Shown: positions 1 through 64,000 of the stretch, piece after piece
How the letters are laid out: each line of letters starts with the position of its first letter
Numbering within the stretch: the first letter of the stretch is position 1
Source of the DNA: Erysipelatoclostridium sp. An173
GTDB lineage: Bacteria > Bacillota_I > Bacilli_A > Erysipelotrichales > Coprobacillaceae
Reading direction: 5' to 3'
DNA: 64,000 bases
Assembly (NCBI RefSeq): GCF_002160495.1
Contig: NZ_NFKR01000001.1
Location: 1-64,000 of the forward strand
The notes under the pieces: generated by a model
The model's input: only the letters and a program-made list of their open reading frames with translations
Databases searched by the model: none
What the model was told of the DNA's origin: nothing
Program-made: the position numbers and the translations under genes

Positions 1-66
1 AACAAATGGAACATACTGCTAGATGAAGCATTGAATTACTTCATAGAATCAACTATGGAATTCTAG
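1..66 (+). CDS. C-terminal fragment of an unidentified protein
   Basis: An open frame enters from the left edge and stops with TAG at 64-66, giving 21 residues ending in STMEF. It may be the tail of a gene lying mostly outside the window. No family can be recognised from so little. An AGTTATGAA...TTCATAACT inverted repeat follows at about 65-95 and could end transcription, although it lacks a clear T-run. Confidence 0.3.
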   Translation, partial: NKWNILLDEALNYFIESTMEF

Positions 67-104
67 TTATGAATAAATTTCATTTTTTCATAACTTATTT
101 GACA

Positions 105-704
105 CTACCTAGTATATGTTAATAGCGGCTTACATACAAATAAAGCAATAATTGTTCCAACTACTGCCTCTAAAATACCGCTAGTTGTTATAATTCCAAT
201 TAAATATGTAACAAGAAGATTAAAATCCTGACCAATTGCAATAGCATAACTTTGGCCAAAAATAAAATAAATTCCCCCTAAAACTAAAATGGTATTAACT
301 AAAGAACCAGCTAAACCAGCAATAATTATACCAATATTGTTATTAATTTTAGCTTTTTGGAATTTTTCAAAAATAATTCCAGCAATATAACCAATCAAAA
401 CTCTAGGGACAATAGCAATAACTGCACTTAGGATATTTCCACTAATAAATGGTGAAAAAACAAAAGAAGTTATTGTTGGACTAATAGTATTATAAAATAG
501 ACTTGAAAGTCCAAAAACCAGTCCAATTAATGAACCACCTTTTTTACCTAGAGTAATTCCGGCAATAATAACTGGGATGTGTAATGTTGTTGCACGCAAA
601 GGGCCAATTGGAATATATCCTAGAAAGGGAATAAATACTAGTAACATTTCAATGGCAATAAACATTGCATACAAGACAAGATTTTTAGTTTTTTTGTTTT
701 TCAT
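105..704 (-). CDS. ECF transporter S component (substrate-binding membrane subunit)
   Basis: A 199-residue, very hydrophobic protein with about six membrane segments and the short basic start typical of ECF S components (MKNKKTKN, then a long hydrophobic helix). In this family the S protein binds a vitamin or trace nutrient and docks on a shared EcfA-A'-T energising module, which is not in the window. The stretch RATTLHIPVIIAGITLGKKGG followed by NTISPTITSFVFSPF is typical of a PF12822-like subgroup of unknown substrate; pantothenate or another vitamin is possible. The start at 704 is preferred over an in-frame GTG at 716 because GGAGGT (709-714) sits directly before it. A small ACCGT/ACGGT hairpin lies just upstream of the ribosome site. 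Confidence 0.8.
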   Translation of the reverse strand: MKNKKTKNLVLYAMFIAIEMLLVFIPFLGYIPIGPLRATTLHIPVIIAGITLGKKGGSLIGLVFGLSSLFYNTISPTITSFVFSPFISGNILSAVIAIVPRVLIGYIAGIIFEKFQKAKINNNIGIIIAGLAGSLVNTILVLGGIYFIFGQSYAIAIGQDFNLLVTYLIGIITTSGILEAVVGTIIALFVCKPLLTYTR

Positions 705-854
705 TTTTACCTCCACTACCGTTCATAAAGATACGGTGTTAAAATATATTAAACGTTATTTGTAATTAGATAATTAGTGTCAAGTCACTATTAAATATTT
801 ACTTAATAACAAAGTAATTATATTACTATCTATATAATAATTCAATAATTTAAA

Positions 855-884
855 TTGCTTATCAATTAGTATAAGTGGTAAAAT
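855..884 (+). promoter_or_regulatory. Predicted vegetative promoter of the DJ-1 family gene
   Basis: TTGCTT (855-860) and TAAAAT (879-884) are separated by 18 bases, about 24 bases before the start codon at 908. A GGAGG ribosome site lies between the promoter and the gene. Confidence 0.5.
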
Positions 885-907
885 ACAAGTATAGGAGGTT
901 TTATTAA

Positions 908-1462
908 ATGAAAAAAGTTGCAGTATTATTTCATGATGGATTTGAAGAATTAGAAGCTTTAAGCGTAGTTGATATTATGCGTCGCGCTAATGTTGAATGT
1001 ACAATGGTTGGAATGGATAAAGAAGTGGTTACAAGTTCACATCAAATTAAAATTTCAATGGATTGTGTTTATGATAATAACTTAGATGATTATGATATGA
1101 TCGTTATACCAGGTGGTCTACCAGGGGCAACAAATTTACGCGATGATAATAGAGTTATTGAATTAGTAAAAAGATTTAATGAAAATAATAAATTCATTGG
1201 TGCTATCTGTGCTGGACCAATTGTATTACAAAAAGCTGATGTTATCGCAAATAAGACAGTAACTTGTTATCCAGGATTTGAAGATGAACTAACTAGTGCC
1301 AATTATCAAGAAGCTTTGGTACAAGTTGATGGTAATATTATTACTGGAAAAGGGCCGGCAGCAGCACTGGCTTTTGGCTATACATTATTAGAACAACTAG
1401 GGTATGATAGTGATGAATTAAAAGAGGGTATGCAATATAAATACTTAGAAAAAAATATTTAA
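908..1462 (+). CDS. DJ-1/PfpI family protein (deglycase, glyoxalase or chaperone type)
   Basis: The 184 residues match the length and motif order of the DJ-1 subfamily. The early GFEELEA motif carries the conserved glutamate (about residue 16), the IPGG turn lies near 67-70, and the nucleophile elbow AICAGP places the reactive cysteine at residue 101. Family members handle methylglyoxal-type damage or act as redox-sensitive chaperones in the cytoplasm; the exact activity cannot be read from sequence. It is a single-gene unit with its own promoter, a strong GGAGG ribosome site and a terminator at 1558-1584. Confidence 0.88.
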   Translation: MKKVAVLFHDGFEELEALSVVDIMRRANVECTMVGMDKEVVTSSHQIKISMDCVYDNNLDDYDMIVIPGGLPGATNLRDDNRVIELVKRFNENNKFIGAICAGPIVLQKADVIANKTVTCYPGFEDELTSANYQEALVQVDGNIITGKGPAAALAFGYTLLEQLGYDSDELKEGMQYKYLEKNI

Positions 1463-1557
1463 ATTTTACCTCTTTCTTTTATTAGAAATTTGGAGTATAA
1501 TTACCAATGCAAAGAATGATAATTATAATGGCTAAATTTCAAAGAAAGATCTTTGCA

Positions 1558-1584
1558 AAGTACGATGTTATGTCGTACTTTTTT
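1558..1584 (+). terminator. Rho-independent terminator after the DJ-1 gene
   Basis: The stem AAGTACGA/TCGTACTT with a seven-base loop is followed by a T-run. It overlaps the last codons of the convergent membrane-protein gene on the other strand. Confidence 0.8.
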
Positions 1585-2092
1585 CTATTTTAGCTAAATT
1601 ATATAATACTATAGCCGTAAAATATAACTCAATTATACTATTAATATTGCCAAACATCACAATCAACATTCCTAATATAAGTAATTGACTTCGATATAAA
1701 GAAGTCATTTTTTGATATAAAGAAAAATCAAAATTCATCAAACGATTAATCAAGATAAAAATAATCAATAAAATAGTAATAGCACCAAGCATCGATAAAA
1801 TAATATGTAACGATGAAAATAAATCTTCACTATCAGGATGATATGGTAAAAAAGACCCTACAAGCATAGTAATAAAACTAGTAGTAATTAAGATCCAATC
1901 TGATTTAGTAAAATATGTAAACTGCCGATATATTTTAACTACCTTATATAATAAAAATATCGAAATACAACTGACCCATAATAAATAATAAATACGTAAA
2001 TCATTTTGATAAGATAAATAAGTAAAATTATTATAAGTCCATGATGTTTTTAAAGATAACAGTATGGTTATGATAAACAATAAGATATACAT
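1568..2092 (-). CDS. Unknown integral membrane protein
   Basis: A 174-residue protein not assigned to a family. It has five to six hydrophobic segments (roughly residues 1-14, 34-50, 66-84, 94-116, 133-152 and 152-168), with a short loop after the third segment carrying PYHPDSEDLFSSLH, whose acidic and histidine residues could be functional. No signal peptidase site, enzyme motif or Cys cluster is visible. The ATG at 2092 is chosen over an upstream start at 2140 because a GGAGG ribosome site lies seven bases before it. It is divergent from the unknown gene at 2197, with about 100 bases between them. Confidence 0.6.
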   Translation of the reverse strand: MYILLFIITILLSLKTSWTYNNFTYLSYQNDLRIYYLLWVSCISIFLLYKVVKIYRQFTYFTKSDWILITTSFITMLVGSFLPYHPDSEDLFSSLHIILSMLGAITILLIIFILINRLMNFDFSLYQKMTSLYRSQLLILGMLIVMFGNINSIIELYFTAIVLYNLAKIEKSTT

Positions 2093-2196
2093 TTTTTTCC
2101 TCCAATAAAAACATTCTAATAAAAATAGAAAAAAAAGCAAATAATAAAAGAAAAAATATATTTTAAAAAGTAAATACTAGTAAAGGAGGAATTAAA

Positions 2197-2514
2197 ATGA
2201 TAATTAGACTAAAAAGTATCCATGCCAATGTAGTTAATGAAAGTGAAGTAATTGATGGTTCTAAAATTAGCGCACTAATAAAAGTTGGTTATAGCTATAA
2301 CAAGGATAAAAAGTTAGAAATTGACTATCATATTTCATTAATACAGCATAACAAAAATGTTTTTGTTGTTAAAATTAATTATTTAGTTGAAGAAACGGTT
2401 AATCAAAATAATGAAAAAGATATGCTTGATAAAGCTGTTAGTCAATTAGAAAAGCGAATTGAATTAATTTTAGGAATGCTATGCGATGAAATTGGTATAA
2501 ACTTACTAAGTTGA
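2197..2514 (+). CDS. Unknown 105-residue cytoplasmic protein
   Basis: No family is recognised. The sequence alternates short polar and hydrophobic stretches, suggesting several beta strands (about residues 1-60), then a charged amphipathic C-terminal helix (about 75-100). The beta-then-helix arrangement vaguely resembles SecB-like chaperone folds, but this is only an impression. It has a strong AAAGGAGG ribosome site and a normal start. The stop codon lies inside a perfect 14-base inverted repeat (2503-2537), and the dipicolinate operon follows 64 bases later. Confidence 0.55.
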   Translation: MIIRLKSIHANVVNESEVIDGSKISALIKVGYSYNKDKKLEIDYHISLIQHNKNVFVVKINYLVEETVNQNNEKDMLDKAVSQLEKRIELILGMLCDEIGINLLS

Positions 2515-2537
2515 CTTTTATTTAGTCAACTTAGTAA
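2503..2537. repeat. Perfect 14-bp inverted repeat over a stop codon
   Basis: TTACTAAGTTGACT (2503-2516) and its exact complement AGTCAACTTAGTAA (2524-2537) flank a seven-base T-rich loop. No T-run follows on either strand, so it is not a classical terminator. It ends at the proposed -35 element of the dpaA promoter and may be an mRNA 3' stabiliser or a protein-binding palindrome. Confidence 0.7.
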
Positions 2538-2563
2538 CAAACTAATAAAATAATCATATTTTA
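2537..2563 (+). promoter_or_regulatory. Sigma-K-like promoter of the dipicolinate operon
   Basis: A -35 AC at 2537-2538 and a -10 CATATTTTA at 2555-2563 are separated by 16 bases, matching the sigma-K pattern (AC, then CATANNNTA). The start codon of dpaA is only 16 bases further on, so the leader would be very short. The B. subtilis spoVF operon is known to be sigma-K dependent. Confidence 0.5.
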
Positions 2564-2578
2564 TAGTAGAGGTGGAAT

Positions 2579-3328
2579 ATGATAGTTTATATTAATGGAA
2601 ATGATAATCGCTGTAAGTATTTAGCTAAGTTAATAGAAGCAGATGGTCATCGCGTTGAAACTAATATTAATATGTTAGATGTATGTCACATTCTGTATTT
2701 AGGACGTGATGGTGCTGGATTTGAACAAGTTGATTTTAAGCCCAATGCTATTGTAATAACTTTATTAAAAAATCAACGATTATCTTATTTAAGTAAATTA
2801 AAAGGTTTTAATTATGAATATTTATATCATGATGATGATTTTGTTTGGGAAAATACTTTTATTTGTGATGAAGCATTAATAGCTTATATGATTATAGATA
2901 ATAAAATTTCGTTAGCGAATGCTAAAATATTGATTTTAGGCTATGGTCATTGTGGTAGAGATTTAGCTAATAAATTAGAAGCTTTTAAAGCTAAGATCAC
3001 TATTGCTAATCACAATAACCGTTACTTTGATGAAGTAATAAAAAAAGGATATTCATATCATTCATTAAATCATTTGAACCTAGATAAATATGATTATGTT
3101 ATTAATACTATTCCAAAGCAGATTTTAACTAGACAAATATTAAGTACCAAAAAAACAGGTTGCAAGATCTATGATATTGCTTCTAAACCATATGGTATGA
3201 ACATTCAAGATCGTGATGAAAATTATCATCTATTAAAACAATTACCAACAAAATATGCTTATCAAAGCAGTGCTTTAGTTTTATATCAGGCTATTAAGAA
3301 AGTTGTTGATCGTTATGCTGGAAAATAA
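2579..3328 (+). CDS. dpaA: Dipicolinate synthase subunit A (SpoVFA)
   Basis: The protein forms, with DpaB, the enzyme that oxidises dihydrodipicolinate or its precursor to dipicolinic acid in the mother cell; the spore core then takes it up with calcium. Its 249 residues are shorter than the ~297 of B. subtilis, mostly in the N-terminal half. A Rossmann nucleotide-binding turn is visible at about residues 117-125 (ILILGYGHCGRD), followed by a conserved C-terminal region with KIYDIASKPYG. AGAGGTGG precedes the ATG. It is the first gene of the operon, behind a sigma-K-like promoter, and its end overlaps dpaB. Confidence 0.88.
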   Translation: MIVYINGNDNRCKYLAKLIEADGHRVETNINMLDVCHILYLGRDGAGFEQVDFKPNAIVITLLKNQRLSYLSKLKGFNYEYLYHDDDFVWENTFICDEALIAYMIIDNKISLANAKILILGYGHCGRDLANKLEAFKAKITIANHNNRYFDEVIKKGYSYHSLNHLNLDKYDYVINTIPKQILTRQILSTKKTGCKIYDIASKPYGMNIQDRDENYHLLKQLPTKYAYQSSALVLYQAIKKVVDRYAGK

Positions 3329-3905
3329 AAAAATTGGAATTGGATTAACTGGATCTTTTTGCTCGTTAGAAAAAACATTATCGGTAATAAAAGATTTAAG
3401 TAAGTTAAAGTGTGATTTATATATTTTTGCAAGTGAAAAAATATTAACATGTGATACTCGCTTTGATAAAGCTGATGAATTAATTGAAGAATTAGAAAAA
3501 TTATCCAAACGTAAAATAATTGATAATGTTGTTGATAGTGAAATTTTCGGTCCTAAAATTCCTTTGGATATCATGTTAGTAATGCCATGTAGTGGTAATA
3601 CTTTAGCTAAACTGACATATGGTTTAAATGATAACGCTGTAACTATGGCTTGTAAATCAACACTACGAAATGAACATAATGTTGTACTAGCAATAGCAAC
3701 TAATGATGCTTTAAGCAACTCTGGAAAAAATATAATGCAACTATTAAATACAAAGCATTTCTATTTAGTACCAATGTATCAAGATGATTATATAAAAAAA
3801 CCAAACAGTATGCTTTTTGATGAAAATCTTGTTATTCCTACATTAATAAATGCATTAAATAACAAACAGATTCAACCGGTATTAGAAGGGAATAAAGATG
3901 ATTAA
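3315..3905 (+). CDS. dpaB: Dipicolinate synthase subunit B (SpoVFB), flavoprotein-like
   Basis: This is the second subunit of dipicolinate synthase and belongs to the flavoprotein (HFCD-like) fold. The 196 residues closely match B. subtilis DpaB in length and motif order: IGIGLTGSFC at the start, then FGPKIPLDIMLVMPCSGNTLAKL and a C-terminal KKPNSM. The ATG at 3315, inside the end of dpaA, is chosen over a TTG at 3303 because the homologous proteins begin just before the GLTG motif. Overlap with both neighbours implies translational coupling. It is probably made only late in sporulation, in the mother cell. Confidence 0.9.
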   Translation: MLENKKIGIGLTGSFCSLEKTLSVIKDLSKLKCDLYIFASEKILTCDTRFDKADELIEELEKLSKRKIIDNVVDSEIFGPKIPLDIMLVMPCSGNTLAKLTYGLNDNAVTMACKSTLRNEHNVVLAIATNDALSNSGKNIMQLLNTKHFYLVPMYQDDYIKKPNSMLFDENLVIPTLINALNNKQIQPVLEGNKDD

Positions 3906-4956
3906 AGTTTTAAAATTTGGTGGAACATGTTTACAAAATCAAGAATCTATTGATAAGGTCATCGAAATAATTAAAAAATATGCTGATGATAAATTATTAA
4001 TTGTTACTAGTGCAATGGGTCGTTATCCTGACCCATATGCAACTGATACATTAAAATCGTTAGTTAGCCAGGTAAACAGTGATGAATATAGTCGTTTGCT
4101 TAGTTGTGGCGAGATCATTAGTAGTATAATTTTGTCTAATGAACTAAAAAAACAGCATTTAAAAGCTATTTCCGTATCATCAAGACAAATTGAATTAAAA
4201 ACTCATAAAAATAAATTAGTAAATGTTAACCAAAACAGGATTAAAAAATATTTTGAAACGTATGATATTATTATAGTTCCTGGTTTTCAAGGAATTGATA
4301 ATCGTGGTAATTTAAAGATTTTAGAAAAAGGTGATAGTGATTATACAGCTGCTTATTTAGCGCGGCGGTTAAACCTTGATGAAGTTTATATTTTTAGTGA
4401 TGTTTGTGGAATATATACTGGAGATCCTAAATATATTTATGATTCTAAATTAATTTGTCATGTTGGCTATAAACAGGCTTTAGATTTAGCTAAACATAAA
4501 GCAAGGATTATTTGTTATAAAGCTTTAAATGAAGGATATAAAAAAATTGGTTTTAAAATTAAACTTCGTTCTTATTTAAATGATCAAATTGGAACTTTGA
4601 TTAATCATGATGATACTAGTATTAGGACAATGTCAATTGACTTTGATTATTGTTTGATTCATTTTGAAAAAACAATTAATTCTAATGATCTTAAATATTT
4701 AAATGATTGTTATGGTAAAAATTATTTTGTTGCAACAGAAAATTTAAAAAAATTAGAAACACCTTTTATTAAAATCAAAAACTATGCCAAAGTTCATTTT
4801 GTTGGCTGTGGTCTTGATAAAGATGAAATATATCGTAATTTTCTTGATAAATTTGCAATCATATCTCAAAATGAAACTTCTAGTTATTATGTTGAAGAAA
4901 AAAACTGGCACCAGGATTTAAACTTACTGCATGATATAATTGTTAGGAGTGATTAA
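3898..4956 (+). CDS. dapG: Divergent aspartokinase of the DapG type
   Basis: DapG phosphorylates aspartate, the first step toward diaminopimelate and dipicolinate. Here the N-terminal KFGGTC, the DapG-typical SAMGRYPDPYATD (about residues 39-51), GFQG and FSDVCGIYTGDP are kept. The substrate loop usually reading GRGGSD is instead EKGDSD, and the later ELA..GAKV segment is changed. The 352 residues fall short of the ~404 in B. subtilis, the regulatory ACT part being reduced, although KVHFVGCGL in the last domain is still recognisable. Activity is therefore doubtful. It overlaps dpaB by eight bases; the usual asd gene between them is absent. Confidence 0.8.
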   Translation: MIKVLKFGGTCLQNQESIDKVIEIIKKYADDKLLIVTSAMGRYPDPYATDTLKSLVSQVNSDEYSRLLSCGEIISSIILSNELKKQHLKAISVSSRQIELKTHKNKLVNVNQNRIKKYFETYDIIIVPGFQGIDNRGNLKILEKGDSDYTAAYLARRLNLDEVYIFSDVCGIYTGDPKYIYDSKLICHVGYKQALDLAKHKARIICYKALNEGYKKIGFKIKLRSYLNDQIGTLINHDDTSIRTMSIDFDYCLIHFEKTINSNDLKYLNDCYGKNYFVATENLKKLETPFIKIKNYAKVHFVGCGLDKDEIYRNFLDKFAIISQNETSSYYVEEKNWHQDLNLLHDIIVRSD

Positions 4957-4958
4957 AA

Positions 4959-5771
4959 ATAAAAATATTTATTAATTTACTAACCCCATTTAAAGCTGAT
5001 GATACTATTGACTATGATAAAACTAAAGAATTGATTGATCGTTTAATTGAACAGGGGTGTAATAATTTTGTTATTGGTGGTAATACTGGAGAAGGAGCAA
5101 CACTAAGTTTTTTAGAATTGAAACATTTTTTACGTTATTTTTGTTTTCATTATCCACAAATAAATATTTATACAGTTATCAATGATTTATCAACCAAAAA
5201 AGTAATTCGAAAAATCAATAACCTAAGTGATTTACAAAATCTAAATGGTTTTATTATTAAAATTCCAGAAGTTTCTGGTTTAAAACAACAAGAAATATTT
5301 AAACATTTTAATTTTATCGCTTTAACAACTAATAAAAAAATTATTATTAAAGATTGTCAAAAGGTTAAAATTAATGAACAGACTATTTCTAAATTAGTCC
5401 AGGAACACAAAAATATTGCTGGAATAATATGTAAATATCATGTAATAGACCATATTGACAATTTTGATGTTTTTTATGATGAAACTTTATTAAAAGATTT
5501 TCATCACCAGATAAAATCAGGAATTATTAGTAGTTTAGCTAACTTGAATTATCAAAATATAAAAAAATTAATTACTTCTTCAAATAAAGTAGATCACGAT
5601 TATTTAATGTTATTATTAAAATATTTTTATCAGGAAAATATTACTAGTACCTTAAAATATGCTCTTAGTCAAAGTGAAAATATTGAATGTTTTACACGAC
5701 TTCCATTATCAAATATCAGTATAGAATTAAAAAATAATATCGATAGATTATTAAAAATGACAATTAATTGA
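4959..5771 (+). CDS. dapA: Degenerate dihydrodipicolinate synthase (DapA-like) with ATA start
   Basis: DapA normally condenses pyruvate with aspartate semialdehyde. This 270-residue copy aligns over its whole length: INLLTPF at the start, GGNTGEGATLS in place of the usual TTGES loop, and a C-terminal RLPLSNIS. The catalytic PYYN tyrosine segment is replaced by IPEVSG, the YNVPGRT loop is lost, and the Schiff-base lysine region reads GIICKYH. No ATG, GTG or TTG occurs in frame before 5031, which lies inside the conserved N-terminus. The ATA at 4959 sits nine bases after AGGAG and yields the expected start. It is probably inactive or repurposed, and poorly translated unless ATA is used. Confidence 0.65.
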   Translation: MKIFINLLTPFKADDTIDYDKTKELIDRLIEQGCNNFVIGGNTGEGATLSFLELKHFLRYFCFHYPQINIYTVINDLSTKKVIRKINNLSDLQNLNGFIIKIPEVSGLKQQEIFKHFNFIALTTNKKIIIKDCQKVKINEQTISKLVQEHKNIAGIICKYHVIDHIDNFDVFYDETLLKDFHHQIKSGIISSLANLNYQNIKKLITSSNKVDHDYLMLLLKYFYQENITSTLKYALSQSENIECFTRLPLSNISIELKNNIDRLLKMTIN

Positions 5772-5960
5772 TCTTTGTTTACTAAAATATATAAGGCGGT
5801 TAATAATATACCAAACAAATTAATTTAATTTTAGAAAGAATTTTGTTACAATTAGAATAGAAAGTATTAGTAAACATTTGTTAAATATGATAATATGGTT
5901 AAACCACACACAATAATAAAGTACTAATAAATGACTAATAATATAATAATGGAGGTAAAA

Positions 5961-7655
5961 ATGAGTAAAGAAAGTGTAAAAATTATTCCACTTGGTGGCC
6001 AAGCGGAAATGGGTAAAAGTATGTATTGCATTGAAGTAAATGAAAAAATCTTTATTATCGATGCTGGATTTCGTTTCCCAGAAGTTAGTAAATTAGGTGT
6101 TGATATAATAATTCCTAGTTTTGATTTTTTAAAAGAAAATGAAGATCGTGTAGTTGCAGTAATTATTACTCACGGTCATGATGATGTTATGGCAGCCTTG
6201 CCATATTTATTAGAAACAATCGATGTGCCAATTTATGCACCAGCTTTAACAGCTGATTTGATTGAACAAATGTTGAAACGGTATAAAAAACAAAATAATT
6301 TAAAATTAAATTACAATATTACAAGAGTAAAGCGCAATGATTCTATTATCATTAGTGATATTCCAGTTGAATTTTTCCCAGTAACTCATTCTATTCCTGG
6401 AAGTGTAGGAGTAGCTATTTGGAGTGAAAATGGTTATATTGTTTATAGCGGTGAATTCATTATTGATTTTGGTGCTCCTGAAGGATTTAGATGCGACATT
6501 CAGAAAATGATGGAAATTGGAAAAAAAGGTGTTTTAGCATTACTTTGCGAATCATCTTATTCTAAAAATTCCGGATATACTTCACCAAAGCATAAATTAA
6601 CTGACAAATTAGATCATATTTTTGAAGATAGTGAAGGGCGAATCATAATTACAAGCTATGCCCAAAATATTTTTAGAACTAAAGAAATTGTTGAATTGAC
6701 CAAAAAATATGGTCGTAAAATAGTTTTCTATGGTCGCGATAAATACGATAGCACTAATAGTATTGTTCGTATCGGACAACAGTTAAAAAAAGCAGTTATT
6801 GAAATTCCTAAAGAAATTATTGCTTTTTCAACTGATATTGGTAAGAAAAATGTGGATGATAATTTAGTTGTATTATTAAGTGGAACCCCACAAAGAATTT
6901 ATCATGATATTTTAGATATAATTGATGGTGGCGATGAATCATTAAAATTAAATGAAAATGATACATTTATTGTTGCTTCACCAGTTATACCAGGGACAGA
7001 AAAAATCGCTAATAAAGCAATTAATGAGTTATATAAAACTGATGCTAATATTCATGTTTTGAAAAATAAAGAATTGTGTTCAATGCATGCTTCACAAGAA
7101 GATATTAAAGTTATCATTCAAATTTTCAAACCTAAATATTTTATTCCAATTAAAGGGGAATATCAGCACTTTATTTCTAATTTAGATATTGCTCGAAGTA
7201 TGGAAATAGCTTTTGAAAATGTGGGAATTATTGATAATGGGGAAATATTGACATTTATCGATGGAAAATTACAAGATTACCGTGATACTATTGAAGTTGA
7301 AGATGTTATGATTGATGGTATCGGGGTTGGTGATGTTGGTGATAAAGTAATTGATGATCGCATCCAATTATCTAATGATGGCGTTGTGGTTATTGGCGTT
7401 ACGATTGATAGTCAATCTCGTGATATTATTGCTAATACTGATGTCCAGACACGTGGATTTGTTTATTTAAGAGATTCAGAATACATAATTAAAGGAATTA
7501 TTGAAATTTCTGAAAAATGTGTTGCTGAAATGAAAAACAATCCTAAATTAGAAGCGATTGAAGTTCGTCAGACAATTAAGGATAAAGTTAATAAATATAT
7601 TTCTAAAGAAACCGGAAAAAAACCAGTTGTTTTACCAATTATAATTGAAGTTTAA
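5961..7655 (+). CDS. rnjB: Ribonuclease J2-type protein with an incomplete active site
   Basis: This 564-residue metallo-beta-lactamase/beta-CASP protein belongs to the RNase J family, which matures and degrades RNA in the degradosome. The metal motif HxHxDH reads HGHDDV (residues 71-76), and the later TGDF is SGEF, so two zinc ligands are altered, as in streptococcal and staphylococcal J2 proteins. It likely acts as a partner or scaffold for a catalytic J1 encoded elsewhere. The ATG at 5961, directly after GGAGGT (5951-5956), is preferred over an earlier start at 5931. Its place after dapA and before spoIIIE matches B. subtilis rnjB (ymfA). A terminator follows at 7654. Confidence 0.9.
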   Translation: MSKESVKIIPLGGQAEMGKSMYCIEVNEKIFIIDAGFRFPEVSKLGVDIIIPSFDFLKENEDRVVAVIITHGHDDVMAALPYLLETIDVPIYAPALTADLIEQMLKRYKKQNNLKLNYNITRVKRNDSIIISDIPVEFFPVTHSIPGSVGVAIWSENGYIVYSGEFIIDFGAPEGFRCDIQKMMEIGKKGVLALLCESSYSKNSGYTSPKHKLTDKLDHIFEDSEGRIIITSYAQNIFRTKEIVELTKKYGRKIVFYGRDKYDSTNSIVRIGQQLKKAVIEIPKEIIAFSTDIGKKNVDDNLVVLLSGTPQRIYHDILDIIDGGDESLKLNENDTFIVASPVIPGTEKIANKAINELYKTDANIHVLKNKELCSMHASQEDIKVIIQIFKPKYFIPIKGEYQHFISNLDIARSMEIAFENVGIIDNGEILTFIDGKLQDYRDTIEVEDVMIDGIGVGDVGDKVIDDRIQLSNDGVVVIGVTIDSQSRDIIANTDVQTRGFVYLRDSEYIIKGIIEISEKCVAEMKNNPKLEAIEVRQTIKDKVNKYISKETGKKPVVLPIIIEV

Positions 7656-7680
7656 GCAAGTTTATTCTTGCTTTTTCTTT
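7654..7680 (+). terminator. Rho-independent terminator after rnjB
   Basis: The stem AAGCAAG/CTTGCTT with a six-base loop is followed by a long T-rich tract. It separates rnjB from spoIIIE, whose -10-like TATAAT lies at 7701-7706. Confidence 0.75.
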
Positions 7681-7736
7681 TTCATAGTGGTTGCCTGTGT
7701 TATAATGATGAAGTTAAGTTGGGAGTGAAAAGAGTT

Positions 7737-10001
7737 ATGGCAAAAACAAGTCGTTCAAAAAAATCCAAACAAGAACAAATAAGTGAAAATCTAAAAATGC
7801 GCATTATTGCTGCTGTTGGATTGTTTTTAATTGTTGTAAGTGCCATGAAGCTAGGACCAATTGGACAACAATTAAATTTTTTATGTACTTATTTAATTGG
7901 TAATTTTGTGGGAATTGGCTATATATTATTAATTATGTTAAGTGGTTATGTTATTTATAAAGCCAAAATGCCAAAACTAAGTAATCCCCGAGCAGTTGGT
8001 TTATATCTTGTAATTGGTGCAATTTTAACATTAATGTCGTCTTTTAATGATGATACAATGGTTGGAATAAAAGTTATCAATCAATATATAAATACATCCT
8101 CATGTAATCGTGGTGGTTTTTTAGGTGCTATCTTTTATGGTATCTTAAGCGCATTGTTTGATAAAACTGGTGCAATGATTGCTGCAGGTTTTATTTTAGT
8201 TATTGGAATTGCATTACTAGGAAGTAAATTTTATATTGATCATTACAAAAAAATAAACAAAATACACAAGACTGTTAAAGACGTAAATAATAAGACAAAC
8301 AGTAAATTTGTTGATTTCTTTTCTAGAAAAAAAGAGCAGGAAAAAGTATTCTTTCCAGAAGAAATTTTTGAAGATGAAAATAAAAAGAAGAAAACTAAAA
8401 AAAGTGCTAAACCAGCAGCAAAGATACATTTAGAAGAAGATGATAATATTCCTTCAACATTTGAGTTTAACGATGAATCAATGACATTGGAAATCAAAGA
8501 TAAACAACCTAAAGTTCATGAATCACAAGAAAAAAATAAAAAAAGTGTTAATAAAAATTATCGATTACCACCACTTAATTTATTAAAAAATTCAACAGCA
8601 AAGAAAACTACTAAAAATAAAGATAATGCGCTAACCAAAGCTGAAACCTTAACTGATGTTCTTCATCAATTTGGTGTTAATGCTTCTATTAGTGATATTT
8701 TTATTGGTCCATCAGTTACTAAATATGAATTAAAATTAGAAACAGGAACACGTGTCAATAAAATTATGCAGCTTCAAGATGATATTAAATTAGCTTTAGC
8801 AGCTAAAGATATTCGAATTGAAGCACCGATTCCAGGTAAAGCGGCTGTAGGTGTTGAAATTCCTAATAGTGTTGCTACTACAGTAAGCTTCAAAGAAGTA
8901 ATTAAAGATATTCCATTAGAATATCAAAATAGTAAATTATTAGTTCCTTTAGGTAAAGATGTTAGTGGAAAAATTATTTATGCTGAATTAAATAAAATGC
9001 CTCATCTTTTAATTGCCGGAGCTACTGGTAGTGGAAAATCAGTTTGCGTAAATACGATAATTTGTAGTATTTTAATGCGTGCTCGTCCAGATGAAGTAAA
9101 ATTCATTCTTGTCGATCCTAAAAAAGTTGAATTAACAAACTATAATGGTATTCCTCATTTATTAGCACCGGTTGTCACTGATCCTAAAAAAGCAGCAGCA
9201 GTTTTACAAGAAGTAGTTGTTGAAATGGAACGCCGTTATGATTTATTTGCCAAAGCAAATGTTAGAAATATTGAATCTTATAATACATATGTTAATAAAA
9301 AGAATAATGCATTATCGCAAGATGAACAATTAGAATTATTACCATTCCATGTTGTTATATTAGATGAGGTTGCTGATTTAATGATGGTTGCAAGTAAACA
9401 GGTTGAAGACTGTATCATGCGAATTGCTCAAATGGCCCGGGCTGCAGGTATACATTTAATAGTGGCGACGCAAAGACCTTCTACTGATATTATTACTGGA
9501 GTAATAAAAGCTAATATTCCATCAAGAATTGCTTTTGCTGTTTCTTCTGGCGTTGATTCGAGAACTATTTTAGATGCTTCTGGAGCTGAGAAGTTATTAG
9601 GAAAAGGAGACATGCTGTTTTCACCAATGGGATCAAGTTCACCGATAAGAGTGCAGGGAGCCTTTGTTTCTGATGAAGAAGTCAGTGCAATTGTCGACTA
9701 TGCTTCAAGTCAGCAGGAAGCTAATTATGATGAAAAATATATAAATGTTAAATTAAATACTAGTACTTTTGCTTCTTCATCTAAAGAAGAAGAGGAAGAT
9801 GCTGAATATGAGATGTGTCGTAGCTTTGTAATCAATGCTCAAAAAGCGAGTACTTCGCTATTACAACGCCAATTTAGAATTGGCTATAATAAGGCTGCTC
9901 GAATTATTGATCAGCTAGAAGCTGAGGGCGTTATTGGGCCTCAAATAGGTTCTAAACCACGAGAAGTGTATATACGTGGTTATCAAGAAGAAGATATTTA
10001 A
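7737..10001 (+). CDS. spoIIIE: DNA translocase SpoIIIE/FtsK
   Basis: This membrane-anchored ATPase pumps DNA across the septum at division and into the forespore. The 754 residues show four N-terminal membrane helices (about 20-165), a charged Lys/Glu-rich linker (about 175-300), the alpha domain, the RecA-like motor with Walker A GATGSGKS near residue 430 and Walker B LDEVADL, and a C-terminal winged-helix gamma domain ending in REVYI that reads polar DNA motifs. The ATG at 7737 is preferred; a GTG at 7725 in the same frame is possible. The order rnjB-spoIIIE-ymfF matches B. subtilis, hence the name SpoIIIE. Confidence 0.93.
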   Translation: MAKTSRSKKSKQEQISENLKMRIIAAVGLFLIVVSAMKLGPIGQQLNFLCTYLIGNFVGIGYILLIMLSGYVIYKAKMPKLSNPRAVGLYLVIGAILTLMSSFNDDTMVGIKVINQYINTSSCNRGGFLGAIFYGILSALFDKTGAMIAAGFILVIGIALLGSKFYIDHYKKINKIHKTVKDVNNKTNSKFVDFFSRKKEQEKVFFPEEIFEDENKKKKTKKSAKPAAKIHLEEDDNIPSTFEFNDESMTLEIKDKQPKVHESQEKNKKSVNKNYRLPPLNLLKNSTAKKTTKNKDNALTKAETLTDVLHQFGVNASISDIFIGPSVTKYELKLETGTRVNKIMQLQDDIKLALAAKDIRIEAPIPGKAAVGVEIPNSVATTVSFKEVIKDIPLEYQNSKLLVPLGKDVSGKIIYAELNKMPHLLIAGATGSGKSVCVNTIICSILMRARPDEVKFILVDPKKVELTNYNGIPHLLAPVVTDPKKAAAVLQEVVVEMERRYDLFAKANVRNIESYNTYVNKKNNALSQDEQLELLPFHVVILDEVADLMMVASKQVEDCIMRIAQMARAAGIHLIVATQRPSTDIITGVIKANIPSRIAFAVSSGVDSRTILDASGAEKLLGKGDMLFSPMGSSSPIRVQGAFVSDEEVSAIVDYASSQQEANYDEKYINVKLNTSTFASSSKEEEEDAEYEMCRSFVINAQKASTSLLQRQFRIGYNKAARIIDQLEAEGVIGPQIGSKPREVYIRGYQEEDI

Positions 10002-10019
10002 TTTATTATTTTATGATTT

Positions 10020-10048
10020 AAGACTTCATTTTGCGAAGTCTTTTTTAT
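10020..10048 (+). terminator. Rho-independent terminator after spoIIIE
   Basis: The stem AGACTTC/GAAGTCT with a seven-base loop is followed by TTTTTTATTTT. Confidence 0.85.
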
Positions 10049-10156
10049 TTTAATAGTGCTTGATTAATTTTAATTACGGTCTTATTTTTTTGTATTTTAA
10101 TTTTAATTTTATTAAATTGGTGTATAATATCATATATGTTTGTAAAGGAGTGTTTT

Positions 10157-11419
10157 ATGAAAAAAAGTTATCAATTATCAGGATATACATTACATGTAAT
10201 TCCAACTAAAAAGTTTAAAAATATAACAATGTCATTGAAATTAGAAAACAAATTAACAAGAGAAAATGTTACTAAACGTTCTTTATTGGCTTTCATGTTG
10301 ACAGGTGGTACTCAAAATTATCCTTCAACCCAAGCTTTATCAAGACATTTAGAAGATTTATATGGAATGAGTTTTGGAACAAATCTTGCAACAAAAGGAA
10401 TAGGGCAAGTGTTAAATATTTCTAGTGTTTGTATTAATGAAGCTTTTTTACCATATCAAGAAGATTTATTAAAAGAACAGATAAAAATGTTTAACGATGT
10501 ATTATTTAATCCTAATGTAAAAGATGGCAAATTTGATGAAAAAACATTTAATATTAAGAAAAAAGAATTGAAAGAACGCTTAATTGCTCAAAATGATGAT
10601 AAATTCATGTATGGTATTGATCAATTATTTACAAATATGGGTGAAGGTGGCTTTTTATCAATTCGTAATAATGGCTATATCGATGAAATCGATCAAATTT
10701 CTAATGAAGAATTGTATCAATATTTACAAGAATGCATTGAAAATGATTCAAAACATATCTATGTTGTAGGTGATGTTAATGAAAATATAGTTGAGACATT
10801 TAAAGAAAACTTACAATTTAAAACTAACCCAGCTGCTGTTTATCCAGTTACTAATTTTAAATCAACAAAAAAAGAAGTTTTAGAAGTAATTGAAAAACAA
10901 GACATTATTCAATCTAAATTAAATATTGGTTATGTAGTAGATTGCAACTTTAGTGATCCAGGAACTTATGCAATGACTGTTTTTAATGCCATGTTTGGTG
11001 GTTTTTCACAGTCAAGATTATTTAGAGTAGTTAGAGAAAAACATAGTTTATGCTATTATATTTCTTCAAGCTATGGTGCTTTTAGTGGTATTATGACTGT
11101 TAATGCAGGAATTGAAGGAAAAGATTATCAAAAAACATTAGATTTAATCGCTCAAGAACTTAAAAACTTCCAAGACGGTAAATTTGATGATGATGAAATT
11201 AATTTGGCTAAATTAATGTTAAAAAGTTCATTAACTAAAACTAAAGATGAACCAATTAGTTTAATTACTTTAGCATACAATCGTGATTTAACTAATATTC
11301 AAGAAACTAATGATGAATATTTAGAAAAATTAATGAGCGTTACTAAAGAAGAAATAATTGCAGCTAGTAAAAAAGTTCATTTAGATACAATCTTTTTACT
11401 TACAGGGAGTGATAAATAA
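10157..11419 (+). CDS. ymfF: M16-type peptidase homologue YmfF (non-catalytic partner)
   Basis: A 420-residue member of the M16 (insulinase-like) family that lacks the HxxEH zinc motif; the position is occupied by an ordinary helix around LAFMLTGGTQNYPS. In the family such subunits pair with an active one, here probably YmfH. Databases link the pair to maturation of EF-P with 5-aminopentanol (also written YfmF). The ATG at 10157 after AAGGAG is preferred over 10136. The gene shares a TAATG overlap with ymfH, which suggests translational coupling and equal amounts. Confidence 0.82.
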   Translation: MKKSYQLSGYTLHVIPTKKFKNITMSLKLENKLTRENVTKRSLLAFMLTGGTQNYPSTQALSRHLEDLYGMSFGTNLATKGIGQVLNISSVCINEAFLPYQEDLLKEQIKMFNDVLFNPNVKDGKFDEKTFNIKKKELKERLIAQNDDKFMYGIDQLFTNMGEGGFLSIRNNGYIDEIDQISNEELYQYLQECIENDSKHIYVVGDVNENIVETFKENLQFKTNPAAVYPVTNFKSTKKEVLEVIEKQDIIQSKLNIGYVVDCNFSDPGTYAMTVFNAMFGGFSQSRLFRVVREKHSLCYYISSSYGAFSGIMTVNAGIEGKDYQKTLDLIAQELKNFQDGKFDDDEINLAKLMLKSSLTKTKDEPISLITLAYNRDLTNIQETNDEYLEKLMSVTKEEIIAASKKVHLDTIFLLTGSDK

Positions 11420-12702
11420 TGGAAAAGATATATTTTGAAACATTAAAAGAAACTTTATATCATGAAAAAATGGCCAATGGATTACAAGTTTATCTTCTAC
11501 CAAAAATGGGTTTTGAAAAAACTTATGGGTTATTTTCAACTAAGTTTGGAGCTATTGATACAACTTTTATTCCTTTAAATAAAGATGAAATGATTAAAGT
11601 TGAAGACGGAATTGCTCATTTTTTAGAACATAAAATGTTTGATATGAGTGATGGTGATGCTTCAGAAAAATTTGCTAAGTTAGGAGCTAGTACTAATGCT
11701 TTTACATCTTCAAGTCGTACAGCTTATTTATTTAGTACTACTTCAAACGAATATGCTTGTATTGAATTATTACTAGACTTTGTTCAAAAATTAGAAATCA
11801 CCCCTGAAAGTGTAGAAAAAGAAAAGGGGATTATTGGTCAAGAAATAAAAATGTACGATGATGATCCAGACTGGCAAGTTTATTTTGGTTCAATTCAAAA
11901 TTTATATCAACAACACCCAGTTGCTGTTGACATCGCTGGAACTGTAGAAACAGTAAATCGTACTGATAAGGATATGCTTGAATTATGCTACAACACTTTT
12001 TATCATCCAAGTAACATGATGATTTTTGTAGTTGGAAATATTGATCCAGATAAAGCAATGGCTACAATTAAAGAAAATCAGGATAAAAAGAATTTTAGTT
12101 TAGCTAACCCAATTGTCTTGAAAAAAGTAAATGAGCCTAAGGAAATTAAAACAAAAGAAAAAGTATTAACTATGGATGTTGAAATGAATAAAATAATTGT
12201 TTCAATTAAAGTTAATGAAATTCTGGAAAATCCTAAAGATAAAATCAAAAGAGAATTAGCGTTAAACTTACTATTTGATCTATTATTTTCTAAAAGTGCA
12301 AAATTATACAATGATTGGTTAAATCAAGGCATTATTAATGATTCTTTTAGCGCAAGTTTTACGCAAGAACGTGATTATGCATTTATTCAAATTGGTTGTG
12401 ATTGCAATGATTATGAAACACTAAAAGAAAAGTTATTAGATTTAATCAAAGATTTTGATACAATTAAAATTGATCAAGAAGACTTTAATCGTATTAAAAA
12501 GAAAAATATTGGTTTATTTATTAATATGTTTAATAGTCCAGAAAGTATTGCTAATTTATTTAGTCGTTACTATTTTGAAGGAACAAATGCTTTTGATTTA
12601 GTTGATGAAGTTGCAAAATTAGAAATAGATGATATTTACGATGTTTTTAAATATTTTGATTTGCAATATACTAGTGTTTGTATCGTGAAAAAAAATCATT
12701 AA
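11419..12702 (+). CDS. ymfH: M16 zinc peptidase homologue YmfH
   Basis: A 427-residue M16 peptidase with an intact zinc motif HFLEH (residues about 63-67) and the downstream glutamate region EKEKGIIGQEI. Two similar halves are expected for the family. It probably forms a heterodimer with YmfF. The physiological substrate is unknown; the EF-P modification link comes from B. subtilis annotation. Here ymfI, which encodes the reductase of that pathway, is not adjacent, and EF-P in this window has Arg at the modified position. The start overlaps the ymfF stop by one base. Confidence 0.87.
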   Translation: MEKIYFETLKETLYHEKMANGLQVYLLPKMGFEKTYGLFSTKFGAIDTTFIPLNKDEMIKVEDGIAHFLEHKMFDMSDGDASEKFAKLGASTNAFTSSSRTAYLFSTTSNEYACIELLLDFVQKLEITPESVEKEKGIIGQEIKMYDDDPDWQVYFGSIQNLYQQHPVAVDIAGTVETVNRTDKDMLELCYNTFYHPSNMMIFVVGNIDPDKAMATIKENQDKKNFSLANPIVLKKVNEPKEIKTKEKVLTMDVEMNKIIVSIKVNEILENPKDKIKRELALNLLFDLLFSKSAKLYNDWLNQGIINDSFSASFTQERDYAFIQIGCDCNDYETLKEKLLDLIKDFDTIKIDQEDFNRIKKKNIGLFINMFNSPESIANLFSRYYFEGTNAFDLVDEVAKLEIDDIYDVFKYFDLQYTSVCIVKKNH

Positions 12703-12725
12703 GGTAAACGTTAAATCTAAAATAG

Positions 12726-12753
12726 TTGACACAAGAAGTGCTTATGTTATAAT
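12726..12753 (+). promoter_or_regulatory. Strong vegetative promoter for a structured small RNA
   Basis: A perfect TTGACA (12726-12731) and a perfect TATAAT (12748-12753) are 16 bases apart. This is among the closest consensus matches noticed in the window and suggests an abundant transcript beginning near 12760. Confidence 0.8.
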
Positions 12754-12759
12754 AACGGT

Positions 12760-12914
12760 GGTAAGAGAGTAAATAAATTTCCACATCATAGATAAGGGAA
12801 CCTGACTTAAATGGTGGTGTTGAAAACCTGTCTTCGAATAGGGATCCTAAAGCTAATTTAAAGGTGCCCACCTGTACAAAACAGGGAAATATCTAAAAAC
12901 TCTCTTCCTTTTTT
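12760..12914 (+). ncRNA. ssrS: Structured ~155-nt RNA, candidate 6S RNA
   Basis: A consensus promoter lies just upstream. The ends pair through AAGAGAGT (12763-12770) and ACTCTCTT (12899-12906), followed by a T-run at 12909-12914, so the closing stem doubles as a terminator. Inside are further pairings (ATTTCC with GGAAAT) and a CCTGT/ACAGG hairpin near 12880-12895. A closing stem around a large bubble with CCTGA on the 5' side resembles 6S RNA, which binds RNA polymerase. No long reading frame is present. It ends only about 17 bases before ynzC, so a regulatory leader is the main alternative; GGTGG and CCACC could form a competing pairing. Confidence 0.55.
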
Positions 12915-12931
12915 ATTTAAGGAGAAAGATT

Positions 12932-13168
12932 ATGAGTCAAATAGATCCAAAATTAATTGCTAGAATTAATGAATTAGCTAAAAAGAAAAAAGAGGGTACT
13001 ATTACAAAAAAAGAATTAGACGAACAAGCTAAATTAAGACAAGAATATTTAAAAGCTTTTCGTGGTAATTTTAAACAGCAATTAATGGGTATTAAAATTG
13101 TTGATGAAAAAGGTAATGATGTAACTCCAAAAAAATTAAAAAGTGAACAGTCTAAAAAATTAAATTAA
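12932..13168 (+). CDS. ynzC: DUF896 family protein YnzC
   Basis: A 78-residue, highly charged helical protein of the DUF896 family; the KEGTITKKELDEQAKLRQEYL core is diagnostic. Its function is not firmly established; in B. subtilis the gene sits in the SOS-linked yneA-yneB-ynzC group. AAGGAG precedes the ATG. No separate promoter is visible between it and the structured RNA, so it may be made by read-through. The following transketolase gene preserves the B. subtilis order. Confidence 0.85.
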   Translation: MSQIDPKLIARINELAKKKKEGTITKKELDEQAKLRQEYLKAFRGNFKQQLMGIKIVDEKGNDVTPKKLKSEQSKKLN

Positions 13169-13196
13169 GCGAATTTTTTTTAGTTCGCTTTTTAAT
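13165..13196 (+). terminator. Rho-independent terminator after ynzC
   Basis: The stem AAGCGAA/TTCGCTT encloses a T-rich loop and is followed by a T-run. Confidence 0.8.
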
Positions 13197-13282
13197 TTGG
13201 TAGTAATAATCAACATAATTTTAATTAACTAATTTATCTTAATGCTTTCTTAATATTTTTCTACATTTAAAATAACCTAATA

Positions 13283-13310
13283 TTGCGTTATTTTTTTATT
13301 TGTGTATAAT
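13283..13310 (+). promoter_or_regulatory. Predicted promoter of tkt
   Basis: TTGCGT (13283-13288) and a perfect TATAAT (13305-13310) are spaced by 16 bases. The transketolase start lies about 40 bases downstream, after AAAGGAG. Confidence 0.6.
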
Positions 13311-13349
13311 AGAGTTGAGTTTTTGTGAAAAAAGGAGAAAAGAAAATTA

Positions 13350-15326
13350 ATGGAAAGATCGAGTTTATCAATAGCAGCAATTCGTGCATTAGGTATTGAT
13401 GCAATTAACAAAGCTAATTCTGGACATCCAGGAATGGTTTTAGGATCGGCACCAGCTATGTATACTTTATTTACTAAAGAAATGAATATTTTTCATAAAC
13501 AAGCAGATTGGATCAATCGTGATCGCTTTGTTTTAGCTTCTGGTCATGCATCAGCACTTTTATATTCAGTTTTACATTTATCAGGTTTCAATATTTCTAT
13601 TGATGATCTTAAGAATTTTAGACAATGGGGTTCTGTAACTCCTGGTCATCCAGAATGTGATATCACTGATGGTGTAGATGCTTCTTCAGGTCCTTTAGGT
13701 CAAGGGATCCCAATGGCAGCTGGTATGGCGTTAGCTGAAAAGTTTTTAGCAACAAAATTTAATCGTGAAGGATTTGATATTGTTGACCATTACACATTTG
13801 CATTATGTGGTGACGGTGATATGCAAGAAGGTGTTACTTATGAAGCAGCTTCTTTAGCGGGACACTTATCATTAGGTAAATTAATTGTTTTATATGATGC
13901 TAATAATGTTACTTTAGATGGTCCTTTATCAATGTCATTTAGTGAAGATGTTAAAAAACGTTTTGAAGCTGTTGGATGGCAAGTTATCAAAGTAAACGAT
14001 GGTAATGATGTAAATGCAATCCAAAAAGCTATTCGTAAAGGAAAAAGAGAATTATATAAACCAACATTAATCATCATTAATACTGTAATTGGTTATGGTT
14101 CCGCAAATGAAGGAACAAGCAAAGTACATGGTAGCCCATTAGGATATGAAGATGGTAAAAATGCTAAAATATCATATGGTTTTGATCATGAAGAATTCTA
14201 CGTTCCTGAAGAAGTTTATGAAGATTTTGCAAATACATGTATTAAACGTGGTCGTAATCGCTTTAATAAATGGAACCGATTAATGAAAGAATACAAAAAA
14301 GCATATCCTGAATTAGCTCAAGAATTTGATGACGCGATCAATGATAGATACTCATTAGATATTGAAGAGTTAATTAAAAAATATCCTGCTGGACATAATG
14401 ATGCTACAAGAAATACATCATTAGAAACAATTCAAGAAATTGCCAAACAAAATCCAACATTTTTATCAGGAACAGCAGATTTAGCTTCTTCTACAAAAAC
14501 AACTATTGCTTCTGAAAAAAACTTTAGTGTTGAAAATTATGATGGACGCAATATTGCTTTTGGGATTCGTGAATTTGCAATGGTTGCCATGATGAATGGG
14601 ATGACATTACATAAAGGCGTTAGAGTTTCAGCTGGTGGATTCTTAGTATTTGCAGATTATTTTAAAGCAGCTTTAAGAATGGCTTGTTTAATGCATTTAC
14701 CAATTATTTTACCATTATCACATGATTCTATTGCCGTAGGTGAAGATGGTCCAACTCATCAGCCAATTGAACAATTAACAATGTTACGTTCATTACCAAA
14801 TATTCAAGTAATTCGTCCTGCTGATGCTAAAGAAATGGTAGCAGCATGGAAAATTGCTATTGAATCTAAAAAAACTCCTACAGCATTAATCTTAACTAGG
14901 CAAAATGTTGTTACTTTAGAAGATTCTTCTTATGAAGGAGTTTGTAAAGGAGCATACATTGTTGGTAAAGAACAAAATCGTATTGATGCAATTATCATCG
15001 CTAGCGGTAGTGAAGTTAGCTTAGCAATGCAAGCTAAAGATGAATTATTAAAAGAAAACATTGATGTTAGAGTTGTTTCAATGCCATCTATGGAATTATT
15101 TGATAAACAAGATTCAGAATATAAAGAAAGTGTTTTACCAAGTAATGTACGCGCTCGTTTATCAATTGAAATGGGATGCGATTTTGGATGGTATAAATAC
15201 GTTGGTCTAGATGGAAAAACTATGTCAGTAAATACATTTGGTGCAAGTGCTCCTGCTGATGTTGTAATTGAAAGATACGGTTTTACTGTTGAAAACGTTA
15301 TTAAAAATATTAAAGAAATAATTTAA
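13350..15326 (+). CDS. tkt: Transketolase
   Basis: A thiamine-diphosphate enzyme of the pentose phosphate pathway that moves two-carbon ketol units between sugar phosphates. The 658 residues match the family. Visible marks are the N-terminal NSGHPGMVLG, the cofactor motif CGDGDMQEG (about residues 153-161), ANNVTLDG, and the second-domain segment DSIAVGEDGPTHQPIEQL. It is a single gene with its own promoter and terminator, placed between ynzC and sirA as in B. subtilis. Nothing in the sequence suggests loss of activity. Confidence 0.97.
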   Translation: MERSSLSIAAIRALGIDAINKANSGHPGMVLGSAPAMYTLFTKEMNIFHKQADWINRDRFVLASGHASALLYSVLHLSGFNISIDDLKNFRQWGSVTPGHPECDITDGVDASSGPLGQGIPMAAGMALAEKFLATKFNREGFDIVDHYTFALCGDGDMQEGVTYEAASLAGHLSLGKLIVLYDANNVTLDGPLSMSFSEDVKKRFEAVGWQVIKVNDGNDVNAIQKAIRKGKRELYKPTLIIINTVIGYGSANEGTSKVHGSPLGYEDGKNAKISYGFDHEEFYVPEEVYEDFANTCIKRGRNRFNKWNRLMKEYKKAYPELAQEFDDAINDRYSLDIEELIKKYPAGHNDATRNTSLETIQEIAKQNPTFLSGTADLASSTKTTIASEKNFSVENYDGRNIAFGIREFAMVAMMNGMTLHKGVRVSAGGFLVFADYFKAALRMACLMHLPIILPLSHDSIAVGEDGPTHQPIEQLTMLRSLPNIQVIRPADAKEMVAAWKIAIESKKTPTALILTRQNVVTLEDSSYEGVCKGAYIVGKEQNRIDAIIIASGSEVSLAMQAKDELLKENIDVRVVSMPSMELFDKQDSEYKESVLPSNVRARLSIEMGCDFGWYKYVGLDGKTMSVNTFGASAPADVVIERYGFTVENVIKNIKEII

Positions 15327-15350
15327 TCGGAGTTAAACTCCGATTTTTTG
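15325..15350 (+). terminator. Rho-independent terminator after tkt
   Basis: The stem AATCGGAG/CTCCGATT with a short TTAAA loop is followed by six T residues. Confidence 0.88.
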
Positions 15351-15404
15351 CTATTTTGACATTATTTTTATTTTCTTTTTGTTAAGCTATAAATGGTGGT
15401 ATAA

Positions 15405-15785
15405 ATGAAAAGATATAAAATATATAAACTGAATCATAATGTCCATGAACTATTAAAACAATATCCCCAAATAAAAGAAATGCTTATTAATCTAGAACCA
15501 AAAAATAATTTTTTTTCTAAACAAATGGAATGTTTCTTTCAACCAAATGAGGGAGTTAGTGATTATATTGAGTATAAATTAAAAAATCGTTATGATTATC
15601 ATCGCGAAAAAAATAAACATTATATAGATAATCAATTAACTAAAGAACGTCTTACTTGTATTGTTTATGATTATTACATAGTTGTTGAAGCAAATAAAAA
15701 AACAAACATATTTATGGACATTATATACCAAATATCAAAAAGTTATGTTATAATGGTGGAGCAATCTAAAAATGTGGAGGTATGA
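15405..15785 (+). CDS. sirA: Sporulation inhibitor of replication SirA-like protein (YneE)
   Basis: A 126-residue protein called mainly from position: it lies between tkt and yneF, exactly where B. subtilis has sirA. The size and the YKIYKL start followed by a central basic helix are compatible with PF10747, but similarity is low. SirA binds DnaA domain I to stop new rounds of replication in cells committed to sporulation. It overlaps the first possible ATG of yneF. TTTTGACATT lies about 50 bases upstream and weakly resembles a Spo0A site; this is speculative. Confidence 0.62.
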   Translation: MKRYKIYKLNHNVHELLKQYPQIKEMLINLEPKNNFFSKQMECFFQPNEGVSDYIEYKLKNRYDYHREKNKHYIDNQLTKERLTCIVYDYYIVVEANKKTNIFMDIIYQISKSYVIMVEQSKNVEV

Positions 15786-15787
15786 AG

Positions 15788-15988
15788 ATGCTTAATGCCA
15801 TTATTGGACTTATAATCGGTGCCATTGTTGGATTCTTTGGTGCACGTTATGTGTTTAAAAAACAATTACAAAAAAATCCGCCAATTAACGAAAAGATGAT
15901 TCGTGCTATGTATATGGAAATGGGTCGTAAACCTAGTGAAGCACAAATCAAAAGAATTATGTCTTCGGTTATGGCACAATATAAATAA
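15788..15988 (+). CDS. yneF: YneF family small membrane protein (UPF0154)
   Basis: A 66-residue protein with one N-terminal membrane helix (about residues 2-22) and a conserved basic cytosolic tail containing MRKPSE-like GRKPSEAQ. The family is widespread in Firmicutes and its role is unknown. The ATG at 15788 is seven bases after GGAGG (15776-15780), whereas the in-frame ATG at 15782 is too close, so the shorter form is chosen. A TATAAT-like element at 15749-15754 inside sirA could drive it separately. Confidence 0.9.
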   Translation: MLNAIIGLIIGAIVGFFGARYVFKKQLQKNPPINEKMIRAMYMEMGRKPSEAQIKRIMSSVMAQYK

Positions 15989-16008
15989 GGGGCAACCCTT
16001 ATTTTTTT
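15984..16008 (+). terminator. Rho-independent terminator after yneF
   Basis: The stem AATAAGGG/CCCTTATT with a short GCAA-type loop is followed by a T-run, immediately after the stop codon. Confidence 0.85.
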
Positions 16009-16009
16009 G

Positions 16010-16038
16010 TAAAAAAAGAAGCTAATTACTAGCTTCTA
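16010..16038 (-). terminator. Rho-independent terminator after plsY
   Basis: Read on the minus strand, AGAAGCTA/TAGCTTCT is followed by seven T residues just after the plsY stop. Confidence 0.85.
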
Positions 16039-16041
16039 ATA

Positions 16042-16650
16042 TTACATCCACTTGATTTTAGATTCAGTTCCATTAATAACTCGTTTTAAATTTGAACGAT
16101 GTCGATAAATCAAAATTAAAATAACTGCTGCGACAACAATTTTTCCCACTAAAGAAATATCTAAAAATGGGACTGCAAATAATACTGATCCCGATGCAAG
16201 GACCGAAGATAACGATACATACTTACTGATTTTTAGAACAATAAAGAAAACTAATAAAGCTAAAATTGATCCAAGTGGTGTAACTGTAAAGAAAAATCCA
16301 ATAGCGGTTGATACAGCTTTACCACCTTTAAAACCAGCAAATATTGGGTAACAATGCCCGATTACACAAGCCAATGCACATATGTAGGCAACATCGCTAT
16401 TTAAATTTAGAGCATTTAAAATATAACGTGCTAACAAAGTTACAATTAATGCTTTTGATGCATCAAGTAAAATAACACCAACACCTGCTTTTTTCCCTAA
16501 AACACGGCCAGTATTTGTTCCCCCTAGATTTCCTGAACCATAATTACGAACATCTGTTTTATAAAATAGCTTACCAATTACTAATGCAAAAGGTATCGAA
16601 CCATAGAGATATCCGCAAATAATTAAAATTATTGAAATTATTATATCCAT
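16042..16650 (-). CDS. plsY: Acyl-phosphate:glycerol-3-phosphate acyltransferase PlsY
   Basis: This membrane enzyme puts the first acyl chain on glycerol-3-phosphate, using acyl-phosphate, to begin phospholipid synthesis. The 202 residues contain about five membrane helices and the three family motifs: GSIPFA near the N-terminus, GSGNLGGTNTGR (about residues 38-49) and GHCYPIFAGFKGGK (about 100-113). The ATG at 16650 after AGGTG is preferred over an in-frame GTG at 16659. It is convergent with yneF and divergent from parE, as often seen in Firmicutes. Confidence 0.95.
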   Translation of the reverse strand: MDIIISIILIICGYLYGSIPFALVIGKLFYKTDVRNYGSGNLGGTNTGRVLGKKAGVGVILLDASKALIVTLLARYILNALNLNSDVAYICALACVIGHCYPIFAGFKGGKAVSTAIGFFFTVTPLGSILALLVFFIVLKISKYVSLSSVLASGSVLFAVPFLDISLVGKIVVAAVILILIYRHRSNLKRVINGTESKIKWM

Positions 16651-16763
16651 TTTTATCACCTGAACCTATTATATATTATCGTTGTAAAAATGCAATAATC
16701 TTTGAAAAAAACATTGAACTTAGGTATAATAGAACAAGCGATTAAAGGAGGCAATTGAATTAT

Positions 16764-18692
16764 ATGGCAAATAAGAAGAAATATGATGAGTCTAATATTC
16801 AAATCCTTGAAGGGTTAGAAGCAGTTAGAAAAAGACCAGGGATGTATATTGGTTCTACCGATGGCCGTGGTTTACATCATTTGGTATGGGAAATTGTTGA
16901 CAACTCAATTGATGAAGCATTATCTGGTTACGGTGACAATATCCAGGTTACTATTGGTAAAGATAATAGTATAAAGGTAGCTGATCATGGGCGCGGAATG
17001 CCTACAGGTATGCATGCTTCAGGAAGACCAGCTACAGAAGTTATTTTAACTATTCTTCATGCAGGTGGTAAATTTAATGAAGATGGTGGTTATAAAACTT
17101 CAGGTGGTTTACATGGGGTTGGGGCATCTGTTGTAAATGCTCTTTCAAAATGGTTAGAAGTAACAATTCACCGTGATGGAAAAATCTGGTTTCAGCGTTT
17201 TGAAGATGGTGGGAGCAAAATTGGTAAATTAAAAGTAATAGGTAAAACTAATACAACAGGTACAACAATTCATTTTTTACCTGATCCGTCTATTTTTTCA
17301 ATTACTGAATTTAATTATTCAACTATCAGTGAACGATTAATGGAAAGTGCTTTTTTATTAAAAGGCATTAAAATTGATTTATTTGATGAAAGAACTGATA
17401 AACAAGAAACTTTTCAATATGAAAATGGTTTAACAGCATTCGTTGAATATTTAAACTATGAAAAAGAAACTTTAAATAAAATCATTAGTATTGAAGGAAT
17501 AAACAATGAAATTGAAGTCGATGTAGCAATGCAATTTACAAGTGGTTACCAGGAAAATACATTATCTTTTGTTAATCTGGTTCGAACTAGTGATGGGGGA
17601 ACTCATGAAACTGGCTTTAGAACAGCATTAACACGTACTTTTAATGAATACGCTAGAAAATACGGTCTATTAAAAGAAAAAGATAAAAATTTAGAAGGTA
17701 ACGATGTACGTGAAGGATTGTCAGCTATTATTTCAATTAAAGTTCCAGAACATTTTTTACAGTTTGAAGGACAGACTAAATCAAAATTAGGAACACCGGA
17801 AGCAAGAAATGTTGTTGATACTGTTGTTTATGAAAAATTAAGTTACTATTTAGAAGAAAATAAAGAAACAGCAGATACATTAGTTAAAAAAATGATTAAA
17901 GCTGCTCAAGTACGTGATGCGGCTAGAAAAGCTCGTGAAGCAGCTCGTAAAGGAAAAGGAAATCGCCAGGAAAAAATCTTGAGTGGTAAACTTGCACCAG
18001 CACAATCTAAAGATCGAAAACTAAAAGAATTATATTTAGTCGAAGGGGATTCAGCTGGTGGTAGTGCTAAACAAGGACGAGATCGTAAGTATCAGGCAAT
18101 CTTGCCGTTACGTGGTAAAGTAGTAAATACTGAAAAAGCAGCCATGGCTGATATTTTAAAAAATGAAGAAATCGCAACAATTATTAACACTATCGGAGCT
18201 GGAGTAGGCCCAGACTTTAATGAAAAAGATAGTAATTATAATAAAGTTATTATTATGACCGATGCTGATACTGATGGTGCTCATATTCAAATTTTATTAT
18301 TAACTTTTTTCTATCGCTATATGCGCGATTTAATTACAGCCGGAAAAGTATATATCGCTTTACCGCCATTATATAAAGTTTCTAAAAAAACTGGTAAAAA
18401 AGAAGAAATTATTTATGCTTGGGAAGACGATGAATTAGAAGCGGCTAAAAAGAAAATTGGCCGCGGATATACTGTTCAACGTTACAAAGGTCTTGGTGAG
18501 ATGAATGCCTCTCAATTATGGGAAACTACGATGAATCCAGAAACAAGAACACTAATCCAGGTAACTATTGATGATGCTGCTATTGTTGAAAGACGAGTAT
18601 CTGTATTAATGGGTGATAAAGTAGAACCTAGACGAGAATGGATTGAACAAAATGTTCAATTTACATTAGAAGATAATTATAGTATTGATTAA
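16764..18692 (+). CDS. parE: DNA topoisomerase IV subunit B
   Basis: The ATPase subunit of topoisomerase IV, which unlinks daughter chromosomes. The 642 residues show the GHKL ATP site (EIVDNSIDEAL, then GGLHGVGASVVNAL), the TOPRIM motif EGDSAGGSA and the metal motif DADTDGAHI. Its place next to parC, with only ~14 bases between them, argues for ParE rather than GyrB. The ATG at 16764 lies 12 bases after AAAGGAGG; a TTG at 16755 is closer to that site but gives a less typical start. Confidence 0.95.
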   Translation: MANKKKYDESNIQILEGLEAVRKRPGMYIGSTDGRGLHHLVWEIVDNSIDEALSGYGDNIQVTIGKDNSIKVADHGRGMPTGMHASGRPATEVILTILHAGGKFNEDGGYKTSGGLHGVGASVVNALSKWLEVTIHRDGKIWFQRFEDGGSKIGKLKVIGKTNTTGTTIHFLPDPSIFSITEFNYSTISERLMESAFLLKGIKIDLFDERTDKQETFQYENGLTAFVEYLNYEKETLNKIISIEGINNEIEVDVAMQFTSGYQENTLSFVNLVRTSDGGTHETGFRTALTRTFNEYARKYGLLKEKDKNLEGNDVREGLSAIISIKVPEHFLQFEGQTKSKLGTPEARNVVDTVVYEKLSYYLEENKETADTLVKKMIKAAQVRDAARKAREAARKGKGNRQEKILSGKLAPAQSKDRKLKELYLVEGDSAGGSAKQGRDRKYQAILPLRGKVVNTEKAAMADILKNEEIATIINTIGAGVGPDFNEKDSNYNKVIIMTDADTDGAHIQILLLTFFYRYMRDLITAGKVYIALPPLYKVSKKTGKKEEIIYAWEDDELEAAKKKIGRGYTVQRYKGLGEMNASQLWETTMNPETRTLIQVTIDDAAIVERRVSVLMGDKVEPRREWIEQNVQFTLEDNYSID

Positions 18693-18705
18693 GGAGATTG
18701 ATATT

Positions 18706-21297
18706 GTGGATAAAAAAATAATTATGTCATTAGAAACCATAATGGGGGACCGTTTTGGTAAATATTCTAAATATATTATCCAGGATCGGGCATTACCTGA
18801 TGTTCGAGACGGGTTAAAGCCAGTTCAACGTCGAATCCTTTATTCAATGTATAAAGAAGGAAATCTACATTCAAAACCATACCGTAAATCAGCTAAGACA
18901 GTCGGTAATGTTATTGGTAACTATCATCCTCATGGTGATACTTCAGTATATGATGCCATGGTTCGTTTATCTCAAGATTGGAAAATGCGCGCACCATTAG
19001 TAGATATGCAAGGTAATAATGGTTCTATTGATAATGACCCTGCAGCAGCAATGCGTTATACTGAAGCAAGATTAGCACCAATTGCTGAAGAATTATTACA
19101 GGATTTAGATAAAGATACTGTATTAATGTCATTAAACTTTGATGATACTGAATACGAACCAACTGTTTTACCAGCAGCATACCCTAATTTATTAGTTAAT
19201 GGAGCAACTGGTATTTCAGCTGGTTATGCAACTGAAATACCACCTCATAATCTAGAAGAAGTAATTGATGCTACCATTTATCGTATCAAACATCCTAAAT
19301 GTACTTTAGAAAAAATTATGGATTATATAAAAGGACCTGATTTCCCAACTGGAGCTATTGTTGAAGGGAAACAAGGAATTTTATCAGCTTTTAAAACTGG
19401 TAAAGGCAAAGTAATTGTTCGTAGTAAAACAGAAATCGTTGAAGAAAAAAACATGAACAAAATTGTCATTAGTGAAATCCCATATGAAGTTAATAAAAGC
19501 GAATTAGTTAGAAAAATTGATGAAATTCGTTTTAATCGTCATGTTGATGGAATTATCGAAGTTCGTGATGAATCAGACCGTAGTGGTTTACGAATCGTTG
19601 TTGACTTAAAAAAAGATATTTCCGTACAAAATACCTTAAACTATTTATATAAAAATACTGATTTACAAAAAAATTACAATTACAACATGGTTGCAATTAA
19701 AGATAAAAGACCTGTATTAATGGGTATTTTAGAAATTTTAGATGGATATATTGCTCATCAAATCGATGTTGTAACTCGTAGTTGTCAATATGATTTAAAT
19801 AAAGCTAATAATCGAAAACATATTGTCGAAGGTTTAATTAAAGCAATTTCTATTTTAGATGATGTTGTAAAAACTATTCGTCAATCTAAAGATAAAGCTG
19901 ATGCTAAGAAAAATTTAATTGCTAAATATGATTTTACTGAAAAACAGGCAGAAGCTATTGTGATGTTACAATTATATCGTTTAACAAATACTGATATTGT
20001 AACTTTAGAAAATGAAAATAAGCAATTAGATGAACAAATTACATATTTACAAAGTATATTAAATAGCGAATCAGTTTTACATAAAGTTATTATTGATCGT
20101 TTAAATTCAGTAAAGAAAAAATATCCAATGCCACGTCTTTCAAAAATCCGTGATGAAATTCAAGAAATTAAAATTGATGAACAAGCAATGATTTTATCAG
20201 AAGATACTAATGTCTCAATTACAAGAGATGGTTATATTAAAAGAATTAGTACCCGTTCTTTAAAAGCAAGCGAAGGAACGCCATTTGGTAAAAAAGAAAA
20301 CGATTATTTAGTAGCACTATATAAAGCTAATACCCTTGATCATTTATTATTATTTACTGATGCTGGTAACTATCTATTTGTTCCTGTTTATAAAATTGAT
20401 GAATTTAAATGGAAAGATGCCGGTAAACATATTAGCTATTTGATAAAATTAAATTCTAATGAAAAAATAATTGGGTCTATTTTAGTAAAAGATTTTAATT
20501 TACCATTATATGTTTTACTCGCAACTAAAAATGGTCAAATAAAAAGAACGGCTTTATCAGAATTTAAAGTATCTCGTTATACAAAACCATTAAAATGTAT
20601 TAAATTAAAAGATAATGATCAAGTAATCGGGGTTAAATTAACTGATAATAATCAAGGAGTTGTTTTAACAACTAAAGCTGGTTATGGTATTTTATATTCT
20701 GAACAGGAAGTTTCTACTGTGGGTATTAAAGCTGCTGGAGTTAAAGCTGCTAATTTGAAAAATGATGAATTAGTTAGTCTTAATATATTTAATCCAATGG
20801 CTAATTGTTCTTTAATTGTTATTAGTGATGAAAATGGCATTAAACGAATTAAAATAAGTGATATTACGCCATCAAGTCGTACTAAAAAAGGTGTATTATT
20901 ATACAAAAATCCTAAAAGTAAGATAATTAATGTTAAAGATGCAAAAATAGTTGATAATAATCAAGAATTTTCAATTATTTTAAATGATCAAACTGTTTAT
21001 AGTTATAAAGCAACTGACTTTAATTATGCTAATTTAGTTCAAAAACCAACTGTTCGCAATAAACTTACAAAAATACAAATGATTGGGGATGTATATATTG
21101 ATAAACCAATTACAACCGATGATTATCATCTTGAACAAAAAATCGAAGTTGATCAAAAAGTGTTTGAACAACCAAAAGAAAGAACTTTATTAGATGATTT
21201 AAAAGATAATGCTGATGAAAAAAAATCGCAAGATAATAATCAGACTAAATATGAAAAGATTAGTTTAGCGGATCTTTTGAATGAAGATGATTTTTAA
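18706..21297 (+). CDS. parC: DNA topoisomerase IV subunit A
   Basis: The DNA-cutting subunit of topoisomerase IV. The 863 residues include the winged-helix domain with AAAMRYTEARL, whose tyrosine makes the DNA-protein link, a coiled-coil region and a C-terminal beta-pinwheel (about residues 490-790). A GTG start at 18706 is chosen because it lies nine bases after AAGGAG; no ATG fits as well. In the quinolone-contact helix the sequence is HPHGDTSVYD, so Thr79 and Asp83 replace the Ser and Glu common in other ParC proteins. The acidic C-terminal tail is unusually long and polar. Confidence 0.95.
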   Translation: MDKKIIMSLETIMGDRFGKYSKYIIQDRALPDVRDGLKPVQRRILYSMYKEGNLHSKPYRKSAKTVGNVIGNYHPHGDTSVYDAMVRLSQDWKMRAPLVDMQGNNGSIDNDPAAAMRYTEARLAPIAEELLQDLDKDTVLMSLNFDDTEYEPTVLPAAYPNLLVNGATGISAGYATEIPPHNLEEVIDATIYRIKHPKCTLEKIMDYIKGPDFPTGAIVEGKQGILSAFKTGKGKVIVRSKTEIVEEKNMNKIVISEIPYEVNKSELVRKIDEIRFNRHVDGIIEVRDESDRSGLRIVVDLKKDISVQNTLNYLYKNTDLQKNYNYNMVAIKDKRPVLMGILEILDGYIAHQIDVVTRSCQYDLNKANNRKHIVEGLIKAISILDDVVKTIRQSKDKADAKKNLIAKYDFTEKQAEAIVMLQLYRLTNTDIVTLENENKQLDEQITYLQSILNSESVLHKVIIDRLNSVKKKYPMPRLSKIRDEIQEIKIDEQAMILSEDTNVSITRDGYIKRISTRSLKASEGTPFGKKENDYLVALYKANTLDHLLLFTDAGNYLFVPVYKIDEFKWKDAGKHISYLIKLNSNEKIIGSILVKDFNLPLYVLLATKNGQIKRTALSEFKVSRYTKPLKCIKLKDNDQVIGVKLTDNNQGVVLTTKAGYGILYSEQEVSTVGIKAAGVKAANLKNDELVSLNIFNPMANCSLIVISDENGIKRIKISDITPSSRTKKGVLLYKNPKSKIINVKDAKIVDNNQEFSIILNDQTVYSYKATDFNYANLVQKPTVRNKLTKIQMIGDVYIDKPITTDDYHLEQKIEVDQKVFEQPKERTLLDDLKDNADEKKSQDNNQTKYEKISLADLLNEDDF

Positions 21298-21325
21298 AAC
21301 CGTAAATTTATTTTTACGGTTTTTC
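21296..21325. terminator. Bidirectional terminator between parC and sigK
   Basis: The stem AAAACCGTAAA/TTTACGGTTTT with a six-base loop is flanked by A-runs and T-runs on opposite sides, so it can work for both convergent genes. Confidence 0.88.
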
Positions 21326-22000
21326 TTTCATATATTCGCGCAATAATTTAATTAACGCTCTTTTTTCAAGGCGAGAAACATAAGAACGTGATATATTTAA
21401 TTTTTTAGCAATTTCTTTTTGGGTATATTTTTTGGTATTATTTAAACCATAACGCATTATTAAAGTATCTTTTTCACGACCATCAAGAATATTAAAATAT
21501 GTTTTAAACTTATCGATGGTATCATTACGATCAACTATATCAATAAATTCTTCTTGATTACTGCTTAAAATATCACCTAAAACTATTTCGCTGCCATCTT
21601 TATCAATACCAATGGTTTCATTTAAAGATACATCTAAACTAGTTTTTTTATTAGTTCTTAAATGCATCAAAATCTCATTTTCAATACATCTAGAAGCATA
21701 TGTTGCTAACTTGGTTTTATGATTTTGTTTATAGCTATCAACGGCTTTAATTAGTCCAATTGTACCAATGGAAATTAAGTCTTCTTGTAAATCTTTACTA
21801 TTCTCATATTTTTTTGCAATATGGGCTACTAATCTAAGATTACGTTCAATTAAAACATTTCGAGCATCCTGGTCACCATTAAAAAAGCGCTCTAAATATT
21901 TTTCTTCTTCTTTAGCACTCAAGGGTAGTTCAAATGATTTAGATTTGATATAAGATAAAAAAAAGCCATTAGTTAATAATTGTAATAACATTGAAAACAT
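21314..22000 (-). CDS. sigK: Sporulation sigma factor SigK (with pro-sequence)
   Basis: The late mother-cell sigma factor. The 228 residues carry an N-terminal hydrophobic pro-sequence (MFSMLLQLLTNGFFLSYIK) that corresponds to the piece SpoIVFB removes in B. subtilis, probably around Ser-Tyr at residues 16-17. Region 2 reads DLISIGTIGLIKAVDSY and region 4.2 holds QKEIAKKLNISRSYVSRLEKRAL. The gene is in one piece, with no skin-type interruption. The ATG at 22000 is preferred to a GTG at 22009. A sigma-E-like promoter lies 19-47 bases upstream. Confidence 0.95.
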   Translation of the reverse strand: MFSMLLQLLTNGFFLSYIKSKSFELPLSAKEEEKYLERFFNGDQDARNVLIERNLRLVAHIAKKYENSKDLQEDLISIGTIGLIKAVDSYKQNHKTKLATYASRCIENEILMHLRTNKKTSLDVSLNETIGIDKDGSEIVLGDILSSNQEEFIDIVDRNDTIDKFKTYFNILDGREKDTLIMRYGLNNTKKYTQKEIAKKLNISRSYVSRLEKRALIKLLREYMKEKP

Positions 22001-22018
22001 TATTGCCACCTCTGATAC

Positions 22019-22047
22019 ATTTTACGAAAGCAAACAGTTTTTATGAC
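22019..22047 (-). promoter_or_regulatory. Sigma-E-like promoter of sigK
   Basis: On the minus strand, GTCATAA (-35, 22041-22047) and CGTAAAAT (-10, 22019-22026) are 14 bases apart, close to the sigma-E pattern (KMATATT, then CATACAAT; the -10 matches 6 of 8). Confidence 0.42.
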
Positions 22048-22152
22048 ATAATAATACAAATTTAGTTTTATTAGTAAATATATTTTTAATTCTTGTACTT
22101 TAAAATCATACTAAAATAAGGTACAATGGTTGTGGTTTAAAAAGGAGAGTAT

Positions 22153-23247
22153 ATGACAGAAGAAATTAGATGTTTTGGCTGTGGAGCCGTTATTCAAAGT
22201 GAAGATGAAAAGAAAATTGGATTCGTTCCTAAAAATGCTTTAAATAAAGATGTAATTCTTTGTAAACGCTGCTTTCGTTTGAAAAATTATCATGAATTAC
22301 AAAAAACTAGTTTAACTAATGATGATTTTTTAAAGATATTGCAAGAAATAGGAAACCATAATTGTTTAGTTGTTTATATAGTTGACTTATTTGACTATAA
22401 TGGCAGTATCATCAATGGTCTAACAAGACATTTAAACAACAATGATATTTTAGTAGTAGGTAACAAACGTGATGTTTTACCAAAATCAGTTAAAGATATT
22501 AAAATTGAACACTGGTTAAGACGCCAATTAAAAGAATCAGGAATTAAACCGGTAGATGTTATTTTATCGAGTGCTGTTAAAAATTATAATCTTGATTTAT
22601 TAATTGATAAAATTGAACAATATCGTAACAACAGAAATGTTTATGTTGTTGGAGTTACTAATGTTGGTAAATCATCATTGATAAATGCATTATTAAAACA
22701 TTATAGTCAAAGCGAAAATCTAATTACAACTAGTGAATTTCCTGGAACTACATTGGATTTAATTGAAATACCGTTAGATGATGACAGTTATTTATATGAT
22801 TCACCAGGAATAATTAATGACCATCAAATTGCTCATTTAGTTAAAGATGAAGATTTGAAAATAATTATTCCTAAAAGTGAGTTGCGGCCAATTAGTTATC
22901 AGTTAAATTCTCAACAAACTTTGTACTTTGGTGGTCTAGCTCGTTTAGATTATATTAAAGGTGAAAAAACTTCATTTACTTGTTTTTTCCCAAAACGATT
23001 AAAAATTAATCGTACAAAATTAAGTAATGGTGATGCTTTATACAATCGACATTTAACATTACAACCAGAAATTGAATCAATAAAAGATATTAATGACATG
23101 GCTGTTCATGTATTTAAACTTCCAAATTATAAAGTTGATATTGTCATTTCTGGTTTAGGTTTTGTAAGTATAAATTGTCCTGGTGGCAATATAAAAATTC
23201 ATGCACCTAAAAGTGTTGGGGTATTTATAAGAGAAGCATTGATATAG
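22153..23247 (+). CDS. yqeH: Circularly permuted ribosome-assembly GTPase YqeH
   Basis: The GTPase assists 30S subunit assembly. The 364 residues begin with a zinc finger (CFGCG and CKRCFRL), followed by GTPase motifs in permuted order: NKRD (G4) near residue 100, then GVTNVGKSS (G1, about 172-180) and DSPG (G3, about 214). A C-terminal domain for RNA or protein binding follows. It is the first gene of a long operon that runs to the U32 gene. The B. subtilis yqeG and aroE neighbours are missing. Confidence 0.94.
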   Translation: MTEEIRCFGCGAVIQSEDEKKIGFVPKNALNKDVILCKRCFRLKNYHELQKTSLTNDDFLKILQEIGNHNCLVVYIVDLFDYNGSIINGLTRHLNNNDILVVGNKRDVLPKSVKDIKIEHWLRRQLKESGIKPVDVILSSAVKNYNLDLLIDKIEQYRNNRNVYVVGVTNVGKSSLINALLKHYSQSENLITTSEFPGTTLDLIEIPLDDDSYLYDSPGIINDHQIAHLVKDEDLKIIIPKSELRPISYQLNSQQTLYFGGLARLDYIKGEKTSFTCFFPKRLKINRTKLSNGDALYNRHLTLQPEIESIKDINDMAVHVFKLPNYKVDIVISGLGFVSINCPGGNIKIHAPKSVGVFIREALI

Positions 23248-23261
23248 AAAGGATAGAATTT

Positions 23262-23549
23262 ATGTTAACAGGAAAACAAAAAAGATATTTAAGAGGGATT
23301 GGTCATAATTTAAATGCAATCTTTCAAATTGGTAAAGACGGTGTTCATCAAAGTCAAGTTGATAGTATTGATGATGCCTTAACAGCTCATGAATTAATTA
23401 AAGTAAAAATTCTAGAATCTTGTATGCAATCAAAAAATGAAATTGCAATCGAATTGAGCATGAGAACAAAAGCTGATGTAGTTCAAATATTAGGTCGCAC
23501 TATTTTATTATATCGACCTAGCGAAAAAGAAATTTATCGTTTACCATAA
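23262..23549 (+). CDS. yhbY: RNA-binding CRM-domain protein YhbY (YqeI)
   Basis: A 95-residue single CRM domain, an RNA-binding module attached to pre-50S ribosomal particles. The start LTGKQKRYLRGIGHNLN and the IGKDGV loop are characteristic. An AAAGGA ribosome site precedes the ATG. Its stop overlaps the start of the following nadD-yqeK gene (TAATG), indicating coupling. Confidence 0.93.
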   Translation: MLTGKQKRYLRGIGHNLNAIFQIGKDGVHQSQVDSIDDALTAHELIKVKILESCMQSKNEIAIELSMRTKADVVQILGRTILLYRPSEKEIYRLP

Positions 23550-24646
23550 TGAAAATTGGTATTTTTGGTGGTAGTTTTGATCCTATCCACCGTTCTCATG
23601 TTCGCGTAATTGAAGAATCAATCAGACAATTAGAATTAGATAAAATTTTAGTTGTTCCTACTGCTAATAATCCTTGGAAAGATTCATCGGGAGCAACTAA
23701 AAAACAACGCCTTGCAATGTTAGAAATTGCGCTAGAACGTTATTCTAAAGTTGAAATTTGTGATTATGAAATAAAACAAAAAAACAAAGAAAAAAACTAC
23801 ACAATTGATACAATAAAATATTTAAAAACAATTTATCCTAACGATCAGCTATACTTTATTATGGGAATGGATCAAGCTAGTCTTTTTCATAAATGGTTAG
23901 CTGCAAAGGAAATAAGCGAATTAGTCCAGTTAGTTGTATTTGATCGAATTGGTTATCAAACAAATGAAAATATTAAAAAATACCATTTTATTAAGTTAGA
24001 TTTAGTAGCAACCGATGATGCTAGTAAACATATTCGAAATGGTAATTTACATGCTTTAAATCCTGAAGTATTGAAATACATAGTAAATAATGGGATCTAT
24101 TTAGAAACTATTATAAAAAGTAAAATGTCTAAAAAACGTTATCGTCATACAGTAAGTATGGCTAAACTAGCTAAAAAATTTGCTAAAAAAAATGATTTAG
24201 ATGAAACAAAAGCTTATGTTGCTGGTATGTTACATGATATTGCTAAAGAAATGGAATATGATAAAGCTTTACAAATAATGCAAGACCATTATCCAGCATA
24301 TATCGATAAACCAGTTCCGGTTTGGCATCAATGGTTATCTGAATATGTTGCTAAAACTGAATATTTAGTAGATGATAAAGAAATATTACAAGCAATTAGA
24401 CATCACACAACAGCATCATTAAATATGTCTAAATTAGATATGTGTATTTATACAGCTGATAAATATGATCCTAGCCGTGATTACGATTCATCAAAGGAAA
24501 TTGCATTATGCAAAAAAGATATCGTTGCAGGTTTTAAGGCTTGTTTACAAGATTTTTATGATTTTTCTACTAAAAAAGGACGAGAAATTGATAAAAGCTT
24601 TTTTGAAATTTATAACAAATATGTAAAAGGAGATATAAATGAATAA
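23549..24646 (+). CDS. nadD: Fused NadD adenylyltransferase and YqeK HD-domain phosphohydrolase
   Basis: One 365-residue frame carries two enzymes that are separate genes in B. subtilis. Residues 1 to about 185 form nicotinate-mononucleotide adenylyltransferase for NAD synthesis, with GGSFDPIHRSH (HxxH) at the start and SKHIRNG near 168. Residues from about 190 form YqeK, an HD-domain hydrolase with RYRHTVSMA and AGMLHDIAKEM; B. subtilis YqeK cleaves symmetrical Ap4A. Both active sites look intact. The frame is continuous. It overlaps yhbY by one base and rsfS by eight. Confidence 0.94.
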   Translation: MKIGIFGGSFDPIHRSHVRVIEESIRQLELDKILVVPTANNPWKDSSGATKKQRLAMLEIALERYSKVEICDYEIKQKNKEKNYTIDTIKYLKTIYPNDQLYFIMGMDQASLFHKWLAAKEISELVQLVVFDRIGYQTNENIKKYHFIKLDLVATDDASKHIRNGNLHALNPEVLKYIVNNGIYLETIIKSKMSKKRYRHTVSMAKLAKKFAKKNDLDETKAYVAGMLHDIAKEMEYDKALQIMQDHYPAYIDKPVPVWHQWLSEYVAKTEYLVDDKEILQAIRHHTTASLNMSKLDMCIYTADKYDPSRDYDSSKEIALCKKDIVAGFKACLQDFYDFSTKKGREIDKSFFEIYNKYVKGDINE

Positions 24647-24983
24647 ATTAGAAATAATTGTAAAAGCATTAGATGATAAATTAGGTAAAGATATTGTAGC
24701 TATTGATATGCAGCTTGCAAGTCCAATGTATGATACATTTGTTATTTGTTCAGCTGAAAATGAACGATTAATGAACGCATTACGTGACAGTGTTGAAGAA
24801 AAATGTCATGAACATGGATACGAAGTTAAAAGAATTGAAGGACGTCGCAATAGTAAATGGTTATTAATGGATTTTGGTGATATCGTTGTTCATATTTTCG
24901 ATATCGATGAACGTGAAGTATATAATTTAGAAAAATTATGGGCTGACATGCCAAAAATTGATATTTCTGGGTATTTACAATAA
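24639..24983 (+). CDS. rsfS: Ribosome silencing factor RsfS
   Basis: A 114-residue protein that binds ribosomal protein uL14 and blocks subunit joining when nutrients are short. Family marks are DTFVICSAEN (about residues 30-39), GRRNSKWLLMDFGDIVVHIF (about 68-87) and a C-terminal LEKLWADM. It overlaps the upstream fusion gene and shares a TAATG with the methyltransferase gene downstream. Confidence 0.94.
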   Translation: MNKLEIIVKALDDKLGKDIVAIDMQLASPMYDTFVICSAENERLMNALRDSVEEKCHEHGYEVKRIEGRRNSKWLLMDFGDIVVHIFDIDEREVYNLEKLWADMPKIDISGYLQ

Positions 24984-25708
24984 TGTCATATGAAAATTTT
25001 GCTTACTATTATGATAGTTTAATGGATGACCAGTTTTATCAAGATTATTATCAATTCATTAATCAGCACGCTAAATTTAAAAGTGTTCTTGAACTAGGAT
25101 GTGGTACAGGAGAAATAGCTATTTTATTGGCTAAAGATAAAAAACAAGTTTATGCAACTGATTTATCAAAGGATATGCTTGAAGTTGCTAGAATGAAAGC
25201 AATGGATGCTAATGTTGATTTACTATTAGGTAGAATTGATATGACTGATTTTGAAACTAATCAGGCAGTTGATCTGGTTTTATGTTTATGTGATTCCTTA
25301 AATTATGTTTTAAGTAAGAAAAAGGTTTTAAAAACATTTAAAAACGTATATGATTCTTTAAAATATAATGGCGCTTTTATTTTTGATGTTAATAGTCTAT
25401 ATAAAACAGACCAGATTTTAGATAATTATCTTGAAGAAGAAAATGATGATGATTTTTATTTTAAATGGGCTGTAAAAAAAGTGGCTCCAGGAAAAGTAGA
25501 ACATTACGTTGAAATTATTGATAAAGAAAACAATGATCACGTTCAAGAAGTCCATCATCAACAAACTTATGATATTGACACATATTTAAATCTATTAAAA
25601 CAAGCTGGTTTTAATAAAGTTGAATATTATGGTGAATTTGAACCATATCACCAAGAAAGTCAACGAATTATTTTTGTTTGTCATAAAACAAGGGAGGAAG
25701 TTAAATGA
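24983..25708 (+). CDS. yqeM: SAM-dependent methyltransferase YqeM
   Basis: A 241-residue class I methyltransferase. The SAM site LELGCGTGEIA lies at about residues 37-47, with an acidic loop YATDLSKDM and the post-motif CLCDSLNYV. The N-terminus FAYYYDSLMDD is typical of the YqeM group found next to rsfS. The substrate is unknown. The end overlaps mtnN by four bases. A methyltransferase beside a nucleosidase that removes its product is a sensible pairing. Confidence 0.88.
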   Translation: MSYENFAYYYDSLMDDQFYQDYYQFINQHAKFKSVLELGCGTGEIAILLAKDKKQVYATDLSKDMLEVARMKAMDANVDLLLGRIDMTDFETNQAVDLVLCLCDSLNYVLSKKKVLKTFKNVYDSLKYNGAFIFDVNSLYKTDQILDNYLEEENDDDFYFKWAVKKVAPGKVEHYVEIIDKENNDHVQEVHHQQTYDIDTYLNLLKQAGFNKVEYYGEFEPYHQESQRIIFVCHKTREEVK

Positions 25709-26400
25709 TAGGTATTATTGGTGCAATGGAAGAAGAAGTTGCAGCTATAAAAGATTTTCTTGAAATTCATGAAGAAAAAACGATTCTTGACTGTACCTTT
25801 TATCAAGGAACAATGGCTAATAAAGAAGTAGTATTATTACAAGGTGGAATCGGGAAAGTAAATGCAGCTATTTGTACTACATTATTACTTACAAATTTTC
25901 CAATTGATTATGTAATTAATATTGGATCTGCCGGTGGATTATCATTAAATCAAGAAGTAGGAGATATTATTATCTCAAATGAAGTTTGTCAGCATGATTT
26001 TGATATAACTGCTTTTCCTAATCGAATCATTGGTGAAGTTCCTGGTTTGCCAGCACGTGTTCCTGCTAACAAAGATTTAATTGCGACAGCTAAAAATATT
26101 TTAAAAGAACTTAATCAAAGATGTGAAACAGGGTTAATTGTTTCTGGTGATCAGTTTATTGCTAAAGAAGCTCAAGTAGATACTATTAAGAAAAATTTCA
26201 GTGATGCAAAATGTGCTGAAATGGAAGCTGCAGCTGTTGGACAAACATGCTATAAGTTTAATGTTCCATTTATAATTACTCGATCATTAAGTGATGTTTA
26301 TGGAAAAGGTGATTCATCAATCCAATTTGATGAATATTTGAAAAAAGCCGCTTCAACATCAGCAGAATTTTGTTTTACTTTAGTTAAGGAGCATAAATAA
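25705..26400 (+). CDS. mtnN: 5'-methylthioadenosine/S-adenosylhomocysteine nucleosidase
   Basis: The enzyme cleaves adenine from S-adenosylhomocysteine and methylthioadenosine, recycling by-products of SAM use. The 231 residues are of normal length. GAMEEEV at the start, EMEAAAVGQ (about residues 172-180) for ribose binding, and the catalytic aspartate in RSLSDVYGKGD (about 194-204) are all present. A GGAGG ribosome site lies inside the end of the preceding gene, and the next start follows its stop directly. Confidence 0.96.
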   Translation: MIGIIGAMEEEVAAIKDFLEIHEEKTILDCTFYQGTMANKEVVLLQGGIGKVNAAICTTLLLTNFPIDYVINIGSAGGLSLNQEVGDIIISNEVCQHDFDITAFPNRIIGEVPGLPARVPANKDLIATAKNILKELNQRCETGLIVSGDQFIAKEAQVDTIKKNFSDAKCAEMEAAAVGQTCYKFNVPFIITRSLSDVYGKGDSSIQFDEYLKKAASTSAEFCFTLVKEHK

Positions 26401-28737
26401 ATGCAAAATATAGAATTACTAGCACCAGCAGGTAGTTATGAGGCATTAGTTGCTGCTATTCAAAACGGCGCTAATGCCATTTATTTAGGTGGTAACGAGT
26501 TTAGTGCTCGAGCTTTTGCCACTAATTTTAACCGTGAGGAATTACAAAAAGCAGTTGATTATAGTCATTTAAGAAATGTTAAAATATATGTCACTGTTAA
26601 TACATTATATGAAGATAATCAATTTAAACAACTCCATGATTATCTTTTGTTTTTAGCGAATATTAACGTTGATGCATTAATTATTCAAGATATTGGTTTG
26701 ATGGATTATGTAAAAAAATATTTTCCTCAATTTGAAATTCATATGTCAACGCAAACTAGTGTTCATAATTTAGAAGGGGTAAAATATTTTGAGGAAAAAG
26801 GGGTTGACCGTGTAGTATTAGCTCGAGAAAACACAGTCGCTGAAATCAAAAATATATGCCAAAATACTGATTTAGATATTGAAGTATTTGTTCATGGAGC
26901 TCTTTGTATGTCATATTCAGGGCAATGTTTGATGTCAAGTATGATTGCTAAAAGAAGCGGTAATAAAGGTGCTTGTGGTCAGCCTTGCCGTTTAGCTTAC
27001 AAATTACAAAAAAATGGTCAAGATTTAAATGAACAACCTTTATATTTATTATCGCCAAAAGATTTATGCACGATTGAAAATATTGATCAATTAATAGAAG
27101 CAGGGATTACTTCATTTAAAATTGAAGGGCGAATGAAACGGCCTGAATATGTTGCCATTGTAGTTAAACAGTATCGTGAAGCAATTGATGCTTATTGTCA
27201 TTCAAAAAAATTAAATAATATACCTGAAAGAATTTTGAAAATGAAAAAAATGTTTAATCGAGGTTTTACAGGTGGTTATTTATTAAATGATCAAAGTTTT
27301 ATGGCGAAGGATTTTCCTGGTAATCGTGGTATTGAAGTAGCAAAGGTTATTAGTTACGATGGTAAAAAAAGAATTGTTAAATTAAAATTGCTAAATGAAT
27401 TAAAACAGGGTGATCGCATTAATTTTGCTAGTATTGAATTAACGAGAACAATTACAAAATTATTTGAAAAAGGACGACTTGTAAATTCAAGCCAAAAGGG
27501 AAAAGTTGTAGAAATCGAATTAAATCAACCGGTTAAAACTAATGAAAAAGTTTTTAAAATTATCGATAATAATTTAATTGAAGAAGCAAAAGCCAGCTAC
27601 AACAATGAAAATATTAAAAATCCAATCGATATGATATTTATAGGATCCCTAAATTCTACACCGCTTTTAACAATAAAATACCAAGATCTGATTATAACAA
27701 TAAAATCAAATCAAAAAATCGAATCAGCTTCAAATGTACCATTAGACACACAAAGAATTTTTAAACAATTAACTAAATTAGGAAATACTGTTTTTAATGC
27801 CAATAAAATTGATATTGATTTCCCTGATAACGCTTTTTTCCCGATTAAAGAAATTAACGAAATGCGTCGTCAAGGAATTGAACAGCTAATTCAAAAAATA
27901 ACACTTAAAAACAAAATTAATATTAAATATCCTGAAGTATCATTACACCATGTTCCAAAAAGAATAAAAGGAATTGATGTAAGAGTCTATAATTTAAAAC
28001 AGCTTGAAGCACTAATTAATGAAGATATTCATCGCTACTATTTTCCACTTTCTAAAGATTTAGATAAAGCAATTGATTTAGCAACAGGTTTTAATAAAAA
28101 AATCGTTCCTTTTACTGGTTTTTTATCTAATTCAAAACAACTTAATGAATTTAAAGAAAGTGACTTATACTGTAAAGTTGATGAAATATTAGTAGGGGAT
28201 TATGGTGCTTTACAAATATTTAATGATAAAAAATGTCTTTTAGATTTCAACTTTAATCTTTATAATAGTTATTCATTAAATTATTTTAATAACTATGCAG
28301 CTGTATTATCATTAGAGATGAGTAAAAATATGATCAATAATTTAAATGATATTAATCAAGAATTAATTCTTGTTGCTTATGGAAAAACTATTAATATGCA
28401 TTTAAAACATTGTATAATCAGTGATTATTATTTTAACTGTAAAAAAGAAAAATGTAATTTATGTCATCAGGGACATTATAATTTAGTAGATCGAAAAAAT
28501 GAAAAGTTTACAATTTTAACAGATGATAATTGTAATAACCTTGTCTTTAATAGTCATTGTTTATATTTGGAAAACATTAGTGATGTTGATGTTGACTATA
28601 TTTTACTATCTTTTAGTGATGAAAATTGTGAAGAATGTAAAAAAGTATTTTATGATTTTCAAAACAATATTATTTTAGGTAAGCCACGTCAAATTAAACT
28701 TAAAACTAGACCAACAAACGGATATTTTTATGATTAA
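26401..28737 (+). CDS. Peptidase U32 family protein, RlhA/YrrO-like RNA hydroxylase
   Basis: A 778-residue member of the U32 family, now known to include prephenate-dependent RNA hydroxylases (RlhA on 23S rRNA, TrhP on tRNA) rather than proteases. The U32 signature EVFVHGALCMSYSGQCLMSS and the following cysteine set ACGQPC are intact. A DUF3656-like middle (about residues 380-500) favours an RlhA-type protein. A C-terminal extension ends with extra Cys pairs (CNLC, CEEC) that may bind metal. Start and stop of mtnN abut it. It closes the operon; a long AAAACAGA/TCTGTTTT stem at 28742-28797 may terminate it. Confidence 0.85.
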   Translation: MQNIELLAPAGSYEALVAAIQNGANAIYLGGNEFSARAFATNFNREELQKAVDYSHLRNVKIYVTVNTLYEDNQFKQLHDYLLFLANINVDALIIQDIGLMDYVKKYFPQFEIHMSTQTSVHNLEGVKYFEEKGVDRVVLARENTVAEIKNICQNTDLDIEVFVHGALCMSYSGQCLMSSMIAKRSGNKGACGQPCRLAYKLQKNGQDLNEQPLYLLSPKDLCTIENIDQLIEAGITSFKIEGRMKRPEYVAIVVKQYREAIDAYCHSKKLNNIPERILKMKKMFNRGFTGGYLLNDQSFMAKDFPGNRGIEVAKVISYDGKKRIVKLKLLNELKQGDRINFASIELTRTITKLFEKGRLVNSSQKGKVVEIELNQPVKTNEKVFKIIDNNLIEEAKASYNNENIKNPIDMIFIGSLNSTPLLTIKYQDLIITIKSNQKIESASNVPLDTQRIFKQLTKLGNTVFNANKIDIDFPDNAFFPIKEINEMRRQGIEQLIQKITLKNKINIKYPEVSLHHVPKRIKGIDVRVYNLKQLEALINEDIHRYYFPLSKDLDKAIDLATGFNKKIVPFTGFLSNSKQLNEFKESDLYCKVDEILVGDYGALQIFNDKKCLLDFNFNLYNSYSLNYFNNYAAVLSLEMSKNMINNLNDINQELILVAYGKTINMHLKHCIISDYYFNCKKEKCNLCHQGHYNLVDRKNEKFTILTDDNCNNLVFNSHCLYLENISDVDVDYILLSFSDENCEECKKVFYDFQNNIILGKPRQIKLKTRPTNGYFYD

Positions 28738-28741
28738 CATG

Positions 28742-28797
28742 AAAACAGAGTAATAGAAATTACTAATTAAGTAAGGACTATACTTCTGTTTTTTCTT
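28742..28797 (+). terminator. Probable terminator after the U32 gene
   Basis: AAAACAGA pairs with TCTGTTTT over a long internal region with weak secondary pairing, followed by TTCTTTTA. The large loop makes it less certain than the others. Confidence 0.5.
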
Positions 28798-28854
28798 TTA
28801 TATTGTATAATAATATAAAGATAATAATTATTAATCAAAAAGAGAGGGATTAAT

Positions 28855-29850
28855 ATGACAACAAAAAAGTCAAGAGTATTTATTACTGGTGATATTCATT
28901 GTCCAATAGATATTGATAAACTTAATTCTAAATGTTTTGATGAAGGTAATAATTTAACTAAAAATGATATCTTAATTATTTGTGGAGATGCTGGTTTTGT
29001 ATGGAATGGTGGTAACCGTGATAAAAAATGGATTGAATGGATTTCTAGAAGACCTTGGACTACTGTTTATGTTGATGGTAACCATGAAAACCATAATTTG
29101 TTAAAAACATATCCAGTCATTGATTTTTTTGGTGCAAAAGCTCATAAAATAAGCGATTCGCTATTTCATATTAAAAGAGGGGAAATAATGACGATCAATG
29201 ACGAAACTTATTTTTGTTTTGGTGGTGCTTTTTCTCACGACATTGAATATCGCATCGAAAATATTAGCTGGTGGCAAGATGAATTACCAGTTCAAGAAGA
29301 AATAGACAATGCTATTGCAAATTTAAAAAAATATCATAATCAAATCAATTACATTATCACTCATGATGTTCCTTCTAGTATAAATATGCATTTAGGATAT
29401 AATATACCGATCATGGATTATTACACTCATGGAAAATATATTCACTTATGTAACTTTCTTCAAAATATTTTAGAATCAGTAAATTTTGATGCCTGGTTTG
29501 CAGGACATTATCATATAAATAAACTAATCGGTGGTGTCCAAATTCTCTATCAGGATATCATAGAAATAAAAAGAACGAATGATAGTTATCAATGCTATGA
29601 AAAAGTAAAAAATAAAATTAACGAAATAAATTCTAAAAAATATACAAAAGAAGAACTTGAAGAATTATTTAAAGAAGAAAAATTATATATTAGTTATCAA
29701 AAAATTGATACAATCGATAATTTTGGATATGGTGAAAATGCTATTGAAGCGGAAAAATTTTTTGATGTTGAAACAACTGAAGATGAACTTGATGCAGTTA
29801 TGGCTTTATACAATTCTTATTTATTAAAAAAATATACTAGAGAAGACTAA
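28855..29850 (+). CDS. Metallophosphoesterase
   Basis: A 331-residue calcineurin-like phosphoesterase. Metal-binding motifs are visible in order: GDIHCP (about residues 12-17), CGDAGFVWN (about 43-51), GNHENH (about 74-79), THDVP (about 165) and GHYHINK (about 217-223). The last 80 residues are charged and helical and not part of the core. The substrate is unknown; it could be a phosphatase or nucleotidase. It stands alone with GAGAGGG before the ATG and a strong terminator behind. No link to its neighbours can be shown. Confidence 0.82.
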   Translation: MTTKKSRVFITGDIHCPIDIDKLNSKCFDEGNNLTKNDILIICGDAGFVWNGGNRDKKWIEWISRRPWTTVYVDGNHENHNLLKTYPVIDFFGAKAHKISDSLFHIKRGEIMTINDETYFCFGGAFSHDIEYRIENISWWQDELPVQEEIDNAIANLKKYHNQINYIITHDVPSSINMHLGYNIPIMDYYTHGKYIHLCNFLQNILESVNFDAWFAGHYHINKLIGGVQILYQDIIEIKRTNDSYQCYEKVKNKINEINSKKYTKEELEELFKEEKLYISYQKIDTIDNFGYGENAIEAEKFFDVETTEDELDAVMALYNSYLLKKYTRED

Positions 29851-29858
29851 TTAATTAC

Positions 29859-29897
29859 AACTCTCTTAGCATGTTAATAACACTAAGAGAGTTTTTG
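29859..29897 (+). terminator. Rho-independent terminator after the metallophosphoesterase
   Basis: The stem AACTCTCTTAG/CTAAGAGAGTT is perfect over 11 pairs and is followed by a T-run. Confidence 0.88.
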
Positions 29898-30180
29898 TCA
29901 ATTAGTGATTAAATTTTGATTGTTTTGGCAAAATGATATCATATTTAATTTTTATAAACTACACTACTGTTGATGATTAAGAACCAATGGGTGTATAAAC
30001 TCTTAAAATATATATCGACAATTTTAAAATATAAACTTGTAATATTTAAACAGTTTATGTAGTTTATTATCTAAAAAAGATAAAAAACATTTACTATAAT
30101 TCTAATTTTTTAGTTTAATTCAAAATATTGTTGCAACTGATTATTGAAAATGCTAAAATCTATTTAGCGGAGGTGTACCA
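29898..30180. other. Long AT-rich non-coding stretch with a spaced inverted repeat
   Basis: Together with the preceding terminator this is the longest stretch without a gene in the window (about 330 bases from 29851). ATAAACTACACTACTGTT (29954-29971) and a near-complement at 30048-30067 form an imperfect inverted repeat about 75 bases apart. No reading frame or known RNA is seen. It may hold the promoter and operator of the XRE gene at 30181. Confidence 0.4.
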
Positions 30181-30513
30181 ATGATAGATAAAGATTTAGC
30201 AGCAAGATTAAAATCTTATCGGAATTTCAAACATTTGACACAAAAAGATGTTGCAGCATATTTAAAAGTACCTCATTCAGCTATTTCTGATATAGAAAAC
30301 GGGAAAAGAGATATTACTGTTAGTGAATTACGAATTTTTTCTAACTTGTATGGTAGAAGTGTAGAAGAAATAATGAGCGGGAAAAAGTATGATTATTATA
30401 ATATTGCAAATATTGCACGTCTTTTAACTGAATTACCTGATGATGATTTAAAAGAGATTATGTTTATTATTGAATATAAAAGAAAAAGAAACGAAGAAAA
30501 AATGAAGAAGTAA
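30181..30513 (+). CDS. XRE-family helix-turn-helix regulator
   Basis: A 110-residue DNA-binding protein. The Cro/CI-type domain spans about residues 5-65: LTQKDVAAYLKVPHSAISDIENGKRD contains the recognition helix, followed by FSNLYGRSVEEIM. The C-terminal ~40 residues form a charged helix that could mediate dimerisation. There is no peptidase or ligand domain. GCGGAGG precedes the start. It lies alone behind a long AT-rich region, so self-regulation through that region is plausible. Targets are unknown. Confidence 0.85.
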   Translation: MIDKDLAARLKSYRNFKHLTQKDVAAYLKVPHSAISDIENGKRDITVSELRIFSNLYGRSVEEIMSGKKYDYYNIANIARLLTELPDDDLKEIMFIIEYKRKRNEEKMKK

Positions 30514-30540
30514 TTTAACGCATTACTTAAATTTAAAAAA

Positions 30541-30572
30541 ACTGGGTTCATTTCAAGATCCAGCTTTTTTAT
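30541..30572. terminator. Terminator between the XRE gene and yfcE-like gene
   Basis: An imperfect stem CTGGGTTC/GATCCAG is followed by a T-run on the plus strand; A residues on the other side could allow use by the convergent gene. Confidence 0.6.
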
Positions 30573-30573
30573 T

Positions 30574-31119
30574 TTATAACTTTAACAACTTTTTAAATTC
30601 TTCTAAAACCAATTTACCGTCACTTAAAACTAGATCAGTACATTCTTGATAAGTTTCACTATTATAATATTTAACATCTACAATTTCATTTTCAATCGTA
30701 ACTATTGCATATGTTCCAAAGCCATAAGAACCCCGATTTATCATCACACTACCAGGATTAATGATATAATGATTATTTATATTGCTTAAAGAAGGGACAT
30801 GAGTATGTCCATGAAAACAAATATTAATATTATGCTCTACCATATAATTATATAAATAATCATCTCCTTGATATACTTGATGTTGTTGTCCATGAACAAC
30901 TAAAAAACGATAGTTATCTTTTTGAAACTCAATTTCTAAAGGAAAATCTGCCTCATCATGATTTCCTTTTACAGTAAGATAACCTTTAAGCAGTTTATTA
31001 TCACGTTCTAGCGACGAATCACCACAATGGATATAAAAATCCATGTCTGGGTATTTCATTGTTATCTGCTCAAATAAATCGTTTTGTAAATGGGTATCAC
31101 TAACAACTAACAATTTCAT
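30574..31119 (-). CDS. YfcE/MJ0936-type metallophosphodiesterase
   Basis: A 181-residue small phosphoesterase. Motifs SDTH (near residue 8), HCGDSS, KGNHDE (about 57-62), VVHGQQH and FHGHTHVP (about 104-111), and a C-terminal NPGSVMINRG, are those of the YfcE family, which cleaves model phosphodiesters in vitro. In several Firmicutes the gene follows rdgB and rph; here it is isolated. The ATG at 31119 is chosen; a TTG at 31131 lies too close to the GGAGG ribosome site. Confidence 0.88.
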   Translation of the reverse strand: MKLLVVSDTHLQNDLFEQITMKYPDMDFYIHCGDSSLERDNKLLKGYLTVKGNHDEADFPLEIEFQKDNYRFLVVHGQQHQVYQGDDYLYNYMVEHNINICFHGHTHVPSLSNINNHYIINPGSVMINRGSYGFGTYAIVTIENEIVDVKYYNSETYQECTDLVLSDGKLVLEEFKKLLKL

Positions 31120-31289
31120 TTTAATAAACAAACCTCCTTTATTTATAATTATTCTTTATATATAATAACATGTAATTTTTTAGAATTGAAATATTTACAT
31201 GTTTTATTAAAAATTTTTTATTGTAAATATTAAATGATTTAATCAAGATAATTTGTATTTTTGTTTATAAAAATAGATTAAAAGAAACA

Positions 31290-31303
31290 AGAAAGTGTTT
31301 ACA
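31290..31303 (+). promoter_or_regulatory. Possible CcpA (cre) site at the PTS IIB promoter
   Basis: AGAAAGTGTTTACA differs from the cre pattern TGNAANCGNNNNCA at two positions (first T and the central C). It overlaps the -35 element, where CcpA binding would block transcription. The link to a PTS gene makes it plausible. Confidence 0.35.
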
Positions 31304-31326
31304 TTCTCATTTTTTCGGTGTAAAAT
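31298..31326 (+). promoter_or_regulatory. Predicted promoter of the first PTS IIB gene
   Basis: TTTACA (31298-31303) and TAAAAT (31321-31326) are spaced by 17 bases. The start codon is 35 bases downstream, after AAGGAG. Confidence 0.6.
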
Positions 31327-31360
31327 TAACGTAGGTTGAAAAGAAGGAGTGTATATAATT

Positions 31361-31675
31361 ATGAAAACTATTTTATTAGTATGTTCAGCAGGTATGTCTA
31401 CTAGCTTATTAGTAACAAAAATGGAAGCTGCTGCAAAAGAAGCTGGTGTAGAATGTAAAATCTTTGCATTACCATTCTCTGATGCACCAAGAGTATTAGA
31501 AGAAGTTGATTGCATTTTACTTGGTCCACAAGTAAGATTCCAAAAAGCTGCAATCGAAAAATTAGCTGCAGGACGTAAAGCTGGTCCTATCCCTGTTGAC
31601 GTAATCGATATGAGAGATTATGGAACAATGAACGGTAAAGCAGTATTCGAATCAGCAATGAAAATGATTGGATAA
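31361..31675 (+). CDS. PTS lactose/cellobiose-family IIB protein (first of two)
   Basis: A 104-residue stand-alone IIB protein. The phosphocysteine loop LVCSAGMSTSLLV starts near residue 5, with the reactive Cys at about residue 8. In the PTS, IIB passes phosphate from IIA to the sugar bound by IIC. No IIA or IIC gene lies in the window. The ATG at 31361 gives the typical MKTILLVC start. A terminator hairpin at 31682-31706 separates it from a closely similar second copy. Confidence 0.9.
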   Translation: MKTILLVCSAGMSTSLLVTKMEAAAKEAGVECKIFALPFSDAPRVLEEVDCILLGPQVRFQKAAIEKLAAGRKAGPIPVDVIDMRDYGTMNGKAVFESAMKMIG

Positions 31676-31681
31676 TTAATG

Positions 31682-31706
31682 AAAAGGTATTGTTATAATA
31701 CCTTTT
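31682..31706 (+). terminator. Terminator or attenuator between the two IIB genes
   Basis: The stem AAAAGGTATT/AATACCTTTT with a short loop is followed by CTATTATATTT. The weak T-tract may allow read-through, so the second gene may be made at a lower level. Confidence 0.65.
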
Positions 31707-31731
31707 CTATTATATTTAGAGGAGAAAAAAT

Positions 31732-32049
31732 ATGGCAACTAGAATTATGTTAGTTTGTGCAGCTGGTATGTCTACTAGTTTATTAGTAACTAAAATGGAA
31801 GTAGCTGCAAAAGAAGCCGGTGAAGAAGTAGAAATCTTTGCTTTACCTTTATCTGAAGGTGAAAAAATCATTAACACTGTAGATTGTGTATTACTTGGCC
31901 CACAAGTAAGATATGCAAAAAAAGAAGTAGAGCAAATCATCAAAGAAACAGGTAAAGATATTCCTTATGATGTAATTGAAATGAAAGATTACGGAATGAT
32001 GAATGGTAAAGCTGTTTACGAATTTGCAAAAAAATTGATGGGTAAATAA
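31732..32049 (+). CDS. PTS lactose/cellobiose-family IIB protein (second of two)
   Basis: A 105-residue paralogue of the preceding protein, sharing the LVCxAGMSTSLLVTKME loop, the LLGPQVR motif (about residues 50-56) and the DYGxMNGKAV end. The reactive Cys lies at about residue 9. The copy has a more acidic middle (GEEVEIF, SEGEKI). Preceded by GAGGAG and followed by a good terminator at 32053. Its IIA and IIC partners must be elsewhere. Confidence 0.9.
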   Translation: MATRIMLVCAAGMSTSLLVTKMEVAAKEAGEEVEIFALPLSEGEKIINTVDCVLLGPQVRYAKKEVEQIIKETGKDIPYDVIEMKDYGMMNGKAVYEFAKKLMGK

Positions 32050-32052
32050 TTT

Positions 32053-32080
32053 AAAATGGGTGGCAATACCCATTTTTATT
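32053..32080 (+). terminator. Rho-independent terminator after the second IIB gene
   Basis: The stem AAAATGGGT/ACCCATTTT with a GGCAAT loop is followed by TTATTTTT. Confidence 0.85.
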
Positions 32081-32170
32081 TTTACTAAATTTTATTCAAA
32101 TTTTTATTTGGGGTTTTATAATATTTGTTACTATGATATAATATCCTAAATATTAGGAGGTAAATGATTG

Positions 32171-32443
32171 ATGCAAAAAGGTATAATTACAGTAGTAGGA
32201 AAGGATCAAGTTGGAATTATTGCCAAAGTATGTACTTTTCTAGCTGAAAAGCAAATAAATATCTTAGATATTTCACAAACTATTATTCAAGGATATTTTA
32301 ATATGATGATGATTGTTGAACTAACATCTGTAATTGATGAATTTGGTTCTGTTTGTGATGAATTAAATAATTTAGGGGCAGAAATAGGTGTAAACATTAA
32401 ATTACAACATGAAGATATTTTTAATAAAATGCACCGTATTTAA
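32171..32443 (+). CDS. ACT-domain regulatory protein (UPF0237, GcvR-like)
   Basis: A 90-residue single ACT domain, a fold that binds small ligands such as amino acids. [21 protein letters not shown] and the central ILDISQTI are typical of UPF0237. It pairs with the following PFL-family gene in many Firmicutes; the ACT protein is thought to sense the ligand for it, but this has not been shown. The ATG at 32171 lies ten bases after GGAGG. Its stop is merged with the ribosome site of the next gene. Confidence 0.9.
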
Positions 32444-32454
32444 GGAGATTAATG

Positions 32455-33819
32455 ATGATTAATTTATTTGAAGTTACAGAAACAAATAAAATGATTGAAC
32501 AAGAAAACCTTGATGTCAGAACCATTACACTAGGGATTAGTTTATTAGACTGTATGGATCATGATATCGATGTTTTATGTCAAAATATTTACAATAAAAT
32601 TACAACAGTGGCCAAAGATCTTGTGGCAACAGGCAAACAAATTGAAATGAAGTATGGTATCCCAATTGTCAATAAACGTATCTCTGTAACACCAATAGGA
32701 TTTATTGGTGCAAATGCATGTAAAAGCACTGATGATTTTGTAAAAATTGCCAAAACATTAGATGAATGTGCTAAAAAAACAGGGGTAAATTTTATCGGTG
32801 GATACAGTGCTATTGTTTCTAAAGGAATGACAAAAGCTGAAGAATTACTAATTCGCTCTATTCCTGAAGCAATGAAAGTAACAAACAATGTTTGTAGTTC
32901 TGTCAATGTTGGATCAACAAAGACTGGAATTAATATGGATGCAGTAAAATTAATGGGGGAAATTATTCATGATACTGCAGATTTAACTAAAGAAAATGAT
33001 TCAATCGGCTGTGCTAAATTAGTTGTATTGTGTAATGCTCCTGATGATAATCCATTTATGGCTGGTGCTTTCCATGGGGTTAGTGAAGCTGATGCAGTAA
33101 TTAATGTAGGTGTTAGCGGTCCTGGTGTTGTAAAGAATGCAATAAACAAAGCTAAAGGTAAAGATTTTGGTGAGTTATGTGAAATCATTAAAAAAACAGC
33201 TTTCAAAATTACTAGAGTAGGACAGTTAGTAGCTTTAGAAGCATCTGAAAAACTAGGTATTCCTTTTGGAATTATTGATTTATCATTAGCACCAACTCCA
33301 GCAATCGGAGATAGTATTGCTGATTGCTTAGAAGGAATGGGATTAGAAAGTGTTGGAGCACCTGGAACAACTGCAGCCCTTGCAATTTTAAATGATCAGG
33401 TTAAAAAAGGTGGCGTTATGGCTTCTTCTTATGTTGGGGGATTAAGCGGTGCTTTTATTCCAGTTAGTGAAGATCAAGGGATGATCGATGCTGTTAATCG
33501 TGGTGCTTTAACTTTAGAAAAATTAGAAGCAATGACTTGTGTATGTTCAGTAGGACTTGATATGATAGCTATTCCTGGTAGTACATCACCAGCTACAATT
33601 TCTGGAATTATTGCTGATGAAATGGCAATTGGAATGATCAATCAAAAAACAACTGCTGTTAGAATCATTCCAGTTATCGGTAAAGATGTCGGTGAAGTGG
33701 TAGAATTTGGTGGTTTATTAGGTTATGCTCCAATTATGCCAGTCAATAAATTTGATTGTGCAGAGTTTGTAAATCGTGGTGGTAGAATTCCTGCCCCAAT
33801 TCATAGTTTTAAAAATTAA
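32455..33819 (+). CDS. PFL family protein (UPF0210)
   Basis: About 454 residues of the conserved UPF0210 family (also called the PFL family because its fold resembles pyruvate formate-lyase). Family marks include [10 protein letters not shown] near residue 80, [10 protein letters not shown] and the Gly-rich GVSGPGVV (about 221-228). No glycyl-radical loop is visible. Biochemical function is unknown. The start is either 32455 (seven bases from AAGGAG) or 32452. It forms a unit with the ACT gene and ends in a terminator at 33818. Confidence 0.88.
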
Positions 33820-33840
33820 AAGACGAATTATCGTCTTTTT
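33818..33840 (+). terminator. Rho-independent terminator after the PFL gene
   Basis: The stem AAAGACGA/TCGTCTTT with a short ATTA loop is followed by T residues and overlaps the stop codon. Confidence 0.85.
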
Positions 33841-33868
33841 AAATTATTCACAAAGGAGTAAATATAAT

Positions 33869-35095
33869 ATGGATGAATTGATCGTTTTTAATCCTTTATA
33901 TCAAGATGATGAAATTGAATCATGTTTTAACATGTATAACGAACTAATTAATGGGAATCTTAAAAACAGTAATAAATTTGTATCACTGTTAATAAAATTA
34001 GCTGAAAAATATAATTTATATGATAATTTATTTAATAGCTTACTAACTTATCTATTAATTAATAATGAAAATTCATTTACACTTGCTTTAGAAAGAAAAA
34101 AACCAATTTCTAGCAACTTAAAAGCAGTAGTAATGAATGATTTTAAAATTATATTTAACATGTTTAATACAAATTTTGAGATGTTAGAACCATTACAAAG
34201 AAATCTAATCAATAGTTTTACACCTTCTAAACCAGTAATTAATCAAGAATTATTTGAAGTCTCAACAACTTTACAAGAAAATCTTACAAAATGTAATAAT
34301 GTAGATGACTTCTATACTATATTAGAAAAATTCTTTTTAACATACGGCGTTGGAAAATTTGGATTAAATAAAGCATTTCGCTATGAAAATAAAAAAATTG
34401 TGCCTATAATACATATTGGAAACGGTCGTTTAAACCAATTGATTGGCTATGAAACTCAAAAACAAACCCTAAGAAACAATACAGAAGCTTTCTTAGCGGG
34501 TAAAAAAGCTAACAATGTTTTACTATACGGTGATAGTGGAACTGGAAAATCTAGTAGTATTAAAGCTTTATTAAATGAATATTATAAAGATGGATTACGA
34601 ATGATAGAGGTATATAAACATCAATTTAAAGATTTACCTAAAATCATTCAACAATTACAATCTCGTAATTATAAATTTATTTTATTCATGGATGATTTGT
34701 CATTTGAAGAATTTGAAATTGAATACAAATATCTAAAGGCTGTTATCGAAGGTGGCTTAGAGAAAAAACCAGATAATATTTTAATCTATGCAACTAGTAA
34801 CCGTCGTCATATTGTTAAACAAACATGGAGTGAACGTGAAGACAAAGATGAGGTTAATATTAACGATGCTAAACAAGAAAAAACTTCATTAAGTTCTAGA
34901 TTTGGTATTAAAATATTATTTATGCATCCTGATCGCATTAATTATTTAAACATTGTCGATGGACTAGCTAAGCAATATGGTTTAAAAATGGATCGTGACG
35001 AATTACATCAAAAAGCATTAACATGGGAAATTCGTCATGGCGGTTTTTCAGGAAGAACAGCTAAACAGTTTATTCATGCAATGCTTGGAAAATAG
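33869..35095 (+). CDS. DUF815 family AAA-type ATPase
   Basis: A 408-residue protein. An all-helical N-terminal part (to about residue 170) precedes the ATPase core with Walker A LLYGDSGTGKSSS near residue 215 and Walker B FILFMDDLSFE near 268, then a polar loop TSNRRH and a lid domain ending GGFSGRTAKQFI. The family has no known function. The ATG at 33869 follows AAAGGAG. It is 12 bases ahead of the acyltransferase gene, so the two are probably co-transcribed. Confidence 0.87.
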   Translation: MDELIVFNPLYQDDEIESCFNMYNELINGNLKNSNKFVSLLIKLAEKYNLYDNLFNSLLTYLLINNENSFTLALERKKPISSNLKAVVMNDFKIIFNMFNTNFEMLEPLQRNLINSFTPSKPVINQELFEVSTTLQENLTKCNNVDDFYTILEKFFLTYGVGKFGLNKAFRYENKKIVPIIHIGNGRLNQLIGYETQKQTLRNNTEAFLAGKKANNVLLYGDSGTGKSSSIKALLNEYYKDGLRMIEVYKHQFKDLPKIIQQLQSRNYKFILFMDDLSFEEFEIEYKYLKAVIEGGLEKKPDNILIYATSNRRHIVKQTWSEREDKDEVNINDAKQEKTSLSSRFGIKILFMHPDRINYLNIVDGLAKQYGLKMDRDELHQKALTWEIRHGGFSGRTAKQFIHAMLGK

Positions 35096-35107
35096 AGTCG
35101 AGGTATT

Positions 35108-36835
35108 ATGAAAAAATTATTAATAAGTGATTATGATAAAATCAAAAAATATTTAGATGATGCTAACTATGAAGGCTATAACTCTAATTTTGTAACAATG
35201 ATGATGTGGGATCATGAATATGAGATCTATTATGAAATTCATGATCATTACTTAATTATGTTACACACATATTTAAACGAACACTTTTTCTCAATGCCTT
35301 TTTGTAAAGAAGAATATTATCAAGAAGCTATTGAGTATATGATGGAGTATGCAAATAATCATCATTTTGCTTTTAGAATAGATCTAGCAGTAGATAAATT
35401 TGTCGATAAAATTAAAGAAATTTACCAAGATAAATTCTTATATTTACATAATGAAGATAACGATGATTATGTTTACGAAAAAAAATCTTTAGAAACATTA
35501 TCAGGTAAAAAAATGCAAAAAAGACGAAATCATTTTAATGCTTTTATAAAAGAACATCCTGATTACGTTTATAAAGAAATTGAAGATGAAGATATTGATA
35601 ATGTTTTAAACTGTCTTAAAAAATGGGATACTGATCATAGCAATGAAAACAGTGTCGTATCTGAATTTATTGGTATCGTATATCTTTTAGTACATCGTAA
35701 AGAATTAAATATCAAAACAGGTTGTATTTATCTTAATGGTCAATTAGAAGCTTTTATAATTGGATCACCATTAAAGCATAAAACAGTACAAATTCATGTT
35801 GAAAAAGCAAATAAAGAAATTCGCGGTTTATATGTTGCAATCGGCAAATTTTTCTTAGAGCAAAACTATGCCGATTATGAACTTGTAAACAGAGAAGAAG
35901 ATATGGGTCTAGATTCTTTAAGACGAGCTAAAAAAATGCTTCATCCAATTAAAATGATTCATAAATATACAATCGTTACAAACAATCAATCAATTGTTAA
36001 AGCAAACAATAGCGATATTCCACAAATAATTGATTTATGGAAAAAAAGTTTTAAAGATGAAAATGAGCAATCAACTAAATTTTATTTTGATAAATGTTAT
36101 CAAAATGAAAATACTTATTTATTGAAAAATAACCATCATCTTGTTTCAATGGTACAGATTGTCCCTTATACAATAATACTAGATAATAAGGAATGTTTGG
36201 CATACTTTATTTTAGGTGTGGCTACTGATAAGAATTACCAAAAACAAGGTTTAATGAAAAAATTAATGAATTATGTTTTAAACTTACCACAATATCAAGG
36301 ACAAAAAATTCTATTACAAGCTTATCAACCAGAAATATATTATAATTTTGGATTTAAAGAAGATTATTTTCATAAGATAACAAAAGTTAATAAAGAGTAC
36401 TATCAAAATAATAGTGATTTAAATATTATAACTGATTATGATTGTACTAAGTCATTATCTTTATATCAAAAATTTACCAAAAAATATAACGGTTATCGAA
36501 AACGTGATTTAGATTATTACAAAAATTATTTAATTGCTCGCTGTTTAGCGTATGATGAATCATTGAAAATATTTTATGATAAAACTAATGCCATCGGCTA
36601 CATGATCTATAGCGAAGATGAAAATCAAATTAAGGTTTCTGAATTGATTTATGAAAATGACACTGCATTGAATAAAATGATTGCAGCAATTATTAATGAT
36701 GATAAAGAATTAATAATTGAATCAGATATGCTTACAAATATTAATGGTGAAAGCCAGGTTATTTGTACAATGTTGACAAACTTCTTAAAAAATAGTTGTC
36801 AAGATAATAATTTTTATATCAACGAGTGTCTCTGA
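35108..36835 (+). CDS. Tandem acyltransferase: DUF2156 domain fused to Eis-like GNAT
   Basis: A 575-residue cytoplasmic protein with two acyltransferase modules. Residues 1 to about 290 resemble DUF2156, the C-terminal domain of phosphatidylglycerol lysyltransferases, with the family's basic KKMQKRRNHFN and a late GLYVAIGKFF. Residues from about 295 resemble the Eis group of GNATs: LGVATDKNYQKQGLMKKLM carries the acetyl-CoA loop, followed by a C-terminal domain typical of Eis. No membrane helices, so lipid lysylation by itself is unlikely. The substrates are unknown. Base use matches the neighbours. Confidence 0.75.
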   Translation: MKKLLISDYDKIKKYLDDANYEGYNSNFVTMMMWDHEYEIYYEIHDHYLIMLHTYLNEHFFSMPFCKEEYYQEAIEYMMEYANNHHFAFRIDLAVDKFVDKIKEIYQDKFLYLHNEDNDDYVYEKKSLETLSGKKMQKRRNHFNAFIKEHPDYVYKEIEDEDIDNVLNCLKKWDTDHSNENSVVSEFIGIVYLLVHRKELNIKTGCIYLNGQLEAFIIGSPLKHKTVQIHVEKANKEIRGLYVAIGKFFLEQNYADYELVNREEDMGLDSLRRAKKMLHPIKMIHKYTIVTNNQSIVKANNSDIPQIIDLWKKSFKDENEQSTKFYFDKCYQNENTYLLKNNHHLVSMVQIVPYTIILDNKECLAYFILGVATDKNYQKQGLMKKLMNYVLNLPQYQGQKILLQAYQPEIYYNFGFKEDYFHKITKVNKEYYQNNSDLNIITDYDCTKSLSLYQKFTKKYNGYRKRDLDYYKNYLIARCLAYDESLKIFYDKTNAIGYMIYSEDENQIKVSELIYENDTALNKMIAAIINDDKELIIESDMLTNINGESQVICTMLTNFLKNSCQDNNFYINECL

Positions 36836-36847
36836 GATAATTTTTTA

Positions 36848-36876
36848 TTGACTAACCAACTTCTACATTATAAAAT
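36848..36876 (+). promoter_or_regulatory. Predicted promoter of purF
   Basis: TTGACT (36848-36853) and TAAAAT (36871-36876) are 17 bases apart. A strong AAAGGAGG follows just before the purF start. No purine riboswitch or PurR-type leader is visible in the short space. Confidence 0.6.
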
Positions 36877-36902
36877 AAAAAAGATTTAAAGGAGGTTAGT
36901 TA

Positions 36903-38324
36903 ATGGACTATCAAGATCGTCAATTACATGAAGAGTGTGGTGTTTTTGCTGTATGTGGTTACGAAAATGCCGCAGCAATGTGTTATTATGGTTTACATAG
37001 CTTGCAACACCGTGGTCAAGAAGCCGCTGGTATTATTGTAAAAAATAAAGAAGCATTATCAATTCAAAAAGGTGAAGGCTTAGTTACTGAAGTATTTGAT
37101 CAAGAAAAGATTTCTAAGATGATTGGAGATTATGCAATTGGTCATGTTCGCTACTCAACAGCTGGTGGTGGAGGAATTGCTAATGTACAACCTTTATTAT
37201 TTAGAACATTAAATGGCTCATTAGGAATTGCTCATAATGGTAATATTGTAAATGCTAATATATTAAAAAGTGAATTAGAAAAAAAAGGAAGTATCTTTTC
37301 TAGTACTTCTGATACAGAAATTTTAGGTCATCTTATTATGCGTGAAAAAGGGCATATGATTGATCGAATCTGTAATTCATTAAATAAATTAGATGGCGCT
37401 TTTGCATTTTTAATATTAATAGAAAATGCTTTATATGTCGCTCGTGATAAATATGGTTTACGACCAATTTCTATTGGACAACTTCCTAACGGTGCTTATG
37501 TATTTTCATCAGAAACTTGTGCATTTGAAGTAGTAGGGGCTAAATTTTTAAGAGATTTAGAACCAGGGGAAATTGTTCGTGTAAAAAATGGTGAAATTAA
37601 ATCAAAATTATATACAACTGATGTTGTAGATAAAATATGTGCAATGGAGTATATATACTTCTCACGCCCTGATAGTAATCTAGATGGTATAAATGTCCAT
37701 ACAACTAGAAAACTTGCAGGAAAACAATTATTTATTGAATCTCCAGTTGAGGCTGATTTAGTAATTGGGGTTCCAGATTCATCAATTTCTGCAGCTATTG
37801 GTTATTCTGAAGCTTCAGGAATACCATACGAAATGGGATTAATAAAAAATAAATATGTTGGAAGAACATTTATTCAACCGACTCAAGAAATGAGAGAACA
37901 AGGTGTACGAATGAAACTTTCCGCTGTTTCATCAATTGTAAAAGACAAACGTGTAATCATGATAGATGATTCAATCGTTAGGGGAACAACATCTAAACGA
38001 ATTGTAAGACTACTAAAAGAAGCAGGAGCCAAAGAAGTTCATGTACGAATCGCTTCACCAGCAATTAAATATCCATGTTTTTATGGAGTTGATATGTCAA
38101 CAATGGATGAATTAATTTCCAATCGCTTATCAGTTAATGAATTGTGCAAATATATTGAAGCTGATTCACTAGCATTTATTAGTGAAGAAGGGATTGATAA
38201 ATCAATTCATTTCAACAAAGAAAAACATAAATGTGGTTTATGTCTAGCATGTTTCAATGGCGATTATGTAACTGATATTTATGATGCTTTTGAACATGAT
38301 AAAGAGAAAAAAGGAAAAATCTAA
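36903..38324 (+). CDS. purF: Amidophosphoribosyltransferase
   Basis: The first enzyme of purine synthesis, making phosphoribosylamine from PRPP and glutamine. The 473 residues begin with an 11-residue pro-peptide before the nucleophile Cys12 (EECGVFAV), as in the iron-sulfur type of B. subtilis. Cysteines for the cluster are present (KICAMEY, KYPCFYG, CGLCLAC). The PRPP site reads VIMIDDSIVRGTTS (about residues 354-367). It stands alone, away from other pur genes, which is unusual. A 16-base perfect hairpin follows at 38338. Confidence 0.96.
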   Translation: MDYQDRQLHEECGVFAVCGYENAAAMCYYGLHSLQHRGQEAAGIIVKNKEALSIQKGEGLVTEVFDQEKISKMIGDYAIGHVRYSTAGGGGIANVQPLLFRTLNGSLGIAHNGNIVNANILKSELEKKGSIFSSTSDTEILGHLIMREKGHMIDRICNSLNKLDGAFAFLILIENALYVARDKYGLRPISIGQLPNGAYVFSSETCAFEVVGAKFLRDLEPGEIVRVKNGEIKSKLYTTDVVDKICAMEYIYFSRPDSNLDGINVHTTRKLAGKQLFIESPVEADLVIGVPDSSISAAIGYSEASGIPYEMGLIKNKYVGRTFIQPTQEMREQGVRMKLSAVSSIVKDKRVIMIDDSIVRGTTSKRIVRLLKEAGAKEVHVRIASPAIKYPCFYGVDMSTMDELISNRLSVNELCKYIEADSLAFISEEGIDKSIHFNKEKHKCGLCLACFNGDYVTDIYDAFEHDKEKKGKI

Positions 38325-38337
38325 AATTAATTTACAT

Positions 38338-38373
38338 AATAATAATGGTGCTTAAACAAGCACCATTATTATT
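38338..38373 (+). terminator. Perfect 16-bp hairpin after purF
   Basis: AATAATAATGGTGCTT (38338-38353) and its exact complement (38358-38373) flank an AAAC loop. The downstream arm is AT-rich but has no clean T-run. It probably ends purF transcription. Confidence 0.7.
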
Positions 38374-38377
38374 AAAT

Positions 38378-38670
38378 TCTACAGGTGGAGTACCAATAAT
38401 ATCTTTATATCGACCAACAGGATTATTTGATCAATATCAAATTAAATTCCATGCTCATACACCAATTGTAGAGATTTTTAAAGACAAAGTATTAACAGTT
38501 GATAATATGGATAAAAAAATATTTACAGAAGCTGATACAATAATTTCTGCTATCGGAAGAATTTCTGTAAAAAATAAGGAATTCGAGTAGTCTCAGTTGG
38601 TGATGCTGTTAAACCACGAAAAGTAGATCAAGCAATACATGAAGCATTCTATGCAGGATTAAATATTTAA
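38378..38670 (+). pseudogene. Decayed C-terminal end of an old-yellow-enzyme-type flavin oxidoreductase
   Basis: No start and no N-terminal part remain. The first frame reads GGVPII...TIISAIGRISV and stops at 38588; a second frame takes over as VVSVGDAVKPRKVDQAIHEAF and ends at 38670. This is the usual C-terminal end (nucleotide-binding domain) of NADH:flavin oxidoreductases of the FadH/BaiH/2-enoate reductase group. The frame break and the missing ~550 N-terminal residues mark it as a remnant. A hairpin terminator is still present at 38677. Confidence 0.8.
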
Positions 38671-38676
38671 TTTATA

Positions 38677-38710
38677 AAGAACAGGGGTAAAGTAAATCGC
38701 TCCTGTTCTT
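38677..38710 (+). terminator. Terminator-like hairpin after the pseudogene
   Basis: AAGAACAGG/CCTGTTCTT with a longer loop, followed by an AT-rich tract. It probably belonged to the former intact gene. Confidence 0.6.
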
Positions 38711-38725
38711 ATTATAATTATATAT

Positions 38726-38802
38726 ATAACTTCGCATAATGTATATTATGAAATTTTTATGTATGGAATAATGTGAATAAAATGTGCACAATGTGAATAA
38801 AA
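38726..38802. repeat. Palindrome and direct-repeat cluster
   Basis: CATAAT-N4-ATTATG sits inside a larger near-palindrome at about 38730-38752. It is followed by two copies of AATGTGAATAAAA (38770-38782 and 38790-38802) around a TGTGCACA palindrome. It lies between the decayed oxidoreductase and the deoB operon terminator. It resembles mobile or recombination-linked palindromes, but no partner copy is in the window. Confidence 0.55.
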
Positions 38803-38825
38803 AAGGAAATCTGTTAGATTTCCTA
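38797..38825 (-). terminator. Rho-independent terminator of the xerD-deoB transcript
   Basis: On the minus strand AGGAAATC/GATTTCCT with a short loop is followed by a run of T residues. Confidence 0.85.
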
Positions 38826-39089
38826 AATTGTATTAATAAATACAACCGTATTTAAAACAAAGAAAAATATTCCTACGATAATTAAATATATGTATATCTT
38901 AAATTTTTCATTTTTTCGATAATTATTAAATAAAGCTAATATTCCACAAACAATCAATGCAATCGCAATAATATAAAATAGAAATGTACCAACAAAAGTT
39001 CTTGTCAATATTCCTATTGCAAATAAGAAAGTTCCAATCCCATATGCTAATATTGACATTACAATTAATCTTTTAGTCTTATCTTCCAT
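38823..39089 (-). CDS. Small membrane protein of unknown function
   Basis: An 88-residue protein with three hydrophobic helices (about residues 10-28, 33-51 and 64-84) joined by a basic loop NNYRKNEKFK. No family recognised. It starts nine bases after the deoB stop, with AAGGAG before the ATG, so it is probably co-expressed with deoB. Its stop lies inside the operon terminator. It could be a small transport or envelope accessory protein; nothing more can be said. Confidence 0.65.
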   Translation of the reverse strand: MEDKTKRLIVMSILAYGIGTFLFAIGILTRTFVGTFLFYIIAIALIVCGILALFNNYRKNEKFKIYIYLIIVGIFFFVLNTVVFINTI

Positions 39090-39098
39090 GTATACTCC

Positions 39099-40280
39099 TT
39101 AAATTATATTCTTTAAAATTGATTTTCCAATTTTAGGTAGTTCAACATTAAAGTTTTCTGCAATAGTTGCTCCGATTACTGAAAATGATTCCATTGGTGC
39201 TAAACAACGTGGCTGCAATAATTCTTTAGAATAAATGATCAAAGGAACTTGTTCACGCGTATGATCAGTACCTTTGTATGTTGGATCATTACCATGATCA
39301 GCAGTTATCATTAATAAATCATCGGCTTGTAAATATTTCATCAATTCACCTAACTGTTCATCAAATTCGACAATTGCCTGACCATATCCTTGATAATCAC
39401 GACGATGACCGTATTTAGCATCAAAGTCAACAAGATTAACAAAGCATAATCCGTTAAAGTTAGTTTTAGCTAATTCAATAGTTTTTTCCATACCATCTTT
39501 ATTGCTAATAGTCTTAACACTTCTTGTTATTCCCTGATTAACAAAAATATCAGGAATTTTACCTACACCGATTACATCAAAATTATTCTCTTTTAAAGTG
39601 TCTAATACAGTTTTATCAAATGGGGCTAAGGCTAGATCATGGCGATTAGCAGTTCTTTCAAACTCCCCTGCTTTTTTACCAATAAATGGACGGGCAATAA
39701 TTCTACCTACTTTCCATCGTTCATCCATTGCTAGTTCACGAGCAATTTGACAAGCTTCATATAATTCTTCTAGCGGTATTACTTCTTCATTAGCTGCTAT
39801 CTGGAAGACTGAATCAGCTGATGTATATACAATCCAATCGCCTGTTTTAATCTGGTGTTCACCATATTCTTGAATAATCTCAGTTCCACTAGCCGCTTTA
39901 TTACCAACACATTTTCGTCCTGTTTTTTCTTCAAATAAACGAATAAATTCATCAGGAAAACCAGTATCAGTAAAAGTGATAAAAGGTTTTTCTGTCTTTA
40001 ATCCCATCATTTCCCAATGACCAGTCATAGTATCTTTACCATTAGAAATCTCACTTAAAGAAAGAGTATATCCTAATTGTAAGCTTAATTGATGAATACC
40101 TTTAAAGTCACCTAAATTACCTAATCCTAGTCCTTCTAAATTCACTACATCTAAACCATTACATTTTTCACAGATATGCTTTAATGTATTAGCACCATAA
40201 TCATCATATAATGCACTATCACAAGCATTTCCAATCCCTAAAGAATCACAAACTATTAAAAAAATTCGATTATATTTCAT
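39099..40280 (-). CDS. deoB: Phosphopentomutase
   Basis: The enzyme converts ribose-1-phosphate or deoxyribose-1-phosphate to the 5-phosphate in nucleoside salvage. The 393 residues show the alkaline-phosphatase-type metal motifs: CDSLGIG near the start, the phosphorylated threonine in GKDTMTGHWEM (about residues 81-91) and TADHGNDPT near 325. The ATG at 40280 after GGAGGG is preferred over several earlier ATGs inside xerD. Order spoIIM-xerD-deoB follows B. subtilis (spoIIM-fur-ripX-drm) without fur. Confidence 0.96.
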   Translation of the reverse strand: MKYNRIFLIVCDSLGIGNACDSALYDDYGANTLKHICEKCNGLDVVNLEGLGLGNLGDFKGIHQLSLQLGYTLSLSEISNGKDTMTGHWEMMGLKTEKPFITFTDTGFPDEFIRLFEEKTGRKCVGNKAASGTEIIQEYGEHQIKTGDWIVYTSADSVFQIAANEEVIPLEELYEACQIARELAMDERWKVGRIIARPFIGKKAGEFERTANRHDLALAPFDKTVLDTLKENNFDVIGVGKIPDIFVNQGITRSVKTISNKDGMEKTIELAKTNFNGLCFVNLVDFDAKYGHRRDYQGYGQAIVEFDEQLGELMKYLQADDLLMITADHGNDPTYKGTDHTREQVPLIIYSKELLQPRCLAPMESFSVIGATIAENFNVELPKIGKSILKNII

Positions 40281-40299
40281 CTTACCCTCCATATGTAAA

Positions 40300-41214
40300 C
40301 TATTTATCATTATCAATTATCTTTTTCATTCTTGGATGAAACTGCTGGTATTCTTGTCTAATTTTCTGATTAGAAATATGCGTATAAATAGTAGTTGTTG
40401 AAATATCACTGTGTCCAAGCAACTCTTGAATCGAACGAAGATCAGCGCCATTTTCTAATAAATGAGTAGCAAAAGTATGTCGAAAAGTATGGGGAGAAAT
40501 GTTTTTATTTACCGTTGTTGTATTAATAATTGTCTTAAGTATATGATAAAACTCTTGGCGACTTAATGGATTACCATGTTGATTGAAAAATAACAATGAA
40601 TCATTTTTTAAATTTAATTCATCACGATATTCATTGATATACTGCGTTAATAATTTACCAACATATTTACTTATTGGAACTAGTCGCTCTTTATCACCTT
40701 TACCAATTACTTTTACAAACCCCATTTTAATATTTAAATCAGACATTCTTAAATTTAATAATTCTGAAACACGCATTCCTGTTGCATATAGTAATTCAAC
40801 TAAACAGCGATTTCTAGAACTTATTGCATCAACCACTTCAATACTATTTAAAAGTTCAGCCATTTCTGACTTAGATAATACCGTTGGTAATTTTTTATCT
40901 TTTTTTGGCAGCGTAAAACTACTCATCAAATTATTAGGAACAATTTTTTCTCTCACTAAAAAAAGATAAAACATCCGTAAAGATACAATTTTTCTAGAAA
41001 CAGAATTAGTACTTTGAATTTTGCCTAGTTCTTTTAAATATAGGCGTATATGTTCTTTATCAATTTTTTCTACCTGATCTATTTCAAATTTTTCATTTAT
41101 ATATTTAAAAAACTTTTTAAGATCTCTATCATACGCACTCACCGTATTTTTGCTTAATCCTTTTTCAACTATTAAGTATTGCTTATATTCATCTAATACC
41201 TCTTTTGCTTCCAT
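40300..41214 (-). CDS. xerD: Tyrosine recombinase XerD
   Basis: A 304-residue site-specific recombinase that, with a partner, resolves chromosome dimers at dif. The N-terminal SAM-like domain (to about residue 95) contains GLSKNTVSAYDRDL. The catalytic set is visible: Arg in ATGMRVSELL, Lys in GKGDKERLVP, HTFRHTFATHLL with His and Arg, and the nucleophile Tyr in TTTIYTHIS near residue 280. Neighbouring genes support chromosomal XerD rather than a mobile integrase. Confidence 0.94.
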   Translation of the reverse strand: MEAKEVLDEYKQYLIVEKGLSKNTVSAYDRDLKKFFKYINEKFEIDQVEKIDKEHIRLYLKELGKIQSTNSVSRKIVSLRMFYLFLVREKIVPNNLMSSFTLPKKDKKLPTVLSKSEMAELLNSIEVVDAISSRNRCLVELLYATGMRVSELLNLRMSDLNIKMGFVKVIGKGDKERLVPISKYVGKLLTQYINEYRDELNLKNDSLLFFNQHGNPLSRQEFYHILKTIINTTTVNKNISPHTFRHTFATHLLENGADLRSIQELLGHSDISTTTIYTHISNQKIRQEYQQFHPRMKKIIDNDK

Positions 41215-41283
41215 TTATCAACACATCCTGCCTACTTGGATATTATAACACGTTTAAAAATAATATTGCCAATGATTTGGTAA

Positions 41284-41847
41284 CTAAAGTACATAAACTT
41301 TAAATGCCATTGACAGACTTACAATGATTAAAATAATAATAATATAATCTAATATATAATTAATTATTTTACGACTATTAAAAACTTCAGTTGTTAAAAA
41401 TGATATTGTAAAGCAATTTAATGACAATCTAATGGCAATTATTGAAATTACATATAATAAGGCTAGTTCTAAAATAAGTTGTGGAAAAAAGCTAAAAAAA
41501 AGCATTGAAGCACTAAATTTGTTTAAAGTAAAATAATAAATAGTAGCAATTGCAATCTGCATTCCCTTTGAAAAAATTACAAAACTATTTAAAATAACTC
41601 CTAAAAAACTTGTTGATATTATTAATGATAAAAGTATGTATAAACTAGTTATTGTTAAATAAAGATTGTAATTATTTGTTGCTGTATTATCTTTATAAAA
41701 AAATATATATTTATTTAATTGGACTATTGTTTCATTACCATAAAAATAAAATACAATTCCAAATAATAATCCACAAATAAATAAAATTGCTGCAAACGTA
41801 TTAATTACTAATTTTTCATTTTTAAATATTTTGTTTAAAATACCCAT
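41284..41847 (-). CDS. spoIIM: Stage II sporulation protein M
   Basis: A 187-residue membrane protein with about five helices. SpoIIM is part of the SpoIID-SpoIIM-SpoIIP engulfment machine, the membrane anchor for the peptidoglycan hydrolases. Support comes from length, topology (short basic start, NTFAAILFICGLLFG, then GVILNSFVIFSKGMQI) and its place beside xerD and deoB as in B. subtilis. The ATG at 41847 follows GGAGG; the longer form from 41880 is less likely. A sigma-E-like promoter lies upstream. Confidence 0.85.
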   Translation of the reverse strand: MGILNKIFKNEKLVINTFAAILFICGLLFGIVFYFYGNETIVQLNKYIFFYKDNTATNNYNLYLTITSLYILLSLIISTSFLGVILNSFVIFSKGMQIAIATIYYFTLNKFSASMLFFSFFPQLILELALLYVISIIAIRLSLNCFTISFLTTEVFNSRKIINYILDYIIIILIIVSLSMAFKVYVL

Positions 41848-41867
41848 AAGTGTTCCTCCGTTTATAT

Positions 41868-41896
41868 AACTTATGAGCATTTTAAAAATTTTATTC
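41868..41896 (-). promoter_or_regulatory. Sigma-E-like promoter of spoIIM
   Basis: On the minus strand, GAATAAA (41890-41896) and CATAAGTT (41868-41875) are spaced by 14 bases. The first half of the -10 is perfect, the second half weak. B. subtilis spoIIM is sigma-E controlled. Confidence 0.4.
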
Positions 41897-41898
41897 TT

Positions 41899-43113
41899 TT
41901 ATTTTAAATATTTCTTTTGGGGTTGTTTTTCTTTTTTAGACAAAGCAGAAGCTTTAGTAACTAATGGATGATCAAAGTTTTCATTAATTTTATCGATTAA
42001 CTTATCTAAATTTTCATTTTTTATATTTGGTTGTTGCTCAACTTCAAAAATACTGATCTGCTCTTTTAAATTTTTCTTATTAATAGTGTTATTTAAACTG
42101 ACCCCCAATAATCGAACTGGTCTACCGTTATAATTACTATCAAATAGCATTTTAGCAGTTGATAAAATTGTTTCATAATCATTGATATATTTAGAAACAG
42201 TTGTTTGTCTAGTAACACTTTCAAAGCGAGTATATTTAATTGTTATCGAAATCGAATTAGATACCAGGTTTCTTTTTAAAGCTCGTGTAGATACTTGTTT
42301 TGCTAAATTACTTAAAACTTCTTTTAAATATACTTCATCGTTAGTATCAGCTGGTAAAGTTGTTGAATTCCCAACTGATTTTAACTCATTATGTCCATAA
42401 TCAACCGGATTAGTATCGATACCATTAGCTTTTCGATAAACTAGTAAAGCATTTTTACCAATAACCTTTTTTAAATTATCATAATTTTTATAATCAGCTA
42501 AATCACCAATAGTATTAATACCAACCGCTCTTAATTTAGGCTGTGTTTTTTTACCTATACCAAACATATCTTTAATATCTAATGGCCACATTACTTCTTT
42601 TAAATTATTTCTAGTAAGAACAGTAATTCCCATTGGCTTTTTCATATCGCTAGCCATCTTAGCTAAAAACTTATTAGGAGAAATACCAATTGAGCACTGC
42701 AAATTTAATTGTTCATAAACTTTAGTCTGGATATCTTTAGCTAAAACAACTGGATGAATTTTTTTCTCTTGAATAATTGATGTAACATCAAGATAACACT
42801 CATCAATACTAGCTACCTCTAATATTTCACTGTATGATGCTATTATTGTAAAAAATTCATTTGATAAACGATGATATAACTCAAAATCAGCGGGTAAGAT
42901 AATTAAGTCTTTACATAATTGTTTAGCTTGAAAAAGAGGCATTGCTGAATGAATCCCGTATTTTCTAGCTTCATATGAAGCAGTTGTAATAATACTTCTT
43001 TTAGATTTTCCTGAAATTACGATTGGTTTCCCTTTTAACGAAGGATTTCTAGAAATTTCAGCACTAGCATAAAAAGCATTTAAATCAATGTGAAATATTA
43101 CTTGCATCATCAT
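41899..43113 (-). CDS. dinB: DNA polymerase IV (Y family)
   Basis: A 404-residue translesion polymerase. The metal-binding motifs are visible in HIDLNAFYASAE (about residues 8-19) and ASIDECYLDV (about 102-111). The thumb motif FGIGKKTQPKL lies near 188, and the little-finger domain extends to about 350. A short Lys-rich tail with QPQKKYLK may hold a sliding-clamp contact, though no clear clamp motif is seen. One of three consecutive ATG codons after GGAGG is used; the first is given. No SOS box is recognised upstream. Confidence 0.93.
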   Translation of the reverse strand: MMMQVIFHIDLNAFYASAEISRNPSLKGKPIVISGKSKRSIITTASYEARKYGIHSAMPLFQAKQLCKDLIILPADFELYHRLSNEFFTIIASYSEILEVASIDECYLDVTSIIQEKKIHPVVLAKDIQTKVYEQLNLQCSIGISPNKFLAKMASDMKKPMGITVLTRNNLKEVMWPLDIKDMFGIGKKTQPKLRAVGINTIGDLADYKNYDNLKKVIGKNALLVYRKANGIDTNPVDYGHNELKSVGNSTTLPADTNDEVYLKEVLSNLAKQVSTRALKRNLVSNSISITIKYTRFESVTRQTTVSKYINDYETILSTAKMLFDSNYNGRPVRLLGVSLNNTINKKNLKEQISIFEVEQQPNIKNENLDKLIDKINENFDHPLVTKASALSKKEKQPQKKYLK

Positions 43114-43136
43114 TTGCCTCCTTTATCTAAATATTA

Positions 43137-43158
43137 AGGTGCTCTAAAAGAGCACCTG
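43137..43158 (-). terminator. Terminator between spoIVB and dinB
   Basis: The stem AGGTGCTC/GAGCACCT with a short loop is followed on the minus strand by TTAATATTT. Confidence 0.7.
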
Positions 43159-43159
43159 T

Positions 43160-44152
43160 TTATTCCTGACTATCCATTTCTAACATCCAATCAATATACA
43201 AACCATATCCGGTCATTGGATTATTTCCTGATACATGAGTTACACAACCAACTATCTTATTATTTTGAATAATTGGTGAGCCACTCATTCCTTGTACTAT
43301 ACCATTAGCTTTTTCAATAACCTCTTTATCAGTTACTGTAAATTCAATGCCCTTTTCTTTAACCGTATCTTGACTATTTAATTTTGTGATTTCAATTTCA
43401 CATTTTACAATTTCATTACCTTCTAAAACTGTCAAGAAATAAGCTTTACCAAGTTTCGTTTCTTCAATAGTTGCAGTTTCCATCATTTCACGATTGGAAA
43501 TATCATAATTATAAGTTCCATAGATACCAAATTGACTATGGCTGTTTATACTACCTATTTCAACATTGGAAATGTCTGCAATTTTATTTCCTGAAGATTG
43601 ACTTGTTGCTTTTTTGATACTAGTTACATTACTTTCATAAATGCTTCCTTCTTGAAGCAAACTTTCACTATCTAGTTTAGAATCACTCATAGCATGGCCT
43701 AAAGCCCCAAATGAATGTGTTTCTGGATTATAGAAGGTCAAAGTCCCTACTCCACTAATAGAATCTTTTACATATAGTCCAGTTGAAAACTGTTGATTAT
43801 CATAAACAACTTTTAAACCCTGATGAATTACATTATCACCACGTTTAATAGTTAAATCATATGTTAAATCATCAGTTTTGTTTTTGATCACATATGTTAA
43901 ATCTTCAATACAAGTTACTTTTTGATCATCAATGGCTGTTATTAAATCACCAACTTGAAAATCATTACTAATTGGATTATAACTTTTGTTATCAATCTCT
44001 ATTGCATATCCACCAGTAATAACAACACCTTGATAATCTAATTCAATTCCAATTGAATCGCCACCAGGAATTAGTGATATTGCATAAGCGGCAACTGGAT
44101 TAATAATGGTCAAAGCCAGGATCAAAGAAAGGAATAGCTTTTTAAAAAGCAT
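43160..44152 (-). CDS. spoIVB: SpoIVB peptidase (forespore signalling protease)
   Basis: A secreted serine protease made in the forespore that triggers SpoIVFB to process pro-sigma-K. The 330 residues are shorter than the ~426 of B. subtilis. They contain an N-terminal signal/anchor helix (about 4-22), a PDZ domain (about 30-115) and the S55 peptidase domain with the catalytic His in GALGHAMSD (about 147-155) and Ser in GMSGSPI (about 293-299). The start follows AAGGAGG. The gene follows recN, as in B. subtilis; spo0A is absent after it. Confidence 0.93.
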   Translation of the reverse strand: MLFKKLFLSLILALTIINPVAAYAISLIPGGDSIGIELDYQGVVITGGYAIEIDNKSYNPISNDFQVGDLITAIDDQKVTCIEDLTYVIKNKTDDLTYDLTIKRGDNVIHQGLKVVYDNQQFSTGLYVKDSISGVGTLTFYNPETHSFGALGHAMSDSKLDSESLLQEGSIYESNVTSIKKATSQSSGNKIADISNVEIGSINSHSQFGIYGTYNYDISNREMMETATIEETKLGKAYFLTVLEGNEIVKCEIEITKLNSQDTVKEKGIEFTVTDKEVIEKANGIVQGMSGSPIIQNNKIVGCVTHVSGNNPMTGYGLYIDWMLEMDSQE

Positions 44153-44182
44153 AAAAACCTCCTTGTAGCATTAGCTACATTT

Positions 44183-44212
44183 TAGTTTGGCTATTATGTA
44201 ATTATTTATTCG
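44183..44212 (-). promoter_or_regulatory. Sigma-G/F-like promoter of spoIVB
   Basis: On the minus strand, CGAATA (44207-44212) and CAAACTA (44183-44189) are spaced by 17 bases, close to TGAATA-N17-CATACTA. The -35 overlaps the recN stop codon. A small GTAGC/GCTAC hairpin lies downstream at 44164-44177. Confidence 0.5.
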
Positions 44213-45861
44213 CTATTTTCTTTCAATTTTCGAGCGTGTTCAATCGATTCATGAGATACTTCTTTACCAGATATTAATTTAGCAATTTCCATAATACTTT
44301 CATCATAATTTAATTTAGTTATTGATACGTTAGTATCATTATCATTAGCTACTTTTTTAATTAAATAATGATTTTTAGCAAAAGCAGCAACTTGTGCTAA
44401 ATGAGTAATACATAAAACCTGATGATCTTTAGCTATTTTTTTCATTTTAGCACCAATACTTTCAGCAACTTTACCACTAACACCAGTATCAGCTTCATCA
44501 AAAATTATAGTTTCAATAGAACTGCTTTTTAAAGATAAAATCTTAATTGCAAGCATAATACGTGACATTTCCCCACCAGAAGCAACTTTATTTAATGGTT
44601 TCAATGTTTGACCAGCATTAGTTGAGATTAAAAACTCTACTTTATCTTGTCCATTAGCTTGCAAATCAATTTTTTTAAAATCAATCTTAAACACAACTTT
44701 ATCTAAATATAATGATTTTAACTCATTAGTTACAGCATCCGTAAACTTTTGCGCTTCTTGTTTTCGAAGCTCAGTTATAGCATCAGCCAGCTCTTTTGCT
44801 TCTTGAAATGCAATTGATAATTGTTTTTTTAGATCATTTAAAAATCTTTCACGATTATTAAAGGTTGCAATTTTCATTTCAATTTCTTTTTTGGCTTCTT
44901 TGATAGTTGAAATTGATGGTCCATATTTTCTTTTCAAGCGATTTAATTTAAATAAAATTTCCTGTATTTCATTTAAACGATACTCATCAAAATTAGTGCT
45001 ATTAAATTCACTTATTACTTCATCATCTAAATCCATTAAATTATAGTATAAATCATACATTTTTTCATAGATACTACTATAATTAGGATTATCACTAATC
45101 GCTTCTAATTCATTAACGGCATTATTTAAATTTGCTAAAACACCGTATTCACCATTAATATATTGGCGATAATTATTAATTTTTTCTTTGATTTTTTCAT
45201 ATTCTTGTAATTGTTTCTTTTCATAGTCAAGACTATCTTCATCAATTGTATCTAGATCAAGACTATTTATCTCATCTAATTGGCTTTGATAATATTCTAA
45301 TTGCTCATCGCTTAATTCCTCATTCAAAGCTTTTTGATAATCCCGATTTATTTCTCGATAAGTACGATATGCTAAACTATATTGCTTATTTAAAGATTCA
45401 ATTGAAGAACCAATAAAATGATTTAAAATATCTAAATGATTATTAGAATCAAATAAACTATGAGTTTCAAACTGTGAATGAATATCAATCAACTCACTCA
45501 TAATTGATTGCAATACCATCTTTGATACATTTCTATAATTGATTTTAATAACTGTACGGTTATCACGATTAAATGATTTTGATACTACTAGTTTATCATC
45601 AAATTCAATTCTAAATTCTTTTAATTTAGCTAAAACTGGTGAATTTTTAGCAATAGTAAAAACACCTTCAATAAAACACTCATCTTTACCAGCTTTGATA
45701 AAACTAGTTTGGCTTCTATTGCCCATTAATTGACCAATAGCATCAATAATAATTGATTTTCCAGCTCCAGTTTCTCCAGTTAAAACTGTCATATGATTTA
45801 AAAAATCCACCTCTAAACGATCAATTATAGCAAAATTTTCAATATAGATACTTTCTAGCAT
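44206..45861 (-). CDS. recN: DNA repair protein RecN
   Basis: An SMC-like ATPase that acts early at double-strand breaks. The 551 residues carry Walker A GETGAGKSI (about 30-38) at the N-terminal end, a central coiled coil (about 160-370), and the ABC signature VASGGEMSR followed by Walker B IIFDEADTGVSG (about 464-475). Nearby tlyA upstream and spoIVB downstream match the B. subtilis order. No argR gene is present between tlyA and recN, unlike B. subtilis. Confidence 0.95.
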   Translation of the reverse strand: MLESIYIENFAIIDRLEVDFLNHMTVLTGETGAGKSIIIDAIGQLMGNRSQTSFIKAGKDECFIEGVFTIAKNSPVLAKLKEFRIEFDDKLVVSKSFNRDNRTVIKINYRNVSKMVLQSIMSELIDIHSQFETHSLFDSNNHLDILNHFIGSSIESLNKQYSLAYRTYREINRDYQKALNEELSDEQLEYYQSQLDEINSLDLDTIDEDSLDYEKKQLQEYEKIKEKINNYRQYINGEYGVLANLNNAVNELEAISDNPNYSSIYEKMYDLYYNLMDLDDEVISEFNSTNFDEYRLNEIQEILFKLNRLKRKYGPSISTIKEAKKEIEMKIATFNNRERFLNDLKKQLSIAFQEAKELADAITELRKQEAQKFTDAVTNELKSLYLDKVVFKIDFKKIDLQANGQDKVEFLISTNAGQTLKPLNKVASGGEMSRIMLAIKILSLKSSSIETIIFDEADTGVSGKVAESIGAKMKKIAKDHQVLCITHLAQVAAFAKNHYLIKKVANDNDTNVSITKLNYDESIMEIAKLISGKEVSHESIEHARKLKENSE

Positions 45862-45869
45862 ATTTTCAC

Positions 45870-46673
45870 CTACCTTTTAAAACAATCATGCGCATTATTT
45901 ACTACTTCATCGATATTTATGTCACTATTAAAAATACCGTCTTTAACAAATAAACCTAAAAATTCAATATTTCCTTCACCACCAGTTATTGGTGAAAATG
46001 TTAACTGTTCTAATTCAAAATTATTGTTATGAGCAAACTCAATTACATTTTCAATAACCTGATGATGAATCTTAGCATCTTTTACAATTCCTTTTTTTCC
46101 AACTTCTTCTCTTCCTGCTTCAAATTGTGGCTTAATTAAAGCAACAACCTGATCACTTTTAGATAAAATGTCTTTAAGTGGTTCAAAAATATATTTTAAA
46201 GAAATAAAGGATACGTCAATACTTGCAAATGATGGTATACCATATTCAAACAATTCTTTTGTTGCATATCTAAAATTAGTTTGTTCTTTTACGACAACTC
46301 TAGGATCATTTCTTAATTTCCAAACTAATTGATTAGTTCCAACATCAATAGCATAAACTAATTTAGCACCATTTTGCAGCGCACAATCAGTAAAGCCACC
46401 CGTAGAACTACCAATATCAACCATGATTTTATCTTTTAAATCTAAATTAAATTCTTTTATGGCTTTTTCTAACTTTAAGCCACCACGAGAAACATAAGGC
46501 AAAACTTTACCTTTAACATATAATTTTGAATCAACTGGTATTTTAGTGCCTGGCTTATCTATAATATCATGTTCATCATGTACTATTCCGGCCATTATCG
46601 CTCTTTTAGCTTTTTCGCGTGAATCAAAAAAACCTTGTTCAACTAATAAAACATCAATTCGTTCTTTCTTCAT
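45870..46673 (-). CDS. tlyA: TlyA-family rRNA 2'-O-methyltransferase
   Basis: A 267-residue protein with an N-terminal S4 RNA-binding domain (RIDVLLVEQGFFDSREKAKR) and a FtsJ/RrmJ-type methyltransferase domain with DIGSSTGGFTDCAL (about residues 87-100). TlyA enzymes methylate cytidines in 16S and 23S rRNA; some family members have been described as haemolysins. Its start lies inside the end of dxs, showing tight coupling. The gene is eight bases ahead of recN. Confidence 0.9.
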   Translation of the reverse strand: MKKERIDVLLVEQGFFDSREKAKRAIMAGIVHDEHDIIDKPGTKIPVDSKLYVKGKVLPYVSRGGLKLEKAIKEFNLDLKDKIMVDIGSSTGGFTDCALQNGAKLVYAIDVGTNQLVWKLRNDPRVVVKEQTNFRYATKELFEYGIPSFASIDVSFISLKYIFEPLKDILSKSDQVVALIKPQFEAGREEVGKKGIVKDAKIHHQVIENVIEFAHNNNFELEQLTFSPITGGEGNIEFLGLFVKDGIFNSDINIDEVVNNAHDCFKR

Positions 46674-48528
46674 TAATAATCTCCTTTATCCGTTGATAAA
46701 AACTATCCATATCTAAACCTTCATCTTTTAAGATTTCATCAATAGTACCTTGTGTAGAATAATGATCATCAACACCAAAACTATAGATATTTTTCAAAAT
46801 TTTATTTTGTGAATAATAATAAGCTATATTACTTGCAAGCGAATTGATCTTTAAATCTGTTTCATATACAACTAATGGCTTGTCATCAACAATATCTTGC
46901 AACATTTGTGTATCCATCGGTTTAATATATAAAGCATTTACTAACCTTATCTTTATTTCTTTATCCTTAAAATATTCATTAATACGTGTTACATTTTGGC
47001 CATAACTAATAACTGTAACATCATAGTCATTTGTTATGTCGATTTGCCATTTACCAATCGGTAAAATTTCATCCTCTTCAATTTCATTGTTTTCAATTTC
47101 ACCACGAGGAATTCTTAAAATATAAGGGTGATCATTATTTTTTAAATATGTATTAATAAATCTTTTAGTATTAGCACTATCATTAGGAGCACAAATAATA
47201 ACATTTGGTAATTGATTTAAAATTCCTAAATCAAATACTCCATGATGAGTTGGCCCATCAGCACCAACAAAACCACAGCGATCAACACAAATCAAACAAC
47301 TTAAATCCATTCTAGCAAGATCATGATTTATTTGATCGTAGGCACGTTGTAAAAAAGAAGAATAAACGGAAATAAACGGCTTTTTCTTGGCTAATGATAA
47401 ACCACAAGTAAAAGTTAATGCATGTTCTTCAGCAATTCCTACGTCAAAACAACGATCAGGATAATGTTTAAATAAGTTATCCATTGCTGAGCCATGAATC
47501 ATTGCTGGAGTAATAGCGACAATATCCTGATCACTAGCCATTTTCATTTCAATATAATCAGCGACAACTTTAGACCAGCTAACTTTGCCATTCTTTTCAG
47601 GATTTTTTAAAGTACCATCAGCAATATTAAATGGAGCAATACCATGCCATTTTCCTGATTTATCATTTTCTGCAAATTTATAACCACGTCCTTTTTTAGT
47701 CACTACATGAACAACGACACTTGATTTACTATTTTTAGCCAAATTTAAAACTCTAATCAAATCATCAAAATTATGACCATTGACCGGCCCTAAATACTCA
47801 ACACCAAAATCTTCAAAAATTGTATCATCAATTAAACCATGTTTAACAAAATCTTTGATTCTTTTAGAAACATTAAAAATCATTTGTCCAAATTTATTAT
47901 GTGATGTTAAGTTACGATAATCTTCCTTTAAATTATTATAAGTCCCACTAATACGAACAGAAGAAAGAAATTCACCAAAACCACCGATACTTTTACCAAT
48001 TGCCATTTGATTATCATTTAAGATAATAATCACTTTATTATTAATTGAACCTAAATGATTTAATGCCTCTAATGACTCTCCACCGACCATTGCAGCATCA
48101 CCAATAACGGGAATAACATGAAAATTTTGATGATTTAAATCACGAGCTACTGCCATTCCTATTGCTGCACTTAATGCGGTAGAAGAATGTCCGGCTTCAA
48201 AGCAATCATGCTCGCTTTCACAGCGTTTTTGAAATCCCGAAAGTCCACCATACTTACGCAATGTGGCAAATTGGTTAGCACGACCAGTTAAAATTTTATG
48301 AACATATGATTGATGTCCAACATCAAAAAATATTTTATCTTCTGGCGAATTAAAAACATAATGCAAAGCTATTGTTAATTCAACTACCCCCAAATTACTA
48401 GAAAGATGCCCTCCAGTTTGCGAAATACTATTGATTAAAAATTGGCGTATTTCTCCAGCTAGTTCATTTAATTGTCTAATATCCAACTCTTTTAAAAAAG
48501 AGGGATCTTTAATTTTATTTAGATCCAT
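46654..48528 (-). CDS. dxs: 1-deoxy-D-xylulose-5-phosphate synthase
   Basis: The first enzyme of the MEP isoprenoid pathway, using thiamine diphosphate. The 624 residues include DVGHQSYVHKILTGR (about 69-83), the cofactor segment GDAAMVGG (about 143-150) in which the usual GDG is GDA, LNDNQMAIG, and DRCGFVGADGPTHHGVFD in the second domain. The catalytic Glu lies in GIAEEHALT. The GDG-to-GDA change is mild and the enzyme is probably active. The start overlaps the ispA stop by one base, so they form one transcript. Confidence 0.95.
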   Translation of the reverse strand: MDLNKIKDPSFLKELDIRQLNELAGEIRQFLINSISQTGGHLSSNLGVVELTIALHYVFNSPEDKIFFDVGHQSYVHKILTGRANQFATLRKYGGLSGFQKRCESEHDCFEAGHSSTALSAAIGMAVARDLNHQNFHVIPVIGDAAMVGGESLEALNHLGSINNKVIIILNDNQMAIGKSIGGFGEFLSSVRISGTYNNLKEDYRNLTSHNKFGQMIFNVSKRIKDFVKHGLIDDTIFEDFGVEYLGPVNGHNFDDLIRVLNLAKNSKSSVVVHVVTKKGRGYKFAENDKSGKWHGIAPFNIADGTLKNPEKNGKVSWSKVVADYIEMKMASDQDIVAITPAMIHGSAMDNLFKHYPDRCFDVGIAEEHALTFTCGLSLAKKKPFISVYSSFLQRAYDQINHDLARMDLSCLICVDRCGFVGADGPTHHGVFDLGILNQLPNVIICAPNDSANTKRFINTYLKNNDHPYILRIPRGEIENNEIEEDEILPIGKWQIDITNDYDVTVISYGQNVTRINEYFKDKEIKIRLVNALYIKPMDTQMLQDIVDDKPLVVYETDLKINSLASNIAYYYSQNKILKNIYSFGVDDHYSTQGTIDEILKDEGLDMDSFYQRIKEIINEERTN

Positions 48529-49376
48529 TATTTCACTCTTTTCTGTAATTTTTCAATAATTTCTAAAATTAAGCCATGATTAATCCTTAATTTATATATT
48601 AACTCCATTGCCTCTTTAAATAATTTATTTACTTCCTGACTAGATTGTTCTACTCCCATTAAAGTAACATAAGTAGATTTATGATTTTCTATGTCACTTC
48701 CTACTTCTTTTCCTAAAATTTCACTATTTCCAACTACATCAAGAACATCGTCCTGGATTTGGAAAGCTAAACCTATTTTATATCCAATCTCTTGCCAGAT
48801 TTTTTGATCAGCTTCATTAGCTATACAAGCTCCCATCATTAATGCAGCACTAATTAAGTCACCTGTTTTATGATGGTGGATCATATTTAGTTCTTGCTGG
48901 TTTGCTTTTTGGTGTTCAAATTTTAAGTCTAATGATTGTCCAAAAATCATTCCATTGATACCAGCTGCTTGATATAAGATTTTTAGTAATGCAACTTTTT
49001 GATTACTTGTAACATTAGTATTTAAAATAATATTAACAGCTTCATTCAACAAACCATCTCCAGCTAAGATAGCTGTTGCTTCATCAAATTGTACATGACA
49101 TGTAGGTTTTCCACGTCTTAATGTATCGTTATCCATACCTGGTAAATCATCATGAATCAATGAATATGTATGAATCATTTCAATAGCACAAGCAATATCT
49201 AGATATGGATGCCAATCTAATCCATAACTACGAATAACTTGAAGCATCATAGCAGGGCGAATTCTCTTTCCACCAGCTTGCAATGAATACATCATTGCAT
49301 CTTTAACTCTAGAATCTTGATATGGATTTAAAATTGTTTCTAATCGAGTGTTGATTTGTTCAACTATACTATCCAT
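48528..49376 (-). CDS. ispA: Polyprenyl synthetase (farnesyl diphosphate synthase type)
   Basis: A 282-residue prenyltransferase that condenses isoprenyl diphosphates. The first aspartate-rich motif is HDDLPGMDND (about residues 82-91) and the second is FQIQDDVLDV (about 214-223); GGKRIRPAM and GKPTCH are also present. Length and neighbours match IspA (YqiD) of B. subtilis. It overlaps xseB at its start and dxs at its stop. Confidence 0.94.
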   Translation of the reverse strand: MDSIVEQINTRLETILNPYQDSRVKDAMMYSLQAGGKRIRPAMMLQVIRSYGLDWHPYLDIACAIEMIHTYSLIHDDLPGMDNDTLRRGKPTCHVQFDEATAILAGDGLLNEAVNIILNTNVTSNQKVALLKILYQAAGINGMIFGQSLDLKFEHQKANQQELNMIHHHKTGDLISAALMMGACIANEADQKIWQEIGYKIGLAFQIQDDVLDVVGNSEILGKEVGSDIENHKSTYVTLMGVEQSSQEVNKLFKEAMELIYKLRINHGLILEIIEKLQKRVK

Positions 49377-49593
49377 TTTTATCCTCTATTTCTAAATCTT
49401 CTAGTTTATCATCAACTAAAATTTTAGCTACTTTATCTTCAATATTATTAAGTTTATCATTACAAATCTTTGATAATTTAATACCTTCTTGAAATAAATC
49501 AACACTTTTTTCTAAAGAAACCTGATTATTTTCTAAAGCTGCAACTATTTCTTCTAATCTTTTCATTGCTTCTTCAAAAGTAATATTTTCCAA
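49369..49593 (-). CDS. xseB: Exodeoxyribonuclease VII small subunit
   Basis: A 74-residue helical protein with the family pattern FEEAMKRLEEIVAALENNQVSLE and a second helix ending in KLNNIEDKV. It assembles on XseA to give active exonuclease VII, which degrades single-stranded DNA. It lies between xseA and ispA as in B. subtilis, with the stop overlapping the ispA start. Confidence 0.94.
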   Translation of the reverse strand: MENITFEEAMKRLEEIVAALENNQVSLEKSVDLFQEGIKLSKICNDKLNNIEDKVAKILVDDKLEDLEIEDKNG

Positions 49594-49604
49594 TTCTATC
49601 CCTC

Positions 49605-50921
49605 CTATTTTATAACTGCTTTTTTCGAACCATCTTTCATTTTAATTTCAATTTCATCACCACTGCTTAAAGAATTACTTGAAGCAACAACTTGTTCATT
49701 TTTCAAAACAATAGCATATCCTCTTTCTAATGTTTTTAATGGTGATAAAGTATTTAATTTTGAAATTAAAAACCGATATTTTTCTTGATTGATTTGCAAT
49801 TTTCGCTTTATTTCCATATTCATAGTATGATCAATAACTTTTAATTGATTTTTTTGATTTGTCAAAAAAAGGTTAGTTTGATGATTAAAAACCTGAATCA
49901 AATTAGTAGTCTTATTTTTTTGACTATTCAAATTATCATTAAAAGCGTAACAAAGTTTATCGTATAGATAATCAACTTTAGCTTTTTTATCCTCATACAA
50001 TTTATTTGGATTTTTAAACAAGTAAAACGAACTTAAACGATTAAAATTTTCTTTATATATATTGATTTTTTGTTTCATTAATGTACTTAAAGTATACTCA
50101 ACGTTTGCCACATTTTGCTTCAATTCCATTAAATCCGGAGTTGCTTTAATTGCAGCCGCAGTAGGCGTAGCTGCACGATAATCAGCAACAAAATCACAAA
50201 TAGTAAAATCAACTTCATGACCCACTCCACTAATAATAGGAGTTTTACATTCAAAAATAGCTCGAGCTAACAATTCTTCATTAAAATTCCAAAGTTCTTC
50301 TAACGAACCGCCACCTCGGGCAATAATAATCGTATTAAAATTTAAACTATCGACATACTTTAACATTCGACAAATTTTTATATATGCATCTTTTCCTTGT
50401 ACGGGTATTGGAAAAGCTACAATTCTAACAACAGGAAATCTTAACTTGATCGTCCTAACAACATCAGCCAACGCTGCACTTGGATAACCTGATAATACAG
50501 CAATTCTACTAGGGAACTTAGGAATCTGTTTTTTATTTTCAGGTGAAAATAATCCTTCCCCAGCTAGTTGTTTTTTTAATTGTTCATATCGTAAAAAAAG
50601 ATTTCCTAGTCCATCTTGTTCCATTTTATCTACATAAAGCTGATATGTTCCGGCAACATCATAAATTGAAACACTTGCTTGAATAAATACTTTCATACCG
50701 TTAGCAGGCTCAAATGGCAATTTTCGAGCCTTTGAAGAAAACATAACAGCATTAACTCGAGAGTTTTCATCTTTTAAAGTAAAGTACAAATGTCCAGAAC
50801 TATGATGCTTAAAATTGGAAATCTCACCCATTATGTAAATTTTTTGTAATTGACTATCAGCATCAATTTTTGCTTTTAAATAGCGATTTAAAGCAGTAAC
50901 CGTTAAATATTTTCTTTCCAC
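49605..50921 (-). CDS. xseA: Exodeoxyribonuclease VII large subunit
   Basis: The 438 residues comprise an N-terminal OB-fold (SNFKHHSSGHLYFTLKDENS), the catalytic domain with DVVRTIKLRFP, RGGGSLEELWNFNEE (about 208-222), PIISGVGHEVDFTICDFVAD (about 234-253) and RAATPTAAA, then a long coiled-coil and a small C-terminal domain. All catalytic motifs look intact. Its start overlaps the nusB stop by one base. Confidence 0.95.
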   Translation of the reverse strand: MERKYLTVTALNRYLKAKIDADSQLQKIYIMGEISNFKHHSSGHLYFTLKDENSRVNAVMFSSKARKLPFEPANGMKVFIQASVSIYDVAGTYQLYVDKMEQDGLGNLFLRYEQLKKQLAGEGLFSPENKKQIPKFPSRIAVLSGYPSAALADVVRTIKLRFPVVRIVAFPIPVQGKDAYIKICRMLKYVDSLNFNTIIIARGGGSLEELWNFNEELLARAIFECKTPIISGVGHEVDFTICDFVADYRAATPTAAAIKATPDLMELKQNVANVEYTLSTLMKQKINIYKENFNRLSSFYLFKNPNKLYEDKKAKVDYLYDKLCYAFNDNLNSQKNKTTNLIQVFNHQTNLFLTNQKNQLKVIDHTMNMEIKRKLQINQEKYRFLISKLNTLSPLKTLERGYAIVLKNEQVVASSNSLSSGDEIEIKMKDGSKKAVIK

Positions 50922-51328
50922 TATTTCACGACTTTATTTAATAATCCATTAATAAATTTATATGAATCATTATCACAATATTTCTTTGATAATTCTACTG
51001 CTTCATTGATAATTATTTCACGACTTTGATCAGTTTCTAATAACTCATAACAAGCTACAATTAATATTGCTAATTCTATTTTTGACAAGCGATCCACTGA
51101 CCAGTTTTTCTTTAAATGTTTAGCAACTTCATCTTGATACTTGCCAATTTTATTTACAATACTAGTGATCATTAATAAACAATAATCATAATCGCTACGA
51201 TCAGCACATAATTCTTTATCACTATTTAAATATTCTTTAATTTCTTCTTCACTTGTATCAACTAACAACTTTTGATAAGTTGCAATCACAGCTTTTTCAC
51301 GTATTAATCTTTTTCTATATTTTCTCAT
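50921..51328 (-). CDS. nusB: Transcription antitermination factor NusB
   Basis: A 135-residue all-helical protein that binds boxA RNA with NusE for rRNA transcription. Family marks are the basic RKYRKRLIREKAVIATYQ start, LKKNWSVDRLSKIELAILIVACYEL (about 77-101) and the C-terminal IINEAVELSKKYCDNDSYKFINGLL. It is the first gene of the nusB-xseA-xseB-ispA-dxs-tlyA-recN unit. Confidence 0.95.
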   Translation of the reverse strand: MRKYRKRLIREKAVIATYQKLLVDTSEEEIKEYLNSDKELCADRSDYDYCLLMITSIVNKIGKYQDEVAKHLKKNWSVDRLSKIELAILIVACYELLETDQSREIIINEAVELSKKYCDNDSYKFINGLLNKVVK

Positions 51329-51405
51329 TAAAACCGTCCTTCCAAAATATCTATCATGATTTTACCATATTTGGCATTTAAAATAAACGAATTTACAGCA
51401 AATAA

Positions 51406-51430
51406 AAAGATTATCAAATCGATAATCTTT
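51406..51430 (-). terminator. Rho-independent terminator after the Asp23 gene
   Basis: The stem AAAGATTATC/GATAATCTTT with a five-base loop, followed on the minus strand by TTATTT; it overlaps the stop codon. Confidence 0.8.
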
Positions 51431-51767
51431 AGAAATTAATTCCTTTAACATCAATGTTAATTTTAACATTTTTAATTCCTGTCATTTCAAAACAACTTTG
51501 AGCAATTTTATTTTGTAGAGTTGTTGTTAATGTAGTAACATTTAAACCATAATTTACCAATATAGCAACAGTAATTGAAACATGATTATTTTTATTGATT
51601 GTTACATTAACTGGTCCATTTCCAGGAATAGGAATCATATTTCCTTCAAATTGAATACCTTCGATAGAATCTACTGCTTTTTCAACAATAGTTTGAAAAA
51701 CATTTAATCCGATATTCAATTTTCCTAAATTTGATTCATTTTTTACTGAATAGTATTCTTGATTCAT
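51429..51767 (-). CDS. yqhY: Asp23/Gls24 family protein YqhY
   Basis: A 112-residue small alpha-beta protein of the Asp23 family. The central DSIEGIQFEGN, a strand-rich middle with VNVTINKNNHVSITVAILVNYG, and the C-terminal GIKNVKINIDVKGINF are typical. In B. subtilis YqhY lies between the acc genes and nusB and is tied to acetyl-CoA carboxylase control; accB and accC are not here. It sits between spoIIIAH and nusB and ends in its own terminator. Confidence 0.9.
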   Translation of the reverse strand: MNQEYYSVKNESNLGKLNIGLNVFQTIVEKAVDSIEGIQFEGNMIPIPGNGPVNVTINKNNHVSITVAILVNYGLNVTTLTTTLQNKIAQSCFEMTGIKNVKINIDVKGINF

Positions 51768-51818
51768 ATCAATTACTCCTTTTATATACTATAATTGTAT
51801 ATAAAATCAAGACAAAAT

Positions 51819-52289
51819 TCAAGTGTCACTAATAAACTTGACTTCTACTTGATATTCATTGTTAGTTTTTTCCATTATTGTTTTAATAATACTATTGGCA
51901 TCACTGCTATTGGCTTCTTTTTTATCAACAACAACTTTAATTGTTTTATTTTCTACTTCTACAAAAGCACTTTTAAAACCAGCATCATTAATTATTTTAG
52001 TAATTTCTTTTTCTAAAGCTGCTGTTTCCTTAGCTTCACTAATAGATGCTAGAGCACTTGCAATTTCATCGCTGCTACTTTCGCTTGAAGCAATGATTGC
52101 ATTATTTTCACTAATCAAATCAGCTCGCTTTTGATCAAGTTCTTCTTGTAAAATTTCAATTTGCGATAATTCACCACTATTTACTGCTACTTCATTAGTT
52201 TCTGTTTCTGGAGGTAGAAGAACATAATAAATTGAAAGTACTAAAATCAGACTAAATAATGTCAAAAATGTAATAGCTTGTCTATTCAT
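51819..52289 (-). CDS. spoIIIAH: Stage III sporulation protein AH-like
   Basis: A 156-residue single-span membrane protein. A short basic start and one helix (about residues 5-24) are followed by a polar linker with an Asp/Glu-rich coiled coil (about 40-95) and a C-terminal ring-building domain (about 95-155, EKEITKIINDAGFKSAFVEVENKTIKV split into recognisable strands). In the mother cell SpoIIIAH docks to SpoIIQ across the intermembrane space. Here it stands alone: efp lies directly upstream, where B. subtilis has spoIIIAA to AG. A good sigma-E-like promoter precedes it. Confidence 0.88.
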   Translation of the reverse strand: MNRQAITFLTLFSLILVLSIYYVLLPPETETNEVAVNSGELSQIEILQEELDQKRADLISENNAIIASSESSSDEIASALASISEAKETAALEKEITKIINDAGFKSAFVEVENKTIKVVVDKKEANSSDANSIIKTIMEKTNNEYQVEVKFISDT

Positions 52290-52314
52290 ATTATTTCTCC
52301 TTTATCACTATTTT

Positions 52315-52342
52315 ATTATATGCATAAAAGAAAAAAATATGA
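52315..52342 (-). promoter_or_regulatory. Sigma-E-like promoter of spoIIIAH
   Basis: On the minus strand, TCATATT (52336-52342) and CATATAAT (52315-52322) are spaced by 13 bases. The -35 fits KMATATT and the -10 matches CATACAAT at 7 of 8 positions. This is the best sigma-E match in the window. Confidence 0.6.
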
Positions 52343-52345
52343 AAA

Positions 52346-52372
52346 AACACTAGTTTTTAAACTAGTGTTAAG
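52346..52372 (-). terminator. Rho-independent terminator after efp
   Basis: The stem AACACTAGTTT/AAACTAGTGTT with a short loop is followed by six T residues on the minus strand, separating efp from the spoIIIAH promoter. Confidence 0.9.
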
Positions 52373-52925
52373 CTCTACCTTGATATTTTCCATCAACAGT
52401 ATTTACAATTACAACTTCACCTTCTGAAATAAATAAAGGTACTTTAATTTGGAAACCAGTTTCAATAACTGCGTTTTTTGTTGCTCCAGTTGCAGTATCA
52501 CCTCTTACAGCAGGTTCAGTTTCAATAACTTTAAATGGTACGTTAATTGGTAAAGCAACTCCTAAAACTTCACCTTCATAACTAGTTACTTCAACTTCAT
52601 CACTTTCTTTTAAGAAATTGATTTCCCATTTTAAATTGTCTGCAGGAATTTCAATTTGTTCATATGTTTCATTATCCATGAATACTAAAGCTTCTCCAGA
52701 ATTATACAAATATTGCATTTTGCTTTTATCAACATGAGCTTTTTTTACTTTGTCATTTCCACCAAAAGTAATTTCAGTAGTTGCACCAGTACGTAAATTT
52801 TTCATTTTAATTCTAATATTTGCAGCTGCACGAGCAGTTTTATTATGAGAATAATCTAATACTACGAATAAATTTCCATCATATTCAAATGTAACTCCTG
52901 GTCTTAAATCTCCAACACTTATCAT
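52368..52925 (-). CDS. efp: Elongation factor P with Arg at position 32
   Basis: EF-P rescues ribosomes stalled at runs of proline. The 185 residues have the normal three-domain layout, with YEQIEIP in the middle and VVIVNTVDGKYQGRA at the end. The domain I tip, HVKPGKG in B. subtilis with Lys32 modified, reads HNKTARA here: Lys29 is kept but residue 32 is Arg and both glycines are lost. The protein therefore cannot be modified on Lys32. It is a single gene ending in a strong terminator. Confidence 0.96.
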   Translation of the reverse strand: MISVGDLRPGVTFEYDGNLFVVLDYSHNKTARAAANIRIKMKNLRTGATTEITFGGNDKVKKAHVDKSKMQYLYNSGEALVFMDNETYEQIEIPADNLKWEINFLKESDEVEVTSYEGEVLGVALPINVPFKVIETEPAVRGDTATGATKNAVIETGFQIKVPLFISEGEVVIVNTVDGKYQGRA

Positions 52926-53001
52926 TTTAAAATTCTCCTTATATGTAAATTACTTTGTAAGTATATCAAAAATATTATCTCAAGTGAAGTATTTTTACTA
53001 A

Positions 53002-53385
53002 TTATTGATACTCAAAAGAAATTAGAATCAGTTTTTCTAAATCAATTTCTATTTCAAAACCATATTCATCACTATCTCGAATTACTTTTGTTACAATATA
53101 ATAATAACTCCCCATATCATCAACAGTATAATTAATCTGATAATCACCAACACTAATTTCATCGCTAAATAAAATACTATTAGCTATCGTTTCTTTATAG
53201 TAAGTTATTATTGCCAATTCAATCAGACGATTTTCATCAATTGCTTTTATTCTTGATATACTTCGACTATTTTCTATTACATTAGAAAAAAATGTTGTAA
53301 TATTTAAAACAATGACCATAAAGATAATTAAAACAATTTGTAAAATAGCTCCCTTAGTTTTCTTCGATTTCAGCACTAGTTTCAT
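53002..53385 (-). CDS. comGG: ComGG-like competence pseudopilin accessory protein
   Basis: A 127-residue protein with one N-terminal membrane helix (about 10-32, ILQIVLIIFMVIVLNITTFF) and a polar outside domain. Assigned mainly by position as the last gene of the comG operon. It lacks a standard GFTLxE prepilin cleavage motif, as ComGG proteins often do. It overlaps comGF by 32 bases. Confidence 0.65.
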   Translation of the reverse strand: MKLVLKSKKTKGAILQIVLIIFMVIVLNITTFFSNVIENSRSISRIKAIDENRLIELAIITYYKETIANSILFSDEISVGDYQINYTVDDMGSYYYIVTKVIRDSDEYGFEIEIDLEKLILISFEYQ

Positions 53386-53821
53386 TTTCTTCCTCGCTTA
53401 TTTGATAATCACAGGCAATCAAATAAGTATAATTATTATCATCACGATTTAATTCCATATAAATATTTCTATCATTTTGATAAAAAGATAACTCATCTAC
53501 ATTATGAATCAAAATATCAAATCCTGGTTCTTTTACAACCCGACCATTATCAAGCGATATTGTAAACTGCTCATCATCTTCATTAGTATAGATTAAGCTA
53601 TCAGATACTTGAATATCTTTAGCAGTAAATAAAATTTTACTAATTTGATTGGCACCTAGTGAAAAGCTGCTTGTAGTAATTTCAAGGTTATCTTTAACTG
53701 TAATAACTTTTAAAATTGGTACTGTATTTAAAATAATCAACAAGCATATCGATAATGAAAACAATACCTCTATTAAGGTAAAACCTCGTTTATCATTGTG
53801 TACAAATTGTTGCCACTCCAT
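53354..53821 (-). CDS. comGF: Competence pseudopilus protein ComGF
   Basis: A 155-residue protein with a type IV prepilin-like start: KRGFTLIEVLFSLS (about residues 11-24) and one hydrophobic helix, then a beta-rich domain of the ComGF family. The acidic tail SEEENETSAEIEEN is unusual. It overlaps comGE at the start and comGG at the end. Confidence 0.8.
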   Translation of the reverse strand: MEWQQFVHNDKRGFTLIEVLFSLSICLLIILNTVPILKVITVKDNLEITTSSFSLGANQISKILFTAKDIQVSDSLIYTNEDDEQFTISLDNGRVVKEPGFDILIHNVDELSFYQNDRNIYMELNRDDNNYTYLIACDYQISEEENETSAEIEEN

Positions 53822-53994
53822 AACTGTCTTTCCTTGATTTTTTGCTGTTCTATATATTGCTTATATTCTTGTTGATTATCTTGATAATGATTTAAAGCCA
53901 AATTGTAACAGCTTAAAATAATTACAACACAGCTTACAAAAATATTAAACGCAAGTAAAGTTTCAACTAAAGTAGTTCCTTTTTTAACGAACAT
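53773..53994 (-). CDS. comGE: Competence pseudopilus protein ComGE-like
   Basis: A 73-residue protein starting MFVKKGTTLVETLLAFNIF, a prepilin-type leader in which Thr replaces Phe in the usual GFTLxE, followed by a short polar tail. It is assigned from the operon position and this motif. The ATG at 53994, which lies within the end of comGD, is preferred over 54015. Confidence 0.65.
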   Translation of the reverse strand: MFVKKGTTLVETLLAFNIFVSCVVIILSCYNLALNHYQDNQQEYKQYIEQQKIKERQLWSGNNLYTMINEVLP

Positions 53995-54391
53995 AAAAAG
54001 CCCCACTACCAACATTTAAAATAATTGTTTTAATTTCATTTGTATTGCCTAGTTCGATCCGACCGCCTGAACTAATATTGCCATTTTTATTAAAATGAAA
54101 ATCATAGTAATATTTAAAGTAATAAGAAAAATTTAATAACAGTGTACGACTTTTGTTACCTTGACTATACGATATCTGATTTGATGAAATATTGATATCT
54201 ACTTGATCGTGACTAGTTAAAGCTAACATTTTTGCTTCCTCTAATAAAGATATAATCTGACTACATTGCTGTTCTATTGCAATTTTAGGACGATTAGAGA
54301 TACTAAAATGTAAAGTAAAGACACTTAAGACAATCATAATACTTAATACAAATAACATCTCAACCATGGTAAATCCTTTTTTACCTAGCAT
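53984..54391 (-). CDS. comGD: Competence pseudopilus protein ComGD
   Basis: A 135-residue pseudopilin with the processing motif KKGFTMVEMLFVLSIM at residues 4-19 and a single helix, then a pilin-type beta domain. The ATG at 54391 is chosen over 54427 because it places the leader in the usual length. Overlaps comGC (ten bases) and comGE. Confidence 0.78.
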   Translation of the reverse strand: MLGKKGFTMVEMLFVLSIMIVLSVFTLHFSISNRPKIAIEQQCSQIISLLEEAKMLALTSHDQVDINISSNQISYSQGNKSRTLLLNFSYYFKYYYDFHFNKNGNISSGGRIELGNTNEIKTIILNVGSGAFYVR

Positions 54392-54689
54392 ATGCTTGAC
54401 CATCACTGATATAAATTGATAAACCACTAGGACAAGTAGCCTGTTTTTGAGTTAAGTAAGGATGATCACCTGATGTTAAATCAGAAATACTAGTTGGTAA
54501 TCTGCCATGCTCGATCTCATACAATATTATCTGTGAATTAACCACTTCGATTTGAGCGTCACAACTTTTTTCTTTAACAACTCGATTTTTACTAGTTACA
54601 TTAGGAATAACCAATAACAAAATTACTAAAATAATTGAAATACAAAAAATCAATTCAATCAAAGTAAAACCTTTTTGCATCTTTTTCAT
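54381..54689 (-). CDS. comGC: Major competence pseudopilin ComGC
   Basis: A 102-residue major pseudopilin of the DNA-uptake pilus. The leader KKMQKGFTLIELIFCISIILVI contains the peptidase cleavage motif GFTLIE near residues 7-12. Cysteines at about residues 43 and 84 (KSCDA, ATCPSG) would form the usual intramolecular disulfide. A shorter start at the ATG three codons in is possible. It needs the prepilin peptidase ComC, encoded elsewhere. Confidence 0.88.
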   Translation of the reverse strand: MKKMQKGFTLIELIFCISIILVILLLVIPNVTSKNRVVKEKSCDAQIEVVNSQIILYEIEHGRLPTSISDLTSGDHPYLTQKQATCPSGLSIYISDGQAYAR

Positions 54690-54704
54690 TTTCCATCGCT
54701 CCCT

Positions 54705-55706
54705 TTATAAATTATTTACTACATTCATCATTGGAATAATAATGGAAACATAAACCATTATTACAAATACCGCAGTAAAACAATACACAAAAACAACTGC
54801 AATTTTAATAATTTTACTAATATGATGATTTAAATTATCAAGTGATAAAGTCAAATAATTGCTCATTGATTTTTGTTTTCGATTATCGTGATACAATAAC
54901 TTAAAACATGTAACTAATAATGGTTCAAAATAGATAAATTCACTAATTATCTTTTCGAGATCTTCACCTTCTAAAATTTTTAAATAGATTTCATAGATTA
55001 ACATTTTAATATCACTATCATCTATCTTTTGATAAAGCATAACAATAATATCAGTTGAATCATAACCAATTTCCAAAAGTTCATTGTAATAAAGGGCAAA
55101 TTTTAATGAATAATACTTTTGGATAGTTGCTTTAGTTATGAACACGTGTTGAACTAAAAAATCCAATAATTGATAATACTGTTTTTTAATAGCATATATC
55201 GTTATTGATGAAGCTATAATAAGTATTAAAATTGCAAAAATAATTAAAATGGGAATTATTTTAAATAAGGTAAAAATAAGATTTGTAAAAAAACCAGGTG
55301 TGATATCAAATTCAAGAAAGAGCTGACTAACCGATGGTAATAATCCATAGACGATAAAAATTGAAAATGCAACTAAAAAAATAATCAAAATACATGGATA
55401 TGTTAATTGTTTTTTTAGTTTTGTTTTTGTTTCACTCATTTTCTTCCATATTTTTAAACTTTGTAATATTGCTTTAGAAATATTATTATCTAAACGAAAG
55501 AACTTAAAAAATTCTATAAATAAATGATTAAAATTGCTTTGGATAATCGCTTCATCTAAACTATATCCCTCATTTAAAGCCTTCTTTATTGAGTTAATAT
55601 TTGGATTTTTAGAAACTGCCTGACATAATTGTAAAATATCTTCAATTAAATAACCCTGATTTAAAAATATCGCTATATTTTCTAATAATCGATAATCATC
55701 ATTCAT
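54705..55706 (-). CDS. comGB: Competence type II secretion membrane protein ComGB
   Basis: A 333-residue polytopic membrane platform of the pseudopilus, a GspF-family protein. About three membrane segments are visible (near 105-130, 155-180 and 305-328), flanked by two copies of a helical cytosolic domain with LxEGxSLxEAI-like NEGYSLDEAI. It overlaps comGA by eight bases. Confidence 0.87.
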   Translation of the reverse strand: MNDDYRLLENIAIFLNQGYLIEDILQLCQAVSKNPNINSIKKALNEGYSLDEAIIQSNFNHLFIEFFKFFRLDNNISKAILQSLKIWKKMSETKTKLKKQLTYPCILIIFLVAFSIFIVYGLLPSVSQLFLEFDITPGFFTNLIFTLFKIIPILIIFAILILIIASSITIYAIKKQYYQLLDFLVQHVFITKATIQKYYSLKFALYYNELLEIGYDSTDIIVMLYQKIDDSDIKMLIYEIYLKILEGEDLEKIISEFIYFEPLLVTCFKLLYHDNRKQKSMSNYLTLSLDNLNHHISKIIKIAVVFVYCFTAVFVIMVYVSIIIPMMNVVNNL

Positions 55707-56685
55707 ATCCGATACCGGTTACTTGGCGATAATCAACCAAATCCTTCTCTAATAAATATTTTACATTTTCACTAAAAGTATGATATTTAAAATCCTGATT
55801 ATTTAAATAATTTAAAACGTTTTTACGATCAATAAACTCAGGTAAAATCAATGGTTTATGACTATATTTATGATAAAGCATTTTTTGCGACAAAACACCA
55901 ACCAAAACATCTTCAATATCTATTTTTAAAACTCCTAAATTCAATAATCTTCTAATTGCCATTAAACAATCACTTGAATGAAGTGTAGTTAAAACTAAAT
56001 GGCCAGTCAATGCACACGTAATTGCCAATTTAGCCGTTTGTTCATCACGAATTTCACCTATCATAATTATATCGGGATCATGTCTTAAAATCTGTTTTAA
56101 AGAGTTTTGATAAGTAATTCCCAATTTTTCATTTATTTGTAATTGCAAACAATAGTCTTTCTTTATTTCAATAGGATCTTCTAGTGTAACTATATTCTTG
56201 CGTCGATATTGATTAATAGTATCTAACAATGCATACAGTGTAGTAGACTTACCAGAACCTGTTGCCCCACTTACAATAAATAAACCAGTATTTTGCAAAG
56301 TAATTGATTTTAGAAACTCTATAACATCATTAAATATAGTTAATTCTTCAATCGATAATATTTTATGATTGTTTAAAATTCTAATTACGATACTATCTAA
56401 ATCTTTACCTGGTAAACTAGAAATTCTTAAATAATAGACTTTATTTTCATACGTATAATTTAAATGACCTGTTTGTGGGCGTAAACGATAATTCATGTCA
56501 ATATTCGATTTAAATCGAATATAGTTAAATAATTTAGCTCCGATTTTAGTTTCAATTTGATCATGCAAAATCAAATCTCCTTGCTGTCGAAAAGAAATTG
56601 TACATCGATTTTTATTTAAAAAGTGGATATCAGTTGTTTTGCTTTCTATTGCTCGATTTAGAATTTTTTCAAAAAGTTCATCCAT
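55699..56685 (-). CDS. comGA: Competence type II/IV secretion ATPase ComGA
   Basis: A 328-residue hexameric ATPase that drives pseudopilus extension for DNA uptake. Walker A GATGSGKSTT (about 140-149), the Asp box ITLEDPIEI-like VTLEDPIEI, Walker B PDIIMIGEIRD (about 205-215) and the His box LTTLHSSD are all intact. It is the first gene of a seven-gene comG operon. A GGAGG site precedes the ATG. No clear ComK box was found upstream. Confidence 0.93.
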   Translation of the reverse strand: MDELFEKILNRAIESKTTDIHFLNKNRCTISFRQQGDLILHDQIETKIGAKLFNYIRFKSNIDMNYRLRPQTGHLNYTYENKVYYLRISSLPGKDLDSIVIRILNNHKILSIEELTIFNDVIEFLKSITLQNTGLFIVSGATGSGKSTTLYALLDTINQYRRKNIVTLEDPIEIKKDYCLQLQINEKLGITYQNSLKQILRHDPDIIMIGEIRDEQTAKLAITCALTGHLVLTTLHSSDCLMAIRRLLNLGVLKIDIEDVLVGVLSQKMLYHKYSHKPLILPEFIDRKNVLNYLNNQDFKYHTFSENVKYLLEKDLVDYRQVTGIGYE

Positions 56686-56747
56686 AAAATTCTACCTCCT
56701 ACTTATCATTTACACCCCAAACTATAAAATTACTTGCTTAAAATAAA

Positions 56748-56775
56748 AAAAATCGTAAAAATTACGATTTTTGTA
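56748..56775 (-). terminator. Rho-independent terminator after the MBL hydrolase
   Basis: The stem AAATCGTAA/TTACGATTT with a short loop is followed by a T-run on the minus strand. Confidence 0.8.
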
Positions 56776-57379
56776 AATATGGATTAGATAATAATTCACT
56801 TTTTAAAGTGGAACTAGGTCCATGTCCTGGATATAAAGTTGCATCAAAATTAAATGTTTTAATTTTTTCAATTGAAGTTAATGTATCATATTTAGATGAA
56901 TTTGGAAAATCAAATCGGCCAATAGAACCATTGAATAAAACATCTCCTGAAAAAATAACATTTTCATCTTCAAGATAAATCATTGAAGCACCGGGACAAT
57001 GTCCTGGCAAATGAAACCAGCAAATTTTAAAACCGGAAATTTCCATATGCTCACTAGCTGGAGTCACTGGAGCGCTTAAACTAAATGGTTTTTCTAAATA
57101 CGATAAATTTAGACGCGAATTTGTAAGCATTTCAATATCTTCATGATGAATATAAATTGGACAATGATATTTATCATACAAATAATCCACAGCGCCAATA
57201 TGATCAAAATGCCCATGAGTTAATAAAATAGCATCTAAAACCAATTCATTTTCTTCTAAATATTTAGCTACTTTTTTTCCTTGTGCTCCCGGATCAATTA
57301 TCATACAGTGATTTTCATCATTGCTAACAATATAACAGTTAGTTTGCATAACTCCTAAAACAAAAGTTTTTATTTTCAT
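56762..57379 (-). CDS. MBL-fold hydrolase (YqgX, glyoxalase II-like)
   Basis: A 205-residue metallo-beta-lactamase-fold enzyme. Zinc motif LTHGHFDHIG (about residues 54-63), PGHCPGA (about 128-134), SGDVLF (about 149-154) and a C-terminal YPGHGP are intact. The group (YqgX in B. subtilis) is close to glyoxalase II and may hydrolyse thioesters; its real substrate is unknown. It lies next to rpmG and the PBP gene, which matches the B. subtilis yqg region. Confidence 0.9.
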   Translation of the reverse strand: MKIKTFVLGVMQTNCYIVSNDENHCMIIDPGAQGKKVAKYLEENELVLDAILLTHGHFDHIGAVDYLYDKYHCPIYIHHEDIEMLTNSRLNLSYLEKPFSLSAPVTPASEHMEISGFKICWFHLPGHCPGASMIYLEDENVIFSGDVLFNGSIGRFDFPNSSKYDTLTSIEKIKTFNFDATLYPGHGPSSTLKSELLSNPYLQKS

Positions 57380-57395
57380 AATTAATGCTCCAATA

Positions 57396-57419
57396 AAGAA
57401 AAAAAGCCCAAGTGCTTAT
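57396..57419 (-). terminator. Terminator after rpmG
   Basis: On the minus strand AAGCAC...GGGCTT forms an imperfect stem followed by seven T residues. Confidence 0.6.
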
Positions 57420-57565
57420 TTCTTTTCCTTATGAACAGTTTTTTTGTTACATCTAGGACAATATTTGTTGATTTCCATTCTTTCTGGATGATTACGTTTA
57501 TTTTTTGTATTAATATAGTTTTCTTCACCACATTCAGTACATCTATAAATAATATTTTCTCTCAT
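57416..57565 (-). CDS. rpmG: Ribosomal protein L33 (bL33)
   Basis: A 49-residue ribosomal protein. The sequence begins [17 protein letters not shown] and keeps both zinc pairs (CTEC and CPRC), so it is the zinc-binding form. A GGAGGT ribosome site lies upstream. The four-cysteine type is replaced by a cysteine-free copy under zinc shortage in B. subtilis; no second copy is in this window. Confidence 0.95.
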
Positions 57566-57637
57566 TATTTACACCTCCATCAGTAAACTTTCGACATATA
57601 TAATATCATAGTCTTTTAATAATTACTAGCACTTTTT

Positions 57638-59743
57638 TTAATTTACGCCATACTTTTCTACATATTTATCAACAACCTGGCTTGAAACTAGTGGTGCCGA
57701 GCTACTTCCACCATTTGAAGCATAAGTTTGACGAAATGCTAAGCAAGCAAAAACTAATACTGGTTCTGATGATTCATCAGCTGCAATATAACCAATTTGT
57801 AAATGGTTTGGATAATCGTTTTCAGTATCAGGGTAATCATATATTTCAGCTGTACCAGTTTTAGCCCAAGTTGTATATGATTTTGTACTCCAATAAGAAT
57901 GACATGTTCCTTGATCACGAGTTACACAAGCACGCATTCCTTCTTTAATTCGACCAAATGCTGTAGCTTGATTGCTTACATCATCTAAAACAGTAGTATC
58001 AGATGAATAATTGGTTTCAACATTACCTTCATCATCAGTAGTATAAGAATCTAAAAATAATTTTGGTTGCACACGTTTACCACCATTGGCTAAAGTACAA
58101 GCATATTGTGCCAATTGGATATTAGTATAAGCATCATATTGACCAATCATCGCATCTAATAATAGACCACTAGCACGATTATGACCGCGGTATCCAAGAG
58201 CTTCATTAGGAACATCAAGACCTGTTTTTACCCCTAAACCTAATTCACCTAAATCACGACGTAACGTATCAAAGGCTTCTTGATTAATTTTTAATGGTCC
58301 ATCGTAAATATATTCAGCACCACCTAATAACATAGCAATTCTAAACATATAAACGTTTGATGAATAAGCAATTGCATCAACTTCATTAATATTTCCAAAT
58401 GATTTCCATGATTTTTTTTCTGCAGTATTTTTTATCTTAATCGGTTCATCCATAAAATACGTATTTGGAGTAATTAAATTATTTTTAAAACCAACATATA
58501 AAGAACCGCCCTTGATAGTAGATCCTATCAAATTGGCATCTAAATAATTTCCAGCGGCGTAGTCTGATACTTCACCGGTTTCTTTATTTATAGTTTTACC
58601 AGACATAACAATAATTTCACCAGTTTGAGGATCCATTAGTGTTAAAAACATCTTATTAAAATGTTTATTATTGGCATTACAAGCCTTTAATTCATTTTCA
58701 ATTACCTGGTCAGCAAATTGTTGCAATTCCCAATCGATTGAAAGACGAATATTAGCTCCTGCCGTTCCAGAAGTAACGTTAGTAATAACGGGATTACCGT
58801 CACTATCATAATCTAAAGTATAACTACTATCATTACCTCTTAAAATATCTTCATATTGTTGTTCTAATCCAGAAACACCAACACGAGCATCATTTTGATA
58901 TCCAAGTGCTAATAGTTCATTTCTTAGCTCAGCTGGTAACCCTTGTTTTTTAGTTGTTACACTTCCTAAAACTTGAGAAAATGAAGAGCCATATAATTTT
59001 TGTCTTGACCAGTCAGTAGTAATTGTAATACCCGGCAAAATTCCTGAATTTTCACCAATTATACTAGCTTCTTCATCTGTTAATCCTTCAGCTAAAACTG
59101 TAGAACCACTAGTACAGTTATTCATTAGATAATAAAAATGAGCATATTTAATATCATTTGCATCCATATATTGATTAATTAACTCTGGTGTAATTCGTTC
59201 AATCTGTAAATTATAGATTACTTTACTAGAGTTATCTTGACCCTGAGCCTGTTTTCTTTCTTCATCAGTAATTAATGAATCTGCCACATCTTCATGAAAC
59301 ATAATAAAATAATCTTTTTTTGCACGTTCACTAATTATATCATCATTATTAACATCTAAATTAATAGTTTTAGCCAAAAAATTTGCTGACTCTTTTAAAA
59401 CATCATCAGATATTTTTTTAGGTGCATAATATGTAGCACTTATTACATTGACATTATCTACTAATTTAGTGTAATTTCGATCAACAATTTCACCTCGAGG
59501 AGCATCAGTAGAATAAGTAGTTGTTCCATATTGTTCTAATTTGACTTCTAATTCATCTGCTTGAACAAATTGGATATATCCTAATCGAAAAGCCATGATA
59601 GATGTAAATGCAAGCACTACACAAAGTAATCCTATCAAACGACGACTTACGATATTATCTTGTTTATTTTTTTGATCACGCTCTTGTTCCAAAGCGCCAT
59701 AAAAACGTACTTTAGGTATTTTCTTTTTAAAATTTAATCTCAT
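57638..59743 (-). CDS. pbpA: Class B penicillin-binding protein (PBP2A-type transpeptidase)
   Basis: A 701-residue membrane-anchored peptidoglycan transpeptidase. A short basic N-terminus and one membrane helix (about 35-55) are followed by a dimerisation domain (about 60-300) and the transpeptidase domain with active-site GSTIK (Ser near residue 406), YSSN and AKTGTAE. This is PBP class B; the position by rpmG matches B. subtilis pbpA, which elongates the side wall. Cysteines are few. The B. subtilis homologue is close in length (716 residues). Confidence 0.9.
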   Translation of the reverse strand: MRLNFKKKIPKVRFYGALEQERDQKNKQDNIVSRRLIGLLCVVLAFTSIMAFRLGYIQFVQADELEVKLEQYGTTTYSTDAPRGEIVDRNYTKLVDNVNVISATYYAPKKISDDVLKESANFLAKTINLDVNNDDIISERAKKDYFIMFHEDVADSLITDEERKQAQGQDNSSKVIYNLQIERITPELINQYMDANDIKYAHFYYLMNNCTSGSTVLAEGLTDEEASIIGENSGILPGITITTDWSRQKLYGSSFSQVLGSVTTKKQGLPAELRNELLALGYQNDARVGVSGLEQQYEDILRGNDSSYTLDYDSDGNPVITNVTSGTAGANIRLSIDWELQQFADQVIENELKACNANNKHFNKMFLTLMDPQTGEIIVMSGKTINKETGEVSDYAAGNYLDANLIGSTIKGGSLYVGFKNNLITPNTYFMDEPIKIKNTAEKKSWKSFGNINEVDAIAYSSNVYMFRIAMLLGGAEYIYDGPLKINQEAFDTLRRDLGELGLGVKTGLDVPNEALGYRGHNRASGLLLDAMIGQYDAYTNIQLAQYACTLANGGKRVQPKLFLDSYTTDDEGNVETNYSSDTTVLDDVSNQATAFGRIKEGMRACVTRDQGTCHSYWSTKSYTTWAKTGTAEIYDYPDTENDYPNHLQIGYIAADESSEPVLVFACLAFRQTYASNGGSSSAPLVSSQVVDKYVEKYGVN

Positions 59744-59859
59744 CTAGATACCTCCATATTACGAACTTATTATAGACTAATTTAGATATTAAGTAAATTA
59801 AAACCGATAATTACCATAAAATTTAGAATCCACCCATAATTGTTTATAATTTTATAATA

Positions 59860-59886
59860 AAACCGTACGAATTTTTTCATACGGTT
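59860..59886 (-). terminator. Terminator after lepA
   Basis: On the minus strand AACCGTATGAA and TTCGTACGGTT form a stem with one mismatch, followed by TTATT. Confidence 0.75.
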
Positions 59887-59913
59887 AATATTTTAAAATT
59901 TTAATATTTATTT

Positions 59914-61722
59914 TTATTCATCATCAACAGAAAGAATCGCCATAAAAGCTTCTTGTGGTATTTCTACTGAACCAACTGCTTTCATTCGTTTTTTACCTTC
60001 TTTTTGTTTTTCTAATAATTTTTTCTTTCGTGAAACATCGCCACCATAACATTTTGCTAAAACATTTTTACGCATCGCCTTTATTGTTGTTCGAGCAATG
60101 ATTTTCCCTTGTAAAGCTGCTTGAACAGGAACTTCAAACATCTGGCGTGGAATCAATTCTTTTAATTTTTCACAAATTATTTTTCCTCTACTATAAGCAA
60201 AATCTTTATGAACAATAGTTGAAAGAGCATCGACAACTTCACCATTTAATAAAATATCCATTTTTTGAAGCTTACTTGTACGATAACCGATTATTTCATA
60301 ATCTAAAGAAGCATAACCTTTAGTACTAGATTTTAATTTATCAAAAAAGTCATAAACGATTTCTGATAAAGGAATTTCATAAATAATATTTTGGCGAGTA
60401 TCATCAATATATTCAATATTTTGATATTCCCCACGTTTAGCCTGGCATAACTCCATAATTGCTCCAACAAACTCATTAGGTGTCATAATCGAAGCTTTTA
60501 CATATGGCTCTTCAATATGATCTATTACTTGTGGTTCTGGCATTTTTGCTGGATTATCAACGATAACCTCAGTTTTATCTGTTAAATAACAATGATAAAT
60601 TACTGAAGGAGCAGTTGCTATTAAATCAAGATTAAACTCACGTTCTAATCTTTCTTGAATAACATCCATATGTAATAATCCTAAAAAACCGCATCTAAAA
60701 CCAAAACCTAACGCTTGTGATGTTTCTGGTTCAAACATTAATGATGAATCACTTAATTTCATCTTTTCTAAAGCTTCTCTTAAATCTTTATACTTTGCAT
60801 TATCAATTGGATATAATCCACAATAAACCATTGGATTTAATTGACGATAACCAGGTAATTGGGTAAATGATTCATTTTCTAAAGTAGTTACTGTATCACC
60901 CACATGAATATCCTGAATTGACTTAATCGATGCAGCAAACCAGCCTACTTCACCAGTAACCAATTCATCTTTCTTAACTTCACGAGGTGTCCGTACCCCT
61001 AATTCTGTTACTTCATAAGTAGCACCAGTAGCCATGAATCTAACCGTATCGCCTACTTTTATTTTTCCTTCTTTAATTCTTACAAAAACAATTACTCCGC
61101 GATAACTATCATAATAAGAATCAAAAATTAAAGCTTGTGTTGGATTATCGATACTACCTCCTGGAGCCGGGAACTCATGAACGATTTTTTCTAAAACTTC
61201 TTCAACATTCAAACCACTTTTAGCAGAAATCAAAGGGGCATGATCAGCTGGTAAACCGATAACATCCTCAATTTCTTTTATTGCCCGTTCAGGATTTGCA
61301 CTAGGTAAATCAATTTTATTTATTACTGGTAAAATTTCCAGATTACTATCTAAAGCCAAATAAACATTTGCCAATGTCTGCGCTTCAACACCTTGAACAG
61401 CATCGACAACTAAAACAGCACCTTCACAGGCAGCAAGCGATCTTGATACCTCATAAGTAAAATCTACGTGACCGGGAGTGTCGATCAAATGTAACAAATA
61501 TGTTTGGCCGTCTTTTGCAGTATAATTTAACTGTACTGCATTTAACTTAATTGTAATTCCTCTTTCACGTTCTAAATCCATACTATCAAGTAATTGTGCT
61601 TTCATTTCACGATCAGCCACAGCACCTGTGATTTGTAAAATTCGATCAGCTAAAGTACTCTTACCATGATCAATATGGGCAATGATTGAGAAATTTCTAA
61701 TTTTACTTTGGTCAATAGCCAT
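59914..61722 (-). CDS. lepA: Elongation factor 4 (LepA)
   Basis: A 602-residue translational GTPase involved in ribosome assembly and back-translocation. AHIDHGKST (G1, about residues 15-23), DTPGHVDF (G3, about 82-89) and NKIDLP (G4) are intact; the C-terminal domain with [15 protein letters not shown] is specific to LepA. In B. subtilis lepA lies near hemN and hrcA; neither is here. The start follows a modest ribosome site. Confidence 0.96.
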
Positions 61723-61788
61723 TTAATCACCCACTTTCGTTTAGTAATTATAGCAAAAATATATACCAAAGACAATCAGTATTTCTTA

Positions 61789-62118
61789 CTAGTATTTAAA
61801 ATATTTATCAAGTAAAGAAACTCTTTCAGCCACTACTTCAATCGTTGTAATTTGCTTTGAATCACCACATTCCAAATTTCGAGAGTGAAGCCGTCCTTTA
61901 ATAGCTATCATACTACCTGGTTTAGCACAATCAATAATCATTTCTGCAATACCACGCCATAAAGAAACAACGATATAGTCACTTTCAAAGATACCTAATC
62001 CATTTTTATATCCCTTTTCAATTTGGATTGTCGCATTAGCAACTTTTACACCTCCTAAAGTCGTCTGCATTACTGGAATATCTACTAATTTTCCCACTAA
62101 AGCAACTGTATTCAACAT
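61789..62118 (-). CDS. ssb: Short single-stranded DNA-binding protein (SsbB/YwpH-like)
   Basis: A 109-residue OB-fold protein. LNTVALVGKLVDIPVM at the start and SMIAIKGRLHSR in the middle are SSB motifs. The protein ends right after the OB fold, with no acidic DDIPF-like tail, so it resembles the competence-linked SsbB rather than the replication SSB. With a complete comG operon in the window, a role in DNA uptake is plausible. It has a strong promoter of its own. Confidence 0.85.
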   Translation of the reverse strand: MLNTVALVGKLVDIPVMQTTLGGVKVANATIQIEKGYKNGLGIFESDYIVVSLWRGIAEMIIDCAKPGSMIAIKGRLHSRNLECGDSKQITTIEVVAERVSLLDKYFKY

Positions 62119-62143
62119 CTAAACATACCTCCTTCATCACACG

Positions 62144-62172
62144 ATTATAAGCGAGGGAAAATAGTATTTCAA
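62144..62172 (-). promoter_or_regulatory. Strong promoter of the short ssb gene
   Basis: On the minus strand, TTGAAA (62167-62172) and a perfect TATAAT (62144-62149) are spaced by 17 bases, about 25 bases before the ATG. Direct repeats lie further upstream at 62215-62275. Confidence 0.7.
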
Positions 62173-62209
62173 CACCCCTAAAATCACCACATTATCACAT
62201 ATTATAAAA

Positions 62210-62280
62210 ATGTAGCATATTTGAAACATTTGAAACCGAATATGTCAAAATAACGACCAGAAATGTCATAATAGTCCTAT
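62210..62280. repeat. Short direct repeats upstream of ssb
   Basis: Two ATTTGAAAC copies in tandem (about 62218-62236), then two related blocks ATGTCAAAATA and ATGTCATAATA about 22 bases apart (62242-62275). They could be binding sites for a regulator of ssb or of the genes beyond. No known consensus fits. Confidence 0.4.
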
Positions 62281-62317
62281 TTGGTCTTTATAAATTTGGC
62301 TAAAAATATTTAAAAAA

Positions 62318-62343
62318 AATCACCATAACGGTGATTTTTTTTC
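62318..62343 (-). terminator. Terminator overlapping the acpS end
   Basis: On the minus strand AATCACCGTTATGGTGATTTTTTTT forms a short GC-containing stem and T-run; the final codons of acpS lie inside it or just before. Confidence 0.75.
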
Positions 62344-62673
62344 ATCTTCAACAACAACATAAGCAATAGCATAATCTTGATCATGGGAAATTGAGATAAA
62401 TGTATTAGGAAAATTAATAAAGGGTTTTCCAGCTTCATCATTTAAAATCTCAATATCATGAAATGATACCATCTGATGTTCGATACCATAAGCTTTAAAA
62501 AAAGCTTCTTTACCGGCAAAACGCCCTGCTAAGTACTCACATTTATGTTTATCATTTTTTTTATTTAGAAAAACAGCTAATTCGTTTTTAGTTAAAATTC
62601 TACTTACTAGTTTTTCATCATTAATATTCAATCGTTTTAAATTTACGATATCACAGCCAATTCCAATAACCAT
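62320..62673 (-). CDS. acpS: Holo-[acyl-carrier-protein] synthase
   Basis: The enzyme transfers 4'-phosphopantetheine from CoA to acyl carrier protein. The 117 residues begin MVIGIGCDIVNLKRL, with the metal-binding Asp8, and contain RFAGKEAFFKAYG (about 50-62) with the catalytic Glu, and ISISHDQDYAIAYV at the end. Two bases separate it from the disordered-protein gene upstream, so they share a transcript. Confidence 0.95.
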   Translation of the reverse strand: MVIGIGCDIVNLKRLNINDEKLVSRILTKNELAVFLNKKNDKHKCEYLAGRFAGKEAFFKAYGIEHQMVSFHDIEILNDEAGKPFINFPNTFISISHDQDYAIAYVVVEDEKKSPLW

Positions 62674-62675
62674 GT

Positions 62676-63365
62676 TTAATCCTTAAATTTCTTTTCATAT
62701 AGACTCATCAATTCATCCAATGACATATTATCGTCAATTTCATCAATTAATGAATCTTTATCATTACTATCATTAGATTCAAAATTTAATTTAAATTCAC
62801 CAGTACGTTCTTCAATTATTTTTAACTGATCTTGTTCTTCTTCAATAATTTTAGCAATATTTCTTAAGTTATCTTCAACAGTAGGTAGTTTTTCAATTTG
62901 TTCCACTTTTTCTTCAATAACTTCTTCATCTTTAGTTTCATTAATTGAAGTCAATGTTGCTTGTGATTCGATTGGTTTTTTCTCTTCATAATCACCAAAG
63001 AAAGGACTAATAACTGGAACTAACTGATCAGTCTTTTTTCTTTTCGATGGTTTAGCAGTTACTGTTTTAGATGGTTTTTTTTCAATATCTTTTTTAGTCA
63101 AACCATTCATTGGTGAAATTACTTCACTCATTTGATAAACCATTTTAGGCTTTTCTTCAACAGTTGCTTTCTTTTCTACTGGTTTTGCTTTTTCTTTTGG
63201 TTTAGCTTTAGGAATTACTTCATCCTCTTGATTTTCATCTCTTTGAAATTCCTCATCATAAATTAATGGAGAACTGAATTTTTCTTTACGTCTTTGTTCA
63301 ACAACAGGATCAACTTCGAAAATATCGTCATCTTCTTCATGTTTTTTAAACAAACCTCTAAACAT
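62676..63365 (-). CDS. Disordered, charged protein with repeated VISPxxG motifs
   Basis: A 229-residue protein of unknown family, nearly all Lys, Glu, Asp and Pro, so mostly unstructured. Two short conserved-looking motifs, VISPMNG (residues 82-88) and VISPFFG (118-124), lie in basic linkers, and a third related SSPLIY is at 31-36. The C-terminal tail SLDELMSLYEKKF is an amphipathic helix. Such motif-in-disorder architecture suggests a binding hub, perhaps for division or ribosome proteins, but this is inference. It follows the ytpR-like gene after 19 bases with an AAGGAGG site. Confidence 0.7.
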   Translation of the reverse strand: MFRGLFKKHEEDDDIFEVDPVVEQRRKEKFSSPLIYDEEFQRDENQEDEVIPKAKPKEKAKPVEKKATVEEKPKMVYQMSEVISPMNGLTKKDIEKKPSKTVTAKPSKRKKTDQLVPVISPFFGDYEEKKPIESQATLTSINETKDEEVIEEKVEQIEKLPTVEDNLRNIAKIIEEEQDQLKIIEERTGEFKLNFESNDSNDKDSLIDEIDDNMSLDELMSLYEKKFKD

Positions 63366-63384
63366 TAAGAATTCCTCCTTTCAA

Positions 63385-63984
63385 TTAAAAAAACGAATCT
63401 CCTACTTGATATTTATCTTCATCAAGAACTAAAATACCACGAACTTGTGGGGCATTTGGTAAATTCAATTCACGAGCTGAACAAAGCATTCCATATGAAT
63501 CTACCTTTCTTAGCTTTGAAGGTTTAATGATCATACCACTTGGCATAATAGCACCAATTGTTGCCACAACAACTAATTGATTTAGTGCTACATTTGGTGC
63601 ACCACAAACAATTTGTTTAGTTTCATTTTTCAAATCAACCTGGCAAATATGTAAATGGTCAGAATCAGGATGATCTTCAATTTCAACTACTTTTCCAACG
63701 ATAAATTTCGGATTACGATCAATAGTAACTGTTTGTAGATCGTATTTGCTTAAAATCTGATTAAATTTTTCAATTTGATCATCACTAAACTCTACTAAAC
63801 CATCGTTTATTTTTCCTAAATGGCTACTTGCATTTAATAAATTGTAACCAATAATATTATTTTTTTGATCTTTTAAAACTACAAGATCATCATGTTTATC
63901 ATACGAAAAAGTCTTTCCCTCACCTAATCTAGCTAATAAAATATCGCCTACATGTTCTAAATTATAAAATCCATGAAATAACAT
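63385..63984 (-). CDS. ytpR: YtpR-type tRNA-binding domain protein
   Basis: A 199-residue protein with a family-specific N-terminal domain (to about 85) and a C-terminal EMAP/tRNA-binding OB domain: FIVGKVVEIEDHPDSDHLHICQVD, then VCGAPNV and GMLCSAREL. These match the N-terminal part of the phenylalanyl-tRNA synthetase beta chain, but the rest of that enzyme is absent. Its role is unknown; a tRNA-binding partner or regulator is likely. AGAGGTG precedes the ATG. It begins the ytpR-unknown-acpS unit on this strand. Confidence 0.88.
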   Translation of the reverse strand: MLFHGFYNLEHVGDILLARLGEGKTFSYDKHDDLVVLKDQKNNIIGYNLLNASSHLGKINDGLVEFSDDQIEKFNQILSKYDLQTVTIDRNPKFIVGKVVEIEDHPDSDHLHICQVDLKNETKQIVCGAPNVALNQLVVVATIGAIMPSGMIIKPSKLRKVDSYGMLCSARELNLPNAPQVRGILVLDEDKYQVGDSFF

Positions 63985-64000
63985 TTCTACACCTCTTATT

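Follow-up and report, generated by a model that had tools for sequence, protein, structure and literature searches.

The dipicolinate operon described here raises the question of why copies of two lysine-pathway genes, dapG and dapA, are kept as long open reading frames after their catalytic signatures have changed. The original prediction, made on the window (the whole stretch of 64,000 nucleotides that was analyzed), offered two answers, namely that both genes had decayed together or that they now do something other than feed the pathway. Genus-wide changes, purifying selection on both genes and normal copies elsewhere in the genome favor the second answer over decay. The operon has a known counterpart in Bacillus subtilis, spoVFA-spoVFB-asd-dapG-dapA (spoVFA and spoVFB being dpaA and dpaB), with which it shares the order dpaA-dpaB-dapG-dapA, the RNase J gene and ftsK/spoIIIE region that come next, and a promoter of mother-cell type. 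The diversion of a lysine-pathway intermediate to dipicolinate (DPA) in the mother cell is usually seen as a matter of enzyme supply, and DPA is given as 5–15% of spore dry weight (PMC5629000).

Layout of the dipicolinate operon

The window genome belongs to the genus Thomasclavelia, its near relatives being T. cocleata DSM 1551 and T. saccharogumia DSM 17460; the search covered nine Thomasclavelia genomes, 34 further genomes of the family and, in a second step, 315 of the order. On the + strand of the window, dpaA (2579–3328), dpaB (3315–3905), a dapG-like gene (3898–4956; 352 aa) and a dapA-like gene (4959–5771; 270 aa) precede an RNase J gene and an ftsK/spoIIIE-like gene. The start of dpaB is ATG 3315, and dapG overlaps the dpaB stop codon, the two genes sharing 8 bases. 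The expectation of an intact dpaA-dpaB pair was borne out for dipicolinate synthase subunit B, which is 80–86% identical within the genus and scores 226 bits against NF006161 (cut-off 156), but not for subunit A, whose N-terminal domain is short and diverged: DpaA models align with the 249-aa protein of the window no earlier than about residue 53 (profile position 90), NF006162 covering residues 54–245 only (E=5e-27). DpaA is only 249 aa long across Thomasclavelia, with the N-terminal domain short and diverged and the Rossmann part kept. As predicted, asd is gone from this operon; a copy is located elsewhere in the same genome (L130:6309-7349).

The sigma-K/sigma-E consensus is CATANNNTA. In all eight Thomasclavelia genomes examined, AACAAACT-N12-14-CATATTTTA sits 24–26 nt upstream of dpaA, which is how a mother-cell promoter would be expected to look; in the window, CATATTTTA is a candidate sigma-K/sigma-E-type -10 element (2551–2563, + strand), preceded by AACAAACT and separated from dpaA by a very short leader. 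Together, the DpaB score above the NF006161 cut-off and the conserved CATATTTTA element point to a sporulation dipicolinate operon. Control of dpaAB by sigma-K has been reported in B. subtilis and C. difficile (PMC3789822).

Catalytic residues of the operon DapA and DapG

The operon DapA of the window is a full-length homologue of 4-hydroxy-tetrahydrodipicolinate synthase (DapA/DHDPS). Its Pfam DHDPS match (PF00701, E=3e-15), like the AA_kinase match of the operon DapG (PF00696, E=2e-36), implies that the homology is not due to chance. Its AF2 model (pLDDT 69, with low confidence in the C-terminal third) is a predicted TIM barrel with DHDPS structures as best matches (2ehh, TM ~0.77). Unlike DHDPS, however, it scores only 88 bits against TIGR00674 (cut-off 206) and lacks Lys161, Tyr133, Tyr107, Arg138 and Thr44. 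The roles of these residues, the triad Tyr133, Thr44 and Tyr107 together with Arg138 and Lys161, have been described (PMC5109050), and Y106/Y107 of DHDPS also interlock the tight dimer (PMC11201819). At the positions aligned with E. coli T44/T45/Y107/Y133/R138/K161 the window protein reads N/T/V/K/V/I, and its YNVPGRT loop is shorter by 3 aa, so that the predicted changes to the catalytic tyrosine (Tyr133 to K), the YNVPGRT loop and the lysine region (Lys161 to I) are all found in the alignment.

The same loss extends to five species. All five Thomasclavelia operon DapAs lack the five HTPA-synthase-defining residues, and the position of the Schiff-base Lys161 is Ile in four of them; the alignment of the fifth (G041) is ambiguous there, GLI again fitting Ile. 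One broken strain, with intact copies in its relatives, is hence ruled out. Outside the genus, the 44 operon DapAs of the same order (12 from the same family and 32 from its sister family) keep K161, Y133, Y107 and R138 without exception, and 43 of them keep Thr44. In a maximum-likelihood tree, the five Thomasclavelia sequences form one clade (100/100) beside the same-family operon DapAs, which argues for a single loss in the genus stem followed by vertical descent, although unusual letters in the Thomasclavelia rows and one long branch make the exact placing of this clade less sure than its monophyly. This grouping with the family operon copies rules out a recent transfer or duplication of the housekeeping dapA, and the operon DapAs are only ~22% identical to the other DapA of the genome. 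The G041 protein falls below the Pfam cut-off in a genome search and above it when scanned alone. From the residues lost, we infer that catalysis by the operon DapA is, with near certainty, absent. As a separate observation, nine operon DapAs of the family (L044-L052; G001, G002, G004, G007, G009, G028, G029, G033 and G034) carry PYYIKP, YN(I/D)P(S/R)RC and GMKQ changes adjoining intact catalytic residues, which could reflect a change in kinetics or in sensitivity to lysine.

The operon DapG shares its amino-acid kinase domain and most ATP-site motifs with the monofunctional aspartokinases DapG/LysC (NF006068, TIGR00656), and its model (pLDDT 77.5) matches aspartokinases, best 5yei. As anticipated, the nucleotide-binding signatures KFGGT, SAMGR, GE, PGFQG and SD..IYTGDP are present, and the equivalent of Glu119 is retained. 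It differs from DapG/LysC in a shortened regulatory part and in the loop GRGGSD, which reads EKGDSD (residues 143–148; 4324–4341, + strand), both of which had been foreseen. The C-terminus extends 112 aa past residue 240, where Pfam gave no ACT match and the model has a shortened alpha/beta region, and the protein scores 191 bits against NF006068/TIGR00656 (cut-off 474). In E. coli LysC, Arg198 forms a salt bridge with the alpha-carboxylate of aspartate (PMC5481828). This aspartate-binding Arg is replaced in all eight Thomasclavelia DapGs, which read EKGDSD in six species and QQGDSD and DPGDSD in one each, leaving GDSD invariant with Lys, Gln or Pro at the former Arg position and an additional Asp beside it. 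Operon DapGs of two other genera of the family still have ERGGSD and GRGGSD, indicating that the GDSD change is specific to Thomasclavelia. The ATP-site motifs are kept in seven of the eight and partly lost in G041 (KFGET, SAMK). Aspartokinase activity has likely been lost from the operon DapG, a loss that is less certain than that of DapA activity.

Selection, gene loss and the start of dapA

Comparison across relatives revealed purifying selection on both genes. Between the closely related G035 and G040 (dS ~0.9–1.2), pairwise dN/dS is 0.04 for dpaB, 0.06 for dpaA, 0.07 for dapG and 0.16 for dapA. A codon model in which five genes had their branch lengths in common, adopted because free lengths per partition came out saturated, gave omega values of 0.025 for rnj, 0.034 for dpaB, 0.075 for dpaA, 0.084 and 0.077 for the kinase and C-terminal parts of dapG, and 0.133, 0.278 and 0.168 for the successive thirds of dapA. 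The constraint on dapG equals that on dpaA, and dapA is the least constrained and fastest gene of the operon set. Branch-wise omega lies at 0.05–0.10 for dapG and 0.11–0.26 for dapA, and omega = 1 was rejected on every terminal branch, including that of the window (2dL of 447–718 for dapG and 175–250 for dapA). Under simulated neutral change, 1.7% of frames were stop-free at 0.1 substitutions/site and none at 0.25. Simple decay is rejected on this evidence, with dN/dS at ~0.08 for dapG and 0.13–0.28 for dapA. Thirteen positions are fixed in the putatively dead DapAs and differ from the active majority, 11 of them in residues 1–95 and none in residues 96–186, and the middle third, which held the active site, is the least constrained (omega 0.28). 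In these five sequences, a small sample, the pattern is that of a protein retained for its surface and not for its active site.

Gene content varies within the genus. A dapG gene is found in eight of the nine Thomasclavelia species and dapA in five, never without dapG; dapA has been deleted in G037, G038 and G039, and both genes are gone from G042. A tblastn search of the species without dapA found no dapA remnants. The joint decay envisaged in the original prediction does not agree with this distribution, since dapG is constrained like dpaA and kept in nearly all species, whereas dapA is faster and gone from four. The task of the operon dapA and dapG is dispensable in some lineages. One canonical DapA copy is present in each of the nine species, and the normal second copies looked for in the window genome were found, dapA in dapA-dapB-lysA and a canonical DapG-type aspartokinase in hom-AK-asd; with canonical dapA, aspartokinase and asd elsewhere, the pathway is independent of the operon copies. 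The first ORF of the housekeeping lysine operon, directly before dapA-dapB-lysA (L129:3540-4112), resembles the ACT part of an aspartokinase and has no kinase domain.

The dapA frame of the window opens at 4953, and ATA 4959 lies 9 nt after an AGGAG ribosome-binding site (4945–4949, + strand), recognized from the sequence and from a comparison of five junctions. The first ATG, GTG or TTG is codon 25 in the window and codon 49 in G041. Because codons 2–24 of the window gene, upstream of that codon, are under purifying selection (omega 0.10), TTG 5031 is ruled out as too late a start, and ATA 4959 is the most likely one. Both genes had been described as full-length open frames; this stands for dapG at 3898–4956, but the TTG start listed for dapA does not, the frame being longer. 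The gene starts with ATG in G035 and G040, behind a weak AGAAG/CGAAG site. The window and G036 have ATA at this place and G041 has ATT, in each case 8–9 nt downstream of AGGAG (L040, L043). Non-AUG initiation is the simplest account of these starts and would keep DapA scarce, and the pairing of ATA/ATT with a stronger Shine-Dalgarno sequence than in the ATG species suggests compensation toward an expression level that is set low. A DapG-DapA fusion through a -1 frameshift is unlikely, given that GATTAA is the sole overlap of the two frames in the window and tRNA-Asp would have to re-pair on TGA.

These data bear on a slower form of decay, in which the operon copies would be redundant beside the housekeeping DapA and survive as relics kept open by polarity or translational coupling with their neighbors. 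The deletion of dapA without remnant in at least three lineages (G037/G038, G039 and G042), its rate of change and its ATA/ATT starts in three of five species are what such a process would leave. On the other hand, omega is far under 1 on all terminal branches for both genes, dapG matches dpaA in constraint, and the pair with ATG starts, G035/G040, still shows 0.16 for dapA and 0.07 for dapG at dS ~0.9–1. Furthermore, DapA has acquired newly fixed residues, and its clean deletion elsewhere implies that dapA is not required for the translation of its neighbors. Slow decay is therefore considered unlikely.

Retention of a putative pseudoenzyme pair

The mark of a pseudoenzyme, loss of catalytic residues under purifying selection, is clear in DapA and probable in DapG. 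The pair has probably been kept in this DPA operon of sigma-K type for a non-catalytic role, as subunits that bind or regulate. In the Thomasclavelia ancestor, a mother-cell dpaA-dpaB-dapG-dapA operon would have lost DapA catalysis and probably the aspartokinase function of DapG, with the DPA precursor now supplied by the housekeeping aspartokinase, Asd and DapA. The operon proteins would stay folded as pseudoenzymes, co-transcribed and translationally coupled with the DPA synthase, and would most likely act in the mother cell by binding, with DpaA/DpaB, the housekeeping enzymes or both being tethered or regulated. Candidate partners are the co-translated DpaA/DpaB and the housekeeping DapA or aspartokinase. 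The idea put forward in the original prediction, that the proteins hold the dipicolinate synthase complex together, is a hypothesis that would be one version of such a role. Since DapG is better kept and occurs without DapA, it is likelier to be the core, or main non-catalytic subunit, and DapA an accessory add-on, possibly retained above all for the half-barrel at its N-terminus. A binding or regulatory role is a best guess, and several observations weigh against it: neither gene is essential to the operon, with dapA deleted in four of nine species and dapG in one; the low constraint on dapA and the ATA/ATT starts of three of its five copies also fit slow loss; and the mostly kept ATP site of DapG, with Lys for Arg in six of eight species, would allow residual or altered kinase activity. 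More tentatively, and with considerable doubt, the two proteins might form a sporulation-specific complex that captures the DPA synthase and/or the housekeeping DapA and channels HTPA to DPA in the mother cell, pseudo-DapA being dosed low by its ATA/ATT starts.

Conversion to new enzymes, with DapG phosphorylating another substrate and DapA acting as a non-Schiff-base lyase or as a binding protein for a new ligand, appears improbable: the GDSD consensus, invariant in eight of eight DapGs, resembles the GDND motif of glutamate 5-kinase, the ATP-site motifs are mostly intact and DapA has new fixed residues, but the barrel segment of its former active site is its least conserved (omega 0.28), the position before GDSD holds K, Q or P, and further losses (KFGET, SAMK) are seen in G041. 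It is likewise doubtful that only DapA is dead and that DapG is a still working aspartokinase with relaxed feedback control feeding DPA synthesis, for although the Glu119 equivalent, ATP site and overall fold are kept, selection is strong and Arg-to-Lys is conservative (six of eight), the aspartate-binding Arg (E. coli Arg198, PMC5481828) has given way to Gln in one species and to Pro in another, and all eight carry an added Asp next to its position.

This operon differs from the spoVF operon of B. subtilis in the absence of asd, in a DapA predicted to be catalytically dead and in a DapG without its aspartate-binding Arg. The operon itself is of a known kind, and the retention of the seemingly dead pair is new; in the open-access literature searched (subscription journals being outside its scope), neither described DHDPS or aspartokinase pseudoenzymes nor reports on the Thomasclavelia dipicolinate operon were found. 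Like pseudoenzymes in general, the pair has lost catalytic residues, is under purifying selection and has an active paralogue in the genome. A genus with an apparently dead yet preserved operon DapA is a natural setting in which to ask whether these proteins contribute structurally or by regulation to DPA synthesis, and its species with both genes, dapG only or neither provide a ready comparison set. Such genes are liable to be labeled dapA and aspartokinase in annotation.

Minor features of the locus

In 'Clostridiales bacterium VE202-01' (L057:3669-4427 and 6058-7698), dpaA lies in two separate frames and ~1.4 kb of unrelated DNA separates dapG from the RNase J gene, which is not so in the near-identical G037. 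Upstream of dpaA in the window, a fast-evolving ORF of 105 aa (2197–2514), for which Pfam and NCBIfam searches gave no match, keeps its position across the genus at 32–56% identity. Between this ORF and dpaA lies an inverted repeat (2511–2538; AAGTTGAC...GTCAACTT), the arms of which appear to covary in relatives (e.g., AAGGTTG...CAACCTT).
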